Source: Phycisphaerae bacterium
Lineage (GTDB): Bacteria; Planctomycetota; Phycisphaerae; UBA1845
NCBI GenBank assembly: GCA_013360585.1
Contig: JABWBH010000030.1
Span: forward strand, 1 to 52,681
Length of the DNA stretch: 52,681 nt
Direction of reading: 5' to 3'
Under the pieces are notes generated by a model that had not been told where the DNA came from, ran no database searches, and saw nothing but the letters and a program-made list of their open reading frames with translations. Below are positions 1-52,681 of this stretch, piece by piece (within the stretch, counting starts at the first letter, position 1; each line of letters begins with the position of its first letter). The position numbers and the translations under genes were made by a program.

Positions 1-1
1 C

Positions 2-1138
2 CGGGGGCGGATCCGGCGCGTCCTCCGGACGTGGGCGGCGGCCTGCGTCACCGCAGGCGTCGTCGCGGCCGGTGAGGCGTGGGTTCGTCCGCCGGCGGGC
101 GCCGGACCTACGGCGCAGACCTCGCTGCTGGAGTTCGCGTTATGCGCCGTCTTCTTCGCGCTTCCGGGCGCCGCGCTCTTCCTCCTGACGACCGTAACGT
201 TCGAAAGCCCGCGCGGGCGTGTGCAACGCGCCGTGCGAAGACTTCGGATGCTGTCGGTGCCGGATGATCCCGGCGCGACGTTCGTCGTGCAGGCGTTCGG
301 TCGGTATCGCGCGGAGCAGGTGACGCAGGAGTGGCACGAAGTTCGCCGACGCACGACGCCTGAACTGGAAGCCCTGATCGACCGGACATGGCGGGCGAAG
401 TTCGACGAAGCCCGGCGGTCCGGGACACTGCTTTATGACGGCGAACTCGCGCGGCTGATTGCGTGCCGGGCGACGGCGCGGACTTTGCACTTGACGCTCG
501 GCCCCGGTTCATACCGCGACTTCGTCGGAACGAACTTGTACAACGCCGCCGCGGCGGCCGAGGTCGGACCGGATTGTCTCGCGGACCCCTGCGGCGTCAG
601 CAGCAACGTGTTCACGCACGACGGATATCTCGTGTTGGGACGACGTAATCACCGCGTCGCGTATCACCCCGGAACGCTGCACCCCTTCGGCGGGGCGCTC
701 GAGGCGGAGGACCGCGCCGCCCGCCGCTTCGACCTTTTCAGCGCCGCCCGACGCGAACTCTGCGAGGAGCTTCATATCCGCCCGGAGGACATCCGCGACC
801 TGACCTGCATCGGACTCGTACGCGACGCCACCATCCTTCAACCGGAGTTCCTCTTTGACGCCGTGTTGACGCTCACGCTGCCGGAACTCCTCGCCCGGTT
901 TGACCCGCTCGATCCGAAGCAGGAGCACGAACGCCTCGAATCCTGTTATGACCTGCCCGAGGAGGTGTTGCCCTTCCTGTCACGGGCCGCGCCGCTCGCG
1001 CCGATCGCGGAAGCGTCGATCCTGCTGCACGGGCGGCATCACTGGGGCGAGGAGTGGTACGAGTCGACGTGCCTCGTGCATTTCGGCGAAGTCCCGCCGC
1101 AGATGCCGCTCGCGTGCGACCCAGGCGCGGTTTCCTGA
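2..1138 (+). CDS. NUDT22-like Nudix hydrolase with N-terminal membrane segment (5' partial)
   Basis: The frame is open from base 2 to a TGA at 1136-1138, so the start may lie outside the window. The Nudix part fits from about 248 (ATG; a GTG is at 221). It carries SYRDFVGTN, LADPCGV and a Nudix box at about 750-780 reading RELCEELHI, with His where the consensus has Gly. These, and a C-terminal EASILLHG stretch, resemble as I recall the animal NUDT22 family (UDP-glucose/UDP-galactose pyrophosphatases), so hydrolysis of a nucleotide sugar is inferred. Upstream in the same frame, with GC-rich third positions, are two hydrophobic stretches (about 32-85 and 125-196) that look like membrane helices. 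Either this is a membrane-anchored Nudix protein or the true start is at 221/248 and the upstream part is chance. Family call fairly sure; fusion unsure. Confidence 0.75.
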   Translation, partial: RGRIRRVLRTWAAACVTAGVVAAGEAWVRPPAGAGPTAQTSLLEFALCAVFFALPGAALFLLTTVTFESPRGRVQRAVRRLRMLSVPDDPGATFVVQAFGRYRAEQVTQEWHEVRRRTTPELEALIDRTWRAKFDEARRSGTLLYDGELARLIACRATARTLHLTLGPGSYRDFVGTNLYNAAAAAEVGPDCLADPCGVSSNVFTHDGYLVLGRRNHRVAYHPGTLHPFGGALEAEDRAARRFDLFSAARRELCEELHIRPEDIRDLTCIGLVRDATILQPEFLFDAVLTLTLPELLARFDPLDPKQEHERLESCYDLPEEVLPFLSRAAPLAPIAEASILLHGRHHWGEEWYESTCLVHFGEVPPQMPLACDPGAVS

Positions 1139-1167
1139 CCGAGTCGCCCTCAAGCCTCAAGGAAACG

Positions 1168-1205
1168 CGCCGGACGGAGCGGGGGACTCCCGACTCCGCC
1201 CGGCG
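1168..1205. terminator. GC-rich imperfect hairpin between convergent genes
   Basis: Bases 1168-1184 can pair with 1189-1205 as helices of 6, 5 and 3 bp separated by short mismatches. The site lies between the end of the Nudix gene (plus) and the end of the repeat lipoprotein (minus). There is no T tract, so termination on either strand is only plausible. Confidence 0.35.
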
Positions 1206-1254
1206 GCCCCTCTCTCCTCCTTCCACCGCTGCCGGCGCTCGGCGGATCGCCGGC

Positions 1255-2811
1255 TCACTCGCGCCAGGTGTTGCTGATTTCAAAGGCGGTTCCGTCCACG
1301 ACCTCGACCTTGATGAGGTATTCGCGCGTGCCGACAAGACGATCCTGAACGTCGAAGCGCCAGTTCAGAAGCGTCGCGTGGAAATCCACGTCAGCGTAAC
1401 GGCCGTCGCCGGAAAGCCGGGCGACGAGCGTGTACACCCCGTCGTCGAGCGGGGCGCCTTCGGGAACGAAGGTGCGCTCGTACCCCTGAAGCGCCCACGG
1501 AAACCGACGCGCCTCAAGCGCTGCTCCGTCAGGCGTCGTTACGTTCACCGAGAGCTGCATCACGTTGGATGCGCCGCGCCAGCCCCCGACCACCTCCAGC
1601 GGATGCTTCCCGGAAACCCCGGCGGCATCCGGCGACCCCGCGTCGGCCCAGCCGTTGAAGACGATCGTCGCGTCGCCGCCGGTCACGTCTGCTCCCACCA
1701 CCCACTGCTTCGTCCCCGTCAGCCGCCCGTCGACGCGGACCGTCTCGTCCAGAATCGAGGCGACGGCGTTCACGTCCGCGTAGCGCCCGTCACCGGCCAG
1801 GTCGAAGAGAATCGTGTAATCTCCGTCGGCGACGTCGAGATCGGAGGGGACAATGATGCGTTCGAGTCCCTCGTTCGCCCAGCCGTGGCCGAACTTCTCC
1901 GCCTCCGTGCCGTCCGGGTAGATCATCCGAACCGAACCGCTGACGGCGTTCGACGCCTCACGCCAGCCGGCGAGCAGTTCCACCGCATGCACCCCGGTCG
2001 TCAAGGCCGCGTCCGGGGCGTCGTACGCGCGCCACGAATTGAACACCGGACGAACCACGCCCCCCAGCACATCCAGCGCGATGACGCGGCGGAACGAGCC
2101 TTGCACACGATCGTCAAACGTGAACGTGAAGTCGCCGGCGCGAAGGCGGAAGTTCAGATCCGCGTAACGACCGTCGCCCCCGAACTTGAACTCCACGAAG
2201 TGCAGCCCGTCCTCGAGCAGCTCGACCGGGAGGCGCAGGGTTTCGATCCCGCTTTCTCCCCAGCCTCCGCGCGACACCTCCGCCCACGCCCCCGACGGAA
2301 GCCTCCAGTCCACCTCGGCGTCCACCGGCGACGACGCTCCGCTCCACAACGCGACGACGCTGGCGCCCGCCGGCGCGGAGTGAACCACGACGGCGACCCG
2401 ATCGGGAGCGCTGTTTCGCATCCCGTCGGAAACGACCAGCTCGAACGTCAACGTCGCCTCTTCATCGAGGATCGGCGCGATGAAGCCCGGCGTTGGCGAG
2501 GCGGGATCATCGAGAACGACGGGCGGACCGTCGACCTGCCGCCACGAGAACGTCAGTAAACTCCCCGCCTGTCTCGTGACTCCTTGCCCCTCAAGCTGAG
2601 CCCACGCTCCGGCTTCGACGCTGAACTCCGCCCCGGCATCAGCGGTGGGCGGGTCATCCGCCGGATTCCGCCCGGGTGCGCCGGGAGCACCCGAGTTCTC
2701 CCCATCCCCGCCACCCCCCGGCGCCGACGGCGGGGCACAGGCGCTGGTGACGATCGTCAGCATCACCGCCGCAATCACGGCGCATAACCGCTGCAATACG
2801 CTTTGCATCAT
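1255..2811 (-). CDS. secreted lipoprotein with PKD-like domain and three internal repeats
   Basis: Start chosen at the ATG at 2811 because GGAG lies seven bases upstream; the frame stays open to 2865. Of 518 residues, the N-terminus is a lipoprotein signal (hydrophobic stretch ending TSAC, Cys about residue 26), followed by a Gly/Pro-rich linker. A PKD/Ig-like domain follows at about 55-135 (ADAGAEFSVEAG, TFSWRQVDGP, LVVSDG). The rest is about three copies of a beta-rich unit, each containing GDGRYAD followed by L or V and an N/D-rich strand, then a FNxW-type segment. No catalytic motif is visible. Probably a cell-surface or periplasmic binding/structural protein; function unknown. Confidence 0.8.
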   Translation of the reverse strand: MMQSVLQRLCAVIAAVMLTIVTSACAPPSAPGGGGDGENSGAPGAPGRNPADDPPTADAGAEFSVEAGAWAQLEGQGVTRQAGSLLTFSWRQVDGPPVVLDDPASPTPGFIAPILDEEATLTFELVVSDGMRNSAPDRVAVVVHSAPAGASVVALWSGASSPVDAEVDWRLPSGAWAEVSRGGWGESGIETLRLPVELLEDGLHFVEFKFGGDGRYADLNFRLRAGDFTFTFDDRVQGSFRRVIALDVLGGVVRPVFNSWRAYDAPDAALTTGVHAVELLAGWREASNAVSGSVRMIYPDGTEAEKFGHGWANEGLERIIVPSDLDVADGDYTILFDLAGDGRYADVNAVASILDETVRVDGRLTGTKQWVVGADVTGGDATIVFNGWADAGSPDAAGVSGKHPLEVVGGWRGASNVMQLSVNVTTPDGAALEARRFPWALQGYERTFVPEGAPLDDGVYTLVARLSGDGRYADVDFHATLLNWRFDVQDRLVGTREYLIKVEVVDGTAFEISNTWRE

Positions 2812-3004
2812 GCGTTCTCCTGGACCGACCTTGAACATTGACCCACAAACAGGAACGTTCCGCATCGCCCGCCGTAAACCTCAGCGCGGACGGTGACCCG
2901 AGATCCTCTTTCGAATGAGCTTGTGCGGACGGCCCGGGCGTGCGCTGCGCCAAGCCGGATCGCGCGGACCGTCCGTCCGATCAGACAAGACCCGCGAACG
3001 AAGG

Positions 3005-3886
3005 TTAGCGGGCGGTGAGACTCTGCGGCTGACCGCACCCCGGGTAACGCACGGAACGCTCAGAAGTAACCAGCGGAATCGCCCGTCGCGTCGAGCGGCG
3101 CGACCGCGGCATGAGGCGGAGAACGATCAGCAACAGCAGAGATGCTCCGACGCTCGATCCGAAGAGCATCATGCCCACCGCCACCGGCGGATTCTCCAGG
3201 AACGCAGGGCGGCGCAGGTGATAAACCTCATCTCCGTAGAAGCCGTGCAGGATCGTGAACGCCAGCCGTCGCAACGCCCCGCCGTTCCAGTTGAACGTCG
3301 ACGCCGTCGCGTAGTCGCAGTCCGGCAGGTTGCGGAAGTGAATGCGCGCCGGCCACGGTGACGTGCGGACCGCTTCGCGGATCCTCGCTGTCGCGGCCTG
3401 CGGCGCTCGGCGAAGCGATCTCACATCGTGATACCCCCCCTCGGAATGAGGGAAGTGCAGATCGTAACTCGGATCCACGACGAAACGCCGCCCTTCGGCG
3501 TACTCGACCTCCACCACGGTATGCACGGGCTTTCCGGTGTGCGGCTCGAAGAGCATCACCGGCGTCGCATCGAGATTCAACGAACCCGCCAGCGCCGTCA
3601 GCAGACGCGCCTTGTCCGCGCAATCTCCACCGCTGGACAACACCTGGAGCGGCGTCGCCCCCAGCGAGCGGAACACAAATCCCGAGGGGTTCCGCGCGGA
3701 CGGGCGTGACTCATAAATCCACCGGGAAAGCGCGAGAATCTGGTCGTCGGGCGGCAGTTGAGGATCGACCACCGTGCGCGCAAAGCGTCGAAGCGCCGCC
3801 GCGTCCAGCGCCGCGTGCAGCCAGCATGCGCCGCCGCCCAACCCCAAAACCAGGGGAACAACCCACGCCGCTTTCCACGCTCTCAA
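3005..3886 (-). CDS. transglutaminase-like membrane protein
   Basis: The TTG start at 3886 is preceded by AAGGAG at an 8-base spacing. The 293-residue product has an N-terminal hydrophobic helix (about 7-25), a transglutaminase-like core and a C-terminal membrane helix (about 235-257). The core shows a Cys-His-Asp order: GGDCADKARL (Cys about 89), HTVVEVE (His about 122) and FVVDPSYD (Asp about 138), the catalytic triad layout of the transglutaminase/papain-like fold. The basic, low-complexity tail after the last helix is unlikely to be functional. Proteins of this class include proteases and cross-linking enzymes, so the substrate is not known. It is divergent from the alpha/beta hydrolase at 4072. 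Confidence 0.75.
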   Translation of the reverse strand: MRAWKAAWVVPLVLGLGGGACWLHAALDAAALRRFARTVVDPQLPPDDQILALSRWIYESRPSARNPSGFVFRSLGATPLQVLSSGGDCADKARLLTALAGSLNLDATPVMLFEPHTGKPVHTVVEVEYAEGRRFVVDPSYDLHFPHSEGGYHDVRSLRRAPQAATARIREAVRTSPWPARIHFRNLPDCDYATASTFNWNGGALRRLAFTILHGFYGDEVYHLRRPAFLENPPVAVGMMLFGSSVGASLLLLIVLRLMPRSRRSTRRAIPLVTSERSVRYPGCGQPQSLTAR

Positions 3887-3938
3887 CGATGAGGCTCCTT
3901 CCTCACAATCCGCGGCGCGTTGCCGTCTGATTCCCCCT

Positions 3939-3967
3939 CGATAAGATCCGACACTCGCGGATTATCG
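3939..3967. promoter_or_regulatory. imperfect inverted repeat in divergent intergenic region
   Basis: CGATAAGATCCG (3939-3950) faces CGGATTATCG (3958-3967) across a 7-base spacer, in the 185-bp gap between the divergent transglutaminase-like and hydrolase genes. The arms match at 10 positions with a 2-base bulge. It could be an operator or part of a promoter; no clear -35/-10 pair was assigned here. Confidence 0.35.
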
Positions 3968-4071
3968 GAGATTACCCGCACCGGCTTTCAGCGCCTCAAG
4001 CGGCATCGAGCACGCCTCCCTCGCTCCGACCGCGGGAAGGCGCAATTTCCGCCGGACCTCGGAGGATCGGT

Positions 4072-4827
4072 ATGCGGACGAAACACATCACGCTTGTTGC
4101 GCTCGTTCTCGGTCTTTCAATGACGGTCGCTCAGCAGCAACCTGCGCCCGACGCGGGGAAGCCCGCGCCCGCGGCGCAAGACCCCGGGATCGCCCGGATC
4201 ACCGAGCGGAAAGTCGTCGTCGAGGATTGCACGGTCCACCTGCTGGAATCCGGTCCCGAATACGGCCAGGTCGTCATCCTTCTGCACGGCGGACGCTTCA
4301 CCTCAGAGGTCTGGCGCGAGCAGGGCATCCTTGAAGCGTTCGCCCGCGCCGGCCGCCGCGTCTTCGCGCCGGACTTGCCGGGCTTCGGACAGACAAAATC
4401 CTGCTCGGTCCCGAAGGAGAAGTTTCTCGAAAAACTGCTCCCCCTGCTGACGGAGCGCAAACCGGTCGTCCTCGCTTCGTCGATGAGCGGCGCCTTCGCC
4501 TTCCCCTTTCTTCTCGATCATGCGGACCGCGTCGCCGGATTCATCGCCGTCTCGCCGGCCGGCGTCGACGACTACCGCGAGCGCTTGCCCAACATTACCG
4601 TCCCCATCCTCGCCATCTGGGGCGAGAAGGACACCAGCTTTCCCGTCGAGGTGGGCAAGCGACTCGTTGAAGCCGTGCCGAAGGGCGAACTCTTCGTCAT
4701 GCCCGACGCGCCGCATCCCTGCTATCTGAAGGACCCGAAGGTGTTCGCCGAACGCATCCTCCGGTATCTGGACGAGCTGCCCGCCGAACGCGGAGCGCCG
4801 CGGAAACTCGGCGGAGACGGCACCTGA
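4072..4827 (+). CDS. secreted alpha/beta hydrolase
   Basis: The ATG start has GGAGGA at about 8 bases. The 251-residue protein begins with a signal peptide (hydrophobic residues 5-20, then a Gln/Pro/Ala linker), so export is expected. The fold is read from LLHGGRF (oxyanion loop, about 64), a nucleophile elbow SSMSG (Ser about 143), WGEKD (acid, about 181-185) and APHPCYL (His about 219), the order of the alpha/beta hydrolase triad. The elbow has Ser in place of the usual first Gly. Substrate unknown; an esterase or C-C hydrolase-like role is possible. It ends six bases before the stop of the convergent lpxD. Confidence 0.85.
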   Translation: MRTKHITLVALVLGLSMTVAQQQPAPDAGKPAPAAQDPGIARITERKVVVEDCTVHLLESGPEYGQVVILLHGGRFTSEVWREQGILEAFARAGRRVFAPDLPGFGQTKSCSVPKEKFLEKLLPLLTERKPVVLASSMSGAFAFPFLLDHADRVAGFIAVSPAGVDDYRERLPNITVPILAIWGEKDTSFPVEVGKRLVEAVPKGELFVMPDAPHPCYLKDPKVFAERILRYLDELPAERGAPRKLGGDGT

Positions 4828-4833
4828 CGAAAG

Positions 4834-5907
4834 TCACTCCTGGTCGCCGTTTATTTTCGCGCGCAGCCGGGCGAGTTCCGCCTCCAAGTCGCGGAGACGC
4901 TGGTTCACCTCTTTCGACCACCCCGGCAGGCGCTGCACGGCGATGAACTGACGCTTCGCCTCGTTGATCTCCACCGCGGGGGCGCCGAGATACTTGGCGC
5001 CCGCGGGCACGTCCCCGGCAACGCCCGCCTGCGCTCCGATCGACGCCCCGTCCCCGACGGTCAGGTGCCCGGCGAGGCCCACCTGTCCCGCAAGCGTCAC
5101 GTTCTTCCCCACCGTCACCGATCCCGCAACTCCGACCAGCGCGACGAACATCGCGTTCTCACCGACCTTCGTGCCGTGTCCGATCGCGATGAGGTTGCTG
5201 AACTTCGAGCCCGCGCCGATCCGCGTCATCCCCAGCGTCGCCCGGTCGATCGCGCAGTTCGCCCCGATCTCCACATCGTCCTCGATCACCACCCGACCCA
5301 CCTGCGGAATCTTCAGCCACTTCCCCCCCACCGGGGCGTAACCCAGACCGTCCTCCCCGATCACCGTCCCCGCGTGGATCGTCACCCGGTGGCCCAGCAC
5401 GCACTCGTCATACACGACGACGTTCGGAAAGAGCACCACCCCGTCGCCCAGCCGCGCGCGATCGCCGACGTACACGCCCGGGTACAACGTGCAGTCCGCA
5501 CCGATCACCGCCCCCTCGCCCACCGTCACGTGCGGCGCGATGTTCGCGTTCGGACCGATCGACGCGCTCGGGTGAATCTCCGCCCGGCTGCTCACCCCCC
5601 ACCGCGGGTGCCGCCGATGCCCGTGCAGCAGCACGATCGCCACCGTCACCGCCGCATAAGGATCGGCGCAGCGGACCACGCTGCGCCCGTCCGGAACCGC
5701 CACGTCCGGCGCCGCGATCACCGCCGACGCCCGCGTCGTCTCCAGCAGACGCAGGTACTTCCGGTTCGACAGAAAGCTCAGCTCCCCCTCGACCGCGTCC
5801 TCCAGCGTATTCACCGCCGCGATCGAAACGTCCGCCCCGTCCAGCGAGGCCGGAAACCCCGCGGCGCTGATCCGACGACACAGCTCACTCAGTTTTGAAC
5901 CCGCCAC
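4834..5907 (-). CDS. lpxD: UDP-3-O-acylglucosamine N-acyltransferase
   Basis: LpxD adds the second (N-linked) acyl chain to UDP-3-O-acylglucosamine in lipid A synthesis, implying a lipid A-type outer membrane. The GTG start at 5907 gives MAGSKLSELC, which fits the family's N-terminus; the frame also stays open to a TTG at 5955. The N-terminal uridine-binding domain (about 1-95, with ELSFLSNRKY) is followed by a left-handed beta-helix of hexapeptide repeats (about 100-320). The catalytic His is in AIGHGTKVG. A C-terminal helix (about 325-357) has heptad-like spacing, as in the trimeric enzyme. The 357 residues compare with about 340 in E. coli. It stands alone, without lpxA or fabZ beside it. 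Confidence 0.93.
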   Translation of the reverse strand: MAGSKLSELCRRISAAGFPASLDGADVSIAAVNTLEDAVEGELSFLSNRKYLRLLETTRASAVIAAPDVAVPDGRSVVRCADPYAAVTVAIVLLHGHRRHPRWGVSSRAEIHPSASIGPNANIAPHVTVGEGAVIGADCTLYPGVYVGDRARLGDGVVLFPNVVVYDECVLGHRVTIHAGTVIGEDGLGYAPVGGKWLKIPQVGRVVIEDDVEIGANCAIDRATLGMTRIGAGSKFSNLIAIGHGTKVGENAMFVALVGVAGSVTVGKNVTLAGQVGLAGHLTVGDGASIGAQAGVAGDVPAGAKYLGAPAVEINEAKRQFIAVQRLPGWSKEVNQRLRDLEAELARLRAKINGDQE

Positions 5908-6126
5908 GTCCCCATCCCACCCCGGCGCCCCGCGCAGCCACCCGCCCGCCGCCAACCGCCGATCCCCTCAAGCCTGCACGAATCCGCGGTTCCTTGCAAC
6001 TTTTTCGGCTTCGCTCACCTCGCGTCGCAGCCGGCGCCTGCCTGTCTATCCCCGATCCTCCCCGCGTTACAACCTTGCCCCGGTTTTTGAATCGCACACG
6101 GTCGGGCCTCAGGCGACAATTTCCGC

Positions 6127-6384
6127 ATGAAATGCTCGGCGACCTGGAGCGGATTGCGCCTGATGCCGCGACGCGGGGACGCGGTTGAGGTTCCCTGGGG
6201 CAACGTGACGCTGCGCGGAAACTGACTCGCCCTGAGCGATCGCGTCCTGTTTCAGAACCCGGAGCTGTCGCGCCTGATTCTGCCGTCATCCGTTGATGTG
6301 CGACTCCTTCAGCGGCACGTCCGCCGGGCGCGGCGCAACGCCTTCCGCACCGGACAGTTCCGGTGGGAAGGAAGGTTTACCTAG
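6127..6384 (+). pseudogene. YcxB-like domain remnant with two in-frame stops
   Basis: Read in the frame of the gene at 6427, this stretch gives a protein-like sequence with GC-rich third positions, interrupted by TGA at 6223-6225 and TAG at 6382-6384. The segment GDAVEVPWGNVTL then SRLILPSS then a basic helix resembles the C-terminal part of YcxB-like proteins, and resembles DGRVTSYPWGELE in the intact gene downstream. It therefore looks like a decayed neighbouring copy, or a decayed N-terminal module, of the same gene. Sequencing error at two independent sites is less likely. The upstream end is uncertain; the frame opens after a TGA at 6088-6090. Confidence 0.55.
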
Positions 6385-6426
6385 GACCGCTGGTTTCCAC
6401 TGGGCGGGTGTGCAGCCTTTGCGCTG

Positions 6427-7128
6427 TTGTTCGCCGTGATGCTGGCGATACCGTCGCGCCCTGGCCGACCCATCGCCCTGGCGCGCCTTGTCGAGCTTGC
6501 GGAGACGGACGCGGCCGCTTTCGTTCCCGCCATCCTCACCCTGCTCTTCGGCTTCTGCTTTTTCATGTTGCTGCCCGCAGGGGTGTGCTGGCTGCATCGC
6601 CGTGAACTGCGCTGGACCTGGCGCAACCGCACGGCGCGGCGCTGGACGGCGGATGCGGAGAGGTTAAACGTCCATCACGCGGACGGCCGCGTCACGTCCT
6701 ACCCGTGGGGTGAGCTTGAAGCCGCAAGCCCGCAACGTCTGATCTTCCGGACCGGGGCAGACGAAACCGAGCACATTTCGCTGACCTGCGGATGCAGCGC
6801 CAAGAAGTTCGCCGACGTGTTGAGCCTGCAGGACGTCGCCCGGAACGTCATTCTGCGGCGACGGGGCATCCGCGAACCGTGTGTACGCACAATCTTGAAG
6901 CGCACCTACCTGTCCATCAACGTGATTCTCGGCATCTTCTTCGCGGTGCTGATTGCGGCGTTGTCGCGCCACGCCGGTCTCGACGAAGAACTGGATCGCC
7001 AGCAGCGCCTCGCCCCGCGCGTGATGCTCCTGATGCTCGGCGGCTGGAATCTCTTTTACTGGCTTGGCCGCTGGTTCCAGACCGCTTCCCCGAAAACCCG
7101 CCGGCGCCTGAAACGCATCCTGTTTTGA
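6427..7128 (+). CDS. YcxB-like membrane protein, probably N-terminally truncated
   Basis: The longest frame starts at a TTG (GTG 6436 and ATG 6439 follow) with no good ribosome site. The first membrane helix seems to begin upstream, because the same frame reads WFPLGGCAAFALLF before the TTG back to the TAG at 6382. The product has helices at about residues 1-8 (cut) and 30-55, a YcxB/PH-like soluble domain at about 70-130 (RVTSYPWGELE), then two more helices near 158-178 and 200-215. YcxB-like proteins have no firm function. The gene may be a pseudogene fragment or may use a non-standard start. It is followed by convergent transcription from the Rieske gene. Confidence 0.55.
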   Translation: MFAVMLAIPSRPGRPIALARLVELAETDAAAFVPAILTLLFGFCFFMLLPAGVCWLHRRELRWTWRNRTARRWTADAERLNVHHADGRVTSYPWGELEAASPQRLIFRTGADETEHISLTCGCSAKKFADVLSLQDVARNVILRRRGIREPCVRTILKRTYLSINVILGIFFAVLIAALSRHAGLDEELDRQQRLAPRVMLLMLGGWNLFYWLGRWFQTASPKTRRRLKRILF

Positions 7129-7201
7129 CCGGGTTGAACTCGTGCGGAGAGTCCTGAGTTCTTTGCATTTGACGAGGAGCGCGGAGCTCGGCTCCACCCG
7201 T

Positions 7202-7252
7202 GCGGACTGGAGGTCCGCGCCCCCGAATTGAGCAACGACTTTGCAACTCGGG
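7202..7252. terminator. two stem-loops between convergent genes
   Basis: GCGGAC (7202-7207) pairs with GTCCGC (7213-7218) around a 5-base loop. CCCGAATTG (7222-7230) pairs with CAACTCGGG (7244-7252) with one mismatch. They sit between the end of the YcxB-like gene and the end of the minus-strand Rieske gene. No strong T tract is present. Confidence 0.4.
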
Positions 7253-7255
7253 ACA

Positions 7256-8365
7256 CTAGCCGCCCCTCGCCTTGCGAGTCAGGTCCGCGTGCAGCAGGCG
7301 GTGGAAAAGGTGCTCGCCGCCTTCGCGCCGGACGCACAGGCGGCCCACGTCGTACGCCCGCGAGTGCAGCCCGCGCTGCACGGATTCGCAGATCGCGATG
7401 TCCTCGTCCTGAATCCGGTCCGCGACGGCGATGCTGCGGCGGTGTTCGTCGTCGCCGCCGCTCTCGAAGTAGAAGTCGAAGATCACGCGGCAGCGGTCCA
7501 CCCCCAGCGGGAGCACGAGGTTCGTATCCATGTAGCCCGCGTACCAGTTGAGCATGAAGTTCGGATGCAGCCAGAAGTAGTACGCCTTCGCGCCCCCGCG
7601 GACCGACGCCGTGTCCCCCTCACCGCCTTCAGCGGTGATCGGGCTGGATTGAAGGCAATACCGGTCCTCGCACTCGATCCGGTATTCCTGGTACGAAAGA
7701 ACGCTGCCCAGCCCTTTGTGAATGTGCGGCACGTGGTAACCGCCGTCGAGGTAGTTGTCCACGAACACCTTCCAGTTGCACGCCAGGTCGTACGTCTTCC
7801 GCGCAACGAAGCGCAAGGTGGACAGGTTCAGCGGTGCGACGCGGAGCGCCATCCGCCCGAGATGTTCCGCCAGCGGCGGTGCGGCGTCATCGAGGCAGAC
7901 GAACACGAAGCCCTCCCACGTCTCCACCCGCGCCGGAACCAGGCCGTGGTCCGCGCGGTTGAAGTTCAGCACGCCGTCGAACTCAGGCACGCCCTTAAGC
8001 TCGCCGTTGAGGCCGTAAGTCCACCCGTGATAGGGGCACTTCAGCGCCTTGAGGCTCCCGCACGGCTGATCGACGACGGCCGCGGCGTGATGCCGGCAGA
8101 CGTTGAAGAACGCACGCAGCACGCGATCGTTGCCGCGAACGACGACGATCGGCTCGCCGGCGACGTCCGCCGTGACGAACGACCCCGGCTCGACGAGCTG
8201 ATCGGCGCGGGCGACCTGCTGCCACGACCCGTGAAAGACGGCGCGGCGCTCGTACTCGGCGAAAGCGGGGTCGGTGTACCAGGCGCTGGGGATCGTCGAG
8301 GCTTCGGCGAGCGGGCGCGTCGGGTCGTAAGCCGCGACGAAGGTGTCCGGATCAAGGTTCTTCAT
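7256..8365 (-). CDS. Rieske non-heme iron oxygenase, alpha subunit
   Basis: The ATG start has GAGGG six bases upstream. The 369-residue product has an N-terminal Rieske [2Fe-2S] domain with Cys90-X-His92 and Cys110-X2-His113, then a catalytic domain with the mononuclear iron site in DNYLDGGYHVPHIH (Asn204, Asp207, His211, His216). This NYLDGGYHVPH form is, in my memory, typical of the choline monooxygenase-like branch of ring-hydroxylating oxygenases, so the substrate may be a small amine or an aromatic acid. A reductase partner is needed but is not encoded next to it. The cytoplasmic enzyme is transcribed alone, divergent from the tolC-like gene. Confidence 0.9.
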   Translation of the reverse strand: MKNLDPDTFVAAYDPTRPLAEASTIPSAWYTDPAFAEYERRAVFHGSWQQVARADQLVEPGSFVTADVAGEPIVVVRGNDRVLRAFFNVCRHHAAAVVDQPCGSLKALKCPYHGWTYGLNGELKGVPEFDGVLNFNRADHGLVPARVETWEGFVFVCLDDAAPPLAEHLGRMALRVAPLNLSTLRFVARKTYDLACNWKVFVDNYLDGGYHVPHIHKGLGSVLSYQEYRIECEDRYCLQSSPITAEGGEGDTASVRGGAKAYYFWLHPNFMLNWYAGYMDTNLVLPLGVDRCRVIFDFYFESGGDDEHRRSIAVADRIQDEDIAICESVQRGLHSRAYDVGRLCVRREGGEHLFHRLLHADLTRKARGG

Positions 8366-8456
8366 GCGGCCCTCACTGGAAATGTCACCCTCAGGGAACG
8401 CGCGGAGGGTTCGTCATTTCTTGTCGCGTCCGCGCGTCGCGGCATCATTGTTAACG

Positions 8457-8486
8457 TTGACGGGACGTCGCGTCCACCGCTAGCAT
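8457..8486 (+). promoter_or_regulatory. sigma-70-like promoter with embedded palindrome, upstream of tolC-like gene
   Basis: TTGACG (8457-8462) and TAGCAT (8481-8486) are 18 bases apart. The spacer holds an inverted repeat, GGACG-TCG-CGTCC (8463-8475), which could be an operator. It lies in the 324-bp gap between the divergent Rieske and TolC-family genes and would give a leader of about 200 nt. A small hairpin, CGGGC-GAT-GCCCG, lies at 8552-8564. I see no gene in the rest of the gap. Confidence 0.5.
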
Positions 8487-8689
8487 CCGCCCACAACGGT
8501 TCGCGGGCGCGCCGGCGCGGCGGGCGGCGCGGATCGGCTTGCCTCACCCGCCGGGCGATGCCCGCAGGGGTTCGAGGGCGTGTTGCATCGGCGGCGAGCG
8601 GGGTTGCCGCGCCGGTCTCCACCGGGAGGTCGGCCGCTTCGGGTCGCCAGCCCGCAAAGGCGGACTCAACAAATCAGGTGGATCGTCAC

Positions 8690-10483
8690 ATGACCTTGAC
8701 ACGATGGTTCAGAACCCGCTCAGACGGCTCGAAACACACGCCCCCTTGCGGCGGCCGCTCCGTGCGACGCCGGAGACGGGGGTCGTGGATCATCGGCGGG
8801 ACGGTGCTTGCGTGCGTCGCCGGCGCCACGGCGCAGGAGGAGCCCGTCACGCGCGTGTCGGTCGAAGTCGCCGGTGAGCAGGAAGAGTCGCAGTCCGCGG
8901 AACCCGTCACCGAAGCGCTGGATGTCGACCGCGTTCTCCGACAGATCATCCCTCCCCATCGGATTGACGAATACGGCGAACCTGATGTCCGCGACGGGGA
9001 CAAACCCGATCCGGCGTATTATGAACGCCTGCTCAATCGCATCGCACACGTCCGCAGACCGGTGCAGGTGCGCCTGACGATCGAGGAGGTGCTGGAGCGC
9101 GTTCTGCGGCACAACTTCGCCCTCGACGTGGCCCGCTACAACCCGGCGATCGAGGCGACGCGCCTCGTCGAGGCGGAGGCGTTGTTCGACGCCTCGCTCT
9201 ACTCCAACATCAGCAAGCTCATCCAGGACCGACCGTCCGGGTCGCAGCTCTCCGCAACCGACTTCGACCGGTTTTCCTGGGAGACCGGCGTGCGCAAACT
9301 GCTGCCCGGCGGCATGCGCGTCAACACCAGTTACAGCCTGGAGCGCCAGTCGACGAGCCTCGCGTTCCAGCAGCTCAATCCCCAGTACTTCAGCCAGCTC
9401 AACCTCGGCTTCCAGCAGCCCTTGCTGCGCGGGTTCGGCATTGATTACAACCGCTCGGCGATCGTTGTTGCGTCGCACGGGCAGCGCATCGCCGATCATC
9501 AGTACCGCGAGCAGGTCCGCGACGTCGTGCGGCAGGTGGAGGCGACGTTCTGGCGTCTCGTGCAGGCGCGCGGCGAAGTCGTCATCTCCGCCCGTCTCCT
9601 CGAAAAATTCGAGAGCATCTACGACTTTCTCGAAAAGCGGAAGGACTTCGACGTCAACAAAATCCAGCTCGAGGACACCAAGGCGAACCTCGAGACGACC
9701 CGGGCGGAGTTCCTGCGCATCCTTTCCGCCGTGCGCAACGCCGAAGACGCGCTGATCGCGCTGATGAACGATCCGGAGCTGAACCTCGGCAACGAGATCG
9801 AGATCATCCCGGACGGGATTCCCGTCTACCCGCGCATCGTGGTGGACCGCATCGGCGAGCTTCAGACCGCGCTCGAAAGCCGCACCGAGATCAAGTCCGC
9901 GCAGCTCGCCGTCATGAACGCGGCGATCGGCATCGGACAGGCGCGCAACGAACTGCTCCCCCGCCTTGACCTGACGTTCAATTACGCGGTGGACGGCCTC
10001 GGGAAAAGCGCCGACCGGTCCTTTGATGAAGTGACGAAGCACGATTTCACGGAATATTCGATCGGCGTCGAATTCGAGATCCCGATCGGCAATCGCGCAG
10101 CGAAGGCCCGGCATCAACGCGCCCGACTTACCCTCGCGCAGGCCGAGGCGGAACTGAAGCGCCGCACCGAGCAGATCATCACCGAAGTCAACGTCGCCGT
10201 CCGAAACCTCGAGACAAACTGGGCGGTCATTCTTCCGCGGCTGGAGTCGGTCGAGGCCGGCGTCCGCCAGGTCGAGGCGATCGACGCCCGCGCGGAGCGC
10301 AAGGACTACGCCCAGCTCAACGCTGAACTCGGGGCGCATAACGGACTCGCCGCCGGACGCCGCCAGCTCCTTCAGGCGCTTGTCGATTACTACCTCTCGG
10401 TGATCGACCTGGAGCGCGCCAAGGGGACGCTGCTGGAATACAACAACATTGTGCTCGTGCCGGTCGAAAACGAAGGCCCCTGA
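8690..10483 (+). CDS. TolC-family outer membrane efflux protein
   Basis: The frame is open far upstream, but the ATG at 8690 has AGGTGG eight bases before it and is followed by a basic stretch and a hydrophobic signal helix (about residues 31-48) ending near GATAQEE. The 597-residue product has the TolC-family repeat: LTIEEVLERVLRHNFALDVAR near 130 and a second copy with QTALESRTEIKSAQLAV near 390. Long polar helices (for example 270-330 and 480-540) would form the periplasmic tunnel. Members are outer-membrane exit ducts for efflux pumps or type I secretion. No inner-membrane pump or adaptor lies beside it. A perfect hairpin follows the stop. Confidence 0.9.
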   Translation: MTLTRWFRTRSDGSKHTPPCGGRSVRRRRRGSWIIGGTVLACVAGATAQEEPVTRVSVEVAGEQEESQSAEPVTEALDVDRVLRQIIPPHRIDEYGEPDVRDGDKPDPAYYERLLNRIAHVRRPVQVRLTIEEVLERVLRHNFALDVARYNPAIEATRLVEAEALFDASLYSNISKLIQDRPSGSQLSATDFDRFSWETGVRKLLPGGMRVNTSYSLERQSTSLAFQQLNPQYFSQLNLGFQQPLLRGFGIDYNRSAIVVASHGQRIADHQYREQVRDVVRQVEATFWRLVQARGEVVISARLLEKFESIYDFLEKRKDFDVNKIQLEDTKANLETTRAEFLRILSAVRNAEDALIALMNDPELNLGNEIEIIPDGIPVYPRIVVDRIGELQTALESRTEIKSAQLAVMNAAIGIGQARNELLPRLDLTFNYAVDGLGKSADRSFDEVTKHDFTEYSIGVEFEIPIGNRAAKARHQRARLTLAQAEAELKRRTEQIITEVNVAVRNLETNWAVILPRLESVEAGVRQVEAIDARAERKDYAQLNAELGAHNGLAAGRRQLLQALVDYYLSVIDLERAKGTLLEYNNIVLVPVENEGP

Positions 10484-10491
10484 CGACAGGC

Positions 10492-10510
10492 CGCCGTCAC
10501 CACGACGGCG
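10492..10510. terminator. perfect 7-bp hairpin between convergent genes
   Basis: CGCCGTC (10492-10498), loop ACCAC, GACGGCG (10504-10510). It fills the 31-bp gap between the stops of the tolC-like and glycosyltransferase genes, so it probably serves both strands. T tracts are weak. Confidence 0.6.
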
Positions 10511-10514
10511 ACGG

Positions 10515-11225
10515 TTAATCCCGCCGAAATCGCAGGCGCCACAAATCCGCGAGCACGCTCAACGAATCCCGCACCGTCCGCACCCGGCTGTCCGGATCGT
10601 TGCGCCAGATGATCCCGACTTCGCGGATGCGGAACCCGCGCCCCCGGGCGAGTTGCAACGCTTCGCAGTCGAACGCAAACCCCTCGGTCCGCACGTCGGG
10701 AAAAACACTCCGCGCCGCACGCCGGGTGAACAATTTGAAACCGCACTGGGTGTCGAGGATGTCCGGTAGGAGGATGCGCCTCCGCAGCGCCCGGAACGTC
10801 CGCTCCATCATCCTCCGCCGCAGCGGCTGAGGCGGGTCGAGAACCGAATCCGGCATCCGCCGTGAGCCGATGACGACATCGTACCCCGCGTCGATCCAGG
10901 GCAGGAGTTTGTTGATCTCGGACAGCGGCGCGGAAAGATCGGCGTCGGTCATCAGGATCGCCTCGCCCGACGCCGCAAGCATGCCGTCGCGCACGCACGC
11001 TCCTTTGCCACGGTGGGCGACCGAGCGGATGACGCGGAGCCGCGCCGGGTCCGGCCCGGCCGCCGCAAAGGCTTCAACTCGTTCGGGCGTTCCGTCACGG
11101 CTGCCGTCGTCCACGACGATGACCTCGCAGACGATTGCGCTGCCTGCGGACCCGGTCAGTTCGTCAAGCGTCCGCTGAATACGCGAGGCTTCGTTGTAAG
11201 CCGGGATGACCACCGAAAGACGCAT
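10515..11225 (-). CDS. GT2 family glycosyltransferase (dolichyl-phosphate-type)
   Basis: The 236-residue protein starts directly with the GT-A fold signature SVVIPAYNEASRI, then VIVVDDGSRDGT, HRGKGACVRDG and the metal-binding DADLSAP (Asp-X-Asp, about residues 93-95). VVIGSRRMPDS and DTQCGFKLFT are typical, in my knowledge, of the polyprenol-phosphate glucosyl/mannosyl transferase (ALG5/DPM1-like) branch. It would transfer a sugar from a nucleotide donor to a polyprenyl phosphate at the cytoplasmic membrane. It has no C-terminal membrane helices. It is second in a two-gene unit, 12 bases after the small membrane protein. Confidence 0.9.
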   Translation of the reverse strand: MRLSVVIPAYNEASRIQRTLDELTGSAGSAIVCEVIVVDDGSRDGTPERVEAFAAAGPDPARLRVIRSVAHRGKGACVRDGMLAASGEAILMTDADLSAPLSEINKLLPWIDAGYDVVIGSRRMPDSVLDPPQPLRRRMMERTFRALRRRILLPDILDTQCGFKLFTRRAARSVFPDVRTEGFAFDCEALQLARGRGFRIREVGIIWRNDPDSRVRTVRDSLSVLADLWRLRFRRD

Positions 11226-11237
11226 CTGGACGCTCGC

Positions 11238-11618
11238 TCACTCCCGCGACGCATCCGCGGGATCTTCATCGGCGGCCGACGGAGGATCCGCACCCGGTCG
11301 CGGCGACCCGCGCATCAGGAGCACCTGCGCCGTGATCCACGCCGCCAGCGCGGCGCCCACGCCGCATCCGCGAAGCCACGGCGGGATCGACAAGGGAACA
11401 ATCCACCAGCCCCAGCACGCGCTGACGCCACCGAGCGTGAACATCGCCGCCAGCAGCGCTCCGGCGACCGCGCGATCGCGCATCACGAGTCCGGCGCCCG
11501 GAACGAGGACGTTGGCGATCCACGCGGAAGTGCTCGATCTTCCCGAAGTCCGCCGTGGCCCGCAGTCGGTTCCCGTTGCGGCTTGAATCTGTGCGCGCCC
11601 GTCGGATAATGCCCGCAT
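11238..11618 (-). CDS. small membrane protein, unknown
   Basis: From the ATG at 11618 the product has 126 residues, with hydrophobic stretches near 35-65 and 70-100 separated by a Pro/Trp turn, and a charged C-terminal tail rich in Asp and Ser. ANVLVPGAGLVMRDRAVAGALL recalls the TM2-like proteins in which a Pro-Gly-X-Gly motif opens a two-helix hairpin, but I cannot name the family firmly. It is probably cotranscribed with the glycosyltransferase and diverges from the lipoprotein at 11659. The frame is open to 11660, but those starts would overlap the divergent gene. Confidence 0.6.
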   Translation of the reverse strand: MRALSDGRAQIQAATGTDCGPRRTSGRSSTSAWIANVLVPGAGLVMRDRAVAGALLAAMFTLGGVSACWGWWIVPLSIPPWLRGCGVGAALAAWITAQVLLMRGSPRPGADPPSAADEDPADASRE

Positions 11619-11658
11619 GAGGCGCGAGAATACCGCAGCAACCCGATCTCCGCGAGGC

Positions 11659-12213
11659 ATGACGGTATGCGTCGCCGCGGCGCTGACCGTCTTGACCGTG
11701 TTCTCCGGCGGGTGTCAGACGGGGGGCGCTTCGACCGCGAATTTCGCCGTCAGGCAGGTGCCCGGGGCGGACGAGGTGCAGGCGTTTCAGGCCGCCCGCG
11801 ATGCAATGCTCGGACTTGGGTTCCAGATCGCGCTGGCCGAGCCCGACCGCGGCCGGCTGGAAAGCGCCCCGGCGCAAGAGGAGGAGCTGGAGTTCGCCGC
11901 CCGCAGCCGGACGCACGAGACGGGCCGGCGTCAGCGGCGCGTCGCCTCCGTGCGGATCGAGGGGGGGGACGGCGATGTCAAGGTGTTCTGCCGCGTCGAG
12001 ATTCAGGAGCCTTCGACGGAGGCGCACCGCTTCCGAGCTTCGGTGGACTCCTCGCTGGACCGCCCAGGCGAGACGCCGATCGACCGCGACGCCGCCACCA
12101 CGCCCGATCAGAACACGGTCTGGCGCACGATCGGACGCGACCGCGACCTCGAACGCTCAATCCTCGACGCCGTGACGCAACTCGCTGGTGCGTCCGCGAT
12201 TCTCGACGAGTGA
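11659..12213 (+). CDS. lipoprotein, unknown function
   Basis: The ATG at 11659 starts a clean lipoprotein signal: a short hydrophobic run ending FSGGC, with Cys about residue 19. The frame also opens at 11617, where an ATG overlaps the divergent gene's start. The mature part (about 165 residues) begins with a Ser/Thr/Gly linker, then an alpha/beta-looking domain (AFQAARDAMLGLGFQI, KVFCRVEIQE) and a C-terminal helix (RDLERSILDAV). No catalytic motif seen. It converges with the kinase gene 17 bases downstream. Confidence 0.75.
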   Translation: MTVCVAAALTVLTVFSGGCQTGGASTANFAVRQVPGADEVQAFQAARDAMLGLGFQIALAEPDRGRLESAPAQEEELEFAARSRTHETGRRQRRVASVRIEGGDGDVKVFCRVEIQEPSTEAHRFRASVDSSLDRPGETPIDRDAATTPDQNTVWRTIGRDRDLERSILDAVTQLAGASAILDE

Positions 12214-12230
12214 TCTCGTCCGCGGCGGCG

Positions 12231-15200
12231 TCACGAACCGCCGACTTCCTCGTCGGACGTCGCGAGGCGTCGATAACTCTCGGTTTTTTCGGCGTCGCCT
12301 CTGCGTTCGTACAACTCCGCCAAGGCGGCTGCGCAAGCTCGCGCTGCACCCGCATCGCGAGGAGATGTCCCCTGTAATATGCGTTCCGCCGCAAGAAGCT
12401 GGCGCTCCGCATCCTCGAGCGCGTTCGCGGAGAGCAGGCAGCTCCCCCACGCAATCCGCGCCGCCGCGGAGCGCGCCGGATCACCCTTGCGGTCAGACAA
12501 TTCGGCCACCGCTTCGTAACAGACCGTCCGCAACCGCGAGCACTCCGGCTGACCGGTCAGCCCTGATTCCGCCTCGCGCAGGACCGCCTCCGCCTCGTCA
12601 ACGCGCCCTTGGCGCAAGATCGCGACTCCCAGGGTCAGTCCGAATTCGGCGCGTCGCAGGGGCGCGTCGCCCGGCTGAGTCTCGTTGAGAATGTCGAGCG
12701 CCTCGCGCATGACGATTTCGGATTGCACGAGACTAGCGCTCTGCCCAGTCAGGTTCAGCGTCCGGGCGTAACTGTTCAGGATCGTGGCGACATAGGAGTG
12801 CCGCTCGCCGTAAGCGCGACGGTAAAGCGCCACCGCCTTGGACAGATCCTCCGCGGCTTCCGCATACCGTCCCAGCAACCGCTTTGCCTGACCGCGCTGG
12901 CGGTAACACTCGCCCAACAACTCGGCGGCCGCGTCGTCCGCCCCGGACTCGAGACGTTCGATGGCCTCGCAATACCGGGAGATCGCCTCCGCGTACGCCT
13001 TCCTGCCGAGTTGGGCGTCGCCGATGTCCTTCAGACATGCCGCGAGCTCCCTCGGACGGGATTCCGCATGCTCGCGCGCAATGCGCAAGGCCGCCTCGAG
13101 CGCGGACAGGGACTCGTCGTAACGACCTTGCCTGGCGCGGAGCGACGCGATCCCCCTGAAAATCTTCGCGTTCAAGAGTCCGTTCTCGCCGAGCCGGCTC
13201 CGGCTGATCGTCAAAGCACGGTCGAACAATATCTCCGCTTCGTCCCACTGTCCCTCGTCGTTGAGATACTGGGCGTAGTGCAGCGTCGCCTCCGCGACGT
13301 CGACGTTGTCTTCCGTGCTGCGTTGCGTCAGGATCTCCCAACCCTGCTTGAGATACTGCCCCGCCAGGGCGCGCTCAGCGGGTTCGTTCTCATGCAGGTA
13401 AAGCCCCAGGACGTTCATCGTCCGCCCGATTGCGACGTGATACGGATCGTCGATCAGGCGACGTTGAACGTCCAGCGACCACGTCAGCAGCGGGCGGACT
13501 TTCTGCATCTGCCCTTGATGCCACGCGTTCATCGCCCGCACGTAGGCGTAGTGCGCGACCGCCAGGCGATCGCTCGTGTCTCCGTCGCTCTCCAGCAGCG
13601 CCTGCAACTCCGCCAGAAAGCGGTCGGCCGCCGCGAAATCGGCGCGAACCGTCGCCAGTTGGGAGCGATCCAGCAGCAGTTGCACGCGGAGTTCGTCGTC
13701 CGCTCGGGAAAGCCCCTCCAGCACCTCCGCGGCGCGCCGCTGATGCTCCTCGGCGCGATCGTAGGCGCCGCGCTCGTACTCCAGCCGACCGAGATCCGTG
13801 AGGCTCTCCACGACGTCGCCGGATCCGTCCGGGTGGCGGCGAACACGGCGCGATAAAACGTCTTCCAGCGTCCTTTGCGCCGACGCGTAGTCCGAGCGGG
13901 CCCGCACGCCGCACAACGCCGCCGCACGCATCGATGCCTCGACCGCCGGGTGATCGTCGCCGGACGTCGCTCGACGCAGCGCAAGCGCTTCCAGGTGGTG
14001 CTCCTCCGCGCGGAGGTCGTCGCCCAGTTGTGAGTACGCCTCCCCAAGCGTCTCATGCACGTCCGCCGCCACCAGCGGCTGATCCTTCAACTCGCGCCGG
14101 ATGCGGCGATCCGTCTCGTCGAGCGCCTCCCGAAGCAGCGTGGTGTCCCGCCCGCGCGCCAGGTCAGGGTCGATCGACTGCAGGATTCCGCGCAGGAAGC
14201 GGACCGTCTGCTCAGCACGCGCCGCGGCGCGCGCCGCCTGCTCGCGGGCCGCCTCCGCCCCTCGGTATAACGAAAACGACGTCACACTGAAAATCAGCAC
14301 CGCCAGCACCCCCGCCGCACCGACTCCCGCCGCCGTCCGATGACGCCGCAGCGCCTTGCGCAGCACGTACCACGTGCTGTCGCGCTTCGCCTCGATCGCC
14401 TCTCCGGCAAGGTAGTGCCTCACGTCGCGCGCCAGTTCGCCCGCCGTCTGATACCGGCGGTCGCGATCCTTGTGCAGACAGCGAAGCACGATCGTGTCCA
14501 CGTCGTCGTCGATCCCCGCACGCAGCGAAGACGGACGCGGGGGATCCGCCTCCCGGATGTTTCGGATCGTCTGCCACGCGGAACCGCTCACATCGTAGGG
14601 GAAGCGCCCGGTGAGTAACTGAAAAAGCATCACACCGAGGGAATACACGTCCGTCCGCACGTCCACCTGGTCCGGAACGCCTTCCGTCTGCTCGGGACTC
14701 GCCCACTGCAGCGACCCGACAAACTGCCCCGTCACCGTCACCGCCGTCGGAGCCGAGTCAGGCCACCCCCCGCCCGCCCCTCGCGCCAGTCCGAAGTCCA
14801 GCACATAAGGTTCGCCGCCTTCGTCCATCCGGATGTTCCCGGGTTTCAGGTCGCGATGAACGATGCCGCGAAGGTGCGCCGCGTTCACGGCGTCGCACAC
14901 CTTGACGAACACGCGGAGCACGCCCTCCACGTCAAGATTCCGGCCGCACGCGTACTCGTCCAGCGACTCCCCCGCGATGTAATCCATCACGAAGAAAAAG
15001 TGTCCGCCCGCGCTGCCGCTGTCGTGGATCGCCACGATGTTCGGATGACGCACCGCCGCCAGCAGCCGGACCTCCCGCTCGAACCGCGCCCGATCGGACG
15101 GCCCCGCAAAAGGCCCCTCACGCATCACCTTGACCGCCACCGTCCGCCCCGTCGCCTCCTGATGCGCACGGTAGACCACGCCCTGCCCCCCACGATGAAT

Positions 15201-15350
15201 CTCGTGCAGCAGGCGATATCCGGGAAGACTGTCCGAAGGAATCGACGTCGGCGGATCGCCGGATCGCGAAAGAAGCTCAGCCTCCGCCCGCGCCGCAAGG
15301 ATCAGATCGCGCTCGGACGTTCGCGGGTTGGGCGAAGGCGCATCGGACAT
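12231..15350 (-). CDS. serine/threonine protein kinase with C-terminal TPR array
   Basis: The ATG follows the sigma factor stop by three bases, with GGAGG inside the sigma gene nine bases upstream, so translation is probably coupled. The 1039-residue protein has a Hanks-type kinase domain (about 45-315): glycine loop RGGQGVV, Lys74 in VAVKV, HRDLKPGN (Asp167), DFG (Asp185) and WASPEQ. One membrane helix follows at about 338-360, then a coiled linker and tetratricopeptide repeats over roughly 420-1030 (for example AEEHHLEALALRRA, EAISRYCEAIERL). The kinase would face the cytoplasm and the TPR array the periplasm or paryphoplasm. Planctomycetes commonly pair such kinases with ECF sigma factors; the target is not known. 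Confidence 0.93.
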   Translation of the reverse strand: MSDAPSPNPRTSERDLILAARAEAELLSRSGDPPTSIPSDSLPGYRLLHEIHRGGQGVVYRAHQEATGRTVAVKVMREGPFAGPSDRARFEREVRLLAAVRHPNIVAIHDSGSAGGHFFFVMDYIAGESLDEYACGRNLDVEGVLRVFVKVCDAVNAAHLRGIVHRDLKPGNIRMDEGGEPYVLDFGLARGAGGGWPDSAPTAVTVTGQFVGSLQWASPEQTEGVPDQVDVRTDVYSLGVMLFQLLTGRFPYDVSGSAWQTIRNIREADPPRPSSLRAGIDDDVDTIVLRCLHKDRDRRYQTAGELARDVRHYLAGEAIEAKRDSTWYVLRKALRRHRTAAGVGAAGVLAVLIFSVTSFSLYRGAEAAREQAARAAARAEQTVRFLRGILQSIDPDLARGRDTTLLREALDETDRRIRRELKDQPLVAADVHETLGEAYSQLGDDLRAEEHHLEALALRRATSGDDHPAVEASMRAAALCGVRARSDYASAQRTLEDVLSRRVRRHPDGSGDVVESLTDLGRLEYERGAYDRAEEHQRRAAEVLEGLSRADDELRVQLLLDRSQLATVRADFAAADRFLAELQALLESDGDTSDRLAVAHYAYVRAMNAWHQGQMQKVRPLLTWSLDVQRRLIDDPYHVAIGRTMNVLGLYLHENEPAERALAGQYLKQGWEILTQRSTEDNVDVAEATLHYAQYLNDEGQWDEAEILFDRALTISRSRLGENGLLNAKIFRGIASLRARQGRYDESLSALEAALRIAREHAESRPRELAACLKDIGDAQLGRKAYAEAISRYCEAIERLESGADDAAAELLGECYRQRGQAKRLLGRYAEAAEDLSKAVALYRRAYGERHSYVATILNSYARTLNLTGQSASLVQSEIVMREALDILNETQPGDAPLRRAEFGLTLGVAILRQGRVDEAEAVLREAESGLTGQPECSRLRTVCYEAVAELSDRKGDPARSAAARIAWGSCLLSANALEDAERQLLAAERILQGTSPRDAGAARACAAALAELYERRGDAEKTESYRRLATSDEEVGGS

Positions 15351-15353
15351 CGG

Positions 15354-15977
15354 TCAGCCTCCGTCGCTGATGAAGCGGGTCAGCGCGCCGAGCTTCTCAC
15401 GCAGCAGGCGATGCGCGCGGCTGCGCAGCATGTAGGCCGCCCCCAGGGAGCGGTTCATCTTCGGCGCCACTTCTTCCATCGAACGACCCTCGAGGTCGTA
15501 CAACTCCACGACTCTCCGGTACGCTTCAGGCAGGGTCTCGATCGCCGTCGCCAGCGCCGCCAGCGCCTCCTCGCGCCGCGCCGCCCGGCTCGGCGTCGAG
15601 TCCGTCATACCCAGCAGAAAACTCAACTCGTTCAGCGAGCTTCCTTCTTCCGCCAGTTGAACGCGCCGGCGGTCGCCGCCGCGCTTTCGCGACTCCAGCG
15701 TACGAAGAACGTCCACCAGGTTGCGCGACGCAATCCGCGCCAGCCAGCCCGCGAACGAACCATCCTCGCGCGGCACGAACTCCCGGATGCCCAGGAAGGC
15801 GTCCGTGTACGTCTGCTGCATCACATCATCCACCGCCAGCAGCGAACGCCACCGCGCGGGAATCTCCAGCTTCGCCCGCACCGCCGGTCCGTGCCGCTCC
15901 AGCAGCGCCGTCAACGCCTCACGATCGCCGTCCACGGCGCGGCGCATCAGATCCATCTCATGCTGAGGCTCGTTCAT
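15354..15977 (-). CDS. ECF-family RNA polymerase sigma factor
   Basis: The ATG at 15977 gives 207 residues; the frame stays open to 16058, but the upstream part is Arg/Gly-rich and unlike the family. Region 2 is at about 10-95 (AVDDVMQQTYTDAFLGI, FAGWLARIASRNLVDVL) and region 4 at about 140-200 (LPEAYRRVVELYDLEGRSMEEVA, a helix-turn-helix). It would direct RNA polymerase to a set of genes in response to a signal. No anti-sigma gene is next to it; the directly following kinase may take that role, as in other planctomycete sigma/kinase pairs. Upstream, 15978-16157 holds no gene I can support. Confidence 0.93.
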   Translation of the reverse strand: MNEPQHEMDLMRRAVDGDREALTALLERHGPAVRAKLEIPARWRSLLAVDDVMQQTYTDAFLGIREFVPREDGSFAGWLARIASRNLVDVLRTLESRKRGGDRRRVQLAEEGSSLNELSFLLGMTDSTPSRAARREEALAALATAIETLPEAYRRVVELYDLEGRSMEEVAPKMNRSLGAAYMLRSRAHRLLREKLGALTRFISDGG

Positions 15978-16157
15978 GACGGCACGACCCTGATGAGACC
16001 GGCGGGCCCGAACTCCGGGGCGGGTGCTCCGTCCTGTGCGGCGGTGGCCGGCCGACAATGCGGACCGTCCCCGTGATGCGGCCCGACGACGGGAAGTCTA
16101 CCGGGGGTACACCGGTTACGGCAACCAACGCAGCCGGACGGTCGAAACCGCCGGCTT

Positions 16158-16886
16158 CTAGTCCGAATGATGTTCGTCCTTGCGGGCCGCGCGGACCCGC
16201 TCGATCCGCTCGATCCCCTCGATTCGCACCAGTTCAGGCAGGATCGCCCGGTGCGACCGATGATAATGACAGTAGGTCAGCGTCAGCCGCTCCTTCCCGT
16301 CCACCGCCTCAACCGCCCACCGCTTGTCCGGAATCTCAAAGTCGTCAAGCACGTCAAGGATCCGGATGCGCGTCTTGCCGTCCGATCCGTCATAAACGAT
16401 CTGACACTCCTGATGACGGCAGGCGCCCAGCGCCCGCTGGTGCAGACGCTGGATCACGGTGAGCACGCTGACCACCATCAACGTCAGCACCACCCCCGCC
16501 GCGGCGTACCCCCCGCCCACCAGCACCCCGATCGAAGCCATCACCCAGATCGTCGCCGCGGTCGTCAGACCCACGACGTTGCCCCGCTCACGGATGATCG
16601 CGCCGGCGCCGAGAAACCCGATGCCGGTGACGATCTGCGCCGCGATCCGCGTCCGGTCTCCGCCGCCGCCGGCGGAAAGCTGCAGGGACGCGATGGTGAA
16701 CAACGTACTCCCCACGCAGATCAGCGCCAGCGTCCGCAACCCGGCGGGCTTGTGCTTGAACTCCCGCTCCGCCCCGGCGATCAGTCCGCAGAAGATCGAA
16801 CTGATGACGAGAAGAACCCCCACCCATCGCGGGTCCAACCCGGATTCGTGAAGGTCGCCGCTGTATGTCCAGAACCACTCCGGCAT
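16158..16886 (-). CDS. MgtC/SapB family membrane protein
   Basis: ATG at 16886 chosen; a GTG at 16904, three bases after the upstream gene's stop, is also possible. Of 242 residues, the first about 145 form four or five membrane helices with the family marks GAEREFKHKPAGLRT and GIGFLGAGAIIRERG then GLTTAATIWV. A soluble C-terminal domain (about 150-242) is ferredoxin-like or ACT-like, as in MgtC proteins. Members act in Mg2+ starvation and membrane-potential or ATP-synthase control; the exact role here is unknown. It is the last gene of a dacB-fdhF-mgtC run. Confidence 0.92.
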   Translation of the reverse strand: MPEWFWTYSGDLHESGLDPRWVGVLLVISSIFCGLIAGAEREFKHKPAGLRTLALICVGSTLFTIASLQLSAGGGGDRTRIAAQIVTGIGFLGAGAIIRERGNVVGLTTAATIWVMASIGVLVGGGYAAAGVVLTLMVVSVLTVIQRLHQRALGACRHQECQIVYDGSDGKTRIRILDVLDDFEIPDKRWAVEAVDGKERLTLTYCHYHRSHRAILPELVRIEGIERIERVRAARKDEHHSD

Positions 16887-16907
16887 GTCGCACCGTACCG
16901 CCACGCC

Positions 16908-19169
16908 CTAACATTGCTTCATCCGGTCCGCCACCGACGCCGCGCGCTTCCCCACGATCGGCAGCGCCACCGCGGGACGATCCTCCCCGGAAAACGCCGC
17001 CGCTCCCGAGACCGTCACGCGCACATGTTTGAAGGCCGGGGTGCGCGACAGCGGATCCGCGTCGCGCGGCACCAGCACGTTGGCCTCGGGATAATACATC
17101 GCCGCGCTGCCCGCGCGGATATCGTAAGACCTCGCCCGGACGATCAGACTCCCGACGACGCTCCGCACGATGACCGGTTGATCCGGGCGAAGCCCGCGGG
17201 CCGCAAGGTCCGCCGGGTTCATCAGGATCACGTCGCGGCGCTCCTGCCCGCGGTAAAAGTCGTCCTCATCGTACACGACGGTGTTGAACTGCCCCTCACT
17301 GCGCAACGTGATCAGACGCAATTCTCCTGCGGAAGGCGGTGACGGAAGCGGCGTCACATGAAACCGCCCTCGACCCGACGGCGTCGGAAACCGCGGCGTG
17401 TGCATCGTCCGCCCGGCGACGTGAAACTCCCGTCCGGTGTCGTCGATCGCGCCGATTCCTTCATAACCCGGGATAATCTTCGCGATCGCCCGGCGGATCG
17501 TCCTGTGCTCCAGCATCGACTTCCAGTCCACCGCCCCGTCGTCGCCGAGCACCGCACGCGCGATCGTCGCGATCACCTCGACTTCGCCGCGCGGTCCGGG
17601 AAGCCGCTCGGGGCCGCCTTCGCTGAACCGCACGAAATTGAACATCGACTCCTGCGTCGTCGCCTGTGACTCCTCATCGCGGGCCTTGACCGGCAGGATG
17701 ATCGTCTCCTTCGCCCGACCCCACGCGTGCCCCGTGTTCAACGTCGTGCTCAGGTAGACCACGCTGTCCAGCCGTCGCATCGCTTCCGCCGTCCACCGGG
17801 CATCCGGGTTGCTCCCGAAGAGATTGCCCCCGAGACACCAGGCATGACGGATCTCGCCCCGGTGCGCCGCCTCAAGGCAGGCAAGCGTGTCCAGCCCCTT
17901 CCGCTCCGGAACGCAAACCCCGAATTCTGACTCCAGCCGGCGCAGAACCTCCTCCTTCAGCTTCGGCGTCACCCCGACCGAGCCGATCCCCTGGACGTTG
18001 CTGTGTCCGCGGATCGGCAGGAGGCCCGCCCCGGGCCGCCCCACCATCCCGCGCAGCATCGCCAGGTTCGCGATCGCCCGGACGTTATCCACGCCGTGAA
18101 GGTGATGCGTGATTCCCATCGTCCACGCGAAGACCGTCGCCTCGGACACCGCGTACATCCGCGCCGCCGCGTCGATCGTCGCCCGGTCCACCCCGCCGCT
18201 GTCCTCAATCTCCTCCCACAATCGGCGCTGAACACCACCGATGAACGCCTCGAAGTCCTCGGCGCACGTCGTTACGAACTCGCGGTTCACGGCGCCGAGT
18301 TCGTCGATCCGCTTCGCCAGCCCCGCCAGGACGCCCAGGTCGCCGCCTGCGTGAGGCTGAAGATACAGATCCGCGATCTTCGATCCGAAAAGCAGGCTGC
18401 GCCAGTCCGACGGCACGCTGAAGTTGACGAGCCCCGTCTCAATCAGGGGATTAATGACGATCACCTTCCCGCCGCGCCGCCGCAGTTCGACGAGCTGCCG
18501 CATCAGCCGCGGGTGGTTCGACGCCGGGTTGCCGCCGATCAGAAACACGAGGTCGCACCGCCGCAGATCCTCCAACTCGATCGTCGCCGTCCCGCTTCCG
18601 AAAGCGCTCGAGAGGCCCACGCCGCTCGCCTGGTGGCAGTAATATGAGCAGTTGTTGACGTTGTTCGTGCCGAAAACGCGGGCGAACAATTGAAGCAGGA
18701 AGCCCGCTTCGTTCGACGACCTTCCGCTGAAGTAGAAAAAATGCTCGTCCGGCGTGTGCGTCCGAAGCAGCGCGGCGCAGCGGTCGATCGCCTCCTCCCA
18801 GGAAATCACGCGGTAGCGATCGTCGCCGGGCGCAGCGCGGACCGGATCGGCGAGGCGGCCCACGTGCTCCAGCTCGCGCGGGCTGAACCGGCGAAGTTCA
18901 TCGAACCCGTACCGCTCGAAGAAGCGCGCCTCGATGCGTCCCTGCATATCCGCCGCCATCGCCTGCATCGACTTCTTGCAGACTTCGGGAAACCGACCGG
19001 ATTCGTCGGTCATGCCCCCCAACTGACCGCCCATCCCCAGCGCGCACGTCTTGCAGGCGTTGCGCGTGCGCAAAGCGGCGTAGAACCGGCGCAACCCCCC
19101 CGCCCGCCGCGCCAGGCGCAGCGAATACCGGATTGCCGCCCATCCTCCGCCTGTCCGCACGCGACTCAA
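16908..19169 (-). CDS. FdhF/YdeP-family molybdopterin oxidoreductase
   Basis: The TTG start has GGAG at six bases. The 753-residue protein has N-terminal cysteines C39, C42 and C64 (NACKTCALGMGG, PEVCKKS), then the molybdopterin-binding oxidoreductase fold. Cys178 in SYYCHQASGVGL aligns by eye with the selenocysteine of formate dehydrogenase H (VUHGPSVAGL), so the molybdenum ligand is Cys. Other marks are LIGGNPASNHPR, RGHSNVQGIGSVG and CLGGNLFGSNPD. The C-terminal domain (about 620-740) is the dinucleotide-binding barrel (VILMNPADLAARGL). The fourth Fe-S cysteine is not obvious. Formate oxidation is possible but YdeP-type members have other or unknown roles. No accessory Fe-S subunit is adjacent. 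Confidence 0.9.
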   Translation of the reverse strand: MSRVRTGGGWAAIRYSLRLARRAGGLRRFYAALRTRNACKTCALGMGGQLGGMTDESGRFPEVCKKSMQAMAADMQGRIEARFFERYGFDELRRFSPRELEHVGRLADPVRAAPGDDRYRVISWEEAIDRCAALLRTHTPDEHFFYFSGRSSNEAGFLLQLFARVFGTNNVNNCSYYCHQASGVGLSSAFGSGTATIELEDLRRCDLVFLIGGNPASNHPRLMRQLVELRRRGGKVIVINPLIETGLVNFSVPSDWRSLLFGSKIADLYLQPHAGGDLGVLAGLAKRIDELGAVNREFVTTCAEDFEAFIGGVQRRLWEEIEDSGGVDRATIDAAARMYAVSEATVFAWTMGITHHLHGVDNVRAIANLAMLRGMVGRPGAGLLPIRGHSNVQGIGSVGVTPKLKEEVLRRLESEFGVCVPERKGLDTLACLEAAHRGEIRHAWCLGGNLFGSNPDARWTAEAMRRLDSVVYLSTTLNTGHAWGRAKETIILPVKARDEESQATTQESMFNFVRFSEGGPERLPGPRGEVEVIATIARAVLGDDGAVDWKSMLEHRTIRRAIAKIIPGYEGIGAIDDTGREFHVAGRTMHTPRFPTPSGRGRFHVTPLPSPPSAGELRLITLRSEGQFNTVVYDEDDFYRGQERRDVILMNPADLAARGLRPDQPVIVRSVVGSLIVRARSYDIRAGSAAMYYPEANVLVPRDADPLSRTPAFKHVRVTVSGAAAFSGEDRPAVALPIVGKRAASVADRMKQC

Positions 19170-19183
19170 TGACGTCTCCGGTG

Positions 19184-20659
19184 TTAAGGCAGCTCGGCGG
19201 CCAGTATCTTGCAGAACTGGTGCTCGATCGCCTTGTAAGGGCTGCTCGATCCCGCGTAATCATTGAACATGACGGCGAACGCATATTCCTTCCCCGACGC
19301 TGACGTAACGTATCCCGCCAGCGCCCGCACCCCGCGCATCGTTCCCGTCTTCGCCCGCACGCGCCCGGCCAAGTCTTTCATCGTCGTGCGCAACGATCCC
19401 GGCTCGCCCGGGCGCGCCAGGCTTTCCGCCAACACCCGTCCCTGCGGGTGACGCGACATCCACGCCAGCGTTTCCGCCAGATGCCGCGCCGTGCAGCGGT
19501 TCGCCCGGCTTAACCCTGATCCGTCCACGACGGTCAGCCCGCCGGTCGAGACGCCACCCTCCCGCAACGCCTCACCGATCGCCGCGGATCCGCTTTCCCA
19601 GGATCCTCTCGGCGTCGTCCAGCCCTGCCGCCGCTGCCACTCATACCCGAGGCGCTTCATCAGGCACTCGGCGAAAAGATTCTGGCTGTTGCGCCCGATC
19701 CGCGACAGCACCTCCGACAGCGCCGTCCGATGCATCGCCAGAAGGCGCGCGTCCGGCGGGAGCGAGCCGTCGGGCCGTCGCACCGGCCGGCGGACGACGT
19801 CGCCCGTCGGTGCCACGCCGTCACGCGCCAGCACGGTCCGCATCGCATCCACGAACGTCAGGGTCGGATCGAACGTCGCCACCGACTCGAACGTGTGCGG
19901 TTTCGAGACCGCGCCCGTCACGCGGTATCCCCTCGCGGTCACGTCGACATGCAGCAAAGGCGTCGGCCCTTTTCCCGTCTTGCATTCATTGATGAGACGG
20001 ATCGTGTCGCGCAGCGGCGGCGTCACTGACCAGGTCGGCTTCGCGCCCGGCCGGTCGCCCGGATGCAGCGTGATTTCCACGCAATTGTCGTTCAGACACA
20101 GTCCGCCGACGGGCGCCGCGTACCACCGCCCCAGGTCCGCCGCCTCCCACGTCGGATGCACCGGTTGATCGTCGAAAATGAAGTCGTCCACGACGAAGCG
20201 ACCGGTCGCCGCGGCGCGGCCACGCGCGCGCAACGTTTCCGCCCAGCGCTCCAGCGGCGCGGTGACGCTCTCGCCGCGCGTCCGAGCCAGCTCCGGGTCG
20301 CCGAACCCCGGGTCTCCCGCGCCGATCACGACGAGGTCGGCGCCTTGCTCCGCGAGAACCGTCTCGAACGAGAACCCCGGCCCCAGCGCCGCGATCGCCG
20401 CGCTCATGACGAAGATCTTGCCGGCGCTGGCCGGCGTCATCGGCTCGTCCGCCCGGAACGCGAAGACCGTCTCGCCGCGCTCCGGATCGATGACGCACGC
20501 ACCCGCAGAGGCGCGACCGTCGGGCAACTTCTTAAGCGCCACGCTTAACCGCTCGGTGACGCCTTGCGCGCCTGCCGCTGCGCTTGCCGTCGCCACGACC
20601 GCGATCGCGGCGCACGCCGGCACCCACTTCCTCCACCTTTGACATCGCGCCTGCGTCAC
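19184..20659 (-). CDS. dacB: D-Ala-D-Ala carboxypeptidase/endopeptidase (PBP4)
   Basis: The start is the GTG at 20659, preceded by a strong AAGGAGGT at six bases; the frame runs on to 20722 without support. The 491-residue protein has a signal peptide (residues 10-33). It shows all three penicillin-binding motifs of family S13: Ser78-AG-Lys81 (SXXK), Ser325-Q-Asn327 (SXN) and Lys437-T-G (KTG). The long segment between the first two matches the extra domains of PBP4. It would trim or cleave peptidoglycan peptides in the periplasm, consistent with peptidoglycan in planctomycetes. A promoter is visible at 20695-20722, and fdhF follows after 14 bases. Confidence 0.93.
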   Translation of the reverse strand: MTQARCQRWRKWVPACAAIAVVATASAAAGAQGVTERLSVALKKLPDGRASAGACVIDPERGETVFAFRADEPMTPASAGKIFVMSAAIAALGPGFSFETVLAEQGADLVVIGAGDPGFGDPELARTRGESVTAPLERWAETLRARGRAAATGRFVVDDFIFDDQPVHPTWEAADLGRWYAAPVGGLCLNDNCVEITLHPGDRPGAKPTWSVTPPLRDTIRLINECKTGKGPTPLLHVDVTARGYRVTGAVSKPHTFESVATFDPTLTFVDAMRTVLARDGVAPTGDVVRRPVRRPDGSLPPDARLLAMHRTALSEVLSRIGRNSQNLFAECLMKRLGYEWQRRQGWTTPRGSWESGSAAIGEALREGGVSTGGLTVVDGSGLSRANRCTARHLAETLAWMSRHPQGRVLAESLARPGEPGSLRTTMKDLAGRVRAKTGTMRGVRALAGYVTSASGKEYAFAVMFNDYAGSSSPYKAIEHQFCKILAAELP

Positions 20660-20694
20660 GCTCCACCTCCTTGCGCCCGATGCGTCGCGTGACC

Positions 20695-20722
20695 ATCGTA
20701 AACCGGCGAACCCTTCGATCAA
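20695..20722 (-). promoter_or_regulatory. sigma-70-like promoter for dacB
   Basis: On the minus strand, TTGATC (20722-20717) and TACGAT (20700-20695) are 16 bases apart. Transcription would start near 20688, leaving a leader of about 29 nt that contains the AAGGAGGT site before the GTG at 20659. Confidence 0.6.
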
Positions 20723-20835
20723 GGCGTCGTCGCAAGCCGTGTCCCACGTCCAGAACGGGATTGACGGACGATCTCCCCGCTTGACCCCGCGGTATTTCCC
20801 GCCAGACTCTGCCGGACATTCCAGGGAGAAACGAA

Positions 20836-22386
20836 ATGACGGCGACTACGACATCCTCGGAAGCTCAGGGCGCGCTCGCAAAATTCCTTCGAGGCGTTGA
20901 ACGCGCGGGCAACGCGCTTCCCCACCCGGCGACGCTCTTTCTGCTTCTGGCGCTGCTCGTTGTGCTCGGATCGGAGATCGCCGTCCGTGCGGGAGTTTCG
21001 GCGGCGGAACCGGGGAAGCCCGATGTCTTGGTCACGCCGCAAAGCCTGCTGACCCTCGACGGTCTGCACTTCATGCTCACGAAGATGGTCACAAACTTCA
21101 CGGCGTTCGCCCCGCTGGGGACGGTGCTCGTCTCGCTGCTGGGCATTGCGGTCGCCGAGCACAGCGGGTTGATCAGCGCGATGATGCGCCTGCTGGTCCT
21201 TTCCACCCCCCGGAAGTGGCTCACGCCGGTCGTCGTCTTCTGCGGCATCCAGTCCAACATGGCCAGCGACGTCGGCTACGTGCTGCTCATCCCGCTGGCG
21301 GGCGTCATTTATCACTCGGTCGGGCGCAATCCGCTGCTGGGCCTCGCCGCCGGGTTCGCCGGCGTCTCCGGAGGATTCAGCGCCAACCTCATGCTCGGAA
21401 GCATCGACCCGCTGCTGTCCGGTCTGACGCAGGAAGCGGCGCGCATCCTCGATCCCGCCGCAGAGGTGCAGCCTTCGTGCAACTACTACTTCATGTTCGT
21501 CTCGACGTTTCTGCTCACCGCGGTCGGGACGTGGGTGACGGAGAAAGTCATCGCCCCGCGCCTCGGCGCGTATCAACCCGACGGCGACACCGCGCCGAGC
21601 GAGAAACTCGAACACCTCAGCACCCGCGAAAAGAAGGCGCTGCTGAGCGCGACGGTGATCGCCGCGGTGTTCGGACTTGTGCTGCTCTGGAGCGCCCTGC
21701 CGCACGGGTGGCTGCCCGGCAGCGGGTTCCTCCGCGATCCGAAGACCGGCGACCTGCTGCGATCGCCTTTCATGCAGAGCATCGTCGCGTTCATTTTCGT
21801 CGGCGGGGTGGTCTGCGGCGTCGCTTACGGCTGGGTCGCCGGCACGATCCGCAACGACTCGGACGCGATGAAGGGGATGGGCCAGAGCATGAGCGCGATG
21901 GGCAGCTATCTCGTCCTCGTGTTCTTCGCCGCCCAGTTCGTCGAGTTCTTCAAGTGGACGAACCTCGGCAAGATTCTGGCGATCGAGGGCGCGGGGCTCC
22001 TCGCCGGCATCGGGTTCACCGGTCTGCCGCTGCTGGTCTGCTTCATCGTCCTGTCGATGCTGGTCAACCTTCTGATGGGCAGCGCTTCGGCGAAGTGGGC
22101 GTTCATGGCGCCGGTTTTCGTGCCGATGTTCATGCCGCTGGGCATCGCGCCGGAGGAGACGCAGCTCGCCTACCGCATCGGCGACAGTTGCACGAACGTC
22201 ATCTCGCCCGGCAATTCCTACCTCGCGCTGATCATCGCCTTCTTCCAGCGCTACGACAAAAAGGCCGGCATCGGCACGATGGTGGCGACGATGCTGCCTT
22301 ATTCGATTGTGTTCTTCGTCGCCTGGGCGATCTTCATGATCGCGTGGTTCCTCCTCGGCATCCCGATCGGGACGGTGGCGGCATGA
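20836..22386 (+). CDS. abgT: AbgT-family transporter
   Basis: ATG with GGGAG nine bases upstream. The 516-residue protein has about ten membrane helices and the family's conserved end: MGSASAKWAFMAPV, RIGDSCTNVISPGNSYL and PIGTVAA. E. coli AbgT takes up p-aminobenzoyl-glutamate; other members export sulfonamides, so both substrate and direction are open here. The start follows a 176-bp divergent gap from dacB. The stop overlaps the next gene's start (ATGA), so the two are translated together. No abgAB-like peptidase genes are beside it, which weakens a folate-salvage reading. Confidence 0.9.
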   Translation: MTATTTSSEAQGALAKFLRGVERAGNALPHPATLFLLLALLVVLGSEIAVRAGVSAAEPGKPDVLVTPQSLLTLDGLHFMLTKMVTNFTAFAPLGTVLVSLLGIAVAEHSGLISAMMRLLVLSTPRKWLTPVVVFCGIQSNMASDVGYVLLIPLAGVIYHSVGRNPLLGLAAGFAGVSGGFSANLMLGSIDPLLSGLTQEAARILDPAAEVQPSCNYYFMFVSTFLLTAVGTWVTEKVIAPRLGAYQPDGDTAPSEKLEHLSTREKKALLSATVIAAVFGLVLLWSALPHGWLPGSGFLRDPKTGDLLRSPFMQSIVAFIFVGGVVCGVAYGWVAGTIRNDSDAMKGMGQSMSAMGSYLVLVFFAAQFVEFFKWTNLGKILAIEGAGLLAGIGFTGLPLLVCFIVLSMLVNLLMGSASAKWAFMAPVFVPMFMPLGIAPEETQLAYRIGDSCTNVISPGNSYLALIIAFFQRYDKKAGIGTMVATMLPYSIVFFVAWAIFMIAWFLLGIPIGTVAA

Positions 22387-23066
22387 TCCGGGACGAACCG
22401 TCGCGGACGCATGCGGCGCTGAGCCTCGTCGCGTGGAGCACTGTGGTCGTCGTCGCGCACGCCCAGCCCCCGCCGCCGGTCGTCGTCGAAGGCGGCGCGG
22501 ATCCGTCCGGTCAGGTGTACGCGTGGCGCCTCGTTAACCGGTCCGACAAGCCCGTCGCGCGCATCGCCTTCCCGCACTTCCACGCCGATCTTTTCACGCC
22601 TCCGCCCGGCTGGGGACAGGACTGCACCTACCTCGTCAATCAGGGCGTCCCCGACCGACCCGGCGTGTGCGAAGCCGTCGCCCCCGAGGGCGGCTGGCCC
22701 CCCGGCGCGACGGCGGATATCTCGATGCGCATCGCCGTTTCCGGCGCGGTGCGCGCCCCAGGCCGGATCACGATCACGTTCACCGACGGCGGCGTCGCGC
22801 ACATCGACGGGGTCGAACTTCCGCAGGCGCCGTCCAACCTGGAGCGCTTCGTTCCTCTGCTGGCTTTCGGAGCGGTGATCGTGATCGTTCTGATCCGCCG
22901 CGCCCTCCGTCGCGTCACGAACGTCGCCAAGTCAGACGCAAGATCAACCGGCGGTCCCCCCCACCCGTGTGACAGGAATAATCAACGTTCGGGCGACCCG
23001 TGCCGCGGCGATCACCACGCCCCCGGAAGTTCAGGGTTTTCCTCAAACGAAACCGAGTCCGAATAA
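22383..23066 (+). CDS. secreted, C-terminally anchored protein of unknown function
   Basis: ATG in a 4-base overlap with the abgT stop. The 227-residue product has an N-terminal hydrophobic segment ending near VAHAQPPPP (about residues 10-26), a Pro/Gly-rich beta-like domain (30-145) and a membrane helix at about 158-175 (PLLAFGAVIVIVLI), followed by a basic then low-complexity tail. The domain (YAWRLVNRSDKPVARIAFPHF, IRVAVSG-like strands) looks like an extracytoplasmic beta-sandwich. Tight coupling to abgT suggests it serves that transporter, but I know no such partner. Confidence 0.75.
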   Translation: MIRDEPSRTHAALSLVAWSTVVVVAHAQPPPPVVVEGGADPSGQVYAWRLVNRSDKPVARIAFPHFHADLFTPPPGWGQDCTYLVNQGVPDRPGVCEAVAPEGGWPPGATADISMRIAVSGAVRAPGRITITFTDGGVAHIDGVELPQAPSNLERFVPLLAFGAVIVIVLIRRALRRVTNVAKSDARSTGGPPHPCDRNNQRSGDPCRGDHHAPGSSGFSSNETESE

Positions 23067-23210
23067 TTCCGGTCCGGCGGGGTCGCAGACGACGATCAGA
23101 GCGGTCAGAGGTGCGCCTTGGCGTCCTCGGTTCGGCAAAGACGGGACCGCCTTGTCTGGGCTGAAGATTCGCCCTGCGCGGAAGAAGCGTCGCCTCGCCG
23201 TCGCCGGTTC

Positions 23211-23241
23211 TTGAACCGATCAGGAATTCCGGAAACATATA
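23211..23241 (+). promoter_or_regulatory. candidate promoter giving a leaderless kinase mRNA
   Basis: TTGAAC (23211-23216) is followed after 19 bases by CATATA (23236-23241; ACATAT gives an 18-base spacer). The hexamer ends eight bases before the ATG at 23250, and no Shine-Dalgarno is seen. The distance fits transcription starting at or next to the start codon. Confidence 0.45.
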
Positions 23242-23249
23242 CCGCGCAC

Positions 23250-26069
23250 ATGATTCCGGAACCCGGCCAACCTGGACTCGACCCGACCATCACGCGCCTC
23301 GACGCGCATCCACCGGTTGCGACGCCTGAAGGACTGGCGCCCGGGCAGCGCATCGGGGCGTTCGAGTTGATCCGGTTGCTCGGACAAGGCGGGATGGGCG
23401 TCGTGTACCTCGCCCGTCAGCAGTGGCCTTCGAGGCTGGTGGCGCTGAAACTGATCCACCCTGCGGTGATCTCTCCGGAGGCGATGCGCCGCTTTGAGCA
23501 TGAAGCACAGGTGCTCGCACGGCTGCAGCACCCGGGTATCGCGGCCATCCACGACGCGGGGAGCTTCTCCACGGCGACCGGTCCGCAATCGTATCTCGTC
23601 ATCGAATACATCGAGGGCGCCACGTTGACGGCTTACGCAGCGTCGCGCCGGCTGAATGTTGCGGAGCGGATCGGGTTGTTCATGCACGTGTGCGACGCGG
23701 TGCAGTATGCGCATCTGAAGGGCGTCATTCACCGGGATCTCAAGCCTGCCAACATCCTCGTGTCCGATGCGGCATCGCCGTCGGCTGGCGCCGAGGCGCG
23801 CGGGCTTGCGGCGCCCCCCGCCGGGGAATCCGGGGCGATCGCGACCCGGTCGCCGGGTTCGCGGATTCCGTCGCCCGGGCGCCGCGACGCATCACAGGCG
23901 TGTCCGAAGATTCTCGACTTCGGCGTGGCGCGAGTGACGGACAACGACTTTCAGTCGCGCACGATGCACACGACCGCGGGACAATTGCTCGGCACGATCC
24001 CGTATATGTCGCCGGAGCAGATCAGCGGCGATCCGCTGGACGTGGATACACGCACGGACGTGTACTCGCTGGGGGTAATCTTGTACGAGCTCCTCACCGG
24101 CCGGCACGCCTACGACGTCTCCTCGCGGAGCGTGCCTGACGCAGCGCGCATCATCCGGGAGGAGGATCCGCGGCCGCTCAGTTCGTTCAACCGCACCTTC
24201 CGCGGCGATCTCGACACGATCGTCCGCCGCGCCCTCGAGAAGGATAAGACGCTTCGTTATCAATCCGCCGCCGAACTCGCCGCGGACCTGCGACGGTTCC
24301 TCAACGATGAACCGATCGTCGCCCGCCCGCCAAGCCGCGTCTACCTGTTCCGGAAGTTCGCCAACCGTCACAAGGGACTGGTCGCCGGTCTGGCGCTGGC
24401 GGGAATCATCCTTGCGGCGGGGACGGGGGTCAGCCTCTACCTGGCGATCGACGCCTATCACGCGAAGTCGCTGGCGGAGGCCCGGCGCGTGGAGGCGGAC
24501 GAGGCGCGCAAGCTGGCCGAGGCGAGGGCGGAGCGCGCCCGCGTGCAGGCGGACAAGGCCCGAGAGGTGGCGGAGTTCCTTCAGACCATGTTGGCGGCCG
24601 TCGATCCGGAAACCGCCGCCGGACGCGACACCGAGATTCTCCGGGACATTCTCGAGGAGGCGTCCCGCCGGATCGAGACGGAGCTTAAGAATCAGCCCGA
24701 GGTCGAGGCCGCAGTGCGCGACACCCTGGGAGTCACCTACCGGCAGATCGCGTTGTACGACGCCGCGCACGAGCACCTGACGAAAGCGGTCGAGCTGCGC
24801 CGGTCCACGCTCGGCGCGGAGCACGCGGACACCCTCGCTTCGATGAGCAGCCTGGCGTCGCTCTACTACGCGATGGGGCGGTACGAAGACGCCGCGAGGC
24901 TCGCGGAAGACGTGCAGAACCTGCGCCGGCGATCTCAGGCGCCGCCGCAACAGATCGCCTCGGGGGCGAACGATCTGGCCGCGATGCTTCAGGCGGAAGG
25001 GCGATATGAGGAAGCGGAGGCGCTTTATCGGGAAGCCCTGGCGGCGCGCGAAGCGGAGCTGGGCGAAGATCATGCCGATGTGGCGACCGTGCTCAACAAT
25101 CTTGCGGTCCTCCTGGGGCAGCTTGGGCAAAACGAGGAGGCGGAGTCGCTGCACCGCCGGGCCCTGAGAATCCGCGTGCGCGCCGGCGGCGAGGACAGCC
25201 TGGACGCGATCCTCAGCCGGCAGAACCTTGCGGTGATTCTCGAGGCGCAGGGCGAGTTCGCGGAAGCGGAGGCGCTTTATCGCGGAGTGCTGGAGGTTTA
25301 CACCAAGGTCTTCGGCCCTGAGCACCCGGCCTCCCTCAAAGTCACCGGAAACCTCGCCGTGGTCTTGAACTCGCAGCAGAAGGACGCCGAGGCGGAAACA
25401 CTTTTCAAGGAGGTCATCGCGCGATATGCGAAAGCCGTCGGCGAGGATCACCCCGACGCACTGGTCGTCGTGAACAATTATGCGCTGCTGTGCTACCGTC
25501 AGCAGCGCGACGAGGAAGCACGGATGATGTTCGCGCGGATCGTCGAGGCTCGCCGCCGCGTCCTCGGACCGGAGCATCCGGACCTGGCGTTGGCATGCAA
25601 TAACCTCGCACAGACGCTTCAGACAATGAACCGATCCGCCGAGGCCGAGCCGCATTTTCGCGAGGCGCTGGGCATTTACGAAAAGGTGCTCGGCCAGGAA
25701 CATCCGCTCGTCGCCTCAACGCGGATCGCCCTCGCCCGCGCCTTGATGTCGCAGGGGCGCTATCGCGAAAGCGAGCCGGTCCTTCAGGAGGCGTTGCGCA
25801 TCCGTCGCAAGACTCTGCCTGACGATGTCATTTCTATCTCGGAAGCGGTCGGTCTGCTCGGCGAGAACCTGATCAAGCTTGACCGGTTCCCGGACGCCGA
25901 GCCGCTGCTTCTTGAATCATACTCGCGGCTTGTCGCGCTTCCCGATCCGCGCGGACCGGATGTGGACGCGCGCGTCAGCGCCGCCGCACGCCGGCTGGTC
26001 CAGCTTTACGAGCGCTGGAACAAGCCGGACAAGGCCGCGGAGTGGGCGGCGAAGCAATCCGGATCCTGA
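23250..26069 (+). CDS. serine/threonine protein kinase with C-terminal TPR array
   Basis: The ATG at 23250 is chosen over an open frame to 23118, whose added residues are Arg-rich and unlike kinases. The 939-residue protein has a kinase domain at about 36-355: GQGGMGVV loop, Lys67 in LVALKL, HRDLKPAN (Asp163), DFG (Asp223) and YMSPEQ. Between the catalytic loop and DFG is an unusual Ala/Gly/Ser/Pro-rich insert, residues about 174-218, absent from the kinase at 12231. A membrane helix follows at 376-400, then a coiled coil and TPRs of the kinesin-light-chain type (EALYREALAAREAELGEDH repeats). It is likely a membrane sensor kinase with an outside repeat domain. Confidence 0.93.
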   Translation: MIPEPGQPGLDPTITRLDAHPPVATPEGLAPGQRIGAFELIRLLGQGGMGVVYLARQQWPSRLVALKLIHPAVISPEAMRRFEHEAQVLARLQHPGIAAIHDAGSFSTATGPQSYLVIEYIEGATLTAYAASRRLNVAERIGLFMHVCDAVQYAHLKGVIHRDLKPANILVSDAASPSAGAEARGLAAPPAGESGAIATRSPGSRIPSPGRRDASQACPKILDFGVARVTDNDFQSRTMHTTAGQLLGTIPYMSPEQISGDPLDVDTRTDVYSLGVILYELLTGRHAYDVSSRSVPDAARIIREEDPRPLSSFNRTFRGDLDTIVRRALEKDKTLRYQSAAELAADLRRFLNDEPIVARPPSRVYLFRKFANRHKGLVAGLALAGIILAAGTGVSLYLAIDAYHAKSLAEARRVEADEARKLAEARAERARVQADKAREVAEFLQTMLAAVDPETAAGRDTEILRDILEEASRRIETELKNQPEVEAAVRDTLGVTYRQIALYDAAHEHLTKAVELRRSTLGAEHADTLASMSSLASLYYAMGRYEDAARLAEDVQNLRRRSQAPPQQIASGANDLAAMLQAEGRYEEAEALYREALAAREAELGEDHADVATVLNNLAVLLGQLGQNEEAESLHRRALRIRVRAGGEDSLDAILSRQNLAVILEAQGEFAEAEALYRGVLEVYTKVFGPEHPASLKVTGNLAVVLNSQQKDAEAETLFKEVIARYAKAVGEDHPDALVVVNNYALLCYRQQRDEEARMMFARIVEARRRVLGPEHPDLALACNNLAQTLQTMNRSAEAEPHFREALGIYEKVLGQEHPLVASTRIALARALMSQGRYRESEPVLQEALRIRRKTLPDDVISISEAVGLLGENLIKLDRFPDAEPLLLESYSRLVALPDPRGPDVDARVSAAARRLVQLYERWNKPDKAAEWAAKQSGS
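23825..23869 (+). repeat. palindromic element inside the kinase gene
   Basis: GGAATCC (23825-23831) pairs with GGATTCC (23863-23869). Inside it GCGACCCGG (23841-23849) pairs with CCGGGTTCGC (23853-23862) around TCG with a one-base bulge. The element is read in frame as part of the insert between the catalytic loop and DFG and breaks no reading frame. It resembles in principle the in-frame palindromic elements known from Rickettsia. Confidence 0.5.
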
Positions 26070-27286
26070 GACTTCACCCCGGCAGCCGTTTCCGACGATG
26101 CAGGCGGGGTGTACACGTCGTCGCACGTGAACTCGCGCGACGCGACGACCTTCGTCCCGCTCAGACCGGCGCCGCCGCGCAACGCCTGGGTGATCCGCTC
26201 CGCCGCCCTTCCGTCGCCGAAAGGACTGATCCGGCGCGACATGCGGCGCCACGCGTCGCCGTCGCGGAGCAACTCGCCGACAGCGCTGAGCATCTCCTCC
26301 GGATCATCGCCGATGACGCGGGAAACGCCGGCGGACACCGCTTCCGGACGCTCAGTCACCCGGCGCAGCACCAGCGTGGGCTTCCCCAGGAACGGCGCCT
26401 CCTCCTGCACGCCGCCCGAATCCGTGACGACCAGCCGACCCCGCGAGAGCAGATGCGCGAAGTCGGGGTAGTCGAGCGCGTCGATCAGGTGACATCGCGG
26501 CTGCCCGGCCAGCGTCTCAACGAAGGCGCTCCGCGCGGCGGGGCTGGCATGAAGCGAGAGCACAACATGCGCCTCGGGATGCGCGGTCGTGATCGCGCGG
26601 AAGCCCTCGGCGATGCCGCTCATCGCGGAGCGGTTCTCCCGCCGATGCACCGTGGCGACGATGATCGGTCCGTCGATCCGGGTGAGCAGCGCCCGCAGTT
26701 GCGGACCCGGCGGAAAGCGATGCGCGTTCGCCGTCACCTCACGCAGCGCGTCGATTCCGGTGTTGCCCGTCACGAGAATGCGTTCGGTGGAGACGCCTTC
26801 GCGCAGCAGAGCCTCTCGCGCGGCGGGGGTCGGCGCAAAATGCCGCTCGGCAAGCACGGTCACGAGGCGTCGGTTCATTTCCTCCGGAAAAGGCTGGCGA
26901 ACGTCACCGGTGCGCAACCCGGCTTCGATGTGACCGACCGGAACGCCCGCGTAGAACGCGGCGAGCGCCCCGGCGAAGGCGCTGGTGGTGTCGCCCTGCA
27001 CGAGGACGAAATCGGGACGTCGTTCCGCCAGGGCGGCGCCGACCTGCTCGATCAGTCGTGCGGTCAGGGATTCGAGCGACTGCGACGGCCTCATGACGTC
27101 GAGACGCTTTGTGACCGGCACGCTGAGGCGACGGATCACCGGATCAATAAGCTCCCGATGCTGACCGGTCAGGAGCGTCGAGACGCGGAAGGCGGGATCC
27201 GCCTGAAGGCGCAGGATGACGGGCCAGCACTTGATGACTTCGGGGCGTGTGCCCATCACGACGCAGACGTGCAGCGGGTGATTCAC
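26006..27286 (-). CDS. wecB: UDP-N-acetylglucosamine 2-epimerase (non-hydrolysing)
   Basis: GTG at 27286, seven bases after the queG stop, gives MNHPLHVCVVMGTRPEVIK, the family's start. It interconverts UDP-GlcNAc and UDP-ManNAc for cell-surface polysaccharide. Seen motifs: MGTRPEVIK (about residues 10-18), QGDTTSA, HIEAGLRTGD, TGNTGIDAL, VHRREN and DSGGVQEEAP. The 426 residues exceed the usual about 370-390; the last about 50 residues look like an unrelated tail and run 64 bases over the end of the convergent kinase gene. No other polysaccharide genes are adjacent. Confidence 0.93.
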   Translation of the reverse strand: MNHPLHVCVVMGTRPEVIKCWPVILRLQADPAFRVSTLLTGQHRELIDPVIRRLSVPVTKRLDVMRPSQSLESLTARLIEQVGAALAERRPDFVLVQGDTTSAFAGALAAFYAGVPVGHIEAGLRTGDVRQPFPEEMNRRLVTVLAERHFAPTPAAREALLREGVSTERILVTGNTGIDALREVTANAHRFPPGPQLRALLTRIDGPIIVATVHRRENRSAMSGIAEGFRAITTAHPEAHVVLSLHASPAARSAFVETLAGQPRCHLIDALDYPDFAHLLSRGRLVVTDSGGVQEEAPFLGKPTLVLRRVTERPEAVSAGVSRVIGDDPEEMLSAVGELLRDGDAWRRMSRRISPFGDGRAAERITQALRGGAGLSGTKVVASREFTCDDVYTPPASSETAAGVKSQDPDCFAAHSAALSGLFQRS

Positions 27287-27293
27287 GTCGGGT

Positions 27294-28313
27294 TTATCGG
27301 TCGTCGCGCGGCGCGTCTGAAGCCGGCGAAGTCGTTGACGCCTGCGCGTTCTCCAGCACGATCCCGGCGTTGCGCCGGAGCATGTCGAGCTTCGCCCGAG
27401 TGATCGCCGTCCCGGCAAGCTTTGACCGGTACATCTCCCGATCCCACGTGAGCAGTTCCTGCGCGTCGATCCGCGCGACGTGGGAACCGGGCGCAAAAGC
27501 CGGCTCGGCGCTCTCCGGGACGTCGCGATTGAAAGGGCAGACGTCCTGGCAGTCGTCGCAGCCGAAGAGGCGGTCGCCGATCGCCGCGTGAAACTCCGCC
27601 GGAATCGCTTCGCGGCGCTCGATCGTCAGGTACGAGATGCAGCGCGAAGCGTTCATGCGGTAAGGTTCGGGAAAGGCGCCCGTCGGGCAGGCGTCGAGAC
27701 ACCGCCTGCACGTCCCGCAGTGATCCGGCATCGGCGCGTCGGGGGCGATGTCGAGCGTGGTCACGATCGCCCCGAGAAAGAACGTGCTGCCCAGCGCCGG
27801 ATTCAGCACGAGCGTGTTCTTTCCGATCCAGCCCAGCCCGGCCGCCGCGGCGAACTCACGCTCGAGCAGCGGCGCCGTGTCCACGCAGATCTTGACGGCA
27901 TGCCTTGCGGACTCCGCCGAGCCTTCCTGCATGAGCGCCTCGGCGAGGGGCGCCAGTTTGCGCCGAAGGACGACGTGATAGTCTTCCCCCCACGCGTACA
28001 TCGCGACGCGCCCCTCGACGCCGCCCTCGCCCTGGGGCGGGTCGGGTTCGATATCCGCGCCGCCTGCTCCGCGCCGGTGATAACTCAAACCCGTCATCAC
28101 GACGCTGCAAGCCCCTGGCAGCAGCGCAGCGGGATCGGTCCGCTTCTCGAAGTGCCGATGCAGGTAGGTCATCGTTCCGGCCGAACCGCTGTCGAGCCAG
28201 GAACGCACGTAATCGCGGCGCGGCGACGGCGCCGCGCGGGCAACGCCGCACAGGTCGAACCCCGCGCCACGAGCGAGTGCTTTAATCCAGATATTACGCT
28301 CGGACGGCGTCAC
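27294..28313 (-). CDS. queG: epoxyqueuosine reductase
   Basis: Catalyses the last step of queuosine synthesis in tRNA, reducing epoxyqueuosine; the enzyme is cobalamin-dependent with two [4Fe-4S] clusters. The 339-residue protein shows LGWIGKNTLVLN, the first ferredoxin-type cluster motif CGTCRRCLDACPTGAF and the second GCDDCQDVCPFNR, at about 195-255. ALARGAGFDLCGVARAAPS near the start is the family N-terminus. Length is close to the E. coli enzyme (379) minus a short C-terminal part. It is translated with wecB (7-base gap) and lies 74 bases after the S41 peptidase gene. Confidence 0.95.
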   Translation of the reverse strand: MTPSERNIWIKALARGAGFDLCGVARAAPSPRRDYVRSWLDSGSAGTMTYLHRHFEKRTDPAALLPGACSVVMTGLSYHRRGAGGADIEPDPPQGEGGVEGRVAMYAWGEDYHVVLRRKLAPLAEALMQEGSAESARHAVKICVDTAPLLEREFAAAAGLGWIGKNTLVLNPALGSTFFLGAIVTTLDIAPDAPMPDHCGTCRRCLDACPTGAFPEPYRMNASRCISYLTIERREAIPAEFHAAIGDRLFGCDDCQDVCPFNRDVPESAEPAFAPGSHVARIDAQELLTWDREMYRSKLAGTAITRAKLDMLRRNAGIVLENAQASTTSPASDAPRDDR

Positions 28314-28387
28314 GAGGGCAGCTTAGCCCGGGCGGGGCGGAACTGCATGCGGTCCGGGAGCAGCGCCCGACCGTCTGCTCCGCAACG

Positions 28388-30277
28388 TCACGGGCGGAGG
28401 CGCGATACCGCCAGATCGAGTACGCTGTCGGTGCGACCGATCAGATCATCCGGAGTCGCAGGGGCAAGGACATCCGGCTCGATGCCGCGCCCGTCATAAA
28501 GCCGCCCGTCCGCCCGGAACGACGCCATCGAAGACAGGCGAACCTCGATCCCGCTGTGCGCCAGGGTGTAACCACGCTTGCGACCGCTCCCGCCTCCGCT
28601 CGGCGTGCCGATCAGCGTCACGCCGGGGCGTCCCTTGAATGCGGAGAGAAACACGTCCGTCGCGCTGAAGCAGTTCGAGTCCATCAGGATCGCAACCGGC
28701 CGGTCAAAGCGGTCCGACGGTTTGATTGCTCCCGCGGGAGCAACAAAGACGTGCCAGCCGCTGAAACCGTCGGCCGGAACGATCCACTCCGGTTTGAACG
28801 AACGCAGGAAAGCATCAATCACGGCTCGCTCGCGCGGGCTCCAGACCGACGCAGTGGGCGGGAAAAGAAACCGATCTGAAAGATATCCCTCCTTCGCGTC
28901 CGGCGGTTCGCCGGGGCCGAGGCGGTACCGCGCGACGTTAAGCACACTCGGTGGGTCGTCGGGCTTGCAGAAGTAGGGGTAGAGCACGCGAAGCACGTCG
29001 CGCGTTCCGCCACCGTTTCCGCGGACGTCGATGATCAGCCCGCGTGCTCCGCGAAAACGACTCATCATCTTCTGCAAGGCGTCGAGGTACTCGAGGTCGT
29101 CGCGCATCATCTCGATGCGAAGATAGCCGAGGCCGTCGTCGCGGAGTCCGGAGACCTTCGGATGCGGTGGAATGTAACGAGGAGGCTCGGCGGCGACCGG
29201 AAGCGCCAGCGACCGCGTGCTCGAGCCGTCGAGCGACTCCAGGTTCAGGGTAACCGAGTCGGACCCCGGCCGTCCCAGTTCGGCACGCAAATACGAAATC
29301 CACGTCAGCCGCTCGACGCACCCTCGGCGCAGCAGGGGGTCGGAACCGCGCGGGACGGTCGGTCTGGCCGCGTCCAGCCACGACTCAATGCGATCTCCGT
29401 CCAGTCCGCCCAGCACCGGGTGTTCCGGATCCAGGAAGGATCGCCCGTCGGTCGAAAGCGCGAAGATTCTTCCGCTGGTTTCAACAACGTTGCACGGCAG
29501 GGCGCCCGCGGGCATCGCGGCGCGAAGCTGCGACCCGCTGACGCCGCTGTGCCCGTCGCCGAAAAGCGCGACGAGCTTCTGCATCTGAAGCGCCAGATCG
29601 CCCGTCGTCACGCCGCCTTCCACGCCGCACCGCAGGGCGTCGATCGCCGCCTCGATATCCACACCACGCAGCGTCAGGTAGGCGAAGCGGTTCTTGAGCA
29701 GCCACTCCAGTTGGTCCAGATCGTCACGAGCCTCCGCCCCCGTCAGCATCCGCCCGGCGCCGATCCCGCGCGTCGTCAGCTCCGCGTAGCGCGGGTCCGG
29801 TGAAGACGCATGCGCTCGGACAACGCGCTGCACCGGCGTCGCCTCGTCGGACATGTTCGCGTGGGTGACGGGGCTTCCGCCGTCGCGCTCATACTTGAGC
29901 GTCATCAGCGCCGCGCGGTTTTCCGTGGTGAGGGGAATCGCAGGGAAATGCACGACTTCGCCGCTATCCAGCCGCCGCGCCTCGACCACCGCGGTGTTTC
30001 CCGTCAAGCGTCGCATCTCTCGAAGGACGCGCACCAGGTCTTCATCAAACCGCTTGCGCCACGCATCCGCGTAGACCCGCCGGCAATGTCGGATCAGATC
30101 CTCTGTCGACGCACCCTGGATCGAGAGAAGCTGATACCACGTCTCTTCAATCCGCACTTCAGGGCGATCATCAACCCAGCGGACTCCGGAAAAAGGAGAG
30201 ACCTCGTTCTCGACAGGAGCTGCAATCACGTAGGCTACCGTCGAGACGCATGCGACAATCGCGGCAATCAGGCGCAT
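28388..30277 (-). CDS. secreted S41-family peptidase
   Basis: The ATG at 30277 starts a signal peptide (MRLIAAIVACVSTVAYVIAAPV); the frame opens at 30310. The 629-residue protein has a helical N-terminal region (about 150-240), a poorly recognisable PDZ-like part, and the S41 (C-terminal processing protease/tricorn core) domain at about 380-615: IIDVRGNGGG (about 415-424), DSNCFSATD (nucleophile Ser about 538) and GTPSGGGSGRKRGY, which carries basic residues in the Lys region. It cuts proteins in the periplasm. It sits between the HEAT lipoprotein upstream and queG downstream on the same strand. Confidence 0.88.
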   Translation of the reverse strand: MRLIAAIVACVSTVAYVIAAPVENEVSPFSGVRWVDDRPEVRIEETWYQLLSIQGASTEDLIRHCRRVYADAWRKRFDEDLVRVLREMRRLTGNTAVVEARRLDSGEVVHFPAIPLTTENRAALMTLKYERDGGSPVTHANMSDEATPVQRVVRAHASSPDPRYAELTTRGIGAGRMLTGAEARDDLDQLEWLLKNRFAYLTLRGVDIEAAIDALRCGVEGGVTTGDLALQMQKLVALFGDGHSGVSGSQLRAAMPAGALPCNVVETSGRIFALSTDGRSFLDPEHPVLGGLDGDRIESWLDAARPTVPRGSDPLLRRGCVERLTWISYLRAELGRPGSDSVTLNLESLDGSSTRSLALPVAAEPPRYIPPHPKVSGLRDDGLGYLRIEMMRDDLEYLDALQKMMSRFRGARGLIIDVRGNGGGTRDVLRVLYPYFCKPDDPPSVLNVARYRLGPGEPPDAKEGYLSDRFLFPPTASVWSPRERAVIDAFLRSFKPEWIVPADGFSGWHVFVAPAGAIKPSDRFDRPVAILMDSNCFSATDVFLSAFKGRPGVTLIGTPSGGGSGRKRGYTLAHSGIEVRLSSMASFRADGRLYDGRGIEPDVLAPATPDDLIGRTDSVLDLAVSRLRP

Positions 30278-30443
30278 TTCCGAAATCCCCGACCTTATCC
30301 TCGGCGGCAAGACGGGCGATCGATCGAGATGTAAAGGTTTCGGATCGCCGCCGGACGAGGCGCACGTCTGTCGCAGCGACGTCAGAGGCGCTCGCCGGCT
30401 TCAGGAGATTCGGCAGCGCTGAGGGATTGTTGCCGCCGCAGCG

Positions 30444-33158
30444 TCACTCGGCTGTGATCGTCAGTCCGGAAAGGTTCCCGCCGTCCGAGGCCTTCACACC
30501 GCAGCACACGCCCCAGCCCCCGCTGCCCTGCACGACTTTCAAGAGCAGATCGTTCGGACCGGACCGCAAGGCGATCGCGACCGTATCCGAGGCGACGGCG
30601 AGCGGGCGGAACGCTTTGTTCGCGTGAATCAGTTCGTCGTTAAGCCAGACCTTCACGCAGTCGTCGGAGCCGACTTCGAGACGAGCCGGCGTCGCCGTCG
30701 CCGACGTAAGCGTCGCGCGGACGTAAACCGCCTGATGTGAGGCGGCGGACACGCGCGTCAGGTCGAAAAGCCAGGGGTTCCTCAGATCCGTGGCCGGCAG
30801 GGCGCGCCACAACACTTCACCGGACTCCGCACCAGGCTCCGGTCCGAGGGGCAGGTCAAAAAGATCGTTCGCGTCCTTTCCGGCGACACTGAAAGGACCG
30901 GCGATCCTCCAAGTCGTAATGTAGCCCTGATATCGGTCGAGGTGAGCTGCGGCTTCGTCCACGGCGCGCACGACGGCTTCGCTTTGCGGATACCCGCGCA
31001 CCCGATCCAGCGCGGCGCGAACCCGGTCCGGCGCCTGCCCGCTGACGGACTTCGCCACGGCGCAGATCGCCACGGCGGCTTCAGCCTGAAGCGCCGCGTC
31101 CGCCAGCGCGGCTTCAAGGCGGTCCAGCGCTTCGGGACACGCCAGGTCGCTCATTCCGCTGAGGAGGAGTTTTTTCTCGTCGGCGGAGCGGGCAAGCGTC
31201 AGGGCTTCATCGAACCGGGCGAGCGTATTCTGCGGCGTCTGATCGGCGTCAGCCTTCACAAGACGGATGAAGGCGCGAAACGCGAGTTGTCGATGCGCCG
31301 GATCGGCGGCGCTTTGCATCAAGCTCTCGACGTCGGCGCGGGCCGAGGCGTCCTTCCAGCCGCAAAGCGCCCGAACCGCAGCGTCCCGCACCGGGGCGTC
31401 CGACGAGGCCAGATGATACCGGATCGCGTCCAGCCCCTCGGGTTCGCCGATCCGCCCGAGAATGCGCAGAAGCGCCGGCCGTGCTTCCGCATCAGCGCCC
31501 GCAAGGTGCTCAAGTATTTCCGTGCTTCTCGGCGGCGATGTCCGTCTTTGCGCAGCACTGACGACGGCGTCCTCGGCGGCGGATAAGACCGCATCATCGC
31601 CTGTCAGCGAGGGGAGAACCCGGCAAAGTTCCGCGGCGGCGTCCGCAGGCCCGACCGTGGCGATGTAATCCAGCGCCGCGATCTGCGCGACGGACTCCAG
31701 CTCCGGCAGCGTGCGCAGGGACCACGCCAGGGCGGCGTCGCAGCGCCGGACCTTCAGGGCAGCCAGCAATTCCGCCTGCATCGGCGCGGGCGCGCTGGTG
31801 ACGGCGTAGGCGGCAGCGGCGTTGAAGGCCGGATCCCGCATCTGGATCAAACTGTCTTGCGCGGCCTTCCGCTCGTCGCCGGAGCGCTCCGCGGCGAGGC
31901 GGGCGAGAAGCCTCAGGTGTGACGCCTGTCCGACGCGCGCCATCGCCCGCGCGGCTGCGGTGCGGACTTCCGCGTCCGGGTGATCGAGGCACCCGACGAC
32001 GGCGACCCGGGCGACAGGTCCGCCGCGCCGCGCCAGTCCGTCAATCAGCCGCGCCTGCACGTCCGGCGGCAGCGACGACCGGCGGTCGGCAAGCTGGCGG
32101 GTCACGCTTTCATCGACGGGAAGATCGCACGCGACCGCCGCAGCGGAGATCCGGACGACGGGGTCGGCGTCGTTCATGTAATGCAGCAGGCGCGCCAGAG
32201 ACGCCGGACCTTCCGCGCGGGCGCAGGCGGACAGCGCCGCAACCTTCCGGCGCGGGTCGTCCACCCGGCGAAGCAGCCGCGCGCACACTTCAGCGGCTTC
32301 GCGCTTTTTCCGGGCGGTCAGCAGCCGCTGCGCACACTCGAGTTGCGCCGCCGCCCACGCATCCAGAAGATTCATCTCCTGCAACTGCCGCCGATGTCCG
32401 GGCGTGTCAAAAAGGTGATCGAGCACTTCGACCGAACCCGACCTTCCGAGCGCCAGCAGCGCGGCTTCGGCGACATCCGGGTGGCCGTCCTGCAGCGCGA
32501 GATGCGTAGCGACCAGCATCGCCGAGGACGAGCATCCTCGGCGCGTCAGTGAATTCAGGAGCGCCGTGGTCCACGCCGGATCAGCGATCTTCGGCGCCGG
32601 GGTCGCAATACCGCCGGCCGGCGGATCTCGCATGACGACATTCAGGGAATACGCCAGCTCCTGCTCCAGCGTCGCCGTCGCCTTCCGGTCCGGGTTGTTC
32701 TCCAGCGCTCGCCGAGCGGCGTCGCGCACGAAGGCGTTCTCGTTTGAAAGCTGTGCCGCGATTGCCGCGACGCTCTCGCCCTTGCCGATGCGGGTGAGCT
32801 GCCGAAGCAGCCACAACCGGGCGGATTCCGCCGTCTCAGTTCCCAGGCGCGCGGACATCGCCCGGCACACGGCTTTGCGCTCCCGCTCCGCGCCGGGCCG
32901 GCCCGCGCGCACGCAGATGTCCTCCAACGTCTGCTCGGCGGGCTGGCGGAGCAGTTCGTCAGGATCCGAAAGTCCGGGCATCAGCGCGTCAATCACCCGG
33001 AGGTACGCGTCGGTGAGCTGCGCCTCGGAGCGCCACGGCGCTGTCGCCTCGCCGCGGAACTCCTGAATCAAAACCTCCGGCGGACGCGTTTCGCGCGTGG
33101 CGCACGAGCAAACGACCAGGCACACCCACGTTGCAGACACGTACTTGAACGTTTTCAT
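30444..33158 (-). CDS. HEAT-repeat lipoprotein with C-terminal beta-sandwich
   Basis: ATG at 33158 (a TTG precedes it by one codon) with GAGAGGG upstream. The lipoprotein signal ends VCSC (Cys about residue 18). Residues about 60-730 are a long run of HEAT/PBS-lyase-like helical repeats (for example DPVVRISAAAVACDLP, HPDAEVRTAAARAMARVG, DAPVRDAAVRAL). After a short helix (750-765) comes a beta-sandwich from TTWRIAGPFS with YVRATLTSA, DDCVKVWLNDELI and NDLLLKVVQG, a module often found at the ends of large planctomycete secreted proteins. Likely a periplasmic or surface scaffold. Repeat number is estimated by eye only. Confidence 0.88.
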   Translation of the reverse strand: MKTFKYVSATWVCLVVCSCATRETRPPEVLIQEFRGEATAPWRSEAQLTDAYLRVIDALMPGLSDPDELLRQPAEQTLEDICVRAGRPGAERERKAVCRAMSARLGTETAESARLWLLRQLTRIGKGESVAAIAAQLSNENAFVRDAARRALENNPDRKATATLEQELAYSLNVVMRDPPAGGIATPAPKIADPAWTTALLNSLTRRGCSSSAMLVATHLALQDGHPDVAEAALLALGRSGSVEVLDHLFDTPGHRRQLQEMNLLDAWAAAQLECAQRLLTARKKREAAEVCARLLRRVDDPRRKVAALSACARAEGPASLARLLHYMNDADPVVRISAAAVACDLPVDESVTRQLADRRSSLPPDVQARLIDGLARRGGPVARVAVVGCLDHPDAEVRTAAARAMARVGQASHLRLLARLAAERSGDERKAAQDSLIQMRDPAFNAAAAYAVTSAPAPMQAELLAALKVRRCDAALAWSLRTLPELESVAQIAALDYIATVGPADAAAELCRVLPSLTGDDAVLSAAEDAVVSAAQRRTSPPRSTEILEHLAGADAEARPALLRILGRIGEPEGLDAIRYHLASSDAPVRDAAVRALCGWKDASARADVESLMQSAADPAHRQLAFRAFIRLVKADADQTPQNTLARFDEALTLARSADEKKLLLSGMSDLACPEALDRLEAALADAALQAEAAVAICAVAKSVSGQAPDRVRAALDRVRGYPQSEAVVRAVDEAAAHLDRYQGYITTWRIAGPFSVAGKDANDLFDLPLGPEPGAESGEVLWRALPATDLRNPWLFDLTRVSAASHQAVYVRATLTSATATPARLEVGSDDCVKVWLNDELIHANKAFRPLAVASDTVAIALRSGPNDLLLKVVQGSGGWGVCCGVKASDGGNLSGLTITAE

Positions 33159-33255
33159 CAATCCGCCCTCTCCGAACCGCGCATCGGGCCGATCCTTGCG
33201 GGCCGAGGTATCCGGTCACGCCTTCAACGGGCGCGGAACTCGCCGTGCATCCTAA

Positions 33256-33300
33256 CCCCGGAACACGAACCGGGGAACGGCGCACGTCCCGCCTTGCGGG
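33256..33300. promoter_or_regulatory. two tandem perfect stem-loops in divergent gap
   Basis: CCCCGG (33256-33261) and CCGGGG (33270-33275) surround an 8-base loop; CCCGC (33288-33292) and GCGGG (33296-33300) surround CTT. They lie in the 238-bp gap between the divergent HEAT lipoprotein and MFS genes. They could be operator-like, leader hairpins or terminators; no T tract follows on the plus strand. Confidence 0.35.
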
Positions 33301-33396
33301 GCGCATATCATCACGTTCAGCTTGTCTTTTGTCGTATGCCCTGGATGATCTCAACGGGTTAACGTCGGCTCGTGCCGCCGGCGAGGGGAGCGTCGC

Positions 33397-34908
33397 ATGT
33401 CGCAGTCACCGAAGATTCCCGCCGCGAGGAGGTTCGGGCAGGGCTTCACATCTTTCCTTCGAGCCTTCACGGACCTTCTGCGTCTACCGAGCGCCTTCTG
33501 GATCGTGATCGCCGTCTTCGTTGTGGAGACGATGGCGTATTTCGCGGCGCTGACGCTCATGAACAGCTTTCTTACCCGCGATCTGGGGATCCCCGCGACG
33601 TGGGCGGGCTGGATCGTTTCGTTCTTCACGATGTTCGTGACGTTATTCATGCTCGGGGCGGGCAGCTACGCCGAGTCGTTCGGGCTTCGCAAGGCGCTGG
33701 TGGCGGCGATGCTCTTGTGCGTCGCGGGCCGAGTCGCGTACGCGCTGATTCCCGCGCTGATGTCCGCCGATCCGGATACGCAGACGCTGCGTCTCGGGGG
33801 TCTGGCGCTGGCGGCGCTCCTCGCCTGCCTGGTCGTGATCGCACTGGGGGAGGCGATCCTTCAACCGGTGTGCTACTCCGGCGTGAAGCAGTACACGGAC
33901 GAGAAGACCAGTGCGATGGGTTACGGGCTGATTTACGCGCTGATGAACGCGGGGATTGTCGTGGGGGCGGCGCTGTCGTCGTATGTCCGTCCGGGCGTTC
34001 AGGCGGTGATCGAAGCCCGCACGACCGGAACCGACGTCGCATCATCCGGTTCCGCGCCCGACGCGGTGCACCGATGGTTCGCCGACCGTTGCGGGAGCGG
34101 ATTTCAGGCGGTCAACTGGATTTGTGTGGCGCTGGCGGCGATTGCGCTGGTTACGTGCTTTCTGATGACGCGGCGCGTCGAAGCCCGGAAACTCAGGCCC
34201 GACGACACCGAGCGCCGCCGCCGCAACGACACCCGCCCGATCCGCGAGCGGCTGCGCGAGTATTTTCTCGAAGGCCCGTTCCGCAACGGCCGGTTCATTT
34301 TCTTCATCTTCATGCTCCTGCCGGTAAGAACGTTGTTCGCTCATCAGTGGTTGACGATGCCGGAGTACATCCTGAGGGTCTTCTCGAGGGACGTCTCGGA
34401 CCGGATGGAGTGGCTGGTGAACTGGATCAATCCGGGGATCATCTTCTTCGGCGTGCCGATCGCCACCGCGCTGACCCGACGGGTCAACGTGTACACGATG
34501 ATGATCATCGGATCGCTGGTGTCCGCCCTGCCGACGTTCCTGCTCTGCGCTTCTCCGAACGTGACCCTGCTGATCACGTATTTCGTTGTATTTTCGATCG
34601 GTGAAGCGTTGTGGTCCGCCCGTTTTCTTGAGTATGCCTCGGAGCTGGCGCCGGAAGGGCGCATTGCGCAATACATGGGGCTGGCGAACGTACCTTGGTT
34701 GCTCGCGAAGGGGACCACGGGGCTTTACTCCGGATACGTTCTGGACGCGTTCTGCCCGCCGAAGGCGGACCCGACGACGTTCAACACGTCGGCGATGTGG
34801 CTGCTCTACGGCACGATCGCGATGGCGTCGCCGGTCGGACTGATGCTGGCCCGGCGCTGGGCGATGACCGGGATGAAGCCGGCGCGCCGAGACGTTGCGG
34901 TGCGTTGA
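33397..34908 (+). CDS. MFS transporter
   Basis: ATG with GAGGGGAG about seven bases upstream. The 503-residue protein has about twelve hydrophobic helices, a short basic loop after helix 2 (ESFGLRKALV) and a long central polar loop (about 210-290, with EARKLRPDDTERRRR) between the halves. GLIYALMNAGIVVGAAL and GEALWSARFLEYASELAPEGR recall the POT/PTR-type branch, but the ExxER motif of proton-coupled peptide carriers is not seen. Substrate unknown. It ends 80 bases before rex on the same strand. Confidence 0.85.
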   Translation: MSQSPKIPAARRFGQGFTSFLRAFTDLLRLPSAFWIVIAVFVVETMAYFAALTLMNSFLTRDLGIPATWAGWIVSFFTMFVTLFMLGAGSYAESFGLRKALVAAMLLCVAGRVAYALIPALMSADPDTQTLRLGGLALAALLACLVVIALGEAILQPVCYSGVKQYTDEKTSAMGYGLIYALMNAGIVVGAALSSYVRPGVQAVIEARTTGTDVASSGSAPDAVHRWFADRCGSGFQAVNWICVALAAIALVTCFLMTRRVEARKLRPDDTERRRRNDTRPIRERLREYFLEGPFRNGRFIFFIFMLLPVRTLFAHQWLTMPEYILRVFSRDVSDRMEWLVNWINPGIIFFGVPIATALTRRVNVYTMMIIGSLVSALPTFLLCASPNVTLLITYFVVFSIGEALWSARFLEYASELAPEGRIAQYMGLANVPWLLAKGTTGLYSGYVLDAFCPPKADPTTFNTSAMWLLYGTIAMASPVGLMLARRWAMTGMKPARRDVAVR

Positions 34909-34974
34909 GCGAGATCGGATGAGGAGGCGGCGCCGGGACGGCGGCGTGAGGCTGCCGCGGGACTGTGAATCCGC

Positions 34975-34980
34975 TACAAT
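34975..34980 (+). promoter_or_regulatory. -10 hexamer of rex, leaderless arrangement
   Basis: TACAAT ends eight bases before the rex ATG at 34989, with no Shine-Dalgarno between. The -35 region is weak (CTGCCG at a 17-base spacing). The distance fits an mRNA that starts at the start codon. Confidence 0.45.
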
Positions 34981-34988
34981 GCCCCTGC

Positions 34989-35669
34989 ATGGCGAAATCC
35001 GAGGGGATCCCCGCGCCGGCGGTGCGGCGGTTGAGCTTGTACCTGAGACACCTGGAGAACTCGCAGGGTCGCAATCGGGCGACCGTGTCGAGCCGGGAGC
35101 TCAGCCGCGCGGTGGGGGTGACGGACGCGCAGGTGCGGAAGGATCTGGCGTACTTCGGCCAGTTCGGACACCCCGGCATCGGTTATCGCGTGGACGATCT
35201 TGTCGCCCGGATGCGGGAGATTCTCGGGGCGGACAAGGTGCGCTCGGTGGTGCTGATCGGTGCGGGCAATCTCGGCAAGGCGTTGATGTCGTACCGGGGA
35301 TTCCGCAAGAAGAACTTCAATCTGGTCGCGGTGTTCGACAATGACCCCCAGAAAGTGGGTGAGCCGGCCGCGGACGCAGGCTGCGACCGGATTCAGTCGC
35401 TGGACAAACTTGAGACGGTGGTCCGGAAGCACGACGTGAAGCTGGCGATCCTCGCGGTTCCGGCGTCAGCGGCCCAGGGGGTTGCGGAGCGGCTGGCGGC
35501 GGCGGGCATCCGCGGGATACTCAATTTTGCGCCGGTTATTCTGCAAAACCGCGCCGGTGTGACGACCAGCACGGTGGACCTTGCGGTGCAACTCGAGCAA
35601 CTTTCCTTCCTCGTCACAACGGGTCAGGCGGGCGACGGCGATCCCCGCGACGGCGACGGGCTGGACTGA
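34989..35669 (+). CDS. rex: redox-sensing transcriptional repressor Rex
   Basis: ATG at 34989 chosen (MAKSEGIP...); the frame opens eight codons earlier. Rex senses the NADH/NAD+ ratio and represses fermentation and respiration genes. The 226-residue protein has the N-terminal winged helix (about 10-75: AVRRLSLYLRHLE, SSRELSRAVGVTDAQVRKDLAYFG), a Rossmann domain with GAGNLGKAL at about 87-95, and the domain-swapped C-terminal helix (STVDLAVQLEQLSFLV), followed by an Asp/Gly tail. A PhzF-like gene follows after 26 bases, so the two are probably one operon. Confidence 0.95.
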   Translation: MAKSEGIPAPAVRRLSLYLRHLENSQGRNRATVSSRELSRAVGVTDAQVRKDLAYFGQFGHPGIGYRVDDLVARMREILGADKVRSVVLIGAGNLGKALMSYRGFRKKNFNLVAVFDNDPQKVGEPAADAGCDRIQSLDKLETVVRKHDVKLAILAVPASAAQGVAERLAAAGIRGILNFAPVILQNRAGVTTSTVDLAVQLEQLSFLVTTGQAGDGDPRDGDGLD

Positions 35670-35695
35670 ACCGCCGAACCGGGGGGCAAGTCGAG

Positions 35696-36655
35696 ATGCA
35701 GCGAGGGACGGATCAGCGGATTGAAAAAGTGAGCGGACGCGCGTACACCGTCGTAGATGCTTTCACCTCGCGGGCCTTCGAGGGCAATCCCGCGGCGGTG
35801 ATTCTCGACGCCGCCGGCATGAGCGACGCGGCGATGCAGCGCATTGCGGCGGAGTTCAACCTCAGCGAGACGACGTTCATCCTTCCCCCGGACGATCCCG
35901 CTGCGGCGGATGTCCGGTTCCGGTGGTTCACTCCGGCGGTGGAAGCCACGATGTGCGGACACGCGACGATCGCGGGCGTGCATGCGCTGCTGGAGGCGGG
36001 CATGTACGCGCGGCTGGCGCAAGGCGACGGCGGCGTGCTGCGGATTCAGACGCTGTCGGGGGTGCTGGAAACCGCGGTCGAGGCGTTGCGCCCCGGCGGC
36101 GAGGGGCGGATCCTCTGGCTTGAACTTCCGGCGCCGCGCCTGGAGGCGTTCGCGCTTCCGGACCGGTGGTTGACGGAAGGATTGCGCATCGGCGTTGACG
36201 AACTGGCCGACGGTCTTCCGCCGATGCGGACTCAGGAGCGGGACGTCATTCTTTTCGTGAAGCGGTTCACGACGCTTCAGGATCTCCGTCCGGATTTCGC
36301 GCGGCTGGTGGAGCTGGGGCGGGCCGCCGGCGTGCGCGGTCTTCACGTGGGCACGACGAACACGCTGTCGTCGTCGATCCACGTTCACACGCGCTTCTTC
36401 GCGCCGGCGGTGGGGATCCACGAAGATCCGGTGACGGGCAGCGCGCACGGTCCGCTGCTGGCGTACCTTGTGGCGCACGGACGGGTGGAGGGGCGCGAGG
36501 GGCTGGCGGCAGCGCAATGCGCTCAGGGGATTCCCGGCGGACGGTCGGGCCTGGTGCGGGTTCTGGGTCGCGTTGAAGGGAGTCGGCTCGTGAGCGTGCA
36601 GATCGGCGGTGAAGCGGTCAGCGTCATGCACGGTGAACTTCACCGCGAACCTTGA
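35696..36655 (+). CDS. PhzF-family epimerase/isomerase
   Basis: ATG at 35696 with a GGGGGG stretch upstream; a GTG at 35729, nearer the conserved start AYTVVDAF, is possible. The 319-residue protein shows the PhzF marks: TVVDAFTSRAFEGNPAAVIL, FNLSETTF with the catalytic Glu, MCGHATIAG and GSAHGPLLAYL. The family has a two-domain diaminopimelate-epimerase-like fold and isomerises small acids; in phenazine makers it acts on dihydrohydroxyanthranilate. No phenazine genes are here, so the substrate is unknown. It is downstream of rex. Confidence 0.92.
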   Translation: MQRGTDQRIEKVSGRAYTVVDAFTSRAFEGNPAAVILDAAGMSDAAMQRIAAEFNLSETTFILPPDDPAAADVRFRWFTPAVEATMCGHATIAGVHALLEAGMYARLAQGDGGVLRIQTLSGVLETAVEALRPGGEGRILWLELPAPRLEAFALPDRWLTEGLRIGVDELADGLPPMRTQERDVILFVKRFTTLQDLRPDFARLVELGRAAGVRGLHVGTTNTLSSSIHVHTRFFAPAVGIHEDPVTGSAHGPLLAYLVAHGRVEGREGLAAAQCAQGIPGGRSGLVRVLGRVEGSRLVSVQIGGEAVSVMHGELHREP

Positions 36656-36724
36656 AGCCCGGGTTCCGGCGTCGGCAATAACGGTCGCTGAAGTAAGAAG
36701 TTGTTTTTGGCGCGAAGCCCGCAT

Positions 36725-36755
36725 TGTCGATCACGCCCGGGGATCGGTACGATCC
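36725..36755 (+). promoter_or_regulatory. candidate promoter overlapped by a palindrome
   Basis: TTGTCG (36725-36730) and TACGAT (36748-36753) are 17 bases apart. The inverted repeat GGATCG-GTA-CGATCC (36741-36755) covers the -10, so a bound protein would block it. It lies 84 bases before the PQQ-propeller gene. Confidence 0.45.
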
Positions 36756-36838
36756 TGCTACGCCGTCGGTTCGGGCGGGCTGGCTGAAGGCAGGTTCATG
36801 TCGCGGGGAAATGTCGTCCTTGATGGGAGAGTGACCGC

Positions 36839-38185
36839 ATGTCGTTTCAGGGGGTGAGCAGACACGTCGCGTCGGTGTCCGGGTTTGCGCTAAGCATGAT
36901 CGTGCTGTCGAGCGCGCGGGCGTTCGGGGAAGAGGCGGACTGGACGCAGTGGGGGGGGCCGAAGCGGGATTTCGTGTGCCGCGCGGCGAAGAACCTGGCG
37001 ACGACGTGGCCGGAGAGCGGTCCCGAGCGGTTGTGGTCCCGCGAGCTGGGGGACGGATACTCGTCGATCCTGGTCGAGGACGGCGTGCTTTACACGATGT
37101 GCCGCCGGGGTGAAAGTGACGCGGTTGTGGCACTGGACTCGAAGTCCGGCAAGACGTTGTGGGAGACGACGTACGAAGCCCCGACGCGCCCGGGTCAGAA
37201 CCTGGCGTTCGGCCCCGGTCCGCATGCGACGCCCCTGCTGATCGGCGACCGGATTTTCACCTCGGGCGCGACGCTGAAAGTCAACTGCCTGGACAAAAAG
37301 TCAGGCAAGGTGCTCTGGACGCACGACCTTTATGACGAGATGGAAGGCGACGTCCTGATGTTCGGTTACGGTCCGAGCCCGACGGCGTACAAGGATCTGG
37401 TCATCATCACGGTCCCGGTGCGCGGCGGACCGCCGCCCAGTCCGGACAACCCGCTGCCCGCCGCGCCCGAGCCGAAGTCGTTCGTCGCCGCGTTCAAGCA
37501 GAGCGACGGATCGAAGGTCTGGACGAGCGAGAAATTCACGCGCATCGGACATCCGTCGCCGCTGGTGGTGACGATCGGCGGCGTGGAGCAGCTTCTGATG
37601 CAGCTCGGAGGAGAGCTGGTCGGGATGGACCCGGGGACGGGCAAGACGCTCTGGAAGCTGACGCTGTCGGGGGACAAGGCCGGTTTCGCAATGAGCACGC
37701 CGCAATTCGGCGAGGACGGCGTGGTGGTGGTGTCGGCGGCCTACGGCGCGGGAACGTGGGCGGCGAAGGTGGAGAAGACGGCATCCGGTTTCGAGGCGAA
37801 GGAACTCTGGTTCAACAAGTATCTGCGCGTGCAACACGGCAGCTTCGTGCGGGTCGGGGACTACGTTTACGGATCGAGCGGCGACTTCGGCCCGGCGCTG
37901 CTGATGTGCGTGGACGTCCGCACCGGCGAGACGAAGTGGCGCGAGCGCGGGTTCGCCAAGGCGAACTGCATGCTGGCGGACGGCAAGCTGATCATTCTTG
38001 ATGAGAACGGCGACCTGGCGATCGCCGACCCGTCGCCGGAGGGATTGAAGGTGCATTGCCGGGCGAACATCCTGACGCACCAAGCGTGGACGGTTCCCAC
38101 GATCATCGGCTCGACGATGTACGTGCGCGACCGCAAGACGATCATGGCGCTGGAACTGGGAGGCAAGGGTGCGCCGGTCGGGTAG
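36839..38185 (+). CDS. secreted PQQ-like beta-propeller protein
   Basis: ATG with GGGAGAG about nine bases upstream. The 448-residue protein has a signal peptide (about 10-30, ending RAFGEEA). The mature part has at least five propeller blades, each with the Leu-Asp-x-x-x-Gly-Lys-x-x-Trp mark: VALDSKSGKTLWETTY, NCLDKKSGKVLWTHDL, GMDPGTGKTLWKL and CVDVRTGETKWRERG are clear. The Trp-docking pattern is that of PQQ_2/BamB-like propellers that do not necessarily bind PQQ. WTQWGGPKRDF at the start is common in planctomycete members. Probably a periplasmic binding protein; ligand unknown. Confidence 0.9.
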   Translation: MSFQGVSRHVASVSGFALSMIVLSSARAFGEEADWTQWGGPKRDFVCRAAKNLATTWPESGPERLWSRELGDGYSSILVEDGVLYTMCRRGESDAVVALDSKSGKTLWETTYEAPTRPGQNLAFGPGPHATPLLIGDRIFTSGATLKVNCLDKKSGKVLWTHDLYDEMEGDVLMFGYGPSPTAYKDLVIITVPVRGGPPPSPDNPLPAAPEPKSFVAAFKQSDGSKVWTSEKFTRIGHPSPLVVTIGGVEQLLMQLGGELVGMDPGTGKTLWKLTLSGDKAGFAMSTPQFGEDGVVVVSAAYGAGTWAAKVEKTASGFEAKELWFNKYLRVQHGSFVRVGDYVYGSSGDFGPALLMCVDVRTGETKWRERGFAKANCMLADGKLIILDENGDLAIADPSPEGLKVHCRANILTHQAWTVPTIIGSTMYVRDRKTIMALELGGKGAPVG

Positions 38186-38330
38186 GCGGAAACATCCAGA
38201 GCGGAGCGTCAAAGCAAAGCTGGTCATGCCGAAGTGCGGAACACGAGCGCGACCCCGGAGCGACTCCCGATCGTAACAAGACAGCGGGGTCGAGGAGATC
38301 GAGCGGGCGGCGCGGGCTGAGAACATCCTC

Positions 38331-39596
38331 ATGTTGAATCTGATCTGCATCGTAGCGGCGTTGGGAGGGGGGGCGACCGGTTGGGCGCAATCGGCGCCGG
38401 GGTCTGCCGCGAACGCGGAAAAAACGGCGCCGGAAGGACCGCCGGCGATCGAAGTTCCGGCGCGCGCGGACAGCGGGCAGTCGCTGATCATCGCCGAGTC
38501 GCTGCTGGATCAAGGCGACGCGTATCACGTCGTCACGGGCGAGGACGGTCAGATCGTCGTCACTTCGGATGCCCCGCTGCGCAAGATGGTGGCGACGTGC
38601 AACCGTGTCGTCGGCTACGTTGTCGTCCCTTATGAGTTTGAGGCTGGGCAGAAGATGTTCCTCGGCGGCGCGTTCCGTGTTCCCGTCGCGTCGCTGACGA
38701 CGGGAAGCTCGGAGCAGGACGAGGTTCTGCGCAGTCCGATGCTGCTGAACAGCGCGGCGCATGCGGAGGCGACTTTCATGATCACGGACGTCACGCCCGC
38801 GCAAGCCGCCGGTCAGGACGGCGAGTTCACCTCGTACACGTTCAACGTCCGCGGGCAGCTCACGGCGCGGGGGCAGACGAAGGAGCTGGACCTGCCGGTA
38901 CAGGCGACGCACCTTCCGCAGAACTTCCGCCGGACGTTTTCGCGCTATCCCGGCGACTTCGTGTCTTTGAGGGCGCAGTTCGACCTTCAGCTTGCGGATT
39001 TCGGGTGGAAGCGGGGGCGCTTTCCGTCCAAGGATCTTCTCGCCGACAGCGTGCGCGTCGACGTCTGTCTCTTTCTCAACTCGATCCCGCCCGAGAAATC
39101 GCTGGATCCGTCGATCTCAACCGCGGACCGCGCGAGGGAATTGAAGCTGATGACGCTGCTTCGGGACTTCCGCGACGCCGCCGCGGGATACGCTTACGCC
39201 CGCGAGCAGATCAAGGCCGCGGGGCAAAACGCCGCGCTGCTGAACCGGATCGCGTGGACGATCGCCGCTGAGCCCGGACTCGTGAAGCGGGATCTGGCGG
39301 TGGCGCTGGAGGCGGCGAACCGGGCGGTCGAGCTTACCGGGCGCAAGGATGCGGCGTTCCTGGACACGCTCGCCCGCGTCTTGTACGAGCGCGGCGATCT
39401 GCGCGCCGCCGTCGAGGCGCAGCGCGAAGCCGTCGCAAAGCTTGCCGGGTCTGATCCGCAACTCGCCGGGGGTCTCCGCGCCAGCCTGGAGCGTTACGAG
39501 TCGGAGGCGAAGGCCGCGGGAATTGAGATCGCCACCGCCGGGGAGGCGAAGGCGGAACCTGCTGCCGGGTCAGCGTCGGGATCGACCGGCGGATAA
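38331..39596 (+). CDS. YceI-like domain protein with C-terminal TPR-like region
   Basis: The 421-residue protein starts at the ATG at 38331, with no strong ribosome site. A signal peptide (about 1-20, ending GWAQ) is followed by an Ala/Pro linker. Residues about 90-250 show a YceI-like lipocalin pattern (FLGGAFRVPVASLTTGS, LRSPMLLNSAAHAEATFMI, FNVRGQLTARGQTKELDLPV). Residues 270-395 are helical with TPR-like features (RDLAVALEAANRAVELT, AAFLDTLARVLYERGDL). YceI proteins bind isoprenoid-like lipids in the periplasm; the TPR addition is unusual. It is followed four bases on by a lipoprotein esterase. Confidence 0.75.
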   Translation: MLNLICIVAALGGGATGWAQSAPGSAANAEKTAPEGPPAIEVPARADSGQSLIIAESLLDQGDAYHVVTGEDGQIVVTSDAPLRKMVATCNRVVGYVVVPYEFEAGQKMFLGGAFRVPVASLTTGSSEQDEVLRSPMLLNSAAHAEATFMITDVTPAQAAGQDGEFTSYTFNVRGQLTARGQTKELDLPVQATHLPQNFRRTFSRYPGDFVSLRAQFDLQLADFGWKRGRFPSKDLLADSVRVDVCLFLNSIPPEKSLDPSISTADRARELKLMTLLRDFRDAAAGYAYAREQIKAAGQNAALLNRIAWTIAAEPGLVKRDLAVALEAANRAVELTGRKDAAFLDTLARVLYERGDLRAAVEAQREAVAKLAGSDPQLAGGLRASLERYESEAKAAGIEIATAGEAKAEPAAGSASGSTGG

Positions 39597-39600
39597 CGTC

Positions 39601-40461
39601 GTGCCTCCCGGACACCACGTTGCCGCGCGGCGCCGCAGGATCACGGCGCTCCTGCTTATCTTCTCAACCGTATTGCCAGCCGGTTGCGCCTCGAAGCCGC
39701 GCACGGCGGAGGTAACGCAAGCCGCCACGGCGCCGGCTGCTCCGACGGGATCGGCGTCCGGCAATCGGACTGTCGTTGAACGTCCCGAATCCGATCCGGC
39801 ACCTCACGTCGAGCGGACCGCGGCGGTGCGGACGTACTGGATCGGCGGCGCGGCGGACAAGGCGCCTTTCCTCGGATACGGACCGCATCATCACGTTCTG
39901 CACGTGATGAACGCCTGGCGCGACGCGCTGCCGGGCGAGCATCATTACCGCGGATATCACGAACTGGATGAGATCGTCCGGGAGATCCGCGAGGCGCGCA
40001 CGCGCGGTTCCGCGGCGCGGATCATCTTCGTCGGGCACAGCTACGGCGGCGCGACGGCGATGCGCGCCGCGCGGCGGCTTGAGGACGAGGGGATCGACGT
40101 GGATCTTCTCATCACGCTGGATCCGGTCTGGGGCTTTCCGGTAGCGCCTCCGCGCCGGGCGGGGCGGTGGGTCAACGTGCATCAACGCCTTGACGTTCGA
40201 GACGTGTTGGCGTGTGTGCCGCTGCTCGGTCCGCCGCTGGCCGGCGTAACGTGCGTGGTGACCGGATCCAGCTTCAGCGACACGGTGGCGACCGTCGGGC
40301 GTCAACTCGGGCGGCAGGCGGGCGCCGACGTCAACATCGAAATGACGCAGTCGCACGGCGCGGTCTCGGCAATGCTTCAACGCGCGCTGGACGCGCTGCC
40401 GCCGGACGTTGATCCTCGGTCCGGGGCGATCGGACTCGACGGTGAGCAACCTCCGCGGTAG
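39601..40461 (+). CDS. lipoprotein alpha/beta hydrolase (lipase-like)
   Basis: GTG at 39601, four bases after the YceI-like stop; the frame is open further upstream inside that gene. The 286-residue product has a lipoprotein signal ending LPAGC (Cys about residue 25), then a Ser/Thr/Ala linker. The hydrolase core has IIFVGHSYGGATA (nucleophile Ser about 145, GXSXG), LDPVWGFP (acid candidate) and a His in TQSHGAVSAML, as in thioesterase/lipase-like serine hydrolases. Substrate unknown. Probably cotranscribed with the YceI-like gene, which suggests lipid-related work in the periplasm. Confidence 0.8.
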   Translation: MPPGHHVAARRRRITALLLIFSTVLPAGCASKPRTAEVTQAATAPAAPTGSASGNRTVVERPESDPAPHVERTAAVRTYWIGGAADKAPFLGYGPHHHVLHVMNAWRDALPGEHHYRGYHELDEIVREIREARTRGSAARIIFVGHSYGGATAMRAARRLEDEGIDVDLLITLDPVWGFPVAPPRRAGRWVNVHQRLDVRDVLACVPLLGPPLAGVTCVVTGSSFSDTVATVGRQLGRQAGADVNIEMTQSHGAVSAMLQRALDALPPDVDPRSGAIGLDGEQPPR

Positions 40462-40494
40462 CTTCGGCATACAACAAACAAGGAGCGCTCAAAC

Positions 40495-40845
40495 ATGTGC
40501 GGCATAATTCGGCGGTTCCGGCGCGAGGGTCTGATGCTTGCTGGCGCGGCGTGCCTGGCGGCGGCGGGGGGGTGTTACGAGGCTATCTCGATCCAACCGT
40601 CCTGCCCCGCGGAGTTGGCGGTCGGCGAGACGGGTTCGCTTCAGTCGGGTGCGCAGAACGCCGGACAGATCGCGACGTTTTTGTGGGAGGTTTTCCCGGC
40701 GGAAGCCGGACGGATCGCCGACCCCACTGACGCGGACACGACCTTCACCGCCCTGCAACCCGGGACCGCGACGCTGCGTCTCACCGCCAGCGACGGGCTT
40801 TTTCAAGTCATCTCGCAGTGCGAGACGGTCATCACCGACGAGTGA
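40495..40845 (+). CDS. small lipoprotein with Ig-like domain
   Basis: ATG with AAGGAG nine bases upstream. Of 116 residues, the signal ends AAAGGC (Cys about residue 27). The mature part resembles one Ig/PKD-like beta-sandwich (SLQSGAQNAGQIATFLWEVFP, TFTALQPGTATLRLTASDG), with two further Cys at about 37 and 108 that could form a disulfide. Same strand as the YceI-like and hydrolase genes, 33 bases downstream. No enzymatic motif. Confidence 0.7.
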   Translation: MCGIIRRFRREGLMLAGAACLAAAGGCYEAISIQPSCPAELAVGETGSLQSGAQNAGQIATFLWEVFPAEAGRIADPTDADTTFTALQPGTATLRLTASDGLFQVISQCETVITDE

Positions 40846-40884
40846 CGACCGCCGCCGCGCCCTCTCGACGGCGCCGCCTCCGGG

Positions 40885-41844
40885 TCATTTCGGTCGCTGG
40901 GGCGGCGTGAAGCGGTCCCCGGCTTTGACGCGCCGGCCGTTGACGTACTCCCGCCACGTCATCCGCTGGCCGCTGGCGGGCTTCAGCTCCAGCACCTCGA
41001 TCATCCCGTCACGACAGCTCACAAACAGGCGCGGATCGATCGTGCCGGGTCGTCCGGCCGGGGCGCAGGCCGGTTCGGACGGGCGCACCCGAGCGAGCGT
41101 CACGTTCTCCCAGCGACCGTCAGCGGACTCGAACCGCGCCGTCGCGCCCGGCCAGCTCCACATCCCGAGCACGAAGCGAACGATCTCGCTGACGGAGCGA
41201 TCAAAATCGAGAACGCCGTCCTCCTTCCGCAACTTCACAGCGCGGGTTGCGGCGCCGTCGTCCTGCGGCGTGCCCGGCGGTGAGGCGCCGTCGGCGAAAA
41301 GGTCCAGCGTGGCGCGCACCGCGTCCACGCCGATGCGTGCGAGACGATCATGCAGCTCCTCCGCGGTCTCGTCAGGCTTGATCGCCGTCGTGCGCGTGCA
41401 AAGGACCGGACCGGCGTCCATCCGGTCGACGATCCGGAACGTGGTGACGCCGGTGACGGTCTCGCCTCGGAGGATCGCCCACGGAATCGGCGCGGCTCCG
41501 CGGTATTTCGGCAGGACCGAGGCGTGAAGGTTGATGCAGCCGTGTCGGGCGGTCCCGCGCACGCCTTCGCCGAGCTTCTGTCCGAACGCGATGACCAGCG
41601 CCAGGTCCGCCTCGGCGGCGCGCAACCGCTCGACCCACGCCGGGTCGTTGACGTTCTCGGGTTCGATGACGGGCAGCCCGTGCTCGCGGGCGAAGGCGGC
41701 AACCGGCGTCGGCGTCATGCGCCGTCCGCGGCCGGTCGGCTTGGGAGGCTGGGAGACGACGAGGCGGACGACGTGCGGCGACTCCAGCAGCCACCGCAAC
41801 GTCGGCAGTGCGAACTCCCCGGATGCAAGGAACATCAGGTTCAA
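40885..41844 (-). CDS. fmt: methionyl-tRNA formyltransferase
   Basis: Formylates initiator Met-tRNA with 10-formyl-tetrahydrofolate. The TTG at 41844 gives MNLMFLASGEFALPTL, matching the family's N-terminus; the frame opens to 41910, right after the def stop. The 319-residue protein has the formyltransferase fold with the active-site segment INLHASVLPKYRGAAPI (about residues 105-121) and the Asp in DRMDAGPVL (about 140). The C-terminal tRNA-binding domain starts near 205 (DFDRSVSEIVRFVLGM). It forms the usual def-fmt pair. Confidence 0.95.
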   Translation of the reverse strand: MNLMFLASGEFALPTLRWLLESPHVVRLVVSQPPKPTGRGRRMTPTPVAAFAREHGLPVIEPENVNDPAWVERLRAAEADLALVIAFGQKLGEGVRGTARHGCINLHASVLPKYRGAAPIPWAILRGETVTGVTTFRIVDRMDAGPVLCTRTTAIKPDETAEELHDRLARIGVDAVRATLDLFADGASPPGTPQDDGAATRAVKLRKEDGVLDFDRSVSEIVRFVLGMWSWPGATARFESADGRWENVTLARVRPSEPACAPAGRPGTIDPRLFVSCRDGMIEVLELKPASGQRMTWREYVNGRRVKAGDRFTPPQRPK

Positions 41845-41912
41845 CGTTTCATCAATCCGCAAGGCCCCGCAGGCGACCCGCCCGCGCGCTGGGGCTCGGA
41901 TCCCTTGCAACG

Positions 41913-42497
41913 TTATCGTCGCGCGGTCGGCTTTGCGCCGCGCGGCCGGGCTTCGACCGACCGCTTGTACTCCTCCTCCAGCGTGCGGATCGCCCGGCGG
42001 TTCTCGAGGCGGACGGCCTCCGACATCCCGTCAAGGATCAGTCGCCCGACGAGGTGATCATACTCGTGCTGAAAGATGCGGGACAGAAGGTCGTCCGCGC
42101 GCCGCTCGAAGGGGCGTCCGAGGACATCCTGCGCAAGCAGCGTGATCCGCGCCGCCCGGCGCATCGGCACGGTCACGCCGGGGATCGACAGACAACCCTC
42201 ATCCGCCTCGACCTCTCCGTCGGGGTTCGTCAGGGTCGGATTGACGCAGATCAGGTCGTCGCCTTCGTTCCCGGTGTCGTTGCAGACAAAGAGGCGCAGG
42301 GACAAGCCCACCTGCGGCGCCGCCAGACCGACGCCCTTGTTCGCCCGCATCAATTCCAGCATGCGCCGCGCAATGCGATCAAGGGTTTCGCCGAAGTCCT
42401 CGACGGGCCGGGTTTTTCCGCGCAGAACGGGGTGCGGATATCGGACGAGCGCGAGCTTCGCGGGATCGAGTTGTGAAAACGGCTGCGTGCCTGACAC
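41913..42497 (-). CDS. def: peptide deformylase
   Basis: Removes the formyl group from new proteins. The GTG at 42497 has GGGGAG eight bases before it and gives 194 residues, the family's usual size; the frame opens to 42590. All three motifs are present: GVGLAAPQ (G-x-G-L-A-A-x-Q), EGCLSIP (Cys metal ligand) and QHEYDH (HEXXH). PAKLALVRYPHPVLR is the standard N-terminal region. The gene is followed by fmt and preceded by a visible promoter at 42556-42583. Confidence 0.96.
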   Translation of the reverse strand: MSGTQPFSQLDPAKLALVRYPHPVLRGKTRPVEDFGETLDRIARRMLELMRANKGVGLAAPQVGLSLRLFVCNDTGNEGDDLICVNPTLTNPDGEVEADEGCLSIPGVTVPMRRAARITLLAQDVLGRPFERRADDLLSRIFQHEYDHLVGRLILDGMSEAVRLENRRAIRTLEEEYKRSVEARPRGAKPTARR

Positions 42498-42534
42498 GTT
42501 CGTCGGCTCCCCTGCACGGGCGCGAACCGGGCGT

Positions 42535-42562
42535 TTGACAGTGAATTCTCGAAAGATAGTAT
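42535..42562 (+). promoter_or_regulatory. sigma-70-like promoter for the TPR gene
   Basis: TTGACA (42535-42540), 16-base spacer, TAGTAT (42557-42562). The transcript would start near 42569, giving a leader of about 100 nt before the ATG at 42668. The -10 overlaps the -10 of the divergent def promoter. Confidence 0.65.
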
Positions 42563-42583
42563 GAGTTGTCGGATAAATGTAAA
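42556..42583 (-). promoter_or_regulatory. sigma-70-like promoter for def-fmt
   Basis: On the minus strand, TTTACA (42583-42578), 16-base spacer, TACTAT (42561-42556). Its -10 lies on nearly the same bases as the plus-strand TAGTAT, so the two promoters probably cannot be used at the same moment. Confidence 0.6.
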
Positions 42584-42667
42584 GTCGCACCCACGGCGCC
42601 GGGGAGCGCCGTTAACGACGGGCCGCGCCCGCCGGCAGACGCGGAAGGAGCCGGTCGCGCGTCAAAC

Positions 42668-44128
42668 ATGGCTAAGAACAAGACGCCCGAACAGCAGGAC
42701 GGTCCGGATCCCGCGCGTTACGCGGTCAGCGACCTCGACAAGGCGAAAGCCGCGAAGTGGTTCGAACGCGCGTTCGAGTTCGGCAACCGCGACAAAAAAT
42801 ACGACTCCGCGATCGAGTACTACGTTCAGGGGATCAACTTCTGGCCCGACGCGGTCGAGCAGGGACTCAAACCGCTTCACGCCTGTGCGCTGGCGTTCCG
42901 GCAGTCCGGCGGCAAGAAGCCGGGACTGAAGGACACGATGAAGCGGTCGATGACCGCGAAGGATCCGAAGGAAGCCCTGATCAATTCGTTGTGGCTTTTC
43001 GGGCACGAACACGACAATCTCAGCTACGTCGAGGGGGTCCTGAAGAACGCGGACCGGTTGCACGCGGAGGAGTGCCTCATGTGGGCGGCCGGCGTCTACC
43101 GCAAGCTCCTCGATGACGAAAAGAAGCCCAGTACCAAGCGTTACATGCTTTTGAAGGAGACGCTAGAAGGCGCTGCGGACCGCGCGGTCGCGCGCGGAGA
43201 GATTTCCGCAGCCATCGCCGCCCTGGAAGTCGGCGTGCAGGCGCTGTCCGCCTTGGCGCACCGACAGTCCGTCAAGGATCGGGAACTGGAGAACGCCCTG
43301 CGCGACCTGACCACGAAACTGACGATCGTCCGCGGGCGCTATCAGGAAGCCGACTCTTTTCGCGAAAGCATCCGCGACGAGTCGGTCGCGAAGGAGCTTC
43401 ATGACCGCGAGCGCCTCGTTCAGGCCGAGTCCCGCGTCGATGAATTGATCGCCTCGGCACAGAGGGCTTACGACGCTGACCCTGATGACGTTGGAAAACT
43501 GAACATCCTGATTGACCTGCTCTGCCGACGGGAACGCTTCGACGAGGAGTGCAAGGCGATCGGCATCCTTGTCAACCACTTCAAACGGACGGGCAAGTAT
43601 CACGCGAAGCAGAAAGCCGACGAGATCCGCATGAAGCAGCTCCGGCGCGACGTCCGCGCTGCCCGGGACAAGGGCGACGCCGAAGCCCTGCGGGAGTCTC
43701 AGGTCAACCAGATCAAGTTCGAGATGGCGGTCTACAAGGATCGGATGGAGCAGTACCCGACGGACTTGCGCATCAAGTTCGAGTACGCCCAGCGTCTGTT
43801 TCAGGCCGGTCGGTATGACGAAGCGATCCCCCTGCTTCAAGCAGCGCGAAGTGATCCGAAGTCCCGGGCGTCCTGCTCGCTTTATCTGGGGCGGTGTTTC
43901 TACAAAAAAGGCTTCTTTCCGCAGGCGGTCAGCACGCTTTCGGCGGCGCTGGCTGAGCGTGAAATCCAGGATGATGACACGGCGAAGGAAATCGCTTATT
44001 ATCTCGGCCGAGCGCAGGAGTCGGGAGGGCAGGTCACCGACGCGCGGAAGACTTACGGTCGCCTGCTCGAGTTGGATTACAACTACCGGGACGTACGCCA
44101 GCGGCTTGAGTCGCTGCCGCGGCAGTAA
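42668..44128 (+). CDS. TPR-repeat protein, unknown role
   Basis: The ATG at 42668 gives MAKNKTPEQQ; AAGGAG lies too far upstream (about 18 bases), and the frame opens at 42566. The 486-residue cytoplasmic protein has no signal or membrane helix. It is helical throughout, with TPR-like units near 30-75 (AKWFERAFEFGNRDKKYDSA), 285-310 and 385-470 (YAQRLFQAGRYDEAIPLLQA, SLYLGRCFYKKGFFPQAVS), and a charged coiled-coil part at 230-350 rich in Lys, Arg and Glu. Such proteins are common scaffolds in planctomycetes. It is divergent from def and upstream of rpsT. Confidence 0.85.
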   Translation: MAKNKTPEQQDGPDPARYAVSDLDKAKAAKWFERAFEFGNRDKKYDSAIEYYVQGINFWPDAVEQGLKPLHACALAFRQSGGKKPGLKDTMKRSMTAKDPKEALINSLWLFGHEHDNLSYVEGVLKNADRLHAEECLMWAAGVYRKLLDDEKKPSTKRYMLLKETLEGAADRAVARGEISAAIAALEVGVQALSALAHRQSVKDRELENALRDLTTKLTIVRGRYQEADSFRESIRDESVAKELHDRERLVQAESRVDELIASAQRAYDADPDDVGKLNILIDLLCRRERFDEECKAIGILVNHFKRTGKYHAKQKADEIRMKQLRRDVRAARDKGDAEALRESQVNQIKFEMAVYKDRMEQYPTDLRIKFEYAQRLFQAGRYDEAIPLLQAARSDPKSRASCSLYLGRCFYKKGFFPQAVSTLSAALAEREIQDDDTAKEIAYYLGRAQESGGQVTDARKTYGRLLELDYNYRDVRQRLESLPRQ

Positions 44129-44180
44129 CCGGCGCATCGGACGACAAGCATTTGTGATTGAAAGAGTTGCAGGTTAAGGA

Positions 44181-44221
44181 AGCCGGGGTTCTCGGGCAGA
44201 ACCACAAAAACGATCCCGGCT
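44181..44221 (+). ncRNA. structured 5' leader of rpsT
   Basis: AGCCGG (44181-44186) pairs with CCGGCT (44216-44221); directly inside it GGTTCT (44187-44192) pairs with AGAACC (44198-44203) around CGGGC. The two helices abut on the 5' side, and a 12-base A-rich strand (44204-44215) is unpaired on the 3' side. AGGAGA and the GTG start follow. This could be an S20 autoregulatory site; I know no described family with this shape. Confidence 0.5.
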
Positions 44222-44244
44222 GAAAGGCATCAGGAGAGCATCGC

Positions 44245-44529
44245 GTGGCGAATTCACGATCAAGCGAGAAACGGGTACGACAGAATGAGCGGAACCGGGC
44301 GCTGAACCGGACGCGGCGGAGCGCGTTGAAGTCTGAACTTAAGAAATTTCACGACGCTGTGCGCGAGAACAACCCGCAGAAGGCCGCCGAGCAGCTCCGG
44401 GTCGCCACGAAAAAACTCGACCAGACTGCTGCGAAGGGCACGCTGCACAAGCGAGCCGCTTCCCGCCGCAAGTCGCGCCTGGCAAAACGCCTGAACGCCC
44501 TGAAGGCGTCCGGAACGAAAGCAGGCTGA
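44245..44529 (+). CDS. rpsT: 30S ribosomal protein S20
   Basis: GTG with AGGAGA about nine bases upstream. The 94-residue, Lys/Arg-rich, all-helical protein matches S20: SSEKRVRQNERNRALNRT at the N-terminus, then KKFHDAVRENN, and GTLHKRAASRRKSRLAKRLN near the end. It binds 16S rRNA early in small-subunit assembly. A structured leader precedes it and a weak hairpin follows at 44560. It stands alone rather than in a ribosomal operon, as is usual for rpsT. Confidence 0.96.
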   Translation: MANSRSSEKRVRQNERNRALNRTRRSALKSELKKFHDAVRENNPQKAAEQLRVATKKLDQTAAKGTLHKRAASRRKSRLAKRLNALKASGTKAG

Positions 44530-44559
44530 CACGGCGGCGTCGGAATCCGGATACAACGA

Positions 44560-44576
44560 GGCGCAACAGTAGCGCC
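44560..44576 (+). terminator. short hairpin after rpsT
   Basis: GGCGC (44560-44564), 7-base loop, GCGCC (44572-44576), 31 bases after the rpsT stop and before the convergent small lipoprotein gene. No T tract. Confidence 0.3.
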
Positions 44577-44609
44577 CGCATCATCGGATCAGGGGAGGTC
44601 CGATCCGCG

Positions 44610-44825
44610 TCATTCCGTTTCCGTCGGGTTCCCCGGTTCGACGACGGCGAACACGCCTTCGACGAAACCGTCCAGCAGCGTGTTCACCCCGGCTTTGATC
44701 GTGTCGCCCGCCGCCGCGCGAAACTCGGTGCCGAATTCCGAGCATCCTGAGCCTGCGCCAACCACGGTCAGCAGCCCCGCGATCACACCCGCTTGCGCCT
44801 TGTAACTCATCTTCACCCTGTGCAT
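44610..44825 (-). CDS. small lipoprotein
   Basis: The ATG at 44825 has AGGGAG seven bases upstream and begins a 71-residue lipoprotein precursor: basic start, hydrophobic stretch, GAGSGC (Cys about residue 26). The mature 46 residues (SEFGTEFRAAAGDTIKAGVNTLLDGFVEGVFAVVEPG) look like one amphipathic helix with a short tail. The long open frame upstream to 45035 is not supported. Short lipoproteins of this sort recur in planctomycete genomes; function unknown. Confidence 0.65.
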   Translation of the reverse strand: MHRVKMSYKAQAGVIAGLLTVVGAGSGCSEFGTEFRAAAGDTIKAGVNTLLDGFVEGVFAVVEPGNPTETE

Positions 44826-45060
44826 GTTCCGCTCCCTTGTTGCACCGCCGGCTCTTTGACGACCGGGCGCGGCGCGCCGGGTCGGTCGGCTACGCGCTGG
44901 ATATCGGAGGCACGGTGGTCGTCTTTGCAGGGTCTCGTGCGGCGGGACGCGAAGCGATCGAAACTCAGCCGGATCGGCTCGCAATCCGGCGAGACCCGCG
45001 CCGCCGGAGCGCGGATCCGGCCGTGCCTGACGCATGATGTGCCGCTTGCAACCGCTGGCG

Positions 45061-46797
45061 TCACCGGTTCGGGTCAGTGCCCGGGGGTTCCTTCGCGGGC
45101 GGCGCCGGCGGACTCGACGGTCCCATCAGAAACACGCCCTTGATTCGGCGGATCACGTCGATCGGAATGAAAACGTCGTGCTCACGGGAAGTCGCGGACA
45201 GGTTCCGCGCCACGCCGCTGACGGCCGCATGCACTCCCTCGGTCGCCCCCGAAGCGCTTCCGCCGACATATTCTCTCAGAACAAGGTCAACGAGGCGCTC
45301 GGCGGCGGCCTCGTCGACGTGCCAGCGACCGAAAGTCCCCTGTTCCGGAAGGAGCGCGGCGGGCTTCCGGACGTCGGGAGCTTCGACGATCTCCGCCCGT
45401 CCGTCCCGCACTGCGGCAAGCACCGCGCTGAAAAATTCTGAACCACCGCCGACGGTCATAACGACATGCCGACCGACGACCGCGACGCGCGCCCGGAAGG
45501 CGTCTCGCCCGAGAATCCGCCGCGTCGCCTCCCACGCCCGGCCCTGGCGGGCGCTGAGATCCAACGTGAGATGATGCACTGGCGCGTCGCCGACGCGCTC
45601 GGCATCCTTCACAAAGATCCAGTCTGTCCACTGCCGGTTCAGTTCAGGATCCTCGAAGGGCTTCTCGCGCATCAGCTCCGCCCACCTGCCGATCGCGGAG
45701 ATCAGCGGCTCGGCATCACCCCCGGTCTCGATGACCTTCACCAGCCCCACGTGCCCGTCCGGACCGGGCCGAAGCAGGTTGATCGAGAAGCCCGCGACGC
45801 GGATGTGGGCGCTCGCGCCGTGATACAATTCCGCAAAAGCCTGAGCCTTGTCAGGCTTGAAGAGCTTGACCGAAGTCGTCGGCGTGATGAAGAACTCGTC
45901 GAGGGTTCTCCGCGCCTCGGCAGGATCAAAAAACGCCCACCCGCCGCCGAAGACATAACCCGTCGCGGGAAGTCCGAGCAGCAGCCGCGACGCCGGCGCC
46001 TCGCCCGGTTGAACGACACGGTCCGGCGGGTACTCGGCGATGACCGCCGTGTAAAGGCCGTCCGGCGTGAGGCGCAGCGACACCTGAAGTTGCCGCGTGT
46101 TCGTCCACGACATCGGGATCGTCATGCCGCTGAGGTTCTCGCGGAGGAACCGGCGGACCGCGTCGGCGTTCGTGACGGCCTCGGCATTCGTCCACCACGT
46201 CAGGTCCGTCTCTGCGACGCGCTCGACGGCATGCCGCGACAGCCCGTCGCGGATCCGCTTCGGCGCGGTCAGCACCCGCCGGAGCACGTCCTCCCTTTCC
46301 GAGAACAAGGCGAAACTCCCGAGCTTCGCCGCGTGCGACGCCTCTTCGCGCAGCACGACGCGCGTCACGAGGTCGTCCAGGCGCTGCGGGTGGAGCGACT
46401 TGATCGCGGCGTCGAAATCCGTCACCGGCAGGATGAGCAGCGTCCGTCCACCCCAGTCCTCTTCCGCCTCGGGCGATGCAGGGGCCAACAAAGCCAGCGC
46501 GAACTCCCCGCGATCGTTCACGCCTTCGCCGACGTTCAGGTACGCACGTAATCCCAGCGTCGGCGACAACGCCAGCGGAAACTCCACCTGCTGCTGAAAC
46601 GTCTTGAGCTTCCCGTCCAGCGCGGCCAGGTCACGCACCGCGACGAACGACCAGGCGTCCGACGGAATCACGTCGAGGACCGATGCGGGTCCGGGCGAGG
46701 GCGCCGGGCGGGTTTCCTGACCGCTGACAAACGCGGCGCCAGGTCCGGAAGCCGCAACGATGCAGACCAGCCAGCGCCAAGCCCTGTGCATCCTCAC
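45061..46797 (-). CDS. large secreted protein of unknown function
   Basis: The GTG at 46797 has GGGAGG seven bases before it; an ATG two codons later is the alternative. The 578-residue protein has a signal peptide (MHRAWRWLVCIVAASG..., to about 25), then a Pro-rich linker. It has mixed alpha/beta sequence without known motifs: SVLDVIPSDAWSFVAVRDL, LTWWTNAEAV, LPATGYVFGGGWAFF, GRHVVMTVGG. It ends in a Pro-rich tail. The first part is of a type I have seen in planctomycete proteins annotated only as DUF. It lies 49 bases after the lipoprotein gene and is probably cotranscribed. Confidence 0.75.
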   Translation of the reverse strand: MRMHRAWRWLVCIVAASGPGAAFVSGQETRPAPSPGPASVLDVIPSDAWSFVAVRDLAALDGKLKTFQQQVEFPLALSPTLGLRAYLNVGEGVNDRGEFALALLAPASPEAEEDWGGRTLLILPVTDFDAAIKSLHPQRLDDLVTRVVLREEASHAAKLGSFALFSEREDVLRRVLTAPKRIRDGLSRHAVERVAETDLTWWTNAEAVTNADAVRRFLRENLSGMTIPMSWTNTRQLQVSLRLTPDGLYTAVIAEYPPDRVVQPGEAPASRLLLGLPATGYVFGGGWAFFDPAEARRTLDEFFITPTTSVKLFKPDKAQAFAELYHGASAHIRVAGFSINLLRPGPDGHVGLVKVIETGGDAEPLISAIGRWAELMREKPFEDPELNRQWTDWIFVKDAERVGDAPVHHLTLDLSARQGRAWEATRRILGRDAFRARVAVVGRHVVMTVGGGSEFFSAVLAAVRDGRAEIVEAPDVRKPAALLPEQGTFGRWHVDEAAAERLVDLVLREYVGGSASGATEGVHAAVSGVARNLSATSREHDVFIPIDVIRRIKGVFLMGPSSPPAPPAKEPPGTDPNR

Positions 46798-46846
46798 GGC
46801 GGTGCCTCCCCGGGTTGAAAGGAATGACGCGGCGGTCCCGTTGCGG

Positions 46847-47653
46847 TCACGGTTCGGCCGAGTCGAGCTTCGCGGTCTCAATAAAGGCGTAGGCGGCTTC
46901 CGCCCACTTGTCGAGCGTTGCCTTCGGACCGGTGATCTTGATGAAATGCGGTCCTCTCGGATGATCGACGATCGCCGCGATCATGCGCCCGTCGGCAATG
47001 TTCGTCGCCGGCATGCCCGGTCCGCTGATGACGATCTGGCCGGAAGCGTCCACGATCGTGATCGACAGGTCGCCGACATTCCGCGAGGTGATCTTCGCAG
47101 CCTCGCGGGTCAGATCCTTGCCCTCGCCATCCTTCATTTGTTTGAGCCAGCGGTCGATGTTCAGATCCGGCGGCATGCCGTGCATGCTCGGAAAGTAGGT
47201 AATCCGCACTTCCGCCAGATCCTGCGCCGCACCCTCGGGCGGAAGATGCAGAATGCACACCGGCGCCATCGGCGTCAGAGGAAGAGGCTGGTTCGTCCAG
47301 CTCTGCGGGATCGTCAGAACCAGACCGGCGTGCTCAAAAGTTCCGTCCGCCACCTTCGCCGCCGGGACGGAAGTGAGCGGCGCCGGAGCCGGCCTCGACT
47401 CCGTCGCGGCCGGCGGATTCACCGGCGGGTGTCCGGGCGGCAGCGCGTCCGCCTGACCCGCGGCGGGAGCAGGCGGCGCCGCGGATCCCCCCGCCCCTGA
47501 AGTCGGTGCGGCGGATGATGAACCGCCCGGAGCGCTGGCGCTCGGCGGCTCGCTCGGTGGTTCCGCCGGCGTACTCTTCCGGCACGACGCCGCACCCAGC
47601 AGCAGCACAAGGCTCATCAACGAATACCGGACAGTCCTAAGACGCAGCGACAT
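46847..47653 (-). CDS. lipoprotein with Ser/Pro/Ala-rich linker
   Basis: ATG with GGAG eight bases upstream. The 268-residue precursor has a lipobox LLGAASC (Cys about residue 24), a 70-residue linker of Ala, Pro, Ser and Gly, then a globular domain from about 105 (GLVLTIPQSWTNQPLPL) to the end. That domain (AEVRITYFPSMHG, DLNIDRWLKQM, HFIKITGPKATLDKWAEAAYAF) resembles PsbP/DcrB-like folds in its secondary-structure pattern, but I do not claim the family. First gene of a two-gene unit with the secreted protein downstream. Confidence 0.75.
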   Translation of the reverse strand: MSLRLRTVRYSLMSLVLLLGAASCRKSTPAEPPSEPPSASAPGGSSSAAPTSGAGGSAAPPAPAAGQADALPPGHPPVNPPAATESRPAPAPLTSVPAAKVADGTFEHAGLVLTIPQSWTNQPLPLTPMAPVCILHLPPEGAAQDLAEVRITYFPSMHGMPPDLNIDRWLKQMKDGEGKDLTREAAKITSRNVGDLSITIVDASGQIVISGPGMPATNIADGRMIAAIVDHPRGPHFIKITGPKATLDKWAEAAYAFIETAKLDSAEP

Positions 47654-47779
47654 GACAAGTCTCCGTAAGAGCAGGTCGCGGATCTCCGCCCGGCGGCAAC
47701 GTCAGCGACGCGGTGCCGAAGCCTGAATCCGACGGAGATGTCTTACTGCGGAGTTCGGGGGTATGCAAACGACGAATGA

Positions 47780-47822
47780 CCGGTGCGGACGTGATCACGA
47801 GACCTTGCGGTCCGAAGACCGG
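47780..47822 (-). terminator. hairpin after the flagellin gene
   Basis: CCGGT (47780-47784) pairs with ACCGG (47818-47822), and CGGAC (47786-47790) with GTCCG (47810-47814). It starts just after the flagellin stop at 47825, reading on the minus strand. A weakly T-rich stretch (GTCGTTTGC) follows. Confidence 0.45.
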
Positions 47823-47824
47823 CG

Positions 47825-48625
47825 TCAGTCGCTCAGGAGGTGCAGCACGTTTTCCGGCAGGTTGCGCGCGATCTTCAGCACCATCGCCGAGGCCTTGCGC
47901 TTGATCTGGGCGAGGTTCAGGTTCGCCGTCTCGAGGGCGTAGTCGGTGTCGGCGATGCGGCTGCGGGATTCGACGAGGTTCTCCACCGCCACCTGGCCGC
48001 TGCGGACCTCGGCGTCCAGCGCATACCGCTGGTAAGCGCCGACCGAACCGCGCAACTCGGCGGTCGAGGACATCACGGCGTCCACCCGCGACATCGCTTC
48101 CTCGAGCTTTCCGCTGGAAACGTCGAACTCGCCGCCGGAGGCGACGGCGCGCAGGTCCGACACGGCCGCGGACAGTTCCGACGCCAGGTCGCCCACCGCG
48201 TCATCCGGGAGATTCAGTCCCTCAAGTCGCTCCAGCGCCGAGCCCGCGGAGCGCTCGATCGAACTGACGAGGCTGTCGATCTCCGTCTGATAGGCGGCGC
48301 GCTCCTCGTCGCTCAGCGCGCCGCTGTTGCCCGCCGCCACGAGCTTGCCCCGCAGCTCGGACACCAGGTCCGACGCCTGCGACAGGTCGCCTTCGGCGAT
48401 CGTGGCGTACGAGTCGACGCGGGACGCGCTGAGTTGCTGCGCCTCCAGCGCCCGGATTTCCGCGGTGATCGCCTCGACCGCGATCAAACCCGCCGGATCA
48501 TCAGACCCGCGGTTGATCCGCCGCCCGGTGGACAGGCGCTCCAGCGAGAGACGCATGTCCCGATCCGCCGCATGAAATGCACGCAGGGCGGAAAGACCGA
48601 ACGCGGGTTGGATCAGCAGGCTCAC
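47825..48625 (-). CDS. minimal flagellin (D0/D1 domains only)
   Basis: GTG start at 48625 without a Shine-Dalgarno. The 266-residue protein aligns with flagellin ends: LERLSTGRRINRGSDDPAG (about 29-47), TIAEGDLSQASDLVSELR near 75, and the C-terminal LVESRSRIADTDYALETANL (about 217-236), QIKRKASAMVL and NLPENVLHLLSD. The variable D2/D3 region is missing; the N- and C-terminal helical parts are joined by about 40 residues. It would build the flagellar filament core, and short flagellins of this size occur elsewhere. It has no signal peptide, as expected for type III export. FlgM-like gene upstream, hairpin downstream. Confidence 0.9.
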   Translation of the reverse strand: MSLLIQPAFGLSALRAFHAADRDMRLSLERLSTGRRINRGSDDPAGLIAVEAITAEIRALEAQQLSASRVDSYATIAEGDLSQASDLVSELRGKLVAAGNSGALSDEERAAYQTEIDSLVSSIERSAGSALERLEGLNLPDDAVGDLASELSAAVSDLRAVASGGEFDVSSGKLEEAMSRVDAVMSSTAELRGSVGAYQRYALDAEVRSGQVAVENLVESRSRIADTDYALETANLNLAQIKRKASAMVLKIARNLPENVLHLLSD

Positions 48626-48641
48626 GACAAAGATGTTGTCG
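48625..48641 (-). promoter_or_regulatory. hairpin covering the flagellin start codon
   Basis: CGACAA (48625-48630) and TTGTCG (48636-48641) are perfect inverted arms around five bases. On the minus-strand mRNA the 3' arm ends at the first base of the GTG. With no Shine-Dalgarno present, the structure may control translation. Confidence 0.4.
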
Positions 48642-48694
48642 GATACACCGGCGAATTTCGCCAGCGCCGTCGCGGTTTGCGGACCTTCGCAACG

Positions 48695-48988
48695 TCAGGG
48701 GACGTACCCGAGAATATCGAGCAGACGGTCGACCGTGCCCTCGATGCGCTGCGGCGTCTCAAAAGCACCGGCGTTGATCTCGTCGCGGATGCGGGAGATC
48801 AGATGAAAGCGAGGCGCCGTCGTCTGTGAACGCAGGACGGCTTCGTCCGAGAAGCTGACGGCGTCCTCGCTCAGCGCCGACGTTTCCGCGCCTTCGTTTG
48901 CAGCGCCGCTCAGGTTAAAGGGCAGTACCGTCGGCGCGAGCGTTGTTACTGGAACAAGCCGGGGTTGCTGGGATTCGATCCGGTTCAT
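48695..48988 (-). CDS. FlgM-like anti-sigma-28 factor
   Basis: ATG with GAGGTGG about six bases upstream. The 97-residue protein has an unstructured-looking N-terminal half and a C-terminal part SRIRDEINAGAFETPQRI then VDRLLDIL, matching the FlgM pattern (helix with R-x-x-I-x-x-G-x-Y/F, then a second helix that binds sigma-28). AVSFSDEAVL also recalls FlgM's S-x-x-A segment. FlgM holds the flagellar sigma factor until the hook is finished and is then exported. It lies 69 bases upstream of flagellin on the same strand. Confidence 0.75.
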   Translation of the reverse strand: MNRIESQQPRLVPVTTLAPTVLPFNLSGAANEGAETSALSEDAVSFSDEAVLRSQTTAPRFHLISRIRDEINAGAFETPQRIEGTVDRLLDILGYVP

Positions 48989-49181
48989 TCGTCCACCTCA
49001 CGTTGCCGCCGCACGGGCGAGCGATGTCGTCTGCCCGTCGCCGGCTCAGGCGACGCGACAGACGTGGTCCGACATCAACATTCGCCGAGGGTCCGGACGA
49101 TTCTTCCCTGAACCGCTGCCTCGAACTTGGACGTGAGCATCAGCGACCCCCGAAGAATCCAACATCGGGTGGAAGCCCGTC

Positions 49182-49195
49182 CGATACTCGTATCG
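49182..49195. promoter_or_regulatory. 14-bp palindrome in the flgM upstream region
   Basis: CGATAC-TC-GTATCG. It lies in the 347-bp gap 48989-49335, which holds no gene I can support. The gap also has a run of eight C (49205-49212) and an AT-richer stretch (about 49230-49320), but no convincing sigma-70, sigma-28 or sigma-54 promoter was assigned. Confidence 0.4.
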
Positions 49196-49335
49196 ACCGG
49201 TAATCCCCCCCCTCTTGAGTCGATCGTTCTGAATTCGGTGTTAAACCTTTCAGAAACCGTAGGTTGACTCTGATTCGCGGACTTTATGAGTTCTCGGACC
49301 AGATTACATTCAGGCCGTGATAATTGACGTGCGTC

Positions 49336-50571
49336 TTACTGACCAGGCTTAAGCCGATGAATCCCACGTTTGCCAGCGAAATCTCCGGAAACCTCGTATT
49401 CCGCCAGATCGGGGATTTGACCGAGGGTGCTTGCGCCGATTTCCCAACACGCTGCTTCATGTTCGGGACCGACGGCAATCCAGGGCGGAGAAGGCGCGGG
49501 GGGTCGCCCTTCCGCCACGGCGTCGCCGAAGACGCAACGGCGCAGGACGCGCACCCCGGGTTCGATTTCGACGATCCCAGATGATGTGCCGCTCGACTCG
49601 GCCCAGCCTCGACTGACGGCACAGCGCGGGTGAAACCGGCAACCAGCGGGGTACGCCGTGGGGAGCGGGACGCGCCCCGGGATCGTGCGCAAGCGCTGCG
49701 CCCCCGCAACGCCCGGGCGCGGAATGCATTCGAGCAGCGCCCGGGTATACGGGTGACAGGGATGTGACATCACGAAGGACGTCGGTCCGCGCTCGACGAT
49801 CCGACCGGCGTACATCACCGCGACGTCGTCCGCCGCCTCCGCGACGACGCCGAAGTCGTGCGTGATCAGAAGAATCGCTGGCCCCGTGTCGCGCTGCACA
49901 TCGCGCAGCAGGCGCAGCACCTGCGCCTGGACCGAGGCGTCCAGCGCCGTGGTCGGCTCGTCCGCGACGAGCACGTCAGGCTCACACGCCAGCGCCGCGG
50001 CAATCATCGCCCGCTGCCTCATGCCTCCGGAAAGCTCGTGCGGATAACGCCTCGCGCACGATTTCGCCGGCTCCAGTCCGACGCGCGCCAACCAGCACTC
50101 GACGCGTTCGTCCGTGGCGCTGCGTCCGGTCTTCAAGTGTCGTCGGACTCCTTCCGCCGCCTGCTCCCCGATCGTTTTCAGCGGATGCAGCGATGTCATC
50201 GGCTCCTGAAAGATCATCCCGATCCGCCCCCCGCGCACGTCCGCCAGCGCGCGTTCCGGAAGCGCCGCGACATCGACGGCTTGCTCCTTCGCATCGCGCG
50301 GCCGCAATACGATCGAACCTGAGGCGATCCGCAGCGTCCGTCGCGGAAGAAGCCGGAGGAGACTCAGCGCCGTCACGCTCTTTCCGCATCCGCTCTCGCC
50401 GACCAGCGCAAGCGTGCGCCCGGCGTGAAGCGCAAAGCTGATGTCGCTGACCAGTTCGACCGGCGCGCCTTCGTCCGAGGCGACGACGGTAAGCCCGTGA
50501 ACCTCAAGCATCGGGCCGTCCGGTGTGGATGAGAGCTCCGGAGGTCGGTGCGAATCAAGGCGCGTCGTCAT
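49336..50571 (-). CDS. oligopeptide/dipeptide ABC transporter ATP-binding protein
   Basis: ATG with GGAG seven bases upstream. The 411-residue protein has Walker A GESGCGKS (58-65), Q-loop in MIFQEPMTSLHPL, signature LSGGMRQR, Walker B DVLVADEPTTALD and the H-loop His in THDFG. The C-terminal oligopeptide-binding-type extension has CHPYTRALLECIP and YPAGCRFHPRC, typical of OppD/DppD. Residues 350-411 are an added tail beyond the usual about 330. It powers peptide or nickel-type uptake, but no permease or binding protein is beside it. The first 17 bases overlap the upstream pilin-like gene. Confidence 0.93.
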   Translation of the reverse strand: MTTRLDSHRPPELSSTPDGPMLEVHGLTVVASDEGAPVELVSDISFALHAGRTLALVGESGCGKSVTALSLLRLLPRRTLRIASGSIVLRPRDAKEQAVDVAALPERALADVRGGRIGMIFQEPMTSLHPLKTIGEQAAEGVRRHLKTGRSATDERVECWLARVGLEPAKSCARRYPHELSGGMRQRAMIAAALACEPDVLVADEPTTALDASVQAQVLRLLRDVQRDTGPAILLITHDFGVVAEAADDVAVMYAGRIVERGPTSFVMSHPCHPYTRALLECIPRPGVAGAQRLRTIPGRVPLPTAYPAGCRFHPRCAVSRGWAESSGTSSGIVEIEPGVRVLRRCVFGDAVAEGRPPAPSPPWIAVGPEHEAACWEIGASTLGQIPDLAEYEVSGDFAGKRGIHRLKPGQ

Positions 50572-51070
50572 TGCGAGGCTCCGTCGACGGCTGCGACGCC
50601 AGAAAGAGGCGGACGCGCTCCCGATCCGACTCGATCCGCGACAGATAATTCCCCTTCATCAGGAATTCCGCGTGTCCGTCCGAATAAAGGACGGCTCCGC
50701 CTTCATCGCCGTGGTTCCCCAGCGGCTCCACGACGATGATGTGGGGGAAGGGGACGGTCGCGGCCGGGAGGATCACGCGATCATATCCTCCGCCGCTGCG
50801 CGGGCACCGCAATGCCTCAAGCGAGGCTTCGCCGGCATGAAACGCCTTCAGATTCCGGCAGCAATCCACCCGTCGTTGAAACTCCCGCGCAGGCGCAAAA
50901 GCATACGCCAGCACCGCCAGCACCGTCAGACACAGGACCGCAATGCGCACGATCTGGCCGCGACGTGAAATCCTCTGCGGTGCGTCTGCTGATTCCGAAG
51001 CGGGGACGGACACTTTCGACGATGCCTCTGCGTTGATTGCGGACGAATCCTGTCGACGAGACTCGATCAT
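50555..51070 (-). CDS. DUF1559-like (H-Xn-DG) membrane protein
   Basis: ATG at 51070 chosen; a TTG at 51094 is possible. The 171-residue protein has a basic, Ser-rich N-terminus, one membrane helix at about 40-60 (IVRIAVLCLTVLAVLAYAF), then CCRNLKAFHAG, LRCPRSGGG and NHGDEGGAVLYSDGHAEFL, the His-X10-Asp-Gly pattern of planctomycete DUF1559/general-secretion-like proteins. It lacks the type IV pilin cleavage site and is shorter than typical members (about 300). It overlaps the ABC ATPase start by 17 bases. Function unknown. Confidence 0.7.
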   Translation of the reverse strand: MIESRRQDSSAINAEASSKVSVPASESADAPQRISRRGQIVRIAVLCLTVLAVLAYAFAPAREFQRRVDCCRNLKAFHAGEASLEALRCPRSGGGYDRVILPAATVPFPHIIVVEPLGNHGDEGGAVLYSDGHAEFLMKGNYLSRIESDRERVRLFLASQPSTEPRNDDAP

Positions 51071-51299
51071 CCGGGCCCGACATGACGCCGTCAACGACGC
51101 ATCAAGCCTGAAGCTGGAGGGAGCGCCGCAACAGCTTCAAACTGTCCGGCTTCTCGCGGCGCGCGCAGCGTCGTTCGCAACTTCCTTCAAGATCGAGGCT
51201 TGTGTCACACGCCCACCTGCGACCCGGTTAGCGGATGCGTAGACCGCTGAGTCTGATATGAACCGAGGGGGAATACCGCTGTTAACCTCAAAAAAGGGG

Positions 51300-51328
51300 T
51301 TGACGTTCGAATTCGGCGTCGCTAGTAT
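51300..51328 (+). promoter_or_regulatory. strong sigma-70-like promoter in a gene-free gap
   Basis: TTGACG (51300-51305), 17-base spacer, TAGTAT (51323-51328). The 401-bp gap between the DUF1559-like start and the permease end holds no other gene. It reads away from both neighbours' strands into the hairpin below. Confidence 0.65.
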
Positions 51329-51334
51329 TCCGTG

Positions 51335-51408
51335 TGTTGGGCTTAAGGCGCCTCGATCCCGGGGGGCACGGCGCTTCACGCGTCGTCGGGCGGGGCGCCT
51401 CCTTTTTT
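51335..51408 (+). ncRNA. candidate orphan small RNA with intrinsic terminator
   Basis: From the expected start about 51335, a transcript of about 74 nt would contain AGGCGCC (51346-51352) pairing with GGCGCCT (51394-51400). The helix extends inward (three more pairs, a 2-base bulge, then four more) to about 14 bp. CC and six T (51403-51408) follow. No ribosome site or supported reading frame lies within. Promoter, stem and T tract are all visible; function is not. Confidence 0.55.
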
Positions 51409-51471
51409 GCGCCGTGTTTCCAAAGGCGCCTTTCTCTACTGTGTTTTCCCGATGCGAAAGCCGGCGCGTCG

Positions 51472-52680
51472 TCATTCCCGACGAAGCGCCGCGACGATTT
51501 CACTTCGAGTCACCTGGCGTGTAACCAGTGTGCAGGTGATCCACGTCACCAGTCCGATCGCCGCGGCGACGCCCGCCGCACTCCACAGCCGCACAGACGG
51601 AGGGTCGTCCAGCAGGCGCGGCAGGACGGCCGCCGTCGCCGCCGCCAGTCCGATCAAAAGCCCCTGCATCGCCAGCGCCACATGTTCAATCACCATCAAC
51701 CGTCTCAGCATCGAAGGCTCATACCCGACGGCTCTCATCAGCGCCAGCTCGGACCGACGTTCAAGGATGTTCCGCGCCGTTCCGACCGCCAGCCCGAGCG
51801 TCCCGAGGATCAGCCCGAACCCGCCAACCGCTTGAAACGTCGAGAGATACGTGTTCTGCACTTCAAGAAACGCCTTCAGGCGCGCCTGCACGGGTTCAGC
51901 GTCGAACGAGAAGCGGCGCAGATCTCCTTCCAGCACGGTCCTCAGCTCCGACGCGATTTCTCTCGGCGCATCGATGAGGAAAAAAGCGTGGCCTGCCGAG
52001 GTCGGGAAAAGGCGTCGGAACGCGGCGTCGCTGATCATCAGTTCGCTTTGCAGCGCGCTGCCCTTCAGCAGCGCGACGAACCGCAGTTTTGTCGGGCGCC
52101 CCGCCTCGTCTTCAATGACGATCTCACGTCCCAGCCCGGAATGAAGCTGCCACCGCACCGCGTTCTCGTCACCGATGACCGGAACGACTCCGTCATCGAG
52201 CGGCTTGCTCAACAAAGACCACAACGCCTCAGGAGACGCATCGGGCGCTTCGTTCGCCCGGATGGTGAAGGCGCCGCGCTGCATGAAGCGCTCATCCACG
52301 CCGAGGATGCGCGGGCGTGTCGGGACATAAAGACTCGTGCAGCTTGTCTCATCCCCCGAGAGGAGGCGGAAGGGGAAAACCTGCGCCCCGTCGAGCAGCT
52401 TGCGGGTCGGCAGCGACAGGCCGAGCGACTCCCAGCCAGCCGGCGTCGCCAGATCATGCAGCAGAGGCGTCTCGCACTCCGCAACCAGTTCGAAGCCTCC
52501 GGCCGCCCCCGTCACCTCGTCGCGATCGTCCGGCGCCTGACGGAAGGCCTGAATTGAGACGACGAGAAACGTCGCCGAGGCGATCAGCGCGACGGTCGTC
52601 ATGCTGCGCCCCGGGTGTCGCGCCGCGTTCCGCGCCGCAAGCGCGAACGTCACGCCCGGGGCTGCCCGCGCGCCCAGCCG
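51472..52680 (-). CDS. FtsX-family ABC permease, C-terminal part (5' end outside window)
   Basis: The frame is open to the window edge, so the GTG at 52653 need not be the start. About 403 residues are seen. NAARHPGRSMTTVALIASATFLVV (first helix) marks the start of the second half of two-part FtsX permeases. A periplasmic MacB-like domain lies at about 40-260 (LVAECETPLLHDL, FRLLSGDETSC), and three membrane helices at about 280-390 carry ERRSELALMRAVGY, the family's coupling-loop motif. The matching ATPase and the N-terminal half must lie beyond the edge. Likely a lipoprotein or macrolide-type transport system. Confidence 0.88.
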   Translation of the reverse strand, partial: RLGARAAPGVTFALAARNAARHPGRSMTTVALIASATFLVVSIQAFRQAPDDRDEVTGAAGGFELVAECETPLLHDLATPAGWESLGLSLPTRKLLDGAQVFPFRLLSGDETSCTSLYVPTRPRILGVDERFMQRGAFTIRANEAPDASPEALWSLLSKPLDDGVVPVIGDENAVRWQLHSGLGREIVIEDEAGRPTKLRFVALLKGSALQSELMISDAAFRRLFPTSAGHAFFLIDAPREIASELRTVLEGDLRRFSFDAEPVQARLKAFLEVQNTYLSTFQAVGGFGLILGTLGLAVGTARNILERRSELALMRAVGYEPSMLRRLMVIEHVALAMQGLLIGLAAATAAVLPRLLDDPPSVRLWSAAGVAAAIGLVTWITCTLVTRQVTRSEIVAALRRE

Positions 52681-52681
52681 C

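Follow-up and report, generated by a model that had tools for sequence, protein, structure and literature searches.

The window, i.e., the whole stretch of 52,681 nucleotides that was analysed, comes from the genome of a Phycisphaerae bacterium (G000; 4.24 Mb in 84 contigs), with which three congeneric species (G001, G002, and G003) were compared. The region of interest lies between two genes of the minus strand (Table 1). The upstream neighbour codes for an FtsX-type permease and the downstream one is a 179-aa frame, whose relatives were found at two loci only in a pattern scan of genome contigs, i.e., in the assemblies of Planctomycetota bacterium BroJett003 and Phycisphaerae bacterium Bin_14R. 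Its SDGHAEFL stretch is reminiscent of planctomycete DUF1559 proteins. The first-pass annotation had placed an orphan transcription unit on the plus strand of this gap, and all of the parts it listed (TTGACG-N17-TAGTAT, a further 17 nt, a hairpin, and T6) are present at positions 51300-51408. The unit is also an orphan according to a simple codon-based gene caller, with the closest plus-strand gene upstream ending at 44128. Two of the dimensions given earlier hold in part. The gap of 401 bp is obtained (about 401) with a later start of the downstream gene, but it measures 377 bp with the start at TTG 51094. The stem of about 14 bp describes the outer two helices (10 + 4 bp) but not the whole hairpin, which has 21 pairs.

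Table 1. Features of the predicted small RNA gene and its flanking genes in the window
Feature	Position	Strand	Remark
179-aa frame, next (downstream) gene	50555-51094	-	no Pfam match
TCAAAAAAGGGG, A-tract just 5' of the -35	51288..51299	+	possible UP element (putative role)
-35-like element TTGACG	51300..51305	+	same in G001 and G003
-10-like element TAGTAT	51323..51328	+	TAGTAT in G003, TAGCAT in G001
Start region and 5' leader	51329..51345	+	predicted start near 51335
Hairpin, 21 pairs	51346-51400	+	helices of 10 bp + 4 bp + 7 bp, bulges on the 5' side
Helix P1, 5' strand	51346..51355	+	partner 51391-51400
Helix P2, 5' strand (CCCG)	51358..51361	+	partner 51387-51390
Conserved G-rich bulge GGGGGC	51362..51367	+	proposed working surface
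Hairpin P3	51368..51386	+	apical loop UUCAC at 51375-51379
P2 and P1, 3' strands	51387..51400	+	
CC + T6	51401..51408	+	U-tract of the intrinsic terminator
FtsX-type permease gene (upstream neighbour)	51472-52653	-	

At the sequence level the unit has a promoter-like pair of its own (TTGACG-17-TAGTAT) and an intrinsic terminator of its own (hairpin, CC, and T6), both of which are conserved. With ends at about 51335 and 51408 the predicted RNA would be 73-75 nt long, in agreement with the 70-80 nt estimated before. In predicted folds a GG of the leader is able to pair with the CC at 51401-51402.

Taken alone, the window sequence is merely suggestive, and its pattern is modestly above chance. 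In 2.7 kb, two promoter-like sites (including that of the window) were observed where 0.1 was expected, and the score of the window promoter was equalled in 9 of 500 local shuffles. Terminator-like sites numbered three against 2.2 expected in the same 2.7 kb, and the window fold was not stabler than its shuffles (z -0.81; 47 of 200 equally good). It is the conservation and covariation, not the single sequence, that make the unit clearly more than chance.

The locus is common to three of the species (G000, G001, and G003), each of which was found to have one such copy, here called type A, at the same place. The hairpin at 51346-51400 is identical at 55/55 positions in all three species pairs. 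The block from the A-tract to the -10 is identical at 39/40, 39/41, and 37/40 positions, so that 1-3 substitutions separate the species over these 41 nt, together with a single gap wherever G001 is one of the pair. Conservation is lower around these parts, with 129/145, 98/145, and 91/145 identical positions (89, 68, and 63%) in the 5' flank, 54/63, 48/63, and 48/63 (86, 76, and 76%) in the 3' flank, and 12-14 of 17 (3-5 differences) in the leader. The A-tract TCAAAAAAGGGG is retained in G003 and G001, with one base missing ahead of it in G001. In G002, four related hairpins (copies a-d) are dispersed on four contigs, and the rest of the block had no match in that genome. All three congeners thus carry the block or copies of it, and its absence from all relatives, against which the first-pass annotation had staked its proposal, was not observed.

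The comparison also supports the structure itself. Across six distinct sequences, 96% of the paired cells are kept as pairs, and 5 of the 21 pairs have changed on both sides. The shuffles averaged 1.7 such changes and none of 500 reached five; controls with slid partners gave 0-1. Two of these pairs lie in P1 and P2 together and three in P3 (3/7 pairs). One of the five covariation measures, the number of further pair types, was not above the shuffles (7 vs. 7.5; 470/500). The check by conservation and covariation proposed earlier had the result that the congeners carry the hairpin or copies of it and that the stem changes are compensatory.

The promoter-like sequences of the family are of unequal quality. 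Over all ten units (the type B units described below included), the best score was 9 of 12 in seven and 8, 7, and 6 in the others, although orthologues are not independent in this count. Copies a-d of G002 scored 6, 7, 8, and 9 of 12, which was equalled by 418, 144, 50, and 3 of 500 shuffles, respectively; among these four, the promoter of copy d alone stands out and those of a-c are weak. The promoter-like pair is placed 15-17 nt ahead of the hairpin in six of the seven type A copies; in the seventh it is 14 nt ahead and no better than chance. Tracts resembling the A-tract (CTCAAAAAA and CTCAAGAAAAA) occur upstream of copies c and d. As a separate observation, copies a and b (L033 and L034, about 1400-1530) have related upstream sequence in common, in which a second promoter-like pair, TTGATT-18-TAAAAT, was seen by eye; a start from this pair would yield a longer RNA with an additional 5' domain.

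The gene neighbours are not the same from one copy of the unit to another, those of the four G002 copies being unrelated genes, which argues against a role as a leader or in cis. The unit of the window is opposite in strand to both of its neighbours and would be complementary to any message that reads through it, and could thus be seen as an antisense RNA acting in cis, either on the FtsX-permease mRNA at its 3' end or on the leader of the next minus-strand gene downstream. However, the four structured copies of G002 adjoin unrelated genes, and the compensatory changes keep a structure that antisense pairing does not need. This explanation is considered quite unlikely.

A second kind of unit, type B, was found by means of a search with model R1 together with the exact 14-mer CGGGGGGCACGGCG, which is common to types A and B and spans the G-rich bulge. 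The R1 alignment omits the type A copy of G003, which is identical to that of G000 over that stretch. Type B is located on contig C73 of G000, C16 of G001, and C10 of G003; it was not found in G002 by the model searches and the 14-mer scan. Its hairpin is identical at 67/67 positions in the three species, with pairwise identities of 46 to 93% in the flanks. The promoter-like pair consists of TTGACC or TTGACG, 17 nt, and GATAGT, the last of which lies 8 nt before the stem, and the unit ends in T6. In G000 and G001 the unit lies between two convergent genes, one for cytochrome c assembly and one for an FGGY kinase, and the FGGY kinase gene adjoins one side of it in G003. The type B fold is stabler than its shuffles (z -2.74; 4 of 200 equally good). 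In the alignment with type B, both sides had changed in 11 of 21 pairs, a figure that leans towards structure because the alignment was fitted to the model of type A. Upstream of type B, at a distance of about 100 nt, the three species have a second well-conserved block (L071 about 886-960, C73 of G000); it combines a stretch of the form TTCCCA..GAGAGAATCAGGCAAC..ACC with a small hairpin, CTCGTTTT..GCGAG, and may be another element.

The kinship of the two types is not proved by R1 alone, because the 20.5 bits of type B were exceeded by two terminators of ordinary appearance from other genera (30.1 and 23.3 bits). It rests on the shared 14-mer CGGGGGGCACGGCG and the common layout. The exact 14-mer (with C or T as last but one base) occurs 14 times in the four genomes. 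Seven of these copies belong to type A or B units, all with a T-run; the other seven have no T5 within 80 nt. Copies with one mismatch are common, at most about twice as frequent as in the reversed control. None of the 19 one-mismatch copies read in G000, G002, and G003 precedes a T-run by eye, and the others were read in part. Further diverged members of the family may exist.

As far as searched, the family appears to be confined to one genus of Phycisphaerae, and the support for it, which comes from four genomes, is shallow. With the combined model R2 (its alignment omits type B of G003), all ten strong matches (E 1.5e-13 or better) fell in the four genomes of the genus. These were 4 of 40 genomes in one search and 4 of 51 in a search of the family, where the other 47 reached E 8.8e-5 at best. 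Over 392 genomes of the phylum, three had a match at E <= 0.01, i.e., the window's own genome and two weak ones (G178 and G330), and there was no strong match among the 391 other genomes sampled. With R1, 47 of 120 relatives had a match at E <= 1; strong matches were confined to the genus, and the best outside it had E 2.4e-5. Diverged relatives may have been missed, since the R1 and R2 searches scored part of the first-look candidates and those of the 120 relatives, the phylum, and the family were filtered more strictly. None of the 16 loci with weak R1 matches that were inspected by sequence was member-like (L044, L045, L047, and L050 were among those left out). Five loci (L041, L046, L158, L159, and L160) were read by eye together with their flanks, and the bulge layout was present in none of them.

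In two of these five, L041 and L046 from other genera, the hairpin is a terminator that follows an open frame, and both score with the same model. This raises the question of whether the hairpin of the window is simply a transcription terminator or insulator, which would end read-through or antisense transcription coming from the left, with an incidental promoter-like sequence. The hairpin does have the form of an intrinsic terminator, and some of the G002 promoters are weak. On the other hand, no plus-strand gene able to own a terminator was called over 7 kb upstream, and the promoter block stays identical at 37-39 of 40-41 positions while the leader and flanks vary. The invariant G-rich bulge would not be needed either, L041 and L046 do without it, and the four copies of G002 have different neighbours. 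A role as terminator or insulator alone is regarded as unlikely.

The four dispersed copies in G002, with a and b having related upstream sequence, could also suggest a REP-like DNA element, small and dispersed or mobile, in which the hairpin is there by chance. This is extremely improbable, as a single type A copy was found, at the same place, in each of the other three genomes, the U-tracts are retained, and neither blastn against plasmids and phages nor an exact pattern of 21 bases in viral contigs gave a match.

Based on these results, a stand-alone, intrinsically terminated small RNA (sRNA) that acts in trans and belongs to a genus-restricted family is very probably the correct reading of the locus. 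The first-pass annotation had also proposed a small regulatory RNA, and this appears to be the best fit to the promoter-like pair, the U-tract, the conserved covarying structure, and the paralogues beside unrelated genes, all of which favour an sRNA that is 73-75 nt long and acts in trans. The block would be an sRNA gene (about 51335-51408, plus strand) transcribed from its own sigma70-type promoter and ended by its own hairpin and U-tract. The family would comprise type A, i.e., the window locus and the four dispersed copies of G002, and type B, the second locus of three species. The RNA would act as a rigid bulged hairpin presenting a single near-invariant exposed element, GGGGGC, by which it may contact a C-rich mRNA site or a protein.

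In the predicted folds, the most conserved exposed feature is this G-rich bulge inside the stem. Nine of the ten units have GGGGGC at this place, and copy a of G002 has AGGGGC. Its predicted exposure varies among the members. All six bases are exposed in the window copy (unpaired probability 0.67-0.96) and in copy d of G002; in copies a, b, and c about four are exposed and the last G and C are paired. In type B two G are free, two G are mostly paired, and the last GC is paired. The bulge most likely serves in one of two ways, about equally probable: as a short G-rich seed that pairs with C-rich parts of mRNAs, or as a site for protein binding. It can tentatively be suggested that the family represents a class of minimal regulatory RNA, a 'bulge-seed' or protein decoy, which consists of little more than its terminator hairpin and works through the near-invariant GGGGGC bulge, with two divergent types, four copies in one species, and no involvement of Hfq. 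For Hfq, none of the four genomes was above the cut-off of PF17209; two weak matches lay inside open frames of about 490 aa. A structural switch, with the bulge (xGGGGC) pairing with the six bases before the U-tract, was also considered. The two are complementary at 6/6 positions in five of six distinct members and at 5/6 at best in copy d of G002, and in the predicted type A folds the leader takes up the C's that precede the U-tract. This possibility was not retained.

RNAs that sequester CsrA (CsrB/RsmZ-like) carry repeated exposed GGA motifs. There are 2-3 CsrA genes per genome in G000-G003. No GGA occurs in the window RNA (51336-51408), the G002 copies have one or two (in the leader, and in the loop of b and d), and type B has one, in the stem. 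Titration of CsrA is not favoured, given the lack of GGA in the window RNA.

Within the preferred reading of a trans-acting sRNA, one mechanism to be weighed is that of a 6S-like RNA, which would bind RNA polymerase and replace 6S in the genus. 6S RNA is a hairpin with an interior unpaired region in the form of a large central bubble. The RNA described here is likewise a long bulged hairpin, and no match to 6S (RF00013) was obtained in the four genomes at E <= 1. The missing match does not show that 6S is absent from the genus, since the control was positive in 6 of 14 genomes. Moreover, the length of the RNA is far below the 187 model positions of 6S, and it has a small one-sided bulge instead of the central bubble. 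Such a function is highly improbable.

The family appears to be new, whereas the kind of molecule, an intrinsically terminated sRNA, is already known. Rfam 15 gave no match at the gathering threshold in the window, in six type A loci (G001, G002, and G003), or in three type B loci. Three weak cmscan matches, to two sRNA families and one microRNA family, were at chance level; of the two sRNA families, both from Burkholderia, ncS54 (RF02871) reached 13.7 bits (gathering threshold 43, E 1.3) and BcKCsr2 (RF02883) reached 12.3 bits (gathering threshold 40, E 1.5). The family shares a promoter-like sequence, short length, an intrinsic terminator, and structural conservation with the intergenic, intrinsically terminated trans-acting sRNAs of bacteria in general. 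It differs from them in being almost without a single-stranded seed region, in having its candidate active site in a bulge within the terminator hairpin, and in the lack of an Hfq over the cut-off. The cuckoo RNAs of alphaproteobacteria are short multi-copy hairpin sRNAs with a very short, near-invariant exposed motif, which is C-rich (anti-Shine-Dalgarno) and located in loops. By this general description the two families are alike in being short multi-copy hairpins with an exposed motif, but the motif of the new family is G-rich and lies in a one-sided bulge.

Among the matches listed in a search of mostly freely accessible literature on planctomycete sRNAs, no title dealt with sRNAs of this group. 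In a table of a 2022 review (PMC9029176), eight distinct Rfam sRNA families are given for the PVC group vs. 345 for Proteobacteria, and judging from that table the small RNAs of planctomycetes seem to be little charted. The family described here is a concrete one that is supported by covariation. Its 5' and 3' ends have been predicted, it includes paralogues, and it offers one candidate active site, which makes it amenable to testing by plain RNA-seq.
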